37,583 nt of DNA from Rhodospirillaceae bacterium (GTDB lineage Bacteria; Pseudomonadota; Alphaproteobacteria; Rhodospirillales; JABHCV01): the NCBI GenBank assembly GCA_018671895.1, contig JABHGV010000003.1:1-37583 (forward strand), written 5' to 3'. Under the pieces are notes generated by a model. The model did no database searches. It was not told the DNA's origin and saw nothing but the letters and a program-made list of their open reading frames with translations. Each line of letters starts with the position of its first letter. Within the stretch, counting starts at the first letter, position 1. Positions 1 to 37,583 of this stretch are shown here, piece by piece. The translations under genes were made by a program, and so were the position numbers.

Positions 1-558
1 GACGCGGAAATCCGCGAGCGCCTGACCGATGCCGCCGACCGTGGTGTCGCCGAAAAGGTCGCCAATTATGGCGCCGAAGTCATGCGCTCGGTTGAAAAGA
101 GCCTGCTGCTGCAATTGCTTGATCAGGTCTGGAAAGAACACCTGCTGATGCTCGACCATCTGCGTCAGGGCATTGGGCTCAGGGCCTATGCCCAACGCGA
201 CCCCTTGAACGAGTACAAGCGTGAATCCTTCAACATGTTCGAAGACATGCTGAACACCCTGCGCGAGCGCGTGACCCAGGTGATCGCACATATCGAATTG
301 CAAGTCTCGGATGAAGACGGAGCCTTGATGTTCCAGCGCGAGCAGCAAGAAATGACTGAAACCCGCGAGGACCCCGCCTTGAGCATGGGCGGCGGCGAGC
401 CTGAAGAACCAGTTACCGCGGCGACCCCGATCCGCAGCCGTCAGGCATCGGGCGAATTGGACGCCAACGACCCATCCACATGGGGCCGGGTCGCAAGGAA
501 CCAGCCCTGTCCGTGCGGATCAGGAAAAAAATACAAACAATGTCACGGTAAGATCTAG
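1..558 (+). CDS. secA: Preprotein translocase ATPase SecA, C-terminal part (5' end outside window)
   Basis: The reading frame is open from the first base, so only the last 185 residues of SecA are visible. SecA is the cytoplasmic ATPase that pushes unfolded precursors through SecYEG. The visible part contains the end of the helical scaffold domain, including the characteristic stretch around [14 protein letters not shown] and DPLNEYKRE. An acidic, poorly conserved linker follows. The C-terminal zinc-binding tail reads [14 protein letters not shown], a C-x-C-x8-C-H motif that in the family binds zinc and contacts SecB and lipids. The stop codon lies only 10 bases from the stop of the convergent accA gene, and no strong terminator is visible between them. 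Identification is secure; the truncation is only the window edge. Confidence 0.97.
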
Positions 559-568
559 GGCGGCTCGC

Positions 569-1525
569 CTACTCGACAACCTTCGACCCAAGAGCCAGGA
601 AACGATCACGTCTACGCGTTTTCAGCACACCGCCATCAAGACCCGACATGTCTTTCAGCGCACCTTCGATAGCCTCGCCAACAGAAACGATAGTGGTTTC
701 CGGGCTGCGATGAGCTCCGCCGAGGGGCTCGTTGATAATGCTGTCGATGACTTTCTGCTCAAGCAAGTCCTCAGACGTCAGCTTCAGGGCTTCTGCTGCG
801 ACCTGGGCTTGTTCGCCGTCGCGCCACAGGATTGAGGCACAGCCTTCTGGCGAAATCACCGAATAGATGGCGTTTTCCAGCATCAGCACCTGATTGGCTG
901 CGGCCAGTGCCATCGCACCGCCCGATCCGCCCTCACCGATAATGACGCTGATCAGGGGAACCTTCAGCGAGAAGCAGGTTTCGATACTGCGCGCGATGGC
1001 TTCCGCCTGACCGCGGGCTTCCGCATCAACGCCCGGGTATGCACCCGGGGTGTCTACCAGGGTAATGACCGGCAGCTTGAAACGGTCGGCCATTTCCATC
1101 AGGCGGATCGCCTTGCGATATCCTTCCGGTCGCGCCATACCAAAGTTATGGGCGACCCGGTCTTCGGTTTCAGCACCCTTTTCGTTGCCGATAATGACGA
1201 CTGATTCACCGCGAAAACGACCGAGACCGCCGACCATGGCGCGATCTTCGGCAAAGCCGCGATCACCGGCAAGCGGGGTAAAATCTTCAATCAGTGCGGA
1301 AATGTAATCGACCGCGTGGGGCCTGTCGGGATGACGGGCGACCTGGGTCTTTTGCCATGCCGACAAATTGCCATAGGTCTGACGCAACAATTTGTCGACC
1401 TTCGACTGCAACTTGCCGACTTCATCGGCAATGTTGACCTCGCTGTTGCTGGACAGGTGTCGAAGCTCTTCGATTTTACCTTCGAGCTCGGCTATGGGCT
1501 TTTCAAAATCAAGGTAATTATGCAT
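569..1525 (-). CDS. accA: Acetyl-CoA carboxylase carboxyltransferase subunit alpha
   Basis: This 318-residue protein is the usual length for AccA. With AccD it transfers the carboxyl group from carboxybiotin-BCCP to acetyl-CoA, giving malonyl-CoA for fatty acid synthesis in the cytoplasm. The N-terminus ([15 protein letters not shown]) is typical of the family. Crotonase-fold landmarks are DTPGAYPG at about residues 158-165, the glycine-rich GEGGSGGA at 197-204, and [12 protein letters not shown] at about 225-236. The chosen ATG matches the family N-terminus, but it is preceded by a C-run and no Shine-Dalgarno sequence is visible, so initiation may be weak or nearly leaderless. accD is not in the window. 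The gene is convergent with secA, and repeat copy A lies in the 215-base gap between it and the upstream mclA on the same strand. Confidence 0.97.
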
Positions 1526-1600
1526 GGGGGGTTTGTTAGCATAGCAAAGACGCCAAAACGAGAGATTTTGTCGTCTTTGCTATTTTGCCCCTCAAACGCC

Positions 1601-1740
1601 GGGCGGGGCTACTCGCCCCTTGGCTTTCTGGACCTCTGGAAGTCAAAACAAGAATGGTGACAGGAACTGGTTTGTGTACAGTTCAGCTCTTGCCGCCATT
1701 TAAAACCTGGCTTCCAGAGGGAGCGCCGCCGAAGGCGCGC
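1601..1740. repeat. Dispersed structured repeat, copy A
   Basis: Inverted arms CCTCTGGAAG (1633-1642) and CTTCCAGAGG (1711-1720) are perfect complements. The interior can itself fold: GAACTG pairs with CAGTTC, and AATGG with CCATT. Outside the right arm, 1723-1740 forms a hairpin GCGC, bulged C, GCC, loop GAA, GGCGCGC that abuts the TAG stop of the malyl-CoA lyase gene at 1741. Outside the left arm there is another GC-rich hairpin, GGGGC (1605-1609) with GCCCC (1615-1619). The arms and the bulged-C hairpin recur at 9765-9894 and 22645-22718. No coding sequence fits here. It probably also acts as a 3' structure for the mclA transcript. Confidence 0.75.
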
Positions 1741-2724
1741 CTACTTAGTAGCGCTAGCTATTTCCTCGGCCTTTTTGACCAGCACTTCGGCCTGCTTGAT
1801 GGATGCAATATCGATCAGGCGGCCATCCAGGGCGACTGCCCCCTTGCCTTCTTTCTGTGCCTGTTCCATCGCTTCGAGAATACGATTGGCCTTGGTCACT
1901 TCTTCTTCTGACGGGCTGAACAGGTCGTTGGCTTGGGACACCTGTGACGGGTGAATGGCCCATTTACCTTCACAACCCAGAACCGCCGAGCGGTTGGCCT
2001 GTGCGGCGTAACCGTCAGGGTCAGAAAAATCACCGAAAGGCCCGTCGATGGGGCGAAGCCCGTTGGCGCGCGCAGCGACAACCATGCGGGCAATGGCGTA
2101 ATGCCACATATCGCCCCAGTGATAATCGCGATTGCCATCACCATCGGCATCGGTCAGCACCCCATAATCGGCGTTCGGACCACCGATAACGGTCGTCCGC
2201 GCCTTGGTCGAGGCGGCATAATCGGCAACACCAAAATGCAGGGATTCATTGCGCGGGCTGGCGGCGGCGATTTCATCGACGTTGCTCATGCCGAGCGCGG
2301 TTTCGATAATCATCTCGAAACCGATGCGTTTGTCATATCCCTTGGCGTCTTCGATCTGGGTGACCATCATATCGATGGCGTAGATATCGGCGGCCGTTCC
2401 GGCCTTTGGAATCATGATCAGATCCAGGTTCGCCCCGGCCTGTTCAACCACATCGACAACGTCGCGGTACATGTAATGAGTATCCAGGCCATTGATCCTG
2501 ACGGAAACGGTCTTGCCGCTCCAGTCGAGGTCATTCAGCGCCTGAATGATGTTCTTGCGGGCCTGTTCTTTGTCGCTGGGCGCGACGGCATCTTCAAGAT
2601 CCAGGAAAACAACATCGGCATCGCTTTTGGCGGCCTTTTCAAGAAATTTCGGGTTCGACCCGGGAACCGCCAACTCGGAACGGTTTAAGCGCGCCGGGCA
2701 TTGCTCAACGATTGTGAAACTCAT
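1741..2724 (-). CDS. mclA: L-malyl-CoA / beta-methylmalyl-CoA lyase
   Basis: This 327-residue protein belongs to the HpcH/HpaI aldolase / CitE superfamily and resembles the Mcl1/MclA group. That group reversibly cleaves L-malyl-CoA to acetyl-CoA and glyoxylate, and beta-methylmalyl-CoA to propionyl-CoA and glyoxylate, in the ethylmalonyl-CoA pathway, the 3-hydroxypropionate cycle or the serine cycle. Visible landmarks are FLDLEDAV (40-47), an arginine in VRING (R76), a metal-ligand glutamate in FEMIIETALG (E141), an aspartate in GVADYAAS (D168) and the C-terminal CEGKWAIHPSQ (251-261). The ATG follows a good ribosome site, AGGAGAGG. The gene is divergent from an iclR-type regulator, with 166 bases between them. 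The family call is strong. The exact substrate, malyl-CoA rather than citramalyl-CoA, is an inference. Confidence 0.88.
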   Translation of the reverse strand: MSFTIVEQCPARLNRSELAVPGSNPKFLEKAAKSDADVVFLDLEDAVAPSDKEQARKNIIQALNDLDWSGKTVSVRINGLDTHYMYRDVVDVVEQAGANLDLIMIPKAGTAADIYAIDMMVTQIEDAKGYDKRIGFEMIIETALGMSNVDEIAAASPRNESLHFGVADYAASTKARTTVIGGPNADYGVLTDADGDGNRDYHWGDMWHYAIARMVVAARANGLRPIDGPFGDFSDPDGYAAQANRSAVLGCEGKWAIHPSQVSQANDLFSPSEEEVTKANRILEAMEQAQKEGKGAVALDGRLIDIASIKQAEVLVKKAEEIASATK

Positions 2725-2780
2725 GGATTCCTCTCCTGTTTGATTCTCTCAGACATTATTGACTGCCATCATTATCTGTG

Positions 2781-2808
2781 ATCTTAGGAGGCCCATACAA
2801 AGAGTCAA
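2781..2808 (-). promoter_or_regulatory. Candidate sigma-70 promoter for mclA
   Basis: On the minus strand TTGACT (2803-2808) is followed after 16 bases by TAAGAT (2781-2786), a fair match to a -35/-10 pair. It would give a leader of about 50 bases before the mclA ATG. The motif ATTGACT occurs again in the opposite orientation at 2758-2764, facing the divergent regulator gene, so the pair could mark divergent promoters or one regulator-binding palindrome. This is motif inspection only. Confidence 0.35.
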
Positions 2809-2890
2809 TCTTTTGGGAAGGGCTTTCCACGATACGGAAGCCTGTGTATGATCCCTTCAACGAATACTAACGAACAACAGGGGCTGGACG

Positions 2891-3724
2891 TTGACGACTT
2901 CCACCAAGACCAAACCGCCGGTGAAGAAAAAGCCGTCTTCCGAGCGCAGCCCCCAGGTGCAATCCCTGTCCCGGGCGCTGGTTATTCTTGAGAAACTGTC
3001 AGAACACGATGGCGGCCTGTCGTTGACCGAACTGGCGCATCTGTGCGAACTGCCGACATCGACCACCCACCGCCTGTTAACAACACTGGAAAACAAGCGC
3101 TTCGTGCGCTTCAACCGGGGTTCAAACCTGTGGTCGGTCGGGGTGCAGTCGTTCGTTGTCGGCAATGCCTTCGCACGGTCGCGGAACTTCGTGCCGATGG
3201 CCAAGATCTTCATGCGCCACCTGATGGACAAGGCCGGCGAGACGGTCAACCTTGCGACCCAGGACCACGAAGAAATCGTCTATCTGGCGCAGGTCGAATG
3301 CAAGGAAATGATGCGCGCCTTCGTCAGGCCCGGACTGCGCGCACCGATGCATTGTTCCGCCGTCGGCAAGGCGATCATGGCGGCCATGCCGGAAGTCGAG
3401 AGAACCCGGATGTTCAACATTCAAGGCGTTGGCAACGACACCAGAAGCAACATCTACACCCCGGATTTCATGAACACCCTGGATGCGGTCCGGGAATGCG
3501 GATATGCCCTTGATGACGAGGAGCAGTCCGTCGGCATGCGTTGTGTCGCCTCGGTCATTTATGACGAGAACGGCGGGCCGTTGGCGGCTGTGTCCATTTC
3601 GGGGCCGACCGCACGCATAACCGACAAGCGAATTCCCGTTCTTGGCAAACTGGTCAACCAGACCTGCCGCGACATCACCGAGAGCTTCGGCGGTCGTCCG
3701 TCCGAAAACGTTATCCTTCCTTAA
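2891..3724 (+). CDS. IclR family transcriptional regulator
   Basis: This 277-residue protein has the two-domain layout of the IclR family. A winged helix-turn-helix occupies about residues 24-90 (SLTELAHLCELPTSTTHRLL), and an effector-binding GAF-like domain runs to the C-terminus (GETVNLATQDHEEIVYLAQ; APMHCSAVGKAIMA). A lysine-rich tail of about 20 residues precedes the DNA-binding domain. The start chosen is TTG, 7 bases after AGGGG; no in-frame ATG fits upstream. Such regulators respond to small organic acids and usually control adjacent catabolic genes. Here the gene leads into the hydroxyacid dehydrogenase 20 bases downstream and the TRAP operon beyond, and is divergent from mclA. Which of these it controls is not shown by the sequence. 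Confidence 0.92.
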   Translation: MTTSTKTKPPVKKKPSSERSPQVQSLSRALVILEKLSEHDGGLSLTELAHLCELPTSTTHRLLTTLENKRFVRFNRGSNLWSVGVQSFVVGNAFARSRNFVPMAKIFMRHLMDKAGETVNLATQDHEEIVYLAQVECKEMMRAFVRPGLRAPMHCSAVGKAIMAAMPEVERTRMFNIQGVGNDTRSNIYTPDFMNTLDAVRECGYALDDEEQSVGMRCVASVIYDENGGPLAAVSISGPTARITDKRIPVLGKLVNQTCRDITESFGGRPSENVILP

Positions 3725-3744
3725 AATTTTCAGAGACGAAAACC

Positions 3745-4713
3745 ATGAGCAGCAAACCCGTTGTCCTTGTTACCCGTAAACTGCCCGATGCCGTCGAAGA
3801 GCGCCTGAAGCGTGATTATCAGCCGATGCTGAACGCTGACGACAGACTGTACAGCGACGATGAAATCGTCGACATGGCGGCCTCGTCCGACGCCATCCTG
3901 CCCTGCCATACGGAGAAATTTACCGCCGAGTTGATTGCCAGACTGCCCGACAACGTCAAGGTCATCGCCAATTTCTCTGTCGGCGTCGACCATTGTGATC
4001 TGGTTGCAGCAAAGGAAAAGGGCATCATCGTCACCAACACGCCAGACGTGCTATCTGACGCCACGGCAGAAATCGCCATCATGTTAATGCTGACAGCCGC
4101 CCGCCGCGCCAGCGAAGGCGACCAGATGGTCCGGGCGCGGGAATGGCGCGACTGGAGCCCCGCCTTCATGGTCGGCAGCCAAATTACCGGCAAGCGGTTC
4201 GGCGTTATCGGCATGGGCCGGGTTGGACAGGTCACGGCGAAACGCGCCCGTTGCTTCGACATGGACATTCATTATTACAATCGCAGCCGCCTGGGGCCTG
4301 ATCTGGAAGCGGGAGCGACCTATCACGAAACAGTCGAAGACCTGCTGCCCCATTGCGACGTGCTGTCGATCCACTGTCCGGCGACGCCGGAAACCACAGG
4401 CCTGTTGAATGCCGCCCGCCTGGCGCTTTTGCCCGACGGGGCCATTGTCGTCAACACGGCACGCGGCGGGGTCGTCGATGACGAAGCCCTGGTTGGGGCA
4501 TTGAAATCCGGGAAACTGTGGGCGGCGGGCCTTGATGTCTTTAACGGCGAACCTGAAGATATCCATCCCGGTTATCGGGAATTGGGCAATGTTTTCCTGC
4601 TTCCGCATATTGGCAGCGCCACCGCTGAAACAAGGGATGCCATGGGGTTCAGGGCGCTGGATAACCTTGATTCGATCTTTGCCGGACGCGAACCGGGCGA
4701 TCGCGTCGCCTGA
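3745..4713 (+). CDS. NAD(P)-dependent D-2-hydroxyacid dehydrogenase (glyoxylate/hydroxypyruvate reductase-like)
   Basis: This 322-residue cytoplasmic oxidoreductase belongs to the D-isomer-specific 2-hydroxyacid dehydrogenase family. The Rossmann motif GMGRVG is at 156-161. The catalytic triad is in place: Arg240 in NTARG, Glu269 in NGEP and His288 in LPHIG. The substrate-loop sequence NFSVGVDHCD (76-85) resembles that of glyoxylate reductases. An Asn-Arg-Ser (YYNRSR) follows the second Rossmann strand where the cofactor's 2' group would lie, which favours NADP(H), though this is inference. The gene follows the IclR gene by 20 bases and precedes the TRAP operon, so it probably reduces or oxidises a 2-oxo/2-hydroxy acid produced by that pathway. 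Glyoxylate, the product of the divergent malyl-CoA lyase, is one possible substrate. Confidence 0.9.
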   Translation: MSSKPVVLVTRKLPDAVEERLKRDYQPMLNADDRLYSDDEIVDMAASSDAILPCHTEKFTAELIARLPDNVKVIANFSVGVDHCDLVAAKEKGIIVTNTPDVLSDATAEIAIMLMLTAARRASEGDQMVRAREWRDWSPAFMVGSQITGKRFGVIGMGRVGQVTAKRARCFDMDIHYYNRSRLGPDLEAGATYHETVEDLLPHCDVLSIHCPATPETTGLLNAARLALLPDGAIVVNTARGGVVDDEALVGALKSGKLWAAGLDVFNGEPEDIHPGYRELGNVFLLPHIGSATAETRDAMGFRALDNLDSIFAGREPGDRVA

Positions 4714-4746
4714 TCTGGAATTTTCATCGTTAGCAATGGTGAAATG

Positions 4747-4770
4747 TTGGAAACAAAGGGATTATTCCAA
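4747..4770. promoter_or_regulatory. Inverted repeat, candidate regulator site upstream of the TRAP operon
   Basis: TTGGAA (4747-4752) and TTCCAA (4765-4770) form a 6-bp inverted repeat with a 12-base spacer in the 277-base leader of dctP. The half-sites resemble TGGAAA/TTTCCA, the arms of the classic IclR operator, but the spacing is wider than in that operator. The region around it (4714-4880) is noticeably AT-rich for this genome and holds the dctP promoter, whose -35/-10 I could not place with confidence. Confidence 0.3.
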
Positions 4771-4942
4771 ACTTCCCACAATGTGAGATCGTTCTTGCGA
4801 TTCTTTCTAAAATGGCTGAAATTATTTGTTCATCGTAATTTTTCGCTCATCAAAGTCACAAAATTGACGGTAATGGCGAAAAAGTGGCCCGAGTGATCGT
4901 TAAGCGCAGATACCGTTTAACCCCACGACGGCAATTGGAATT

Positions 4943-4959
4943 CGGATCAATTCGATCCG
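4943..4959. promoter_or_regulatory. Palindrome CGGATC-N5-GATCCG in the dctP leader
   Basis: A perfect 6-bp inverted repeat with a 5-base spacer (CGGATC 4943-4948, GATCCG 4954-4959) lies 31 bases before the dctP start and just before its strong ribosome site GGGAGGAG (4971-4978). It could be an operator or an mRNA hairpin near the ribosome-binding region. Confidence 0.35.
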
Positions 4960-4990
4960 GGGAACACTCTGGGAGGAGTCTTAAAACAAA

Positions 4991-6145
4991 ATGACTGAAA
5001 CAAAATCCTCGCGCCGTAAATTCTTGAAATCCGGTGCAGTCGTTGGTGCGGGTGCGTTAGCACTGGCCGCCTGCGGCAAAGAAGAACCCAAGAAAGCCGA
5101 AAAGATGGCCGCTCCTGCGGTCATGAAGAAAAAGACTGAAGTCCTTAAGGTACAGGCGGCCTGGGGCGGCGGTATTTTCCTTGAATTCGCTCAGGATTAC
5201 GTCAATCGCGTCAACGCCATGTCTGGCGGTTCGCTGAAGATTGACCTGCTGGGTGTCGGCGCTGTTGTTAAAACCGCTGAAATGCAGACCGCTGTTCACA
5301 AGGGTGTCCTTGATGGTGCCCACATGGTGACGGCTTACTGGTATTCCAAAAGCCCGGTCGCATCCCTGTTCGGCACTGGCCCCTGCTTCGGCTGGTCGGC
5401 TAACGAGCTGATGGGCTGGATTCAGTACGGCGGTGGTAAGGACCTGTACTACGAACTGATGCATGACAGGCTGAAACTGGACCTGGTCGGATACTTCTCC
5501 GGCCCGATGCCTGCCCAGCCGCTTGGTTGGTTCAAGGAACGGATCAATCAATCCAGCCAGATGTCCGGCCTAAAGTACCGCACCGTTGGCCTGGCTGCCG
5601 ACGTTCTGCAGGAAATGGGTATGTCGGTCGTTCAGTTGCCGGGTGGCGAAATCCAGCCGGCCATGAAGTCCGGCCTGATCGATGCCGCCGAGTTCAACAA
5701 CCCGACCTCGGATAAAGACTTCGGCATGCAGGACGTTTCCAAGCATTATCACCTGGCAAGTTTCCATCAGTCCCAGGAATGCTTCGAAATCGTTTACAAC
5801 AAGACCCGCTTTGACAAGTTGGCCGGCGAGCACCAGGCGATCCTGGAATACGCTGCCGAAGCCGCCTCGTCGGACATGGCCTGGAAGGCGATGGAACGCT
5901 ACTCCCAGGATCTGGTCAAACTGAAGAAGGACCACGGCGTAAACGTTTACCGTACGCCAGACGCCGTCATGCAGGACCAGCTGAAGGCATGGGACATCGT
6001 TGTCGCTCGCATCAGCGGCGAAGATCCCTTCTTCAAGAAGGTCATCGACTCGCAGAAAGCATGGGCCCAACGTCATGGTGCCTACGCGCTCAACAACGCA
6101 CCGGACTACCGTGGTGCCTACGAGCACTACTTCGGCTCGTTGTAA
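4991..6145 (+). CDS. dctP: TRAP transporter substrate-binding protein (DctP/TakP type), Tat signal with lipobox
   Basis: This 384-residue protein is the periplasmic receptor of a TRAP transporter. It captures an organic acid anion and hands it to the DctQM permease. The N-terminus has a twin-arginine motif, SRRKFLK (7-13), followed by a hydrophobic stretch and a lipobox LAAC with Cys28, so it is probably exported folded and lipid-anchored. The mature part has the DctP fold, with the ligand-contact region YRTVGLAADVLQEMG (Arg197 is the likely carboxylate-binding arginine) and LPGGEIQPAMKSGLIDAAE. After this the sequence reads FNNPTSD where many TakP-like receptors have W-x-x-P, so the substrate pocket differs. 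A strong ribosome site precedes the ATG. A hairpin separates it from dctQ, consistent with receptor made in excess. The substrate is unknown. Confidence 0.93.
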   Translation: MTETKSSRRKFLKSGAVVGAGALALAACGKEEPKKAEKMAAPAVMKKKTEVLKVQAAWGGGIFLEFAQDYVNRVNAMSGGSLKIDLLGVGAVVKTAEMQTAVHKGVLDGAHMVTAYWYSKSPVASLFGTGPCFGWSANELMGWIQYGGGKDLYYELMHDRLKLDLVGYFSGPMPAQPLGWFKERINQSSQMSGLKYRTVGLAADVLQEMGMSVVQLPGGEIQPAMKSGLIDAAEFNNPTSDKDFGMQDVSKHYHLASFHQSQECFEIVYNKTRFDKLAGEHQAILEYAAEAASSDMAWKAMERYSQDLVKLKKDHGVNVYRTPDAVMQDQLKAWDIVVARISGEDPFFKKVIDSQKAWAQRHGAYALNNAPDYRGAYEHYFGSL

Positions 6146-6186
6146 GCCGACTGCGACCGGACCTGTATACGGTCCACAAAGAAACA

Positions 6187-6214
6187 GGGGCGACGCTTAT
6201 ATGGGCGTCGCCCC
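6187..6214 (+). terminator. Strong hairpin between dctP and dctQ
   Basis: GGGGCGACGC (6187-6196) pairs perfectly with GCGTCGCCCC (6205-6214) across an 8-base loop, and a T-rich tract ending in a run of T (6233-6240) follows. It lies 42 bases after the dctP stop and before dctQ. It looks like a partial intrinsic terminator or 3'-end stabiliser that lets the receptor mRNA accumulate above the permease mRNA. Confidence 0.7.
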
Positions 6215-6264
6215 GACTTCTTGATTTATTTAATTTTTTTCCGATGTCAGCGTGAACAATCGAT

Positions 6265-6852
6265 ATGACCCGAATTCTTCATTTCATTGATAGCCTGAGC
6301 ACCTGGGTGGGCAAAGCCTTCGCCTGGTGCATCGTCATTTTAACGTTTTCCACCTGTTACGAGGTGTTCGTGCGTTACGTGCTGAATGCCCCGACCGTTT
6401 GGGCCTTCGACATGAGCGTACAAATGTACGGTGCCCTGTTCATGATGGCCGGGGCCTACGCCCTGTCACAAGACGCCCATGTGCGCGGCGACGTTATTTA
6501 CCGGCTGCTGCCCCGGCGTACACAGGCAACCATCGATCTGATTCTGTACATTCTGTTTCTGGCACCCGGCGCCATTGCATTGCTGTATTACGGCTATGGC
6601 TTCGCATCTGATTCATGGTTCTACAAGGAAGTCAGTTGGTCGAGCCCATCACGCATCCAGATTTATTTCTTTAAAACCCTGATTCCCATTTCCGGCTTTT
6701 TGATCCTGCTGCAGGGCTTCGCAGAATCCGTGCGTTGCGTTATTTGCATCCGCACGGGTGAATGGCCAGCCCGCCTGCACGACGTTCAGGAAACTGAAAC
6801 CATGCTCATACACGAGCATAAAGACCTGAACGAACTGGAATCTGAGAAATGA
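6265..6852 (+). CDS. dctQ: TRAP transporter small permease subunit DctQ
   Basis: This 195-residue inner-membrane protein has four predicted hydrophobic segments, at roughly residues 13-35, 48-70, 88-112 and 130-155. That is the DctQ topology. Typical small-subunit features are FVRYVLNAPTVWAFDMS and the later WSSPSRIQIYFFKTLIPISGF. DctQ is the essential partner of DctM in sodium-driven uptake. The C-terminal tail after the last helix is charged and longer than minimal (about 35 residues, ending ELESEK). The stop overlaps the dctM start by 4 nt (ATGA), so the two subunits are translationally coupled. No convincing ribosome site precedes the ATG. Confidence 0.92.
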   Translation: MTRILHFIDSLSTWVGKAFAWCIVILTFSTCYEVFVRYVLNAPTVWAFDMSVQMYGALFMMAGAYALSQDAHVRGDVIYRLLPRRTQATIDLILYILFLAPGAIALLYYGYGFASDSWFYKEVSWSSPSRIQIYFFKTLIPISGFLILLQGFAESVRCVICIRTGEWPARLHDVQETETMLIHEHKDLNELESEK

Positions 6853-8210
6853 CCGATCCCCAACTCGCCATCGTAATGCTTGGCCTGTTCATTTTCATGG
6901 TCTTGCTGGGCTTCCCCATCGCCTTCACCCTGATCGCCATGGGTCTTGCTTTTGGCTTCTATGCCTATTACGACCCGGAACGAATGACGTCGCTATTCGA
7001 CAACCGAATATTCGACCTGTTCGTGCAGAATTCATTCTCGGTGATGTCCAATGACGTGCTGGTGGCCGTCCCACTCTTCTTGTTTATGGGTTATGTGGTC
7101 GAACGCGCCAATATCGTTAACCGCCTGTTCTTTTCCATTCAGCTGGCAGCCCGCAACGTGCCGGGCTCGATGGCTGTCGCTGCGCTGGCGACATGTGCCG
7201 TATTCGCGACCGCGACCGGCATTATCGGCGCCGTTGTTACCCTTATGGGAATGCTTGCCTTCCCGGCCATGTTGAAGGCCGGATACGATCACCGTTTCGC
7301 ATCGGGCGTTATTTGCGCTGGTGGTTGCCTCGGCATTCTAATCCCGCCGTCGATCATGCTGATCGTCTATGCCGCGATTGCCGAACTGTCACCGCTGCGC
7401 CTTTATGCGGCAGCCATGTTCCCGGGCCTGATGCTGGCCGGCATGTACATGATCTATGTCGTCGGGCGCGCCATGATTAACCCGGCGCTGGCGCCGAAGC
7501 CGCGCGAAGAAGATATCCCCTCGATGCAACGAATTTTATGGGAACTGGCGACCTCGTTCCTGCCGCTGGCAGTTCTTATTCTGAGTGTGCTGGGTGCCAT
7601 CCTGATGGGGCTTGCAACCCCGGCGGAAGCCGCCGGCGTCGGTGCTTTTGGCGGTTTGTTACTGGCCGCACTGTACCGTTCGCTCAGTTGGGACAGGCTG
7701 CGTGAAGCCGTGTTCCTGACGTCCAAGACATCGGCCATGGTCTGTTGGCTGTTCGTTGGCTCGTGGACCTTTGCCTCGGTATTCTCGTACCTGGGTGGGC
7801 ACGACATCATCCGTGAATGGGTGCTGTCCATGGACCTGAGCACGGTCGGATTCTTGATATTGGCACAGTCCATCATCTTCCTGCTCGGCTGGCCGCTGGA
7901 ATGGACGGAAATCATCATCATCTTCGTTCCTATTTTCCTGCCGATGTTGGATACCTTCGGTGTCGACCCGCTGTTCTTCGGCATGCTGGTGGCGTTGAAC
8001 CTGCAGACCTCGTTCCTGACGCCACCGATGGCGATGGCCGCCTATTATCTGAAGGGCGTCGCCCCGCCATACATCCAGCTGATGGATATTTTCCGTGGAA
8101 TCATGCCCTATCTGGCGATTGTTATTTTTGCCATGGTGCTGATGTACAACTTCCCGGAAATCGCACTGTGGCTGCCGGATTATTTGTTCGGTAAAGTCGT
8201 TTCGAGTTAA
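6849..8210 (+). CDS. dctM: TRAP transporter large permease subunit DctM
   Basis: This 453-residue, very hydrophobic protein is the transport-competent subunit of the TRAP system (ion transporter superfamily). It has the expected length and about a dozen membrane segments. Family landmarks include the N-terminal LLGFPIAFTLIAMG, VPLFLFMGYVVERA at about residue 75, GAVVTLMGMLAFPAMLKAGYD, GGCLGILIPPSIMLIVYA, ATPAEAAGVGAFGGLL and the late LNLQTSFLTPPMAMAAYYLKG. The IPPS and TPPM motifs correspond to the re-entrant hairpins that form the substrate/sodium site. It starts inside the dctQ stop, and the amidase gene begins 4 bases after its own stop, so permease and enzyme are made from one transcript. 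Confidence 0.95.
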   Translation: MTDPQLAIVMLGLFIFMVLLGFPIAFTLIAMGLAFGFYAYYDPERMTSLFDNRIFDLFVQNSFSVMSNDVLVAVPLFLFMGYVVERANIVNRLFFSIQLAARNVPGSMAVAALATCAVFATATGIIGAVVTLMGMLAFPAMLKAGYDHRFASGVICAGGCLGILIPPSIMLIVYAAIAELSPLRLYAAAMFPGLMLAGMYMIYVVGRAMINPALAPKPREEDIPSMQRILWELATSFLPLAVLILSVLGAILMGLATPAEAAGVGAFGGLLLAALYRSLSWDRLREAVFLTSKTSAMVCWLFVGSWTFASVFSYLGGHDIIREWVLSMDLSTVGFLILAQSIIFLLGWPLEWTEIIIIFVPIFLPMLDTFGVDPLFFGMLVALNLQTSFLTPPMAMAAYYLKGVAPPYIQLMDIFRGIMPYLAIVIFAMVLMYNFPEIALWLPDYLFGKVVSS

Positions 8211-8214
8211 GCAG

Positions 8215-9552
8215 ATGGACGACGCTCACTTTCTTAGCGCCAGCGATGCGGCACAAGCCATCGATAATGGCGAGTTGACATCCGACGAGCTTGTCCGGGC
8301 CTGTCTTGACCACATCGTTGATGTCGAAGACACCATTCAGGCCTGGGCCCATATCGACCCGAACATGGCACTGGCGCAGGCATCCGAACTGGATGAATGG
8401 CGAAGGCTCGGCCATCCGCTGGGGCCCCTGCACGGCGTTCCCATCGGCATCAAGGACATCATCGACAGCGCCGGACTGCCCTGTGAATTCGGCACCGAAA
8501 TCCATGCCGGACGCAAACCTGAACAGGACGCCACCCTGGTCGGTTTGCTGCGCGAGGCCGGGGCCGTCATCATGGGCAAGACCGTGACCGCGGAACTGGC
8601 GGTTCTGACGCCCGGCAAGACGCACAACCCGCACAACCCGGACCACACCCCCGGCGGTTCATCCAGCGGTTCTGCCGCGTCTGTTGCCGCCGGTATGGTG
8701 CCGTTGGCGGTTGGCACCCAGACCAATGGCTCGATGATCCGCCCGGCGTCTTATTGCGGCGTGTACGGCTTCAAGCCCTCGTACGGACGCATTTCCCGCC
8801 ATGGCGTTCTGCAACAATCCCATATCCTCGACACCATCGGCGTCTATGGGCGCAGCATTGATGATATCGCCCTGATTGCCGACGTTCTGATGACCTTCGA
8901 TGCTCAGGACCCCGACATGCGGCCCATCGCCCGCCCGCAGGTCGCCAAAATTTTGGCCGAAGAACCGCCAATGCCGCCGCGCCTCGCCTTTATCCGCACC
9001 CCGGCGTGGGAACAGGCCGATGACAGTACCAAGGAAGCCTTTCGCGAACTGATCGACCATCTGAACGAAGGCGACGAGACCATCGATTTGCTGGAACTTT
9101 CCGAACAATTCGATGACGTCTACGACGTGCACCGGCGCATCATGCTTTCCGGTCTGGCGAAAAATTTCGCTCGCGAATATTCAGATTCCAAAGACAAGCT
9201 GAGTGCGCTTCTGTGCGAGATGATCGAAGAAGGCCAGGGAGTCTCTGAAAGCGATTATATCAACGATGTCGAGCGCATCGAAGAATACAACACCATCCTT
9301 GATCTGATTTTCGAGGATTACGACGCGGCCCTGACCCCGTCAACCACAGGTGAGGCCCCAGTCGGTCTTGAGTCGACCGGCAGCCCTATTTTCTGTACCA
9401 TTTGGACATTATGTGGAACCCCGGCCATCAACCTGCCAATATTGCAGGGACCGAATGGCCTGCCGCTGGGTGTACAGATGGTATCGCATAAAGGCGATGA
9501 CGCACGGTTGCTAAGAACCGCCAAATGGCTGATGCAACGGCTGGAAAGCTAG
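8215..9552 (+). CDS. Amidase (amidase signature family)
   Basis: This 445-residue cytoplasmic hydrolase has the Ser-cisSer-Lys triad of amidase-signature enzymes. Lys80 is in GVPIGIKD. The glycine/serine loop PGGSSSGSA spans about 146-154 and carries the cis serine. The nucleophile is Ser173 in GTQTNGSMIRPA. The residue before Gly172 is Asn171, where most members have glycine (TGGS). The family hydrolyses carboxamides, ureido acids and related compounds to acid plus ammonia, and the substrate cannot be read from sequence. Its place 4 bases after dctM makes it likely that the TRAP system imports its substrate, or that it deaminates a downstream intermediate. The region from 240 to 380 is acidic and variable. 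GatA is unlikely, because gatB and gatC are absent and the operon is catabolic. Confidence 0.9.
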   Translation: MDDAHFLSASDAAQAIDNGELTSDELVRACLDHIVDVEDTIQAWAHIDPNMALAQASELDEWRRLGHPLGPLHGVPIGIKDIIDSAGLPCEFGTEIHAGRKPEQDATLVGLLREAGAVIMGKTVTAELAVLTPGKTHNPHNPDHTPGGSSSGSAASVAAGMVPLAVGTQTNGSMIRPASYCGVYGFKPSYGRISRHGVLQQSHILDTIGVYGRSIDDIALIADVLMTFDAQDPDMRPIARPQVAKILAEEPPMPPRLAFIRTPAWEQADDSTKEAFRELIDHLNEGDETIDLLELSEQFDDVYDVHRRIMLSGLAKNFAREYSDSKDKLSALLCEMIEEGQGVSESDYINDVERIEEYNTILDLIFEDYDAALTPSTTGEAPVGLESTGSPIFCTIWTLCGTPAINLPILQGPNGLPLGVQMVSHKGDDARLLRTAKWLMQRLES

Positions 9553-9561
9553 GAGAAGACC

Positions 9562-9753
9562 ATGGACAACCTGATTAGCGGCTCTATTGCAGTCATCATT
9601 TTTATTGCCTTTACCGCCGGGCTGGCCGAAACCATCGACACCGTTCCCTTCTACATTATCGTCGGTTCGGTGATTGTCATGGCGCTGGTTGATTTCTTGC
9701 AGTCGGCGAAAGCGGGTCTTAAAGAAGAAGAAACGTCCCGCGAGCGGGACTAA
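9562..9753 (+). CDS. Small two-helix membrane protein, TRAP/amidase operon
   Basis: This 63-residue protein has two hydrophobic segments, at about residues 5-25 and 30-47, and a charged tail rich in Lys, Glu and Arg (KAGLKEEETSRERD). I do not recognise a family. It begins 9 bases after the amidase stop with AGGAG 7 bases before the ATG, so it is very probably translated and part of the operon. A hairpin GTCCCG-CGAG-CGGGAC (9735-9750) is encoded by the last codons just before the TAA and may end or protect the transcript. A role as a small accessory subunit of the transporter is only a guess from position. Confidence 0.65.
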   Translation: MDNLISGSIAVIIFIAFTAGLAETIDTVPFYIIVGSVIVMALVDFLQSAKAGLKEEETSRERD

Positions 9754-9764
9754 TGTTTGATTGA

Positions 9765-9894
9765 CGCATCCTTCGGATGGCGCATCCTCTGGAAGTCTGA
9801 CCATAAATGGGATCAGGAGTCAGGTTTGGCAGGATAAGGCTCCTGTCGCCAGACTTGTTTGACTTCCAGAAGCCGCGCCTCGCATGGCGAGCGC
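9765..9894. repeat. Dispersed structured repeat, copy B (most complete)
   Basis: Arms CCTCTGGAAG (9786-9795) and CTTCCAGAAG (9863-9872) are inverted with one mismatch. Between them CAGGAG (about 9814-9819) pairs with CTCCTG (9840-9845). Both ends carry a bulged-C hairpin pointing outward. On the left it is 9765-9782, with stem ATCC/GGAT and a 3-base loop. On the right it is 9875-9894: GCGC, bulged C, TCGC, loop ATG, GCGAGCGC. The two stems differ in sequence but pair the same way. The copy fills the gap between the convergent operon end and xerD. It shares its arms and hairpin type with copies at 1601-1740 and 22645-22718. Confidence 0.75.
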
Positions 9895-9916
9895 CCACAA
9901 AATATCTTTCGCCACC

Positions 9917-10843
9917 CTACTTGGTGGCTAAAGGATGATGATCCTGTACCAGCCGCTTTAAGCGTTCATCCAGAACATGCGTATAGATCTGCGTCGTCGC
10001 GATGTCGGCATGGCCTAGCATTTGCTGCAACGACCGCAAATCCGCTCCATGGGCCAGCATATGACTGGCAAAGGAATGACGCAGCACATGCGGCGATACC
10101 CGCTTCATTTCCAGATCGGCCTCGACGGCCAGTTCCTTGAGCATTTGCCCAAAGCGCGCACGGGTCAGGTGGCCGTGTTTGCCGCGCGACGGAAACAGGA
10201 ACCGGGCGGCTGCATTAGTGCTTTTACCCTTCGGCAGAAACCCCTCGCGAACCTCTGAGTATACAGCAATGGCCTCAGCCGCCGGTTCTGACAACGGCAC
10301 CATGCGCTCTTTACCGCCCTTGCCGCGAACAATCAGCATATTGCCATCCCTGGACAACGCCGCCAGCGGCAGGCCGACCAGTTCCGAAACCCGCAAGCCG
10401 GTGGCATAGAGAATCTCCATCAGCGCAATCAGCCGCAAGCCGTCGGCACCCCGGCGCGCATGGGTCGCCAGCAACAACCGGTCGACCTCGTCCTCGCTCA
10501 GATATTTCGGCAATGGGCGGCCCTGACGGGGACTGTCGATGACACTGCTGGGATCATCTTCGCGAACGCTTTCGGCGTGCAGAAAACGGAAGAACTGCCT
10601 GAGCGCCGATAACCGGCGCGCACTGGTCGAAACCGCCATTCCGGCACCGGATAATTTTTTCAGGTAAGCCCGGATAATATCAGTCGATGCATTTTCCGGG
10701 GCCCGCTTGCGAGCTTGTGAAAACGCTGCAAAATCGCTTAGATCACGACGATAGGACTCGATGGTATTTTCGGCCGCACCGCGCTCGACCGTCAACATTT
10801 CAAGGAAGCTTTCAACGTGACGAGAGGGCGCTTCCTTTTGCAT
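9917..10843 (-). CDS. xerD: Site-specific tyrosine recombinase XerD
   Basis: This 308-residue protein has the XerC/XerD layout: an N-terminal SAM-like core-binding domain (about 5-95) and a catalytic domain (110-305). The catalytic residues are all present: Arg151 in ATGLRVSEL, Lys176 in the KGGKER hairpin, His252 and Arg255 in HVLRHSFASH, His278 in LGHADI and Tyr287 in TTQIYTHV. XerD with XerC resolves chromosome dimers at dif at the division septum, activated by FtsK. Length, the LGHADIATTQIYTHV signature and the chromosomal neighbourhood next to aroK favour housekeeping XerD over an integrase. It starts 5 bases after the stop of the 628-residue upstream gene, so the two are probably cotranscribed. 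No dif-like site was recognised nearby. Confidence 0.92.
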   Translation of the reverse strand: MQKEAPSRHVESFLEMLTVERGAAENTIESYRRDLSDFAAFSQARKRAPENASTDIIRAYLKKLSGAGMAVSTSARRLSALRQFFRFLHAESVREDDPSSVIDSPRQGRPLPKYLSEDEVDRLLLATHARRGADGLRLIALMEILYATGLRVSELVGLPLAALSRDGNMLIVRGKGGKERMVPLSEPAAEAIAVYSEVREGFLPKGKSTNAAARFLFPSRGKHGHLTRARFGQMLKELAVEADLEMKRVSPHVLRHSFASHMLAHGADLRSLQQMLGHADIATTQIYTHVLDERLKRLVQDHHPLATK

Positions 10844-10848
10844 GATTT

Positions 10849-12735
10849 TTATAATCCGGCCGCCACCGCTGCCTCCAACGACAGGGCGCGAACTTCTTTT
10901 TGCAGACCCGCTGTCATCATCGCCGACAGCACCCGGTTCAAGACCACAGGTTCGGCTTGCCCCGGTCCACCCTCGCCCAGCGCCAACAGAGACAACAGCA
11001 CGATTTCGCCGATGCGCGGCGGATAGGTGCCTTCCTGTATGTCGGACTGTTCGAAGCTTTGCTCTTCACTGTCGTAACTTTCCTGGGCCAGTTGTGGCTT
11101 CGAGGTGGCGATTTCACGGCTGACGACGTCAAGACGGTTCCACAACGCCGGGTTGGGCATGGCAACCGTCACCCGTTGCGGACCATCGAGCAGGACTTCC
11201 CACGCTTCGGCGGGGGTTTTGTCGCCAAACACTTCAAGCAAGCCGTACAACAGGGCTGCCTTGGCAGATCCGCCTTGTTTGTCACGGGTCCGGCCCCACC
11301 ACGCCGCAAGCTGTTTCGGCCCCCATTCTTCGGCCTCGACGGCTCCGGCCAGTCTGGCGACCGGCAACAATGTATCGAGCGCCTCTGCCGACTGGTCGTT
11401 ATGCAGGGAATTGGCGCGCAGTAGCGAGAACCATGTGCTGACGGCTTCCGTGTCGCCGCCGACCAACAGGGCGCGAATGACTTCCGGTGCGAACCATGCC
11501 AATTCGGCGGACGGTGGAATACGCCTGAGGATCGGCATGAAGACCCTGACGATAGAGGCATAGCGACCGCCTTCGCGGGCCAGCGACAGGGCGCGGGTCA
11601 CGGCTTCGGCCTGAGCCATCGGCACGGTCTGAATCAATGCCGTGCGATACAGCAAGGCCCGGCTCAACGGGCCGCTTTCGGCCTCTGCCCGAGACAGCGG
11701 GTTGGCCATTTCCTGATCAGAGAACGAAACACTGGTATAGAGCTGGCGCAGGGTATCGGTCGGCAGGGAGCCCGCCTGTTCGGCCCTCTCGGCTGCCTCC
11801 AGGCGAAGCTCGACCGAAGCATTCGGGCTGACCGCAATGGTGCGCAGAACGCCCGGACTGTTCGACGAGACAACGTCGGCCGGCAAGCGCACCTTGGCAA
11901 CTCGCGCCATCGACAGGTGCAGCGGTGACGGATCGGGCAAGGAATCAAGCGTCACCTCACGACCGGCCAGCGCATCGACCAGTTTGAAAAATGCAGGGTC
12001 TTCATCACCGGTTTCAACCAACAACGATACACCGAGCGCCGCGGCATCATGTTCACCGGCAAGGGCCTGGCAGAAAATAAAGGCCTTTTGCCAATACTGA
12101 CTGTCGACGGTGCCGATCTGTCCGGCGGCCAGTGAACAGGCGCGCGCATTGTCATTGGCCAGGAAACGGGTGTTGGCCTCGTGGCGAACCAGTTCATCGT
12201 ATTGACTGCGCCCCGGCGTTGCGTCGAGCAACTGGACGACACCGTTAATATCCCCCATTTGCGACAACAGGCCGACACGCCGCGTAATATGGGCGGCGTT
12301 GCCGGACAAACCGCTGGGAACCGACGCCGATGTCAGCAGCAGGCGGCGCGTCATATCGCGCATGGTCGACGAGCCGACATTCACCGGTATCCGGCGCATC
12401 ATCGTTTCCAGCATCCGTCGGCTGGTGCCCATCCACATGTCCAAGCCAAAGCCGCCGTCTTCGACGCCCAGGACCCCTGCGGTGTCAGGATCAATGGAAG
12501 AAAGGGAGTCGACGCGAACGCCCGCCGGATCAACATCGTTCAGGTTGTTCGATTGAACAGCCCCGTTGCCGTTTTCAAACTGCGGCTCATCGGTTTGGCT
12601 TTCTACGTTCTGCTGCCCGGGTGCCAGCCGCACAGGCCCGCTTTCCGGGCCCTGCGCAAAAGCTGCGCCAGAAACGGCAAACGACAACGCGACGGCAACC
12701 AGGGCCGCCGAAATATCAGCGCGGGAACCGGTCAT
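10849..12735 (-). CDS. Uncharacterised secreted protein, 628 residues
   Basis: I do not recognise a named family. The start is placed at the ATG at 12735, giving residues MTGSRAD followed by a hydrophobic signal sequence ending AAFAQG (cleavage near residue 28). A longer upstream frame would bury this signal peptide. The mature protein begins with a low-complexity Gln/Asn/Glu/Gly stretch. The rest is rich in Ala, Leu and Arg with many short amphipathic helices (for example SLAREGGRYASIVRVFMPIL), suggestive of a helical-repeat solenoid in the periplasm. It ends with short helices near EVRALSLEAAVAAGL. The start lies inside the preceding small gene (20-nt overlap) and the stop is 5 bases from xerD, so three genes form an operon. 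A cell-envelope role is inference from export alone. Confidence 0.85.
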   Translation of the reverse strand: MTGSRADISAALVAVALSFAVSGAAFAQGPESGPVRLAPGQQNVESQTDEPQFENGNGAVQSNNLNDVDPAGVRVDSLSSIDPDTAGVLGVEDGGFGLDMWMGTSRRMLETMMRRIPVNVGSSTMRDMTRRLLLTSASVPSGLSGNAAHITRRVGLLSQMGDINGVVQLLDATPGRSQYDELVRHEANTRFLANDNARACSLAAGQIGTVDSQYWQKAFIFCQALAGEHDAAALGVSLLVETGDEDPAFFKLVDALAGREVTLDSLPDPSPLHLSMARVAKVRLPADVVSSNSPGVLRTIAVSPNASVELRLEAAERAEQAGSLPTDTLRQLYTSVSFSDQEMANPLSRAEAESGPLSRALLYRTALIQTVPMAQAEAVTRALSLAREGGRYASIVRVFMPILRRIPPSAELAWFAPEVIRALLVGGDTEAVSTWFSLLRANSLHNDQSAEALDTLLPVARLAGAVEAEEWGPKQLAAWWGRTRDKQGGSAKAALLYGLLEVFGDKTPAEAWEVLLDGPQRVTVAMPNPALWNRLDVVSREIATSKPQLAQESYDSEEQSFEQSDIQEGTYPPRIGEIVLLSLLALGEGGPGQAEPVVLNRVLSAMMTAGLQKEVRALSLEAAVAAGL

Positions 12736-12856
12736 CGGGCAATACTTTTTCAATTTTGACAATCGGTGCGGGAATGTCCCAGGTGGCGAGGAAGGCCGCG
12801 CCGCCAAAAATAAGGGCACAAACAACAAGCAAAACGAATCTTGAGATACTTTTCAT
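12716..12856 (-). CDS. Small single-helix membrane protein, 46 residues
   Basis: The frame encodes a basic N-terminus (MKSISR), a single hydrophobic segment at about residues 7-24, then a conserved-looking periplasmic tail TWDIPAPIVKIEKVLPDDRFPR. The start at 12856 is favoured because AAGGA lies 5-6 bases upstream; an ATG at 12862 is the alternative. I know this type of short protein (membrane helix, then TWDIPAP and a terminal FPR) as a hypothetical protein upstream of the large secreted protein in related bacteria, but it has no assigned function. Its last 20 bases overlap the start of the 628-residue gene, which argues for translational coupling and perhaps physical partnership. Confidence 0.75.
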   Translation of the reverse strand: MKSISRFVLLVVCALIFGGAAFLATWDIPAPIVKIEKVLPDDRFPR

Positions 12857-13015
12857 GGTCATCCTTGTAAACGCAAACGCTCTCGAGGGCCACAGCAAGC
12901 CTCTTTAATACATCCAAGAATATGCTAGGTTCCGACTGTGGCAATTTTTCGGCAGTCTATCGGCTTGAAAAACCACATACAATACAGTTAACGCCTGAAT
13001 GACCGGAACAAAAGC

Positions 13016-13582
13016 ATGGCGGAGACATCCGCACAACATCAGATAAAACCATCGAAGTCTGTCGTTATGATTGGCCTGATGGGGGCCGGAAAAAGCCGGA
13101 TTGGACGTGAACTGGCAGCGTTGCTGGGTGTTCCGTTCGTCGATGCCGACACCGAAATCGTCGAGGCTGCCGGTTGTTCGATCCCCTATATCTTTGAACA
13201 TTATGGCGAACAGGCCTTCCGCGATGTTGAATTGCGGGTTATTAACCGCCTGCTTGATGGTCCGCCGCACATTATCGCCACCGGCGGCGGTGCCTTTTTG
13301 AACGAGAACGTTCGCACCCGAATTCTCAATCACGCCACATCCATCTGGCTGAGGGCTGAGCTGGATATCCTTGTCGAGCGCACGGGGCGTCGGGGCGGCA
13401 GGCCGCTTCTGGAAAAAGGCGACCCGCGTGAAATTCTCGACGAACTGATGAAAGAACGCTATCCGGTGTATGCTATGGCGGACATTATCGTCGATTCACT
13501 TGATGTGACGATCGCCGATACCGTCAATGACACGGCCAAAGCGCTGGCCGAATTTCTGGAAGGACAACAAGACTCCCAATGA
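13016..13582 (+). CDS. aroK: Shikimate kinase
   Basis: This 188-residue P-loop kinase phosphorylates shikimate with ATP to shikimate 3-phosphate in aromatic amino acid synthesis. The Walker A motif is GLMGAGKS (20-27). Shikimate contacts are Asp45 in DADTEI, Arg69 in QAFRDVE and the glycine triplet TGGGAF (89-94). The lid contains GRRGGRPLL with Arg129. A 12-residue N-terminal extension precedes the core. The gene is divergent from the small membrane protein operon and overlaps aroB by 4 nt, the usual aroK-aroB arrangement. Confidence 0.96.
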   Translation: MAETSAQHQIKPSKSVVMIGLMGAGKSRIGRELAALLGVPFVDADTEIVEAAGCSIPYIFEHYGEQAFRDVELRVINRLLDGPPHIIATGGGAFLNENVRTRILNHATSIWLRAELDILVERTGRRGGRPLLEKGDPREILDELMKERYPVYAMADIIVDSLDVTIADTVNDTAKALAEFLEGQQDSQ

Positions 13583-14706
13583 CCGACGCTTCGAGCAACA
13601 ACATCCTGCTCCACCTCGACCTTGGGGACCGGTCCTATGACATCGCCGTCGATGATGGACTGCTGGGGGACGCCGGACACCATATCGCGCCGCTGATCGG
13701 TGATGGCCGTGCAGTCATCGTCAGCGATTCCAATGTCGCGCCTTTGTATCTTGGCACTCTTGAGAATTCCCTTGATGCCGCCGGTATCGACCATGCTTCG
13801 GTGATTGTTCCGGCTGGCGAGGCAAGCAAAAGCTTTGCCCAACTGGAATCCCTGACCGACGAGATCTTCAAGGCCGGGATTGATCGTAAATCGATGCTGA
13901 TTGCGCTTGGTGGCGGAGTCATCGGCGACTTGTGCGGATTTGCTTCCGCCATCACCATGCGTGGCATCGACTTCATTCAGATACCAACTTCGCTGCTGGC
14001 CCAGGTCGATAGTTCCGTCGGCGGCAAGACCGGCATCAATTCGTCCTTCGGCAAGAATCTGATCGGTGCCTTTCACCAACCGCGGCTGGTTATTGCCGAC
14101 CTTGCCAGCCTGGACACCCTGGCCCCGCGTGAAATGCGCGGCGGTTATGCAGAGATCATCAAATACGGGTTGATTAACGACGTTGAATTTTTCGACTGGC
14201 TGGAAAACAATGGTCAGGCCCTGATCAATGGCGACCGGGATGCCCAGCGTCACGCCGTGCTGAGGAGTTGCGCCGCCAAGGCCGACGTCGTCGCCGAGGA
14301 TGAAAAAGAAAACGGTCGCCGCGCCCTGCTTAATCTGGGGCACACTTTCGGTCATGCGCTTGAAGCTGAAACCGGTTACGGCGACGCACTGACCCATGGC
14401 GAGGCCGTTTCCATCGGCATGTGCATGGCGTTCGATTTATCGGCGCGCCTGAACCTGTGCCCCGAAGAAGATGCCGCAAGGCTGCGCGCCCACCTGCAAT
14501 CTGTCGATTTGCCGACAGACCTTGGCGATCTGGACACCGCATCGTGGACGGCCGACGCCCTGATCGCCCATATGGGGATGGATAAAAAAACCGAAGGCGG
14601 CACCGTCGTCTTTATTATGGCCCGTGGCATCGGCAAGGCCTTCATCAGCCGCGATATCGCCATCGGTGACGTTCGCACCCTGCTTAACGACGCCCTGAAC
14701 GGATAA
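13579..14706 (+). CDS. aroB: 3-dehydroquinate synthase
   Basis: This 375-residue enzyme converts DAHP to 3-dehydroquinate, using NAD and zinc, as the second step of the shikimate pathway. Signatures are the NAD-binding GGGVIGDLCGF (111-121), the substrate loop QVDSSVGGKTGIN (142-154), the zinc-ligand glutamate in RGGYAEIIKYG (Glu192) and the zinc histidines in GHTFGHALE and HGEAVSIGM. Length is normal. The ATG lies within the aroK stop (4-nt overlap) and the membrane-protein gene follows after 5 bases, giving a compact operon. Confidence 0.97.
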   Translation: MTDASSNNILLHLDLGDRSYDIAVDDGLLGDAGHHIAPLIGDGRAVIVSDSNVAPLYLGTLENSLDAAGIDHASVIVPAGEASKSFAQLESLTDEIFKAGIDRKSMLIALGGGVIGDLCGFASAITMRGIDFIQIPTSLLAQVDSSVGGKTGINSSFGKNLIGAFHQPRLVIADLASLDTLAPREMRGGYAEIIKYGLINDVEFFDWLENNGQALINGDRDAQRHAVLRSCAAKADVVAEDEKENGRRALLNLGHTFGHALEAETGYGDALTHGEAVSIGMCMAFDLSARLNLCPEEDAARLRAHLQSVDLPTDLGDLDTASWTADALIAHMGMDKKTEGGTVVFIMARGIGKAFISRDIAIGDVRTLLNDALNG

Positions 14707-14711
14707 GCACC

Positions 14712-15974
14712 ATGTTGATTATCCTGAGCGCAATTTTTGTGCTGCTACTGCTTTCGGCCTTCTTTTCCGGATCCGAAACGGCGCTGACCGCCGCTTCGCG
14801 CCCGTTGATGCATCACATGGAGCAGAAAGGCAATCGACGCGCCGGTCTTGTCAATCGTCTTCAGGCGAAGCGCGAACGACTGATCGGGGCAATCCTGCTG
14901 GGCAACAATCTGGTCAACATTCTGGCCTCGGCACTGGCGACCAGTATGCTGATTACGCTGTACGGCGAACCGGGCGTCGCCTATGCGACCATCGGCATGA
15001 CTCTGTTGGTACTGGTCTTTGCCGAGATTCTACCCAAAACCTATGCCATTCATCACGCCAACCGCATGTCCCTGGCCATCGCGCCGTTGGTTAACGCGCT
15101 GGTTATGGTGTTGTCGCCGTTGACCCGCGCCATCAATTTCCTGGTGCGAGGTATTCTCAGGGTATTCGGCATCGATTATCAGGCCAACGACGCCTACGTC
15201 TCGTCGGCTGAAGAACTGCGCGGAGCCATCGACCTGCACAAAGGCAAGGCCGATACCGTCAAGCACGAACGGGCCATGTTAAGCAGCATCCTTGATCTGG
15301 CCGAAGTGCAGGTCGGCGAGATCATGATCCATCGCAAGGACGTCACCATGGTCGATGTCGAGCAACCGACGGAAAAAATCATCGAAGAGGTCCTGTCCAG
15401 CCCCTTTACCCGAATTCCCCTGTGGCGCGGCCAGCCCGACAACATTGTCTGCGTGCTGCACGTCAAGGCGCTGTTCGGTGCCGTGCGCACCAGTCAAGGA
15501 AGCCTCAAGGACCCGGCCGACATCGACGTCATCCGGCTGTCGGCTAAACCCTGGTTCGTGCCCGAACAAACCACCCTGTTCGATCAGTTGCAGGCATTTC
15601 GCAGCCGCCGTGAACACTTTGCCCTGGTCGTCGATGAATACGGCAGCCTGATGGGGATCGTCACGCTGGAAGATATTCTGGAAGAAATCGTCGGCGATAT
15701 TTCAGACGAACACGATATCGTCATGCCCGGCGTGATCCCCGGTGGTGACGGCAGTTATGTGGTCAACGGCAGCGTAACCATTCGCGACCTGAACAGGCGT
15801 TTCGGCTGGAAGCTGCCCGATGAAGAAGCAGCGACCGTCGCCGGGCTGATCCTGCATGACTCCAGGCGTATTCCCGATATCGGCCAGGTGTTCAGGTTCC
15901 ACGGCCTGCGCTTCGAGATCTTGCAGCGCAAGCGTCAGCAAATCACATCCATCCGCATCACAGAGTCCGAATAA
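14712..15974 (+). CDS. CNNM/CBS/CorC-type membrane protein (HlyC/CorC family transporter)
   Basis: This 420-residue inner-membrane protein has three parts in order. The first is a DUF21/CNNM transmembrane domain (about 1-180) with three to four helices, beginning with a hydrophobic helix and FFSGSETALTAASR. Next is a pair of CBS domains (about 200-320) with IMIHRKDVTMVDVE and FALVVDEYGSLMGIVTLEDILEEIVGDI. Last is a C-terminal CorC_HlyC domain (about 335-418) with DLNRRFGWKLPDEEAATVAG. Relatives are linked to magnesium/cobalt export or homeostasis; the old hemolysin name is misleading. It follows aroB by 5 bases, and the next gene starts directly after its TAA. The ion it handles cannot be read from sequence. 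Confidence 0.9.
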   Translation: MLIILSAIFVLLLLSAFFSGSETALTAASRPLMHHMEQKGNRRAGLVNRLQAKRERLIGAILLGNNLVNILASALATSMLITLYGEPGVAYATIGMTLLVLVFAEILPKTYAIHHANRMSLAIAPLVNALVMVLSPLTRAINFLVRGILRVFGIDYQANDAYVSSAEELRGAIDLHKGKADTVKHERAMLSSILDLAEVQVGEIMIHRKDVTMVDVEQPTEKIIEEVLSSPFTRIPLWRGQPDNIVCVLHVKALFGAVRTSQGSLKDPADIDVIRLSAKPWFVPEQTTLFDQLQAFRSRREHFALVVDEYGSLMGIVTLEDILEEIVGDISDEHDIVMPGVIPGGDGSYVVNGSVTIRDLNRRFGWKLPDEEAATVAGLILHDSRRIPDIGQVFRFHGLRFEILQRKRQQITSIRITESE

Positions 15975-16547
15975 ATGCCTCTTTCCGAGTCCAAATCCAG
16001 AGAACAGATTCATACCCGCGACATTCAGTGTCAGGGTTTCAAACGCGAAGACGGTTTGTATGACATCGAAGGACGGCTGGTTGACACCAAGACCTACGAT
16101 TTCGACAACGTCGACCATGGCGTCATCAAAAGCGGTCAGCCAATTCACCACATGTTGCTGCGGCTGACCCTGGACGAGGAGTTGCGCGTCCACGACATCG
16201 AGGTGTCGACCGAGTCCGGTCCGTTCAACATCTGCGCCGATATCGCGCCATCCTTTGAAAAACTGAAGGGGCTGACCATCGAGGCTGGCTGGCGGCGGCG
16301 AGTTCTGGAACGGGTTGGCGGGGTGCGTGGATGCACCCACCTGACCGATATGTTGCTTGGGCCCATGGCCGTTACCGCCTTTCAGACCATCGCCGCAGCG
16401 CGAGCGCGGCGCGCCAGCGCCGATAGCGACGGCAATCCGCCGCGCCTGATTGACACCTGCCACGCGTTATCAAGCACCGGGCCCGTCGTTAAGCGGGACT
16501 GGCCGGAATTCCATGTTTCTGAATCGGATGAAATAAAGCCGGACTAG
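15975..16547 (+). CDS. DUF2889 family protein
   Basis: This 190-residue soluble protein matches the DUF2889 type. The N-terminal half has RDIQCQGFKREDGLYDIEG and RLVDTKTYDF, followed by IHHMLLRLTLDEELRVHDIEV. The second half has IEAGWRRRVLERVGG, GVRGCTHLTDMLLGPMA and a terminal PEFHV segment. Members have no established biochemical role. The gene begins immediately after the CorC-like TAA, so it belongs to the aroK operon. Its TAG stop shares the palindrome CTAG (16544-16547) with the stop of the convergent ribbon-helix-helix gene. Confidence 0.85.
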   Translation: MPLSESKSREQIHTRDIQCQGFKREDGLYDIEGRLVDTKTYDFDNVDHGVIKSGQPIHHMLLRLTLDEELRVHDIEVSTESGPFNICADIAPSFEKLKGLTIEAGWRRRVLERVGGVRGCTHLTDMLLGPMAVTAFQTIAAARARRASADSDGNPPRLIDTCHALSSTGPVVKRDWPEFHVSESDEIKPD

Positions 16548-16843
16548 AGATTTCTCAGGACATTCAGCAGATTTTCCTCGGTGCCGTTGCCATGACCGGC
16601 CCGACGGTGGCCGTCTTCGGTGGCGGCATTTCGATAGTAAGCGACAATAAAGGCGCGAATTGCCGACGTCCGGTTAGTGATATGACGATTCGTATCAATC
16701 AGCGTGCACAGATCATGAATATTCAGGTTCTCACGCTGGCAAACTTCGCCAAGCGCGTCCCAAATAGTTTTTTCCATACGCAAGCTGGTGCGGCTGCCGC
16801 GAATAGTTACATTCCGACTAATCAGAGAACTTTTTTGACCCAT
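16544..16843 (-). CDS. Ribbon-helix-helix domain protein
   Basis: This 99-residue basic protein resembles the short alphaproteobacterial ribbon-helix-helix (RHH_4-like) proteins. A beta-strand segment NVTIRGSRTSLRMEKTIWDAL is followed by helices VCQRENLNIHDLCTLID and TSAIRAFIVAYYRNAA. The fold binds DNA as a dimer through the strand. A poorly conserved tail (about 75-99) follows. No partner toxin gene is adjacent, so a toxin-antitoxin role is not supported. The start is preceded by a G-run about 10 bases upstream. It is convergent with DUF2889, sharing the CTAG stop palindrome. Confidence 0.82.
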   Translation of the reverse strand: MGQKSSLISRNVTIRGSRTSLRMEKTIWDALGEVCQRENLNIHDLCTLIDTNRHITNRTSAIRAFIVAYYRNAATEDGHRRAGHGNGTEENLLNVLRNL

Positions 16844-16988
16844 AAAATTTTACCCCCCGACGACGGTGCAAGGCACCTGTTCGACGAACTCCCTACGATA
16901 TGTTAGCTTAGTCAACTTCTCCCATACGTAGAATATAGCCTAAACAGCGCAAGATTAGAAGAGTAATAAAACTTTATTTTATCAACTT

Positions 16989-17261
16989 TTACGCGATTTC
17001 AGATGGGCTCAGGGTTTTTAGCGCCAGGGCATGAATTGGTCCGGCCATTTCCTCTGAAAGCACGCCATAGACAAGGCGTTGGCGCTCCACACGGGATTTT
17101 CCCTCAAAAACCGGAGCAATAATCTCAACTCGAAAATGGGTCTCGCCTTCCGGGCGTGAACCGGCATGCCCGGCATGCTTGTGAGATTCATCAATCACCT
17201 CAAGACTAGAGGGACTCAACGTTTCCGTCAGTTTCTGCTCAATGGTATCGGCAACAGTCAT
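16989..17261 (-). CDS. bolA: BolA family protein
   Basis: This 90-residue protein has the BolA fold. Landmarks are EVIDESHKHAGHAG (with the His pair used with monothiol glutaredoxins for Fe-S binding), HFRVEIIAPVFEGKSRVERQRLVY and IHALALKTLSP. Family members act with glutaredoxin in iron-sulfur handling and iron sensing, or as envelope-stress regulators. The frame is open further upstream. I chose the ATG at 17261 because GAAGGAG lies 8 bases before it; an ATG two codons earlier would be too close to that site. The divergent J-domain gene and then cobS/cobT follow, a familiar alphaproteobacterial order. Confidence 0.92.
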   Translation of the reverse strand: MTVADTIEQKLTETLSPSSLEVIDESHKHAGHAGSRPEGETHFRVEIIAPVFEGKSRVERQRLVYGVLSEEMAGPIHALALKTLSPSEIA

Positions 17262-17406
17262 ATTCATAGCTCCTTCACAGACATGATATCTGGTGTTTTC
17301 AGGTCTCGTTTCAAGCCCCCTCCGATACCGTTGAACAAGGCGTGAATCCTTGTCATAAGGGGGGCTAGTCTCCATAGTTATATGGATCAGAATCAGTTGA
17401 GGCAAC

Positions 17407-17994
17407 ATGGCAAGAAGCGCACGAAAACATGTCCCGTTCATGGGCGAAGAGACGCCGCACCCGCTGCCCGAAGAGCGCCTTTGCGACTGGCAGGACTGCT
17501 CGGACGCCGGTGAACACCGTGCGCCGCGCTCGCCCGACGATTTGAACTCCTATCACTGGTTCTGCCTTGATCATATCCGGCAATACAACAAGGCCTGGAA
17601 CTTTTACGAAGGCATGAGCGACGAAGAGGTCGAGGCTGATGTCCGCCGGGATACCACATGGAACCGTCCGTCATGGCCGTTCGCCGGGGAACGCCGCGAC
17701 GTTAACTTCCGCCCCACCGGGCCGGATATTGACGATTATGGTGCTTTTGGCGAGACTTTCGGTGAAACCCCGAACCGGACTCAATGGCGACACGGGCCCG
17801 ACACCCCGCAATCGAAGGCTCTGGCCCTGTTCGATTTGACGCCGCCGCTGAATGCCCGCGACCTGAAAAGCCGCTATAAAGACCTGGTCAAGCGGCACCA
17901 CCCAGATACCAACGGCGGCGACAAGCGGGCCGAAGAACAGTTCAAGCGGATCGCCGAGGCCTATCAGACCCTGATGGCCGAACTGGGCGATTAA
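17407..17994 (+). CDS. J-domain (DnaJ-like) protein with N-terminal Cys/His cluster
   Basis: This 195-residue protein carries a C-terminal J domain (about 138-195) with the HPD tripeptide at 165-167 (KRHHPDTNGGD), needed to stimulate DnaK ATPase. The J domain is at the end rather than the start, and the Gly/Phe and zinc-finger regions of true DnaJ are absent, so this is a specialised co-chaperone. The N-terminal part has Cys26, Cys31, Cys53 and His56 (CDWQDC; WFCLDH), spaced like a small metal-binding site, which is inference. It is divergent from bolA, with cobS 87 bases downstream, and the same arrangement is common in alphaproteobacteria. A link to cobaltochelatase assembly is suggested only by position. 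Confidence 0.88.
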   Translation: MARSARKHVPFMGEETPHPLPEERLCDWQDCSDAGEHRAPRSPDDLNSYHWFCLDHIRQYNKAWNFYEGMSDEEVEADVRRDTTWNRPSWPFAGERRDVNFRPTGPDIDDYGAFGETFGETPNRTQWRHGPDTPQSKALALFDLTPPLNARDLKSRYKDLVKRHHPDTNGGDKRAEEQFKRIAEAYQTLMAELGD

Positions 17995-18081
17995 GCCCGA
18001 TAGTACGAGAAGTTATTGACGAAACGGGCCGTGCGCCTTAACTCAACGAACAACTGACCGGCCAATACTGGATATTTTATT

Positions 18082-19089
18082 ATGACAACGACCAACACGA
18101 CGCCGACGGAAGACACTAGCTTCCCGCTGGATGCACCCGACATCACCATTTCCGTGCGCCAGACGTTCGGCATCGACAGCGATATCGAGGTCCCCGCCTT
18201 CAGTATTGGCGAGGCCCATGTCCCGGACATTGATCCGTCCTATCAGTTCGACCAGGACACGACGCTGGCGATCCTCGCCGGATTTTCCCACAACCGCCGG
18301 GTGATGATTCAAGGCTATCACGGCACCGGCAAGTCGACCCATATTGAACAGGTTGCGGCGCGCCTGAACTGGCCGTGCATCCGGGTTAACCTGGATAGCC
18401 ACATCAGCCGTATTGACCTGGTCGGCAAGGACGCCATCGTGGTGCGCGAAGGCAAACAGGTGACGGAATTCCGTGAAGGCCTGCTGCCGTGGGCGCTGCA
18501 ACACCCGACCGCATTGGTTTTCGATGAGTACGACGCCGGTCGTCCGGACGTCATGTTCGTTATCCAGCGCGTGCTTGAGGTCGAAGGCAAGTTGACGCTG
18601 CTGGATCAAAACCGGGTCATACAGCCACATCCGTTTTTCCGGCTGTTCTCGACCACCAACACCATCGGGCTGGGCGACACGACGGGCCTGTATCACGGCA
18701 CCCAACAGATTAACCAGGGTCAGATGGACCGATGGAACATCGTCACCACGCTGAATTATTTGCCCCATGATGACGAGGTCAACATCGTGCTGTCGAAGTT
18801 GCCCGGCTATGACACGCCTGAAGGCCGTGAAAAAATGGCTGCCATGGTTGAATTGGCCGACCTGACCCGGGCCGGTTTCGTCAACGGCGACATTTCAACC
18901 GTTATGTCACCACGCACAGTCATCACATGGGCCGAAAACGCGGAAATCTTCGGTGACTTGAAAGTCGCCTTCCGACTGACATTCCTGAACAAGTGCGACG
19001 AGTTGGAACGTCCCGTCGTTGCCGAATATTACCAGCGCTGCTTCGATGAAGAACTGCCCGAATCGGTGGCCAAAGCGACCATTCTTTAA
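18082..19089 (+). CDS. cobS: Aerobic cobaltochelatase subunit CobS (AAA+ ATPase)
   Basis: This 335-residue MoxR-like AAA+ ATPase has Walker [10 protein letters not shown] (78-86) and Walker B ALVFDEYD (144-151). The N-terminal region with [16 protein letters not shown] is typical of CobS. With CobT it forms the chaperone-like complex that drives CobN to insert cobalt into hydrogenobyrinic acid a,c-diamide in aerobic B12 synthesis. The stop overlaps the cobT start by one base (TAATG). The partner cobN is not in the window. No clear ribosome site precedes the ATG. Confidence 0.95.
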
Positions 19090-20939
19090 TGACACATGAT
19101 GAGTCGACATCGGAAATACTCAGGCGGGTGACCGCCTCGACACTGAAGGCAATTGCCGAGCAGCCGGAAGTCGACATTTCTTATACATCGGGGAATGAAG
19201 CCGCTGTCACGCCCAGTGGCGCTTCTGTCAGGCTACCGAAACCACCCGAACAAAAGCTCAGCGGGGACGATATCGAACGCCTGCGCGGAGCGGCTGATGC
19301 CGTCGGGCTGCGGTTGCGCTATCACGACGCCGTTGTTCACAATCGTTGCCGGCCGGGTGGCGCCCAAGCCGCCCAGGTGTTCGAGCGTGCCGAACAGGTC
19401 CGTGTTGAGGCCATCGGCGCCAAACGCATGCCAGGTGTCGCCCATAACCTGCATTCGATGATCGAAAGGCGTTGCACCTCGAAAGCACCAGAGGACGGAG
19501 ACAGCCGCGACGACGGGCTGCTGCCTGAAGCCATCGGGTTGATCCTGCACGAGAAGCTGACCGGCCAGAAACTGCCCCGCACCGCCGATCCGATCCTCAA
19601 TCATTGGAAACAGTACATTAACGACCGCATCGGCTTTCAGCTCGAAGGAATCGCCGAAAAAATAGACGACCAGGAAGCCTTCGCTGCCACCATGACCGAC
19701 ATGATCCATGCCCTGGAACTGGTCGATGACAACGAAAGCGAGCCCGAAGATCAAGATGAGTCGTCGGCTGAACAGGATTCGGAACCAGACCAGCAGCCCC
19801 ACGACCACGAAGGCGACGGCGAACAACAGGCAGAACAGGAAGACGGCACCGGACAGTCCGATGACGGCGCATCAGAGACCGGCGCAGACCCCGACGACGG
19901 CATGTCAGGCGACAGCTCTGAGCCAGCCGGACCGCGCGACCGTTCCGACACATGGCCCGGCAACGACCCCACGAACGTTCCCTATCACGCCTATTTCACC
20001 GCTGCCGACGAGGTTATCGGTGCCGAAGACTTGTGCGAACCGGAAGAACTGGGCCGATTGCGCCAGCAACTGGACCAACAATTGTCGCGCCTGCAAGGCG
20101 TCGTCGCCAAACTGGCCAACCGTTTGCAGCGCCGCCTGATGGCGAAGCAGACACGATCCTGGGAATTCGATCTGGAAGAAGGAATTCTCGACGCGGGCCG
20201 TCTGTCGCGTGTCGTCACCGACCCGATGCATCCGCTCAGCTTCAAACAGGAACTGGACACCGAATTCCGCGACACGGTGGTGACGCTGCTGATCGACAAT
20301 TCCGGCTCCATGCGTGGTCGCCCGATCACGGTAGCGGCGATGAGCGCCGAGATTCTTGCCCGCACCCTGGAAAGATGCGGCGTCAAGGTCGAAATCCTGG
20401 GATTCACCACTCGCGCCTGGAAAGGCGGCAAGGCGCGTGAGAAGTGGGCCGACGACGGCAAACCGTCCGATCCGGGTCGCCTCAACGATCTGCGTCATAT
20501 TGTCTATAAAGCCGCCGACATGCCATGGCGACGCGCCCGGCGCAATCTGGGGCTGATGCTGCGCGAGGGCTTGCTCAAGGAAAACATTGATGGCGAGGCC
20601 CTGTTGTGGGCCCACAACCGCCTGCTGGCGCGCATGGAGCAACGACGCATCCTGATGGTCATTTCCGATGGCGCACCGGTCGATGATGCGACCCTGTCGG
20701 CCAATCCCGGCAACTATCTGGAAAAACACCTGCGTGACGTTATTCACTGGATCGAAACCCGATCCAATGTCGAACTGATGGCGATCGGCATCGGCCATGA
20801 CGTCACCCGATATTACCAGCGCGCGGTGACTATTTCGGACGCTGATGAGCTGGGCGGCACGATGATGCAGAACCTGAGCGATCTTTTTGATGAAGACGCA
20901 GCCCACGCCCCGGTTAAGCGCGCCGCCAGATTCCGGTAA
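19089..20939 (+). CDS. cobT: Aerobic cobaltochelatase subunit CobT
   Basis: This 616-residue protein has the CobT layout: an N-terminal domain (1-205), a strongly acidic Asp/Glu/Gln/Ser-rich linker (about 211-290), and a C-terminal von Willebrand A domain (about 395-605). The metal-ion-dependent adhesion motif DNSGSMRG starts near residue 403. The VWA domain contacts CobN and the AAA+ ring of CobS. The later [25 protein letters not shown] and [12 protein letters not shown] segments are characteristic. The start overlaps the cobS stop. A hairpin at 20965-20983 closes the unit. Confidence 0.95.
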
Positions 20940-20964
20940 ATGCAAGCCAAAACAAGGCCGTTTC

Positions 20965-20983
20965 AGCCGTTGTCACAACGGCT
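20965..20983 (+). terminator. Candidate terminator after cobT
   Basis: AGCCGTTG (20965-20972) pairs with CAACGGCT (20976-20983) across a 3-base loop, followed by TTTTGG. It lies 26 bases after the cobT stop. The stem is strong but the T tract is short. Confidence 0.6.
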
Positions 20984-21035
20984 TTTGGTGTATATGTTTT
21001 AACTGGTTCGTCCCATGGAGCTACAGTTAGCAATT

Positions 21036-21965
21036 ATGACTGACAAGAAATTCAGACTGGTGACCCGTGCAGACTTTGACGGCGTCGTTTCCGGCGGCCT
21101 GCTTATTGAAATGGGTCTTGTCGATGAAATCGCCTTCGTCGAGCCAAAAGACATGCAAGACGGCAAAGTTCCGATCACCGGCAACGACATCACGGCCAAC
21201 CTTCCCTATGTGGACGAGACTCACCTGTGTTTCGACCATCATCTGAGCGAGACCCTTCGGGTCGGCGAAAAGCCGAATTTGATTATCGATCCGAACGAGC
21301 CGTCTGCGGCGCGGGTGATCTATGAATATTATGGCGGCGAAAGCACCTTTCCGGGAATCTCGCCGGAACTGATGGACGCTGTCGACAAGGCTGATTCCGC
21401 CAATTATTCGGAAATGGATATTCTTGCACCTGACAGTTGGACCCTGCTGAACTTCGTTCTCGACCCACGCACCGGATTATCGCGGTTCGCTCATTTCAAA
21501 GTCTCGAACGAACAGTTGATGAAGGACATGATGGTTTATTGCCGTCATCACCCGATTGACGAAATCCTGAAAATTCCCGATGTCGAAGAACGCATCCACC
21601 TGTACGAAGAACACGAAGAACAGTTCGAGATGCAGCTTCGCCGTTGCGCAACCGTACACAAGAATCTGGTCGTTATCGACCTGCGCAAGGAAGACACCAT
21701 CTTCGCCGGCAACCGCTTCACCGCCTATGCCATCTTCCCGGATTGCAATATCTCCATTCAAGTGCTGCCCCACACCGAGGGTGACATCACCGTGATGGCG
21801 ACGGGTAAGTCCATTCTGGACAAGTCGTCGAAAACCAACGTTGGCGAGCTGATGCTTGAATACGGCGGCGGCGGACACGAAGCAGCGGGCACCTGCCGTA
21901 TCCCGAATGCTGATGCCGACAAAATCCTGGCTGAACTGGTCGAGCGCATTACCGCTGACGGTTAA
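21036..21965 (+). CDS. DHH family phosphoesterase
   Basis: This 309-residue protein belongs to the DHH/DHHA1 phosphoesterases, which include nanoRNase/pAp phosphatase, exopolyphosphatase-like and cyclic-dinucleotide hydrolases. Metal-binding motifs are RADFDG (residues 11-16), the DHH signature FDHHLSE (66-72), a later DKADSANYSE, and the C-terminal GGGGHEAAG of DHHA1. The start is placed at the ATG at 21036 because relatives begin a few residues before RLVTRxDFDG. An ATG at 21015 would add seven residues, and neither has a clear ribosome site. The substrate (nanoRNA, pAp or other) cannot be decided from the sequence. Confidence 0.88.
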   Translation: MTDKKFRLVTRADFDGVVSGGLLIEMGLVDEIAFVEPKDMQDGKVPITGNDITANLPYVDETHLCFDHHLSETLRVGEKPNLIIDPNEPSAARVIYEYYGGESTFPGISPELMDAVDKADSANYSEMDILAPDSWTLLNFVLDPRTGLSRFAHFKVSNEQLMKDMMVYCRHHPIDEILKIPDVEERIHLYEEHEEQFEMQLRRCATVHKNLVVIDLRKEDTIFAGNRFTAYAIFPDCNISIQVLPHTEGDITVMATGKSILDKSSKTNVGELMLEYGGGGHEAAGTCRIPNADADKILAELVERITADG

Positions 21966-21987
21966 TTGGCGCTGATTGTCGAGACCT

Positions 21988-22644
21988 ATGGACTCCTACC
22001 AACCAACCGAACGCTCGAAGGTCAAACGCGGGAATAAACGCGCCGCCTATGATCATCAGACCGTTCACGCCATTTTCGATGCTCTGCCCCTGTGCCATGT
22101 CGGCTATGTCGTCGATGGACAGCCCTTTGTGACGCCGACCCTGCAATGGCGCCGCGGCACCCGGCTTTACTGGCACGGGTCCAGCGCCAGCCGAATGATC
22201 CGCACGGTTTCAGGCGGTATGTCCGTATGCGTCACGGTCAGCGCGCTGGATGGCTATGTCATGGCCCGTTCGCCCTTTCATCACAGCATCAATTACCGTT
22301 CCGCCATGGCCTTTGGCACGGCAGAACTGATTGATGATGCGGACGCCAAGGACGAAGCCCTGAAACATATGTTCGAACACCTGTTTCCCGGTCGCTGGGA
22401 TGATGTCAGGGGCAACACGGAAAAGGAATTAAAGGCGACGTCGGTTATTTCCATGAATATCGACGAAGCGTCGGCCAAGATCAGAACCGGCCCCCCTGTT
22501 GATGACGATGAAGACTATGACGACGTTAAGTGCTGGGCCGGTGTGCTGCCGGTTGAGCAGATTCCAGGCGCACCCATCGACGATGGTCGCCTGTTGGATG
22601 GCGTCGGCTTCCCGGATTATCTAAAAATGTTCCTGCCAAAATAA
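21988..22644 (+). CDS. Pyridoxamine 5'-phosphate oxidase-like flavin protein
   Basis: This 218-residue protein has the FMN-binding split-barrel fold of the NimA-like group. Characteristic parts are LCHVGYVVDGQPFVTPTL, TRLYWHGSSASRMIR and VCVTVSALDGYVMARSPFHHSINYRSAMAFG. The C-terminal third (ATSVISMNIDEASAKIRTGPP...) is shared with the family. True PdxH activity is unlikely because this group differs in length and active-site residues; relatives are annotated as flavin nucleotide-binding or reductase-like. The ATG at 21988 fits the usual N-terminus, and a TTG at 21976 is the alternative. Repeat copy C begins right at its stop codon. Confidence 0.85.
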   Translation: MDSYQPTERSKVKRGNKRAAYDHQTVHAIFDALPLCHVGYVVDGQPFVTPTLQWRRGTRLYWHGSSASRMIRTVSGGMSVCVTVSALDGYVMARSPFHHSINYRSAMAFGTAELIDDADAKDEALKHMFEHLFPGRWDDVRGNTEKELKATSVISMNIDEASAKIRTGPPVDDDEDYDDVKCWAGVLPVEQIPGAPIDDGRLLDGVGFPDYLKMFLPK

Positions 22645-22718
22645 AAATGGCGGCAGGAGTTAATCCCACCGCCATTTAGAATTTGGCTTCCAGAGGTCGC
22701 GCCATCCGAAGGATGCGC
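22645..22718. repeat. Dispersed structured repeat, copy C (half copy)
   Basis: AAATGGCGG (22645-22653) pairs perfectly with CCGCCATTT (22669-22677) across 15 bases. Then come the arm CTTCCAGAGG (22687-22696) and the hairpin GCGC, bulged C, ATCC, loop GAA, GGATGCGC (22699-22718). The hairpin is the reverse complement of the left-end hairpin of copy B. The left CCTCTGGAAG arm is missing, so this is a half element. It fills the gap between the convergent flavin-protein and rpmB genes and probably serves both as a 3'-end structure. Confidence 0.75.
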
Positions 22719-22736
22719 TTACCAAAGTGCGCTAAT

Positions 22737-23030
22737 TTAAGCAGCCTTACCTTCAAGAGCCTTCTTGACCCGGCGCTTGATGCGCAGCGCTTCGTCGGTC
22801 AGCTTGCTGCTGGAGCTATCGAGCAGGAACCGGTCCAGGCCACCCTTGTGTTCGATGGTGCGGATGGTGTGAGCAGCCAGCTTCATGCGAACCGGTTTGC
22901 CGAGCGCATCGCTCATCATCGAAACGGTCTGCAAGTTGGGCAGGAAACGGCGACGCGTCTTGTTGTGCGCGTGACTCACGTTGTTGCCAGCCTGAACACC
23001 CTTGCCGGTCAAATCACAGCGTCTTGCCAT
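22737..23030 (-). CDS. rpmB: 50S ribosomal protein L28
   Basis: This 97-residue basic protein matches L28 throughout: N-terminal [25 protein letters not shown], then RRRFLPNLQ and the C-terminal [21 protein letters not shown]. It is a structural protein of the large ribosomal subunit. The start at 23030 agrees with the conserved N-terminus; a longer upstream frame is not used. Its lone position, apart from other ribosomal genes, is normal for rpmB in alphaproteobacteria. Confidence 0.97.
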
Positions 23031-23166
23031 CTTCAAAATCCTCAAAGTCAAAATTACGTGGGGCCAACATCTAAATGACAGGCCCAAGAGGGCGGTTTTT
23101 AGGGGATTAGGCCGCCCCCGTCAAGGGGCAAGGCGTGGTTTAACTAGCCCCACTAGCCGCAAGGCG

Positions 23167-24381
23167 TTAACCCATCGCCTTTTGCAGGTTTTCGTCCAGT
23201 TTGGCGAGGAACTGCTGGGTCGTCATCCAATGCTGGTCGGGACCGATGAGAAGCGCCAAATCCTTGGTCATATGGCCGTCCTCAACGGTTTCGATGCAAA
23301 CCTTCTCGAGCGTATCGGCGAAATTGACGACATCGGGGGTTCCGTCGAATTCGCCGCGGTAATGCAGGCCCCGGGTCCACGCGAAAATCGAGGCAATCGG
23401 GTTGGTCGAGGTTTCCTTGCCCGCCTCGTGCATGCGGAAGTGGCGGGTCACGGTGCCGTGGGCGGCTTCGGCCTCGACGGTTTTTCCGTCCGGCGTTAAC
23501 AGCACGCTGGTCATCAGGCCCAGCGAACCAAACCCTTGAGCCACGGTATCGGACTGCACATCGCCATCGTAGTTCTTGCATGCCCAGACAAAACCGCCTT
23601 CCCATTTCATCGCAGCCGCCACCATGTCGTCGATCAGGCGGTGTTCGTAGATAATGTCGGCGGCCTTGAACTTGTCGGCGAATTCGGCATCGAAGATTTC
23701 CTGAAACAGGTCCTTGAAGCGCCCGTCATAGGCTTTCAGGATGGTGTTCTTGGTCGACAGGTAAACCGGCCAGCCTAGGCTCAGGCCATAGTTCATGCAG
23801 GCCCGGGCGAAACCACGGATTGATTCATCCAGATTGTACATGGCCATGGCGACGCCGCCGCCAGGGAAATCGAAAACTGTGTGTTCAATCGGATCGCCAC
23901 CACCGGCAGGCACGAATTTCATGGTCAGGGTACCCGGTTCCGTCACCACCATGTCGGTGGCCCGGTATTGGTCCCCAAAGGCATGACGACCAATCACGAT
24001 CGGCTTGGTCCAGCCCGGCACCAGCCTGGGCACGTTGCTGCAAATAATCGGCTGGCGAAAAACAGTGCCGCCAAGGATATTGCGAATGGTGCCGTTGGGT
24101 GAACGCCACATTTCTTTAAGGTCGAACTCCTCGACCCGGGCTTCATCCGGGGTGATCGTCGCGCATTTGACACCGACGCCGTGTTCCTTGATGGCATCGG
24201 CCGCATCGATGGTGATCTGATCGTCGGTCTCGTCACGGCTGGTCACTGACAGATCGTAATATTTCAGGTCCACATCCAGATACGGCAGGATCAGCTTATC
24301 TTTGATAAAGGCCCAGATGATGCGGGTCATTTCATCACCGTCCAGTTCGACGATGGGATTTGCGACTTTGATCTTGGCCAT
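23167..24381 (-). CDS. icd: NADP-dependent isocitrate dehydrogenase (homodimeric, eukaryote-like type)
   Basis: This 404-residue enzyme oxidises isocitrate to 2-oxoglutarate with NADP in the TCA cycle. The N-terminus [19 protein letters not shown], the core [16 protein letters not shown], the metal-binding [19 protein letters not shown] and the nucleotide-site [12 protein letters not shown] place it in the homodimeric IDH subgroup common in alphaproteobacteria, not the E. coli type. Length is normal. AAGGACT lies 9 bases before the ATG. Downstream, 23090-23129 contains overlapping GC-rich inverted repeats (GGGCGG/CCGCCC and GCCCC/GGGGC) without a T tract; they may end the icd transcript or belong to the rpmB leader. 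Confidence 0.97.
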
Positions 24382-24488
24382 GACTATCAGTCCTTTTTAG
24401 GTCCATGTGCGCGGTGCGTGGTTGGCGGCAAGATAGAGTGTCCGTATACATTTTGGCAAGATTTCTGAAATTGCCAGCAGATATCAGC

Positions 24489-25073
24489 CTACAAGTGGCT
24501 GGTCAGAACTTCTTCATCCGCCTCTGGGGCCGAGGCCAGGGCCTCGAACACATCGTCGGTGGTATCGACGACGCTGTACAGGTCGGCGATGCCGTGGTGG
24601 CCGAAACCGCCGTCAACGACGGCAGCAACAAGATCCAGCAGCGGCTTCCAGTAATTATTGATGTCGACGAAGACAATCGGCTTGTTGTGCTGTTGAAGCT
24701 GTTTCCATGTAATCACCTCGATGCTTTCATCCAGGGTCCCCAGACCACCCGGCAAGACGACGAAGCCGTCGGCGCGTTCGAACATGGCGCGTTTGCGGCT
24801 GTGCATGCTGCCGACGATGATCAGTTCGCTGACGCCCGGGTCGCCGACCTCGAATTCCTGAATGAAGTCGGGAATAATGCCGGTAACGTGGCCTCCGGCC
24901 TCCAGCGCCGAGCGCGCGACAACGCTCATCAGGCCGATGTCACCACCACCATAAATCAGGCGAATGCCGCGCTTGGCGATTTCAGTGCCAATGGCGCGGG
25001 CCGCATCAGTATGGGCCGGGTCTTCACCGGCGCGCGAACCACAGAAAACACAAATGGAAGAAATATCCGTCAT
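24489..25073 (-). CDS. LOG family protein (putative nucleoside 5'-monophosphate phosphoribohydrolase)
   Basis: This 194-residue Rossmann-fold protein has the LOG signatures SMHSRK (89-94) and PGGLGTLDE (108-116), plus VFCGSRAGEDP near the N-terminus and YGGGDIGLMS (41-50). Enzymes of this family release the base from nucleoside 5'-monophosphates, including cytokinin ribotides; the older lysine-decarboxylase label is wrong. Whether this member has that activity is inferred from the motifs. It is divergent from the cytochrome c' gene, with 102 bases between them. Confidence 0.9.
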   Translation of the reverse strand: MTDISSICVFCGSRAGEDPAHTDAARAIGTEIAKRGIRLIYGGGDIGLMSVVARSALEAGGHVTGIIPDFIQEFEVGDPGVSELIIVGSMHSRKRAMFERADGFVVLPGGLGTLDESIEVITWKQLQQHNKPIVFVDINNYWKPLLDLVAAVVDGGFGHHGIADLYSVVDTTDDVFEALASAPEADEEVLTSHL

Positions 25074-25175
25074 TCAGACAACATAACCGCCGTCAGCGTT
25101 CACGTAAATATGACTTGTCTCGTCAGGTACTATGCGGTTTCAATTCAGGACATCATTTATACAAGGGAGAGAGTT

Positions 25176-25634
25176 ATGGTCACCATTACCCGCACCATTA
25201 TTTCCGGCATCCTCGCCGTCATCGTCCTCGGCGCTACAGCCGCCGCCCCGGCGCTGGCCGACGGCCATGAAATCAAGTTTCGCAAGTCGGTCATGAAGGC
25301 CGTCGGCGGGGCCATGGGCGGGCTCGCCGCCGTGCTGAAGGGCAAGGCCCCGGCCAAGACCGCCGTGCCGCTGGCCGAGACCATGAGCCAAATCGCCAAG
25401 GTCGTCCCGCATGTCTTCCCCGAGGGCTCCGACTTCGGCGAGACCACAGCCATTGCGGCAATTTGGGACAAACCGGCGGAATTTAAAATGGCTGTCGATG
25501 CCTTCACCACCGCCGCCGCCGCCATGCCTGCGGCCGCCGCAACCGGTGGCGATGCCTTTGGCGCAGCCTTCGGGACACTCGGCAAATCGTGCAAGGGCTG
25601 TCATGAGAACTTCCGCGAGAAAAAGGACAAGTAG
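25176..25634 (+). CDS. Cytochrome c' (class II c-type cytochrome)
   Basis: This 152-residue precursor has a signal peptide ending near APALADG (about residue 28) and one haem-binding site CKGCH (139-143) near the C-terminus, as in class II cytochromes c. The mature protein should be a periplasmic four-helix bundle. Family members bind NO or CO and help with nitrosative stress or electron transfer. The ATG follows AAGGGAGAGA. The C-terminal codons overlap the start of the diheme cytochrome gene by 32 bases, suggesting coupled translation and a shared electron-transfer function. The central region is unusually rich in Ala. Confidence 0.92.
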   Translation: MVTITRTIISGILAVIVLGATAAAPALADGHEIKFRKSVMKAVGGAMGGLAAVLKGKAPAKTAVPLAETMSQIAKVVPHVFPEGSDFGETTAIAAIWDKPAEFKMAVDAFTTAAAAMPAAAATGGDAFGAAFGTLGKSCKGCHENFREKKDK

Positions 25635-26541
25635 GCTGCGCCTGCTCAGCTTTTTAGCGTTCCTGACGTATGCGGCTGGCGTTGCCCCGGCGGTTGGGGC
25701 GGGCGATGCCGGGCGCGGCCATGCCGTGTTCGACGCCGCAGGCTGCCTTGGGTGTCATACGGACAAGAAAAACAAGGGTGCGCCGCTGGCCGGTGGGCGG
25801 GCATTAAAGACTCCGTTCGGCACCTTTTTCAGCCCCAACATAACGCCAGATATGAAAACCGGCATCGGCAAATGGTCCGACGACGATTTTGTCCGCGCGC
25901 TCCGGCACGGCGTCAGTCCCAAGGGCAGCAATTATTTTCCCGCCTTCCCCTATCCGTCCTATACCCGCATGACGGACGCCGACATGCTGGATTTGAAGGC
26001 CTATCTGTTTTCCTTGGCCCCCGTCGCCCAAGCCAACACGCCCCATGATATGGACTTCCCGTTCGGCTTCCGGTTCCCGCTGGTGTTCTGGAAGGCGCTG
26101 TATTTCACTGCCGGGGCGATGAAGGACAACCCGGACAAAAGCAAAGAATGGAATCGCGGAGCTTATCTGGTCGAGGCGTTGGGCCATTGCGGTGAATGCC
26201 ACACACCGCGCGGGGCGTTGGGGGGGGCAAAAACCGACATGCACATGGCCGGAACACGCAACGGTGGTCACGGCGAGATCGTGCCCAACATCACGCCAGA
26301 CAAACAGACCGGCATCGGCACATGGTCAACCGGCGATATCGAAATGGCGCTTTCCATCGGCATGCTGCCCGATAGCGATTTCGTTGGCGGTTCCATGGGC
26401 GAGGTCGTCACCAACACCACCGGGCGCTGGTCGAAATCTGACCGTAGGGCCGTCGTCATCTACCTGCAAAGTCTGCCCGCGATCGACCACAAGGTAAAGA
26501 AAGACAAGCCGAAGGATGGCGGCGGGAATAATTGGGACTAG
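25603..26541 (+). CDS. Diheme cytochrome c
   Basis: The start at 25603 gives a 312-residue precursor with a basic N-terminus (MRTSARKRTSR) and a hydrophobic signal segment ending AVGAGD near residue 34. Two class I haem sites follow: CLGCH (48-52) and CGECH (196-200), each in its own cytochrome domain. The repeated phrases FSPNITPDMKTGIGKWSDDDF and PNITPDKQTGIGTWSTGDI mark an internal duplication. It resembles the cytochrome subunits of periplasmic alcohol, sorbosone or nicotinate dehydrogenases, but no dehydrogenase subunit is adjacent. The ATG lies within the cytochrome c' coding end (32-base overlap, different frame). It ends with a Lys/Gly-rich tail. Confidence 0.9.
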   Translation: MRTSARKRTSRLRLLSFLAFLTYAAGVAPAVGAGDAGRGHAVFDAAGCLGCHTDKKNKGAPLAGGRALKTPFGTFFSPNITPDMKTGIGKWSDDDFVRALRHGVSPKGSNYFPAFPYPSYTRMTDADMLDLKAYLFSLAPVAQANTPHDMDFPFGFRFPLVFWKALYFTAGAMKDNPDKSKEWNRGAYLVEALGHCGECHTPRGALGGAKTDMHMAGTRNGGHGEIVPNITPDKQTGIGTWSTGDIEMALSIGMLPDSDFVGGSMGEVVTNTTGRWSKSDRRAVVIYLQSLPAIDHKVKKDKPKDGGGNNWD

Positions 26542-26551
26542 CGTTCCTGTT

Positions 26552-27382
26552 TCAGCAATGCTGTCTTAGTATTTCTGTGACACCGTTTAATTGCTCATAC
26601 ATTTTATTTAGCTCGTCTATTTCGGATGTACACAGGTCCCCGGTCCAATCCTCACCGACGCACTTCTTCAGAGAATTGGCAGCGTCTTCCAATTTCCTGG
26701 AAGATACGTAAAGCTCTTTACCTGCCTCACCACATTTCCCTTTCACATCCTTGACCGTTTTATTGCTCTCGGCAAAGGTCTTGATCTTTGCTTGTTTCTT
26801 GAAAACCGACATTTTCATATTTTTTGCCCGGGAAACATCCCCTTTTGACATGCGTTTTATCAGTTGTTCCCGGGCCCCTCGGGCCATTTTGATTTTTTTA
26901 CCGGCAGCATTAAACAGAACCAGGGCCTTTACATCGTCGGCCTCTACCCCGTCACCGTCTCTGTACATCTTGCCGAGATAAAACTGTGCTTCCAGGTGCC
27001 CCTGCACCGCCGCTTCCGTCAGCCATTTAACGGCTTTGGTGTATATTGCCTTGGTCACGGCCACAGAATAGAAAATCATCCCCAGGTCATACTGGGCCGG
27101 GGCAAAGCCCTTGTTTGCTGCCTTGTGGATCAAGGATGTACCCCGGAGCATATCGGCCTCGACGCCATAACCTCCACGGTACATTTTTCCAACGATGCGC
27201 TGAGCCCGAGGATCTCCCTGCTTGACCAAGGGGATGAGTTCTTTCAGGGCGATTGCGTAGTCATGATTGTCAAAAGCATTTTTGCCAGCCGTATAATCGG
27301 CATAGGCGAGGCTGCAATAAACCGTCAGCAAAAATCCGAATGAAACTGACAAAAAACAATTTTTTATTTTTTGTATTCGCAT
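26552..27382 (-). CDS. Sel1-repeat periplasmic protein
   Basis: The ATG at 27382, 8 bases after AAGGAG, gives 276 residues with a signal peptide cleaved near LAYA (about residue 27). Residues about 30-165 contain three to four Sel1-like TPR repeats (AQRIVGKMYRGGYGVEADMLRG; AQYDLGMIFYS; AQFYLGKMYRDGDGVEADDVKA). The C-terminal 110 residues are Lys-rich and have four cysteines (KGKCGE, KKCVGE, DLCTSE, RQHC at the end), suited to two disulfides outside the cytoplasm. Codon use and base composition are clearly more AT-rich than the neighbours, which hints at acquisition or relaxed selection. Sel1 proteins mediate protein-protein contacts; no partner is evident. Confidence 0.85.
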   Translation of the reverse strand: MRIQKIKNCFLSVSFGFLLTVYCSLAYADYTAGKNAFDNHDYAIALKELIPLVKQGDPRAQRIVGKMYRGGYGVEADMLRGTSLIHKAANKGFAPAQYDLGMIFYSVAVTKAIYTKAVKWLTEAAVQGHLEAQFYLGKMYRDGDGVEADDVKALVLFNAAGKKIKMARGAREQLIKRMSKGDVSRAKNMKMSVFKKQAKIKTFAESNKTVKDVKGKCGEAGKELYVSSRKLEDAANSLKKCVGEDWTGDLCTSEIDELNKMYEQLNGVTEILRQHC

Positions 27383-27557
27383 CACGCATCTCCTTCGACA
27401 ACGCCCATTCTTTAAATAAATATCCTTAAACCCCACAATATCATCAATGCTGATTATCCTGAAAGCGCCGGAACAAGGCGAAAGCGGACGAATTGTATTA
27501 ACACCCTCGTTGTTCTAGGCTTACAGGATCGTTTATTGATCGATTCGGAGGACTCGC

Positions 27558-28547
27558 GTGTCCCGACCCGTCATTCTTGCCATCATCGGCGCCATCGTTG
27601 TCGGACTGGCCATCGGCATGAACTACTGGTCCCAGCAGCCCGACGTCACGCCCGAGCAAACGAGCGCCGGAAAGGCAGCCAAACCCAAACCTGCCGTTAG
27701 CCACAGCCCCCGCACCCTGCCGCCTGCGTTTGATGTCGTACGCATCAACCCGAACGGCAACACCGTCATCGCCGGGCGCGCCCGGCCCGGAAGCGTCGTC
27801 ATCATTCGCGATGGCGAGACCGAACTGGGCCGCGTCAACGCCAACGACCGCGGCGAATGGGTGTTCGTGCCCGACGCACCGCTTGAACCCGGCAAACGCC
27901 GCCTTGGCCTGTTGATGATCAGCGAAGGCAACGAAACCGTGCCGTCCATCGCCGATGTTATTATCGTCGTTCCCGAACGGGGCATGGACCTTGCCGGGAA
28001 TCCGGGCACCGGTCAGGCGCTGGCCTTTCGGGTACAGCCCGACGGCAGCACCACGGTGCTGCAAAAACCGGGCGGCGACGCGGGCATGATGCTGAGCATC
28101 GATGCCGTCGATTACGACGATGACGGCAGTCTGGCAATCAGCGGCAAGGCCGTCCCCAACGCCATGATCCAGTTGTATCTGGATAACAAATTTATCGGCC
28201 ATGCCCGCACCGGGCCGGATTCCGGGGCCGGCCTTGGCACCTGGAACATGAAGCCCGACAACAGGGTCGCACCAGGCCTGTACAGGCTGCGCGCCGACCA
28301 CATCAACAGCGACGGGCGGGTCCTGTCGCGGGTCGAGTTCCCATTCTCGCGCGCCGACGACACAATCGTCATGGCGAAGGGCGAAACCATCGTCGTGCAG
28401 CCGGGCAACAGCCTGTGGCGACTGGCCCGGCACAGCTATGGCGAGGGTGTGCGCTATACGGTTATTTTCCAGGCCAACCGTGACAAAATCACCGATCCCG
28501 ACCTGATTTATCCCGGACAAGTGTTCAAAGTGCCGAAAAAGCAGTAA
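27558..28547 (+). CDS. LysM-domain protein with N-terminal membrane anchor
   Basis: This 329-residue protein starts at GTG, 5 bases after CGGAGGA. A hydrophobic segment (about 3-22) anchors it to the inner membrane. A Pro/Ala/Lys linker follows, then beta-rich Ig/BON-like segments (VIAGRARPGSVVIIRDGETELGRV and the later ISGKAVPNAMIQLYLD, both resembling bacterial Ig-like modules). A C-terminal LysM domain (about 278-327) has PGNSLWRLARHSYGEGVRYTVIFQAN and IYPGQVFKVP. LysM binds peptidoglycan N-acetylglucosamine. The gene precedes psd by 42 bases and may share its transcript. Confidence 0.88.
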   Translation: MSRPVILAIIGAIVVGLAIGMNYWSQQPDVTPEQTSAGKAAKPKPAVSHSPRTLPPAFDVVRINPNGNTVIAGRARPGSVVIIRDGETELGRVNANDRGEWVFVPDAPLEPGKRRLGLLMISEGNETVPSIADVIIVVPERGMDLAGNPGTGQALAFRVQPDGSTTVLQKPGGDAGMMLSIDAVDYDDDGSLAISGKAVPNAMIQLYLDNKFIGHARTGPDSGAGLGTWNMKPDNRVAPGLYRLRADHINSDGRVLSRVEFPFSRADDTIVMAKGETIVVQPGNSLWRLARHSYGEGVRYTVIFQANRDKITDPDLIYPGQVFKVPKKQ

Positions 28548-28589
28548 TCTCCCTTCGATTGGTTTTTTGATACGTAAGGAATTGCTGTT

Positions 28590-29285
28590 TTGCTGAAGAT
28601 CGTTCTTGTCCCCATCAACCCCGCCGGATGGCCGTTTATCGGCCTGTTCGCGGCAATCACCATCGGCCTGTTTCAGGTTTCCGACCTGTTTGGATGGGTC
28701 GGGGTTATCCTGACCGTCTGGTGCGTTTATTTCTTCCGCGATCCGGATCGCACGACGCCGACCCGCGATGGCCTGTACATCAGCCCCGCCGACGGGGTCG
28801 TGCAGTTGATCGACAGCGCAGTGCCGCCGCCGGAACTGGGCATGGGCGACGCCGCCCGCCCCCGCGTTTGTGTTTTCATGAATGTGTTCAACGTACATGT
28901 GAACCGCATTCCCATCGACGGCGAGATCAAGACCATCGCCTATCGGCCGGGGCGTTTCTTCAATGCCTCGTTGGACAAGGCCAGCGAATACAACGAACGC
29001 ATGAGCATCCGTATGACGCCTGCGGGCGCCAAAGAGGGCGGTGACATCGCCTTTGTGCAAATTGCCGGACTGGTCGCCAGACGCATCAAATGCGACCTGA
29101 TCGAAAGTCAGGCCGTTAAGGCCGGGGAACGTTTCGGGCTGATCCGCTTCGGCAGCCGCGTCGACACCTATCTGCCCGATGGCGTCACCCCGATGGTTTG
29201 TGTCGGGCAAAGCACCGTCGCCGGGGAAACCGTGATTGCCGACGCCACGACCAGTGAAGTGGCTCGTCAGGGCGAGGTTCGATAG
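28590..29285 (+). CDS. psd: Phosphatidylserine decarboxylase proenzyme (short type)
   Basis: This 231-residue inner-membrane-associated enzyme makes phosphatidylethanolamine from phosphatidylserine. It is of the short, archaeal-like class. The N-terminus has two membrane segments (about 9-26 and 31-48). The conserved [17 protein letters not shown] motif is present. The self-cleavage site that produces the pyruvoyl group is the serine of RFGSRVD (Ser189). The start is TTG, about 9 bases after TAAGGA; no ATG fits. pssA, which makes its substrate, follows after 2 bases. Confidence 0.95.
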
Positions 29286-29287
29286 AC

Positions 29288-30070
29288 ATGCCCCCCGCCC
29301 GGCGAAAACGGCCCGAATGGCTTCACATCAACAAGATGATTCCCAACTTCCTGACCATTCTTGCATTGTCGGCGGGAATGTCGGCGATCCGTTTCGGTTT
29401 GCAGGACCGTTGGGAATACGCGGCACTGGCGATTCTGGCTGCCGCCATCCTTGATGCACTGGACGGCCGTATCGCGCGCATTCTGAAAGGCGCCAGCAAG
29501 TTTGGCGCGGAACTGGATTCCCTGTCCGACTTCATCAGTTTCGGCGTTGCCCCGTCGATGATGCTGTTTTTGTGGTCGATGCAGGATGCCGGACGCTTTG
29601 GCTGGATGCTGGCGTTGTTGTTCAGCGTCTGCATGGCGCTCAGGCTGGCGCGGTTCAACACCATGACAGAAGACGAAGACCTGCCGCCATGGACCAGCAA
29701 TTTCTTTTCCGGTGTCCCGGCTCCGGCTGGGGCCGGGCTGGTGCTGCTGCCGATGATCCTGTCGTTTCAGTTTGGCGACAGTTTCGTCCGTGATCCGTTT
29801 TTCGTGGCCCTGTTCCTGATCGTCGTTTCGGCCCTGCTGGTCAGTTCCATCCCGACGTTTTCGTTCAAGAAGATAAAGGTGATGCGGAAGTTCATGGTGC
29901 CGGCAATGATTATCGCCGGGGCCTTCGTTACCGCACTGGTCAGCGCCCCGTGGACGACTTTGACAGGCGTCCTGGTGACCTATCTGGCAACCATTCCGTT
30001 TTCCTATCGTGCCTATCAGCGGCGCATTGCCGAAGACGGCGGGGAAAATGTCACGCTGAACGACGGTTAG
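29288..30070 (+). CDS. pssA: CDP-diacylglycerol--serine O-phosphatidyltransferase
   Basis: This 260-residue integral membrane enzyme condenses CDP-diacylglycerol with serine to phosphatidylserine. The full CDP-alcohol phosphotransferase motif is present: Asp59-Gly60, Ala63-Arg64, Gly73, Asp77 and Asp81 (DGRIARILKGASKFGAELDS...D). The remaining sequence has about seven hydrophobic helices. It sits 2 bases after psd, so the two steps of phosphatidylethanolamine synthesis are coexpressed. It is convergent with the RND efflux operon, separated by an extended hairpin. Confidence 0.96.
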   Translation: MPPARRKRPEWLHINKMIPNFLTILALSAGMSAIRFGLQDRWEYAALAILAAAILDALDGRIARILKGASKFGAELDSLSDFISFGVAPSMMLFLWSMQDAGRFGWMLALLFSVCMALRLARFNTMTEDEDLPPWTSNFFSGVPAPAGAGLVLLPMILSFQFGDSFVRDPFFVALFLIVVSALLVSSIPTFSFKKIKVMRKFMVPAMIIAGAFVTALVSAPWTTLTGVLVTYLATIPFSYRAYQRRIAEDGGENVTLNDG

Positions 30071-30091
30071 TCGTTCATTATTATAAATAAC

Positions 30092-30151
30092 GGGCAGTTT
30101 AACCGGGATGCCGATACACCTGTGGTGATTCGGATCAACCCGGCACTGCCC
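30092..30151. terminator. Extended 60-base hairpin between convergent pssA and RND genes
   Basis: Nested complementary segments fold one long arm: GGGCAGT (30092-30098) with ACTGCCC (30145-30151), CCGGG (30103-30107) with CCCGG (30139-30143), CCGA with TCGG (30130-30133), and CACC with GGTG around a TGT loop. Small internal loops separate the stems. The last paired base is the first base of the RND stop codon. It is well placed as a bidirectional terminator, although there is no long T tract. Confidence 0.6.
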
Positions 30152-33100
30152 TAGCGACGGCTAAGCCAATCGTGAATTTTCACTTTCAGCATTAACGCCG
30201 ACGGTGTCACGAACAGGGTCAACAGGGTGGCAAACCCAAGCCCGAAGACAATCGATGTCGACAGCTGCGACCACATCTGCATGGACGGAGCGCCGACGCT
30301 AATGTCGCGGGCGACGAAATCCAGATTAACCCCCAGCGTCATCGGCAACAGCCCCAGAATGGTCGTCACCGTGGTCAACAGCACCGGACGCAGGCGCTGG
30401 GCACCGGTCCTAAGAATTGCCTCCATCGGCGTCGCCGCACTGTCTTTCAAGCGGTCGTAGGTGTCGATCAGGACGATATTATTATTAACAACAATCCCGG
30501 CCAGCGCGATCACACCGATACCGCCCATGATAATGCCGAATGGCTGGCCAGTAACCAACAAGCCGATAAACACACCGATGGTCGACATAATCACGGCGCT
30601 GAGAATCAGCAGCGCCGAATAAAAGCTGTTGAACTGGGTGACCAGAATAATCGCCATGATAAACAGCGCGACAACAAACGCCTTGCCGAGAAATTCTTTG
30701 GCCTTGCGCTGTTCTTCGTCTTCCCCTCGGAAGGTAAACGTCACCCGGTCATCAAGCCCGGCGTCTTTCATCCATTCTTCCAGTTCATGGACCTTGTCGT
30801 TGGCGAGCACCCCTTCGACAACATCGGCCTTGATCGTCATCACCCGGCGGGTATCAACACGGCGAATGGTTCCGACCGTCGGCTTTGCGACACGCTCAAC
30901 AAAATTGCTGATTGGAACGGTGCCGTTCAGAGTGTTCACCCGCAGTTGATCAAGCTGTGAAATCGTCCGATAGGCTTCCGGGTAACGGGCCCGGATATCG
31001 ACCTCGTCATCGACATCGTTGGGCCGATATCCGCCCAGCTTGATGCCGGTGCTGACCAGTTGCACTGCGCGCCCGATCATGTCGATGTCGGCATTGAACT
31101 TGGATGCCTGAATACGGTTAACCTGCATTTCCCAGTCGATACCGGGCAGCGGTCTGGAATCCTCGATATTGATCAGGTCGCCGATCTGCTCCATGCCATC
31201 AAGAACCTTGACGACCGCAGGTGCCAGCAGTTCGGGGAAGCGCGAGGATAGTTGCACTTGTACCGGCTTGCCGACCGGCGGTCCGGCTTCCTGCTTGCGA
31301 CGATCAATGAAAATGCCGTTCAAATCACGAGTGCTGTTTTCGAAATCGGCAAGAATTTCATCGGCGCTTCGACGTAATTGCCAGTCGGCGAATTCAACAT
31401 TGATGACACCAATAATGTCAGCCGATTCCTGACTGTTCTTTTCACGACCGGTGCGCAGATAGGCATTGGTAATCTCGCCGCTTGCCGCCACCGTTAGCAA
31501 CCGTTTTTCAACCTCTGCCATCAGGCTATCCATTTCATAGACCGACAGGTTGCCCCGTGCGCGGACCTGAATTTTCGCGAAGTCCGGCTCGATGTCCGGG
31601 AAAAACTCGACGCCCTTGCCAAACAGGGCATAGGTGCCCTGCACACCGATCAACAGCATGACGGCTGCCATCAGCACACGCCCCGGGCGCAGCAATGCCA
31701 TTTTCAGGAAATGAACATAAATGCCTGTATAACCGCCGCTTTCTTCCGGGTCATGGTCGTCGCTGCCAGCCAGCATCTTGGCTGCCTCCGGGTCCGCCGT
31801 ACCACCGGGTGCACCGATGAAAGCGCCCAGCGTGGGCACAAAAATAAGCGCCATGACCAGCGATGCCGACAGGGTCGCAAGCAACGTCAGCGGCAGGAAC
31901 TTCATGAACTCGCCAACGACACCAGGCCAGAATACCAGCGGCAGAAATGCCGCCAGCGTCGTCGCCGTCGAAGCAATGATCGGCCACGCCATGCGTTTGG
32001 CCGCCAGCCCATAGGCAATGCGCCGGTGCTCGCCCTCGGTCATTTTACGGTCGGCAAATTCGGTAACCACAATGGCCCCGTCAACCAGCATGCCGACGGC
32101 CAGGATCAGTGCGAACAAGACCACCATGTTGATGGTCAGTCCCAGCGACGACAACACCAGAATACCGGTCAGGAACGAGCCCGGAATAGCAACCCCGACC
32201 AGCCCCGCCGTGCGCAAACCAAGCGCCGCGATCACCACGATCATCACCAGTAACACCGCCGATATGACGTTGTTCTGAAGATCGCTGAGCATGATCCTGA
32301 TTTTCTTCGACTTGTCCTGGGCAAAATCGACATTGATCGTCTGACGCAGGGCCTGCGGCCAGTCTCGGCGTTCGTCGGCAACGATGGTGCGGACGTTTTC
32401 AATGGTATCGATAATGTTCTCGCCGGTGCGCTTGGTGACTTCCAGCACCAGCGCCGAACGGCCATTGACGCGGGCGAAGCTATCGGGGTCCTTGAACGTG
32501 CGCCGGGTATCGGAAATATCGGCCAGCCTGACGGCGGCATCGCCATCGGTCTTGATCGGCAGCGCCATCACGTCGGCTGCCGTTTCCAACAGCCCCGGTA
32601 CCTTCAGGGAAAACCGGCCCTTGCCGGAATCCTGCGATCCGGCGGCAACCAGCAGGTTGGATCGGGAAATTGACTGCACCGCGACCTCGGCAGTCAGTCC
32701 GTAACTTTCGATTTTGACCGGATTGATCAGGACCTCCAGCAATTCATCGCGTTCACCGGCAATCTTGACCTCCAGCACGCTGGGCAGGGATTCAATACGG
32801 TCTTGCAAATCTCTGGCAACGCCTAGCAGCGTGCGTTCCGGCAATTCGCCCGACAGCGTCACCAACACCACCGGGAACAGGCTAAAATTGACCTCGTTGA
32901 CAGTTGGCTCGTCGGTGTCGGCGGGCAGGTCTGGTTTTGCCAGCTCGACCTTTTCGCGGACATCGTCCATGGCCGCGTCGGCATCGAAACCGGCATCGAA
33001 TTCCAGTGTCACACTGGCTCCGCCCAGATACCCCGATGATCGTATTTCCTTTACCCCTTCGATGCCCCTGACTTCCTGCTCCATCGGCCGGATCAGCAGC

Positions 33101-33285
33101 CGTTCGGCATCCTCCGGCGAGATTCCCTCGTGCTCCATCTGTACATAGACGATCGGGATATTGACATCCGGCTCGGCCTCTTTCGGCACGTTGACATAGG
33201 AAATTGTCCCGGAAATCAGGAGCAGCACCAGCGTCGTCAGCACCGTTCGTGCATGGGTGATGGCGGCATCGATCAGGCGGTTCAT
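30151..33285 (-). CDS. RND efflux transporter, inner-membrane permease
   Basis: This 1044-residue protein is the proton-driven pump of a tripartite RND system (AcrB-like length and layout: 12 membrane helices and two large periplasmic loops). The N-terminus has VPKEAEPDVNIPIVYVQ, and the porter region GYLGGASVTLEFD is typical. In TM4 the proton-relay motif reads GMLVDGAIVVTEF: Asp402 is present but the second aspartate of AcrB (DD) is Gly403. In TM10 the usual lysine position reads GIVVNNNIVLID. The relay therefore differs from AcrB. No outer-membrane channel gene is adjacent. The start overlaps the adaptor stop by 4 nt. Substrates are unknown. Confidence 0.94.
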   Translation of the reverse strand: MNRLIDAAITHARTVLTTLVLLLISGTISYVNVPKEAEPDVNIPIVYVQMEHEGISPEDAERLLIRPMEQEVRGIEGVKEIRSSGYLGGASVTLEFDAGFDADAAMDDVREKVELAKPDLPADTDEPTVNEVNFSLFPVVLVTLSGELPERTLLGVARDLQDRIESLPSVLEVKIAGERDELLEVLINPVKIESYGLTAEVAVQSISRSNLLVAAGSQDSGKGRFSLKVPGLLETAADVMALPIKTDGDAAVRLADISDTRRTFKDPDSFARVNGRSALVLEVTKRTGENIIDTIENVRTIVADERRDWPQALRQTINVDFAQDKSKKIRIMLSDLQNNVISAVLLVMIVVIAALGLRTAGLVGVAIPGSFLTGILVLSSLGLTINMVVLFALILAVGMLVDGAIVVTEFADRKMTEGEHRRIAYGLAAKRMAWPIIASTATTLAAFLPLVFWPGVVGEFMKFLPLTLLATLSASLVMALIFVPTLGAFIGAPGGTADPEAAKMLAGSDDHDPEESGGYTGIYVHFLKMALLRPGRVLMAAVMLLIGVQGTYALFGKGVEFFPDIEPDFAKIQVRARGNLSVYEMDSLMAEVEKRLLTVAASGEITNAYLRTGREKNSQESADIIGVINVEFADWQLRRSADEILADFENSTRDLNGIFIDRRKQEAGPPVGKPVQVQLSSRFPELLAPAVVKVLDGMEQIGDLINIEDSRPLPGIDWEMQVNRIQASKFNADIDMIGRAVQLVSTGIKLGGYRPNDVDDEVDIRARYPEAYRTISQLDQLRVNTLNGTVPISNFVERVAKPTVGTIRRVDTRRVMTIKADVVEGVLANDKVHELEEWMKDAGLDDRVTFTFRGEDEEQRKAKEFLGKAFVVALFIMAIILVTQFNSFYSALLILSAVIMSTIGVFIGLLVTGQPFGIIMGGIGVIALAGIVVNNNIVLIDTYDRLKDSAATPMEAILRTGAQRLRPVLLTTVTTILGLLPMTLGVNLDFVARDISVGAPSMQMWSQLSTSIVFGLGFATLLTLFVTPSALMLKVKIHDWLSRR

Positions 33286-34343
33286 GACCCGCCGGTCCCG
33301 TTAACTTTCTGACCGGCGCGAACAAATTCCTGGCCGACGGTAATCAGGGTGATGTGATCGCCCAAACCCCCGACCCACATGCCCTGGGTGGTGTCGTCGA
33401 TAATGGTCACCGGATTGAAATGCACCGTGGCGTTGTCATCCACCGACTTGACGCCCAGCACCCCTTCGTCAGACAGGGTTAATATCGCCGGGGTAATCAG
33501 GTGCGCCTGAACGCCCCCCAGTTCAAGCCGCAATTCCGTCGTCTGGCCAACGGCGAAGGTGCCGTCTGGGTTGGCAAGGCTGACTTCGATTCGAAATGTA
33601 CGGGTCGATTCCCGGGCCACCTTCGAAACATAGGATATAGAGCCCGCCACGGCCTCGCCACCGACCGGCGTAATCACCGCCCCGGCACCGACACGTAGTT
33701 TTCCGGCGACCAATTCCGATACTTCGGCGGCAATGACAATCGGGTCCAGTTCGACAACATCGGAAACGGCGCTGCCAACGGCGACGAAGTCACCGACCTC
33801 GACCAGCACGTCGTTGAGGACTGCATCGAACGGGGCACGAATTTCCGTGTGCTCAATGTCCAGACGAATGGCCTTAAGCCCGACCTTTGCCGTTTCCAGT
33901 TGCGCCTTTGACTCGGCCAGTTTGACCCTGGACCGGTATTGCTTTTTCGATAATTGCTGAGCCGCTTTATAGGCCAGAAGGTACTGTTCGACCTTCGCCT
34001 CGGCCTCGACCAATCTGGCCTTACGGTCATCCATTGAAATGCGTGCGATAATCTGGCCCGCCTTCACCGCTTGCCCTTTTTCGAGCACGATCTCGGCAAT
34101 ATGGCCGGACGTTTCCGCTTTCAGCACCACCCGGCGGGCGGCTTCCGTGCGTCCGAACAGGACCAGACTGTTTTGATGGTTGTTGGCGACAGAAACGACC
34201 GTACGCACATTCGGCAGATCATGTTCCGCCTTGTCCATGGCATTATCATCGTCACCGGAAAAAATCAGGCCCGAGACAATCCACAGGAACGCGACGATTG
34301 CGACCCCGGCCGCAATTCTGTGTGCGGGTTTAAGGGCAATCAT
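33282..34343 (-). CDS. RND periplasmic adaptor (membrane fusion protein)
   Basis: This 353-residue protein has an N-terminal hydrophobic anchor (about 10-28) and then the MFP order. A barrel/lipoyl half GRTEAARRVVLKAETSGHIAEIVLEKGQAVKAGQ comes first, a helical hairpin (about 115-165) follows with a YKAAQQLSKKQYRSR coil, then the second lipoyl half IRAPFDAVLNDVLVEVGDFV and the beta-barrel domains. It links the pump to an outer-membrane channel. It overlaps the pump gene and the upstream padR gene by 4 nt each, so all three are translated as one unit. Confidence 0.93.
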   Translation of the reverse strand: MIALKPAHRIAAGVAIVAFLWIVSGLIFSGDDDNAMDKAEHDLPNVRTVVSVANNHQNSLVLFGRTEAARRVVLKAETSGHIAEIVLEKGQAVKAGQIIARISMDDRKARLVEAEAKVEQYLLAYKAAQQLSKKQYRSRVKLAESKAQLETAKVGLKAIRLDIEHTEIRAPFDAVLNDVLVEVGDFVAVGSAVSDVVELDPIVIAAEVSELVAGKLRVGAGAVITPVGGEAVAGSISYVSKVARESTRTFRIEVSLANPDGTFAVGQTTELRLELGGVQAHLITPAILTLSDEGVLGVKSVDDNATVHFNPVTIIDDTTQGMWVGGLGDHITLITVGQEFVRAGQKVNGTGGS

Positions 34344-34873
34344 TTTGCATCTCCCGAATGTTCTTCGCCAAGCAGCAAGTGTCGGTTTTCTTCCATGAAG
34401 TCTATTGCCGCCTGATAGAACGCACGCCCAAGGCCACGGGTAAACTGGCGATGCGGTGGCAGAGTGCTGTCATCGGGCTCACACATACAATTGAGCTTGT
34501 CATGGTAACTTTTTAGATATCCGTCGAACACTTTTTCCAAACGCTCAGGCTGCATGTATTCGGCCAGGAAGAACATGACCAGCGCCTCGGAACGAATGCG
34601 GTCGTCCGCTGGCGTTTTTCCGAGCTTGCGCCTCAGCGCCACCTCGCCGGATTCGGTAATGGAATACATTTTCTTGTCGGGGCGTCCGTCCTGGGATTGC
34701 TCGCGCATGGACACCAGTCCGGCCTCACCCAACTTGCCGAGTGCTGGATAGATGGAACCGAAACTGGCTTGGTGAAAATGTGAAAACGGGCCGTCTTCGA
34801 ACATTTTCTTGATTTCATATCCGCTGGCGTCGCCGAGGGTAAGCGCCCCCAGACAGAGTGTTTTGACGTCCAT
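34340..34873 (-). CDS. PadR family transcriptional regulator
   Basis: This 177-residue protein has the N-terminal winged-helix PadR domain (LCLGALTLGDASGYEIKKMFE; FGSIYPALGKLGEAGLVSM; KKMYSITESGEVALRR) and a C-terminal helical dimerisation/effector domain (about 90-175). PadR proteins repress efflux or detoxification genes until an aromatic or cationic ligand binds. It is the first gene of the RND operon, with 4-nt overlap to the adaptor, and its promoter region carries a candidate operator (34891-34930), so autoregulation of the whole operon is likely. Confidence 0.93.
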   Translation of the reverse strand: MDVKTLCLGALTLGDASGYEIKKMFEDGPFSHFHQASFGSIYPALGKLGEAGLVSMREQSQDGRPDKKMYSITESGEVALRRKLGKTPADDRIRSEALVMFFLAEYMQPERLEKVFDGYLKSYHDKLNCMCEPDDSTLPPHRQFTRGLGRAFYQAAIDFMEENRHLLLGEEHSGDAK

Positions 34874-34890
34874 GATCTGCCGTCCCTGAA

Positions 34891-34930
34891 ATATATAACG
34901 AACTGTTATATATCGATACTATATATATCG
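34891..34930. promoter_or_regulatory. Candidate PadR operator / promoter of the RND operon
   Basis: A perfect 9-bp inverted repeat ATATATAAC-N5-GTTATATAT (34891-34913) overlaps a direct repeat TATATATCG (34907-34915 and 34922-34930) and a further CGATA/TATCG pair. This very AT-rich palindromic block sits 18 bases before the padR start and is the only promoter-sized gap before it. Alternating AT palindromes of this kind are typical PadR targets. Confidence 0.55.
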
Positions 34931-34940
34931 TGTCAATATA

Positions 34941-36296
34941 TTAACGTGGAAACCGGCCAATATAAATAAAGCGCAGACTGAGCAAGCTCAGCGATGTGGT
35001 GCTGGCGATCAGCATCGCCTGAAACAGGCCGAGTATGCCGTGCTGAAAATGCAGCGCCAGCAACCAGCCCAACGGCACCATCAGGCCTAAGAAGCAGAAA
35101 CTCTGGATCAATGCCGGGGACCAGATGCCGCCGCTTGACCTAAGGGCATGAACCATCACCGCCTGACCGCCATCGGAAATGGCAACGATGGCGCAGAATA
35201 CGATCAGCGGAATGGCGGCGCTGATCACCGCCATATCGTTTGAATAAGCGGACGCCAGAATCGGTGCCAAAGTCGCGAAAATCAGTCCAATGCCAGCCAT
35301 GGCAATGATGTTCGCGCCCACGCCTGTCCATCCGGCTAGGTTGCGGTCGCTCCAGTCCCCTCGCCCGCCTGCGATGGCGACACGAATTCCCGTCGCCGAC
35401 CCGAAACCAAGCGACACCATGAACGCCATCGCCAACAGATTATGGGCGACGGAAAAAGCCGCCAGCGGCACTTTGCCCAGCCATCCGGCGAACATCGCCA
35501 AAAAGGAAAACGCGATGGATTCGACGCCGATACTGACGGCAGCGGAATAACCAATGCGACGTTGTTGAGCCCAATCCTTCCAACCGCCCTTCGCCGGCAG
35601 CCGAATGCCATAGATCTCGTGGCCGGGCATCGTCCAGATATAGACGATCAGCCCGATCATCAGCAGCCAGCGCACCAGTGATGATGTAATCGCCGAGCCT
35701 TCCGCCCCCATCGCCGGAAAACCCAGATGACCGTAAACAAGCACCCAGTTGAACGCGATGTTGACCAGGTTGGCAACCAGCATCATCAGCATTGCCGGTT
35801 TCGGGTTTTTGATGCCTTCCAGAAACAATGCTGTGGTGACGTACAGCAAATAGGCAGGCAGCCCAAGGCCGAGAAAAAACATCACTCGCCCGCCGTTGAC
35901 GGCCAGCTCCTCCGTTTGTCCGGCGGCCAACAGCATGGGCTCGCCAAAAGACGTCGCCAATGTTCCCAACAGGCCAAGACCAATGGAATACGGTACCGAG
36001 CGCCGCCATACGGCACCACATTCGGTCAGATTTCCTTCGCCTAAGGCGAGGGACGTCATCACTGCCGTTCCCAGCAACAGCCCGAGCAGAATCAGGAATA
36101 CCGGCATGAATGGTGCCATACCAATTCCCAGATATGCCAGTTCAGCCGTCGCGAAGTGACCGACCATGACAATATCAACCAGCGCCATCGCCATCACTCC
36201 GGCCCGCGCCACGACGACCGGCCACGCAAGGCGAACCAGTTCCGACAAATGCCGGGACAGCCTGCGTCGCAACCAGGTTTGGTCAGCCTCCACCAT
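34941..36296 (-). CDS. MATE family efflux transporter
   Basis: This 451-residue membrane protein has the 12 helices and two pseudo-symmetric halves of the MATE fold. The N-terminal half has LVRLAWPVVVARAGVMAMALVDIVMVGHFATAELAYLGIG, the typical first two helices with the D-x-x-x-V-G-H element. Later landmarks are LGLPAYLLYVTTALFLEGIKNPKPAMLMMLVANLVNIAFNWVLVYG and the second-half GVESIAFSFLAMFAGWLG. MATE proteins extrude cationic drugs or organic metabolites with Na+ or H+. It starts directly after the DUF924 stop, so it is the last gene of a three-gene operon. It may also be affected by the padR promoter gap downstream. Confidence 0.92.
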   Translation of the reverse strand: MVEADQTWLRRRLSRHLSELVRLAWPVVVARAGVMAMALVDIVMVGHFATAELAYLGIGMAPFMPVFLILLGLLLGTAVMTSLALGEGNLTECGAVWRRSVPYSIGLGLLGTLATSFGEPMLLAAGQTEELAVNGGRVMFFLGLGLPAYLLYVTTALFLEGIKNPKPAMLMMLVANLVNIAFNWVLVYGHLGFPAMGAEGSAITSSLVRWLLMIGLIVYIWTMPGHEIYGIRLPAKGGWKDWAQQRRIGYSAAVSIGVESIAFSFLAMFAGWLGKVPLAAFSVAHNLLAMAFMVSLGFGSATGIRVAIAGGRGDWSDRNLAGWTGVGANIIAMAGIGLIFATLAPILASAYSNDMAVISAAIPLIVFCAIVAISDGGQAVMVHALRSSGGIWSPALIQSFCFLGLMVPLGWLLALHFQHGILGLFQAMLIASTTSLSLLSLRFIYIGRFPR

Positions 36297-36866
36297 TCAG
36301 AAAGAAGAACCCGGTTCCTGCAGAAACGCTATTTCTTCTTCGGTACTGTCGCGGCCCAGAATGGCATTGCGATGCGGGAAACGCCCGAAGCGGTCGATGA
36401 TATCGCGATGCGCCACCGCCCATTTCAGCAGGTCGGCGTTTCCGGCGGCCGTGAACATATCGACACAGCGTTGCTGATCGTCGATGGATTCCGAATGTTC
36501 GAACGGCAAGTAAAAAAACATCGAAAATGCGACCGGCAAGTTCTTGTCGAACTCCATCCGCAGGGCCTCGTTCGCCAGCTCCAGTGCACGCTTGTCCCCA
36601 ACAAAGGCCTTCGCTGTATCGCGAAACAGATTTCGCGGAAACTGGTCCAGGGCAACAATCAGCGCCAAAGAGTCCATTTGCTTGGTAGCCAGTGCATCAT
36701 ATTTTCCTGCCAACGCCATCTCGACATCGTCCAGGAACGCCTCACGTATGGACTCATCGAACTCCGGATTTTTAACGAACCATTCCTGCCTGGTTTTGCC
36801 GTAATCGTCTGAACCCTTGGACCCAAACCAGAAGTCCCGGACCCTTTGCGTAAAATCATTGCTCAT
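36297..36866 (-). CDS. DUF924 family protein
   Basis: This 189-residue protein is a helical DUF924 member: RDFWFGSKGSDDYGKTRQEWF at the start, LALIVALDQFPRNLFRDTAKAF in the middle, and SMFFYLPFEHSESIDDQQRCV and FGRFPHRNAILGRDSTEEE near the end. The fold is TPR-like and no function is established. The ATG at 36866 follows AAGGGGCTGT; the longer upstream frame is discarded. It overlaps the TfoX-like gene by 4 nt and adjoins MATE without a gap. Confidence 0.9.
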   Translation of the reverse strand: MSNDFTQRVRDFWFGSKGSDDYGKTRQEWFVKNPEFDESIREAFLDDVEMALAGKYDALATKQMDSLALIVALDQFPRNLFRDTAKAFVGDKRALELANEALRMEFDKNLPVAFSMFFYLPFEHSESIDDQQRCVDMFTAAGNADLLKWAVAHRDIIDRFGRFPHRNAILGRDSTEEEIAFLQEPGSSF

Positions 36867-37231
36867 TTTACAGCCCCTTTCTTCTTCATCGCTTTGGCCT
36901 TGTTGTCCGCGAGCGCCACATCGATGGATCGCCGCGCCCACTCCTGCATCTCGTCGACATCGTCGAAAATCTCGTCCGGCACACGCCAGTAACGACCAAG
37001 GATTACAGGTTTATCCTTTTTCATATAGGTAAAAGGTTCCGAACCTGCCGCCTTAAAATCATCCATGCTTTCGTCATCGACCTTGAAATACAGAACTTCG
37101 TCGGCAATCAGGGCGAACATGGATGCCCCCCAATAGACCCCGCCACCGCCAAACATGCGCTTGATGGATATGGTGCCCAGCGGTTCCAGAAGGTCAAGAA
37201 TATGCTCTGCGTATTCCTTGCTAAAGGCCAC
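36863..37231 (-). CDS. TfoX N-terminal domain protein
   Basis: This 122-residue protein matches the TfoX_N fold: LLEPLGTISIKRMFGGGGVYW, then FALIADEVLYFKVDDES and EPFTYMKKDKPVILGRYWRVPDEI. It lacks the C-terminal half of full TfoX/Sxy competence regulators, as is usual for alphaproteobacterial versions. The start is GTG, about 9 bases after GGGGAA. The stop overlaps the DUF924 start by 4 nt. The C-terminus is Lys/Ala-rich. The 267-bp inverted-repeat element lies just upstream. Confidence 0.88.
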   Translation of the reverse strand: MAFSKEYAEHILDLLEPLGTISIKRMFGGGGVYWGASMFALIADEVLYFKVDDESMDDFKAAGSEPFTYMKKDKPVILGRYWRVPDEIFDDVDEMQEWARRSIDVALADNKAKAMKKKGAVK

Positions 37232-37244
37232 GGTGTGATTCCCC

Positions 37245-37511
37245 AGGGTCCAGACTCATTAAAACCATGCAATTGCGTTAGGTCAGGAAGGTCGAATGCA
37301 CGGAAATCAACGCGAAGGACATGCCATAGCATATTCGAGCGTTATTGACACAGCAGTCGGCCTTCCTGACCTAACCCGGAGGGCGAGGGTCTTTTAGCCA
37401 AAGGGTGCGTCGAGAAAACTTGACGATGCCCCACATCGCCTGCGTTTCCACTCCTGCCCTTTGTTTAAATTACCTCTCGCGCAATGGATCGTTTTAATGA
37501 GTCTTGACCCT
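37245..37511. repeat. 267-bp nested inverted-repeat element (MITE-like or structured RNA)
   Basis: The outer ends, 37245-37265 (AGGGTC, C, AGACTCATTAAAAC) and 37491-37511 (GTTTTAATGAGTCT, T, GACCCT), are inverted repeats matching at 20 of 21 positions. Similarity continues inward to about 37277 and 37480 (TTGCG/CGCaa). Inside are two separate stem-loops: 37277-37375, with a perfect 15-bp stem, and 37399-37463 (CAAAGGG/CCCTTTG), which encloses a small hairpin CGATG/CATCG (37424-37438). No coding frame is evident inside. The right end reaches the last bases of the neighbouring gene's stop codon. No clear target-site duplication was seen. Confidence 0.7.
37277..37375. repeat. Inner stem-loop with perfect 15-bp inverted repeat
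   Basis: GTTAGGTCAGGAAGG (37277-37291) is the exact reverse complement of CCTTCCTGACCTAAC (37361-37375), 69 bases apart. A second nested pair, TCGAAT (37292-37297) with ATTCGA (37333-37338), directly continues the left stem. It sits wholly within the larger 37245-37511 element. Confidence 0.8.
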
Positions 37512-37583
37512 AGACAATATTCCCGTCGATTTTATAGCGCCCGCCCGGGTCTTCGATTTCGATGACCCACAGGTCCGGGTCGC
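37510..37583 (-). CDS. C-terminal end of an unidentified protein (5' part outside window)
   Basis: On the minus strand an open frame enters from the window edge and ends at TAG (37510-37512). The 23 visible residues read DPDLWVIEIEDPGGRYKIDG followed by NIV. The regular mix of hydrophobic and charged residues and the good codon use suggest a real gene end, with a beta-strand and turn character. Too little is visible to name a family. Its stop codon overlaps the end of the inverted-repeat element by two bases. Confidence 0.5.
   Translation of the reverse strand, partial: DPDLWVIEIEDPGGRYKIDGNIV

Follow-up and report, generated by a model that had tools for sequence, protein, structure and literature searches.

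The right end of the 37,583-nt stretch of DNA analysed here (the window) carries a folded intergenic element between two minus-strand genes. To its left, the TfoX_N gene of a TfoX–DUF924–MatE cluster has its GTG start at 37231, a distance of 14 nt from the element's left end. To its right, as an earlier sequence-only reading of the locus had noticed, the element touches the stop of the upstream gene, a TAG at 37512–37510 on the minus strand. The element proper spans 37246–37510 (265 bp) between its target dinucleotides, of which the left one, CA, is by sequence comparison evidently a decayed TA. No transposase gene lies inside these 265 bp; the sole overlapping open reading frame of at least 70 amino acids has 74 and extends beyond the element.

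The outer inverted repeats and both internal stems that had been described at the locus were recovered, the first stem pairing 37277–37299 with 37353–37375 through 15 perfect base pairs within 23 nt, and the second being a real hairpin arm. Folding of a 277-nt region gave −125.4 kcal/mol for the plus strand and −133.2 kcal/mol for the minus strand, with z of about −10 for each; no shuffle out of 200 folded as well. The centre forms another small hairpin, CC-GGA-GG, which is conserved in other copies, so that the element has four helices and not three. Rfam searches gave no match above the gathering threshold, either for the window copy or for the other elements searched.

A model built from arm A sequences (R1) recognised arm B as well, on the other strand, so a single 65-nt hairpin is present twice in the element, in facing orientation. 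R2, a covariance model for one arm derived from 23 arm sequences, matched only the two arms of this element within the window at E ≤ 0.01 (Table 1). A weak R1 match at 27656–27733 (18.8 bits, E 0.058), absent with R2 at the same threshold, is likely due to chance.

Table 1 Features of the window copy, with positions in the window
Feature	Position	Strand	Basis
Left target dinucleotide CA	37244–37245		Aligned with other copies, whose ends mostly read TA
Left outer inverted repeat, class TAGGGTCC	37245–37265		20/21 complementary to 37491–37511; class found in other genomes
Arm B, long imperfect hairpin	37277–37375	+	Basal stem of 23 nt with 91% complementarity
Core hairpin motif of arm B, plus-strand reading	37293–37359	+	R1 31.2 bits; R2 58.0 bits, E 9e-13 (this arm was among the sequences used to build R2)
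Junction mini-hairpin CC-GGA-GG	37376–37382		Fold; 80 distinct spacers mostly have a similar centre
Arm A, long imperfect hairpin (ends approximate)	37383–37481	−	Fold of both strands
Core hairpin motif of arm A, minus-strand reading, facing arm B	37399–37463	−	R1 85.6 bits (this arm was an R1 training sequence); R2 77.6 bits
Right outer inverted repeat	37491–37511		20/21 match to left repeat
Right target dinucleotide TA	37511–37512		Overlaps the TAG stop of the upstream gene

Elements of this family share one plan, which runs from a TA or TNA target duplication through an outer stem, a hairpin arm, a mini-hairpin and a second arm to the outer stem again, mostly over about 260–330 bp. The start-to-start spacing of convergent arm pairs was 102–107 nt in 80 of the 92 pairs detected (mode 104, with 39 pairs), and most spacers carry a mini-hairpin resembling CC[CG]NNN[CG]GG. 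The facing pair is present in nearly all copies; rare exceptions to the plan have only one arm or contain a nested GC-rich hairpin. Four elements (L070 1501–1723, L120, L140 and L150) have an arm spacing of 158 instead of about 104; the extra length in L070 is a GC-rich hairpin beside one arm, which resembles the insertion of another small palindrome. Two shortened versions were also seen, one with a single hairpin motif between its terminal repeats (L048 1430–1590) and one with a pair of ends only 136 nt apart (G037:C178:12335–12492).

A search of the same genome found several further copies, so the element is not single-copy. DNA similarity alone gave one copy at 95% (contig C85), one at 76% (C72) and a diverged one (C78), all of which fold to the plan of the window copy, the diverged ones with different stem sequences; the arm model added copies at C78:26905, at C37:37627 and near C78:37737. 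Nor is the element unstructured in relatives, whose copies share the fold.

We searched the order and the class with R2. In the order, the family was found in 136 of 297 genomes and 61 of 111 genera (E ≤ 0.1), and in the class in 41 of 385 genomes and 36 of 277 genera (E ≤ 1e-4); for several genomes, the count of arm matches is to be read as at least the number obtained. Genome G097 (2.9 Mb) held 161 + 137 = 298 matches to one terminal repeat, against 0 for the control, and the pairs with both ends among the matches listed were mostly 239–240 nt apart. Copy number per genome ranges from a few to probably more than a hundred. Plasmid and viral sequence searches for the element returned only one partial match, on a viral contig (L272 4775–4800), where 26 nt resemble the apex of the motif and not the rest of the hairpin, possibly by chance.

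Family elements are intergenic, at a median of 4 nt from stops and 15 nt from starts, and by a rough open-reading-frame rule they occupy tandem (69), convergent (28) and divergent (21) gene contexts. Their orientation showed no bias relative to flanking genes, arm A lying 5′ in 28 of the tandem cases and 3′ in 31, so one-directional transcription is not favoured. These data bear on the earlier suggestion that the element may control the neighbouring operon, as a cis-regulatory RNA of the TfoX–DUF924–MatE cluster. The short distance to the TfoX_N start would suit such a role, but the element recurs at unrelated loci of the same and other genomes, in every kind of gene context and without preferred orientation, which makes an operon-specific function most improbable.

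In the class of elements with TACCAAGG ends, 21 of 52 copies have identical flanking triplets, compared with 10.2 expected and a maximum of 19 in 1,000 shuffles; these triplets are mostly TNA (TAA, TTA, TGA and TCA), and in the other classes most ends lie at TA. An empty site was found for a relative's copy, that of genome G033, which is missing at the same locus in its 28 congeners. When ten of these were aligned, the flanks ran through without the insert, with a 5-nt gap in both G050 and G165.

The terminal repeats themselves vary. At least eight classes, sorted by eye, surround the one core, and no fewer than two types of target duplication occur; the ends include TAGGGTCC, TACCAAGG, TAGTGGCC/TAGTGGTC, TAGTGGAT, TAGTACCC/TAGTGCCC, TAGTGTGG, TAGAGCA, TAGCCCGC, TAGGAGCC and TAGTGTCC. 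Elements of the TAGTGGTCTG class share their ends with an IS630-type autonomous element. The IS630-type element in genome G599 has the ends CTAGTGGTCTGCATCATCTAA, and one class of folded elements ends in TAGTGGTCTGTATCATCT; in G002 an IS630-type element directly adjoins a copy of the folded element, and the ends of both share TAGAGCGT. This IS630-type element (L226 1104–2440, G002:C99) is apparently flanked on its other side by the right end of another copy. No insertion sequence with the TAGGGTCC ends of the window copy was found, nor an autonomous copy with TACCAAGG ends among the matches listed. IS5-type DUF4096 transposases, which we considered as partners, are present in 6 of 15 genomes, and no matching ends were found for them.

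From the empty site, the excess of target duplications and the end class that matches an IS630-type element, we conclude on sequence grounds that the family is mobile. The non-autonomous transposable element proposed for the locus is thus borne out by copies in the same genome and in relatives, by the target duplications and by the empty site of the G033 copy. We suggest that a gene-less palindromic insertion would be moved in trans by DDE transposases recognising its terminal repeats, with insertion at TA in most classes and at TNA in the TACCAAGG class. The particular transposase that moved the window copy would likewise be of DDE type and act in trans. No match to a DDE_3 or DUF4096 transposase was found in the window genome, so this copy may be immobile now.

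We then compared pairing across the arms. Standard pairs make up 91.6% of the cells across 144 distinct arms (71.7% when shuffled), and the covariation score is 0.549, compared with 0.191 when shuffled and at most 0.167 with the partners slid, counts that are favoured because the alignment was fitted to the structure. A test independent of standard pairing came from the second position of the tandem mismatch, where non-redundant arms carry A.G in 31 cases, C.A in 10, A.A in 2 and C.G in none (Fisher p = 3e-8). The stems vary with compensation, and the internal loops are constant. G.T exceeds A.C in the core by 266 to 31, a ratio inflated by the preference of the arm-finding model for G.T; outside the core the strand bias (31:18, p = 0.085 after redundancy removal) was not significant.

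Template-switch or repair correction is known for quasi-palindromes, and it could in principle keep the stems of a self-complementary MITE identical without selection or any function of the core. The outer stems, which are very long and nearly perfect, are what such a process would be expected to leave, but the mismatches GGAG/CGAC and GCA/AA, which correction would erase, persist over many genera, and one mismatch position covaries. We regard this explanation as improbable and conclude, from the pattern of substitutions, that the fold is under selection. Of the three-way-junction RNA closed by a 20-bp stem that had been proposed for the locus, the selected fold stands; the three-way junction gives way to the four-helix plan, and sequence is mute on whether the folded strand is RNA or single-stranded DNA.

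Terminal inverted repeats, a target site duplication, multiple copies with insertion polymorphism and the lack of an internal transposase gene are all found in this family. We are highly confident that the window element is a MITE with a selected core, a degree of confidence that does not extend to the core acting as RNA. Because the motif copies are inverted, the first (5′) arm is the motif whichever strand is read, and the same holds for transcripts entering from the left or the right. The inverted pair would in this way guarantee that a single strand entered from either side begins with a functional hairpin, and the core, folded as a single strand, would help the element to persist. Most likely it would do so as RNA in read-through transcripts, through protein binding or through processing or stabilisation of flanking messages, as reported for ERIC and Correia elements; this is our preferred reading, to which we give slightly better than an even chance.

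The main rival, in our view less likely, is that the core acts at the DNA level, with a recombination or replication protein recognising the facing hairpins when these form on cruciform or single-stranded DNA, as has been proposed for inverted REP pairs (REPINs) and RAYT transposases. Two inverted hairpins whose spacing is fixed, whose loops are conserved and whose stems vary, together with the absence of an orientation preference relative to genes, would fit this, whereas the terminal repeats and target duplications indicate DDE transposition, and the A.G/C.A covariation, like the conservation of the loops, is in keeping with RNA motifs (although sheared G.A is possible in DNA). Two other known structures were considered and rejected: a kink-turn, suggested by the tandem G.A, does not fit the loop sizes, and an integron attC site is suggested by arm B of the window copy, which reads GTTAGGT..ACCTAAC, but not by copy E2, which reads GTCAGG..CCTGAC.

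Several known repeat families share features with these elements. RUP of Streptococcus pneumoniae, with about 100 copies, has ends that resemble IS630-Spn1 (PMC2229807, PMC3049150), and like RUP, ERIC and Correia/NEMIS, the present family is gene-less and intergenic, with terminal repeats that pair and TA termini (PMC2229807, PMC3049150, PMC10969869). Those elements, however, are about 100–200 bp long, with no conserved hairpin motif of this kind reported, whereas ours are mostly about 260–330 bp long with four helices, two facing motif copies and many end classes. CIR repeats of Caulobacter and relatives are two-armed, intergenic and abundant in Alphaproteobacteria, but are about 110 bp long, with unpaired ends and GANTC at the terminal loop (PMC2229807); here the ends pair, and inspection of the aligned arms found no conserved GANTC in the apical loops, which rejects this assignment.

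REPINs resemble the present family in having two inverted hairpins as a unit and a high copy number (PMC3116915), and CGTC REPs, which lack a dedicated transposase, are common in Alphaproteobacteria (PMC3116915, PMC3733652). REPs measure 20–40 bp and carry at one end a GTAG or CGTC tag that stays unpaired; our family, in contrast, has 65-nt cores without such a tag, long terminal repeats and target duplications. The family departs from REPINs in that the foot of the core continues into variable paired stems with no unpaired GTAG, and it does not qualify as a CGTC REP in that the core exceeds the REP length and the CGTC that follows the apical loop lies within the paired apical stem. A literature search, to which most subscription journals were out of reach, found no description of the folded family, which is apparently undescribed.

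MITEs are usually viewed as decayed insertion sequences with a filler interior. The present family reverses this, since its interior is conserved and its ends change. More tentatively, and at somewhat less than an even chance, the core may be a class-wide structured nucleic-acid module whose convergent pair works in either landing orientation and which has repeatedly swapped terminal repeats, so that it rides on unrelated transposase families with its own function conserved. The covariation is strong enough to define a structured family absent from Rfam, and because the covariance model recognises this family, one can directly test how far it has spread, how it affects flanking transcripts and what binds it. 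The family reaches many genera and very high copy numbers and frequently coincides with the contig ends of draft genomes. The window contig itself ends 71 bp past the element (37512–37583), and in other genomes, too, many copies sit where a contig stops; the repeats are thus a probable cause of breaks in assemblies.
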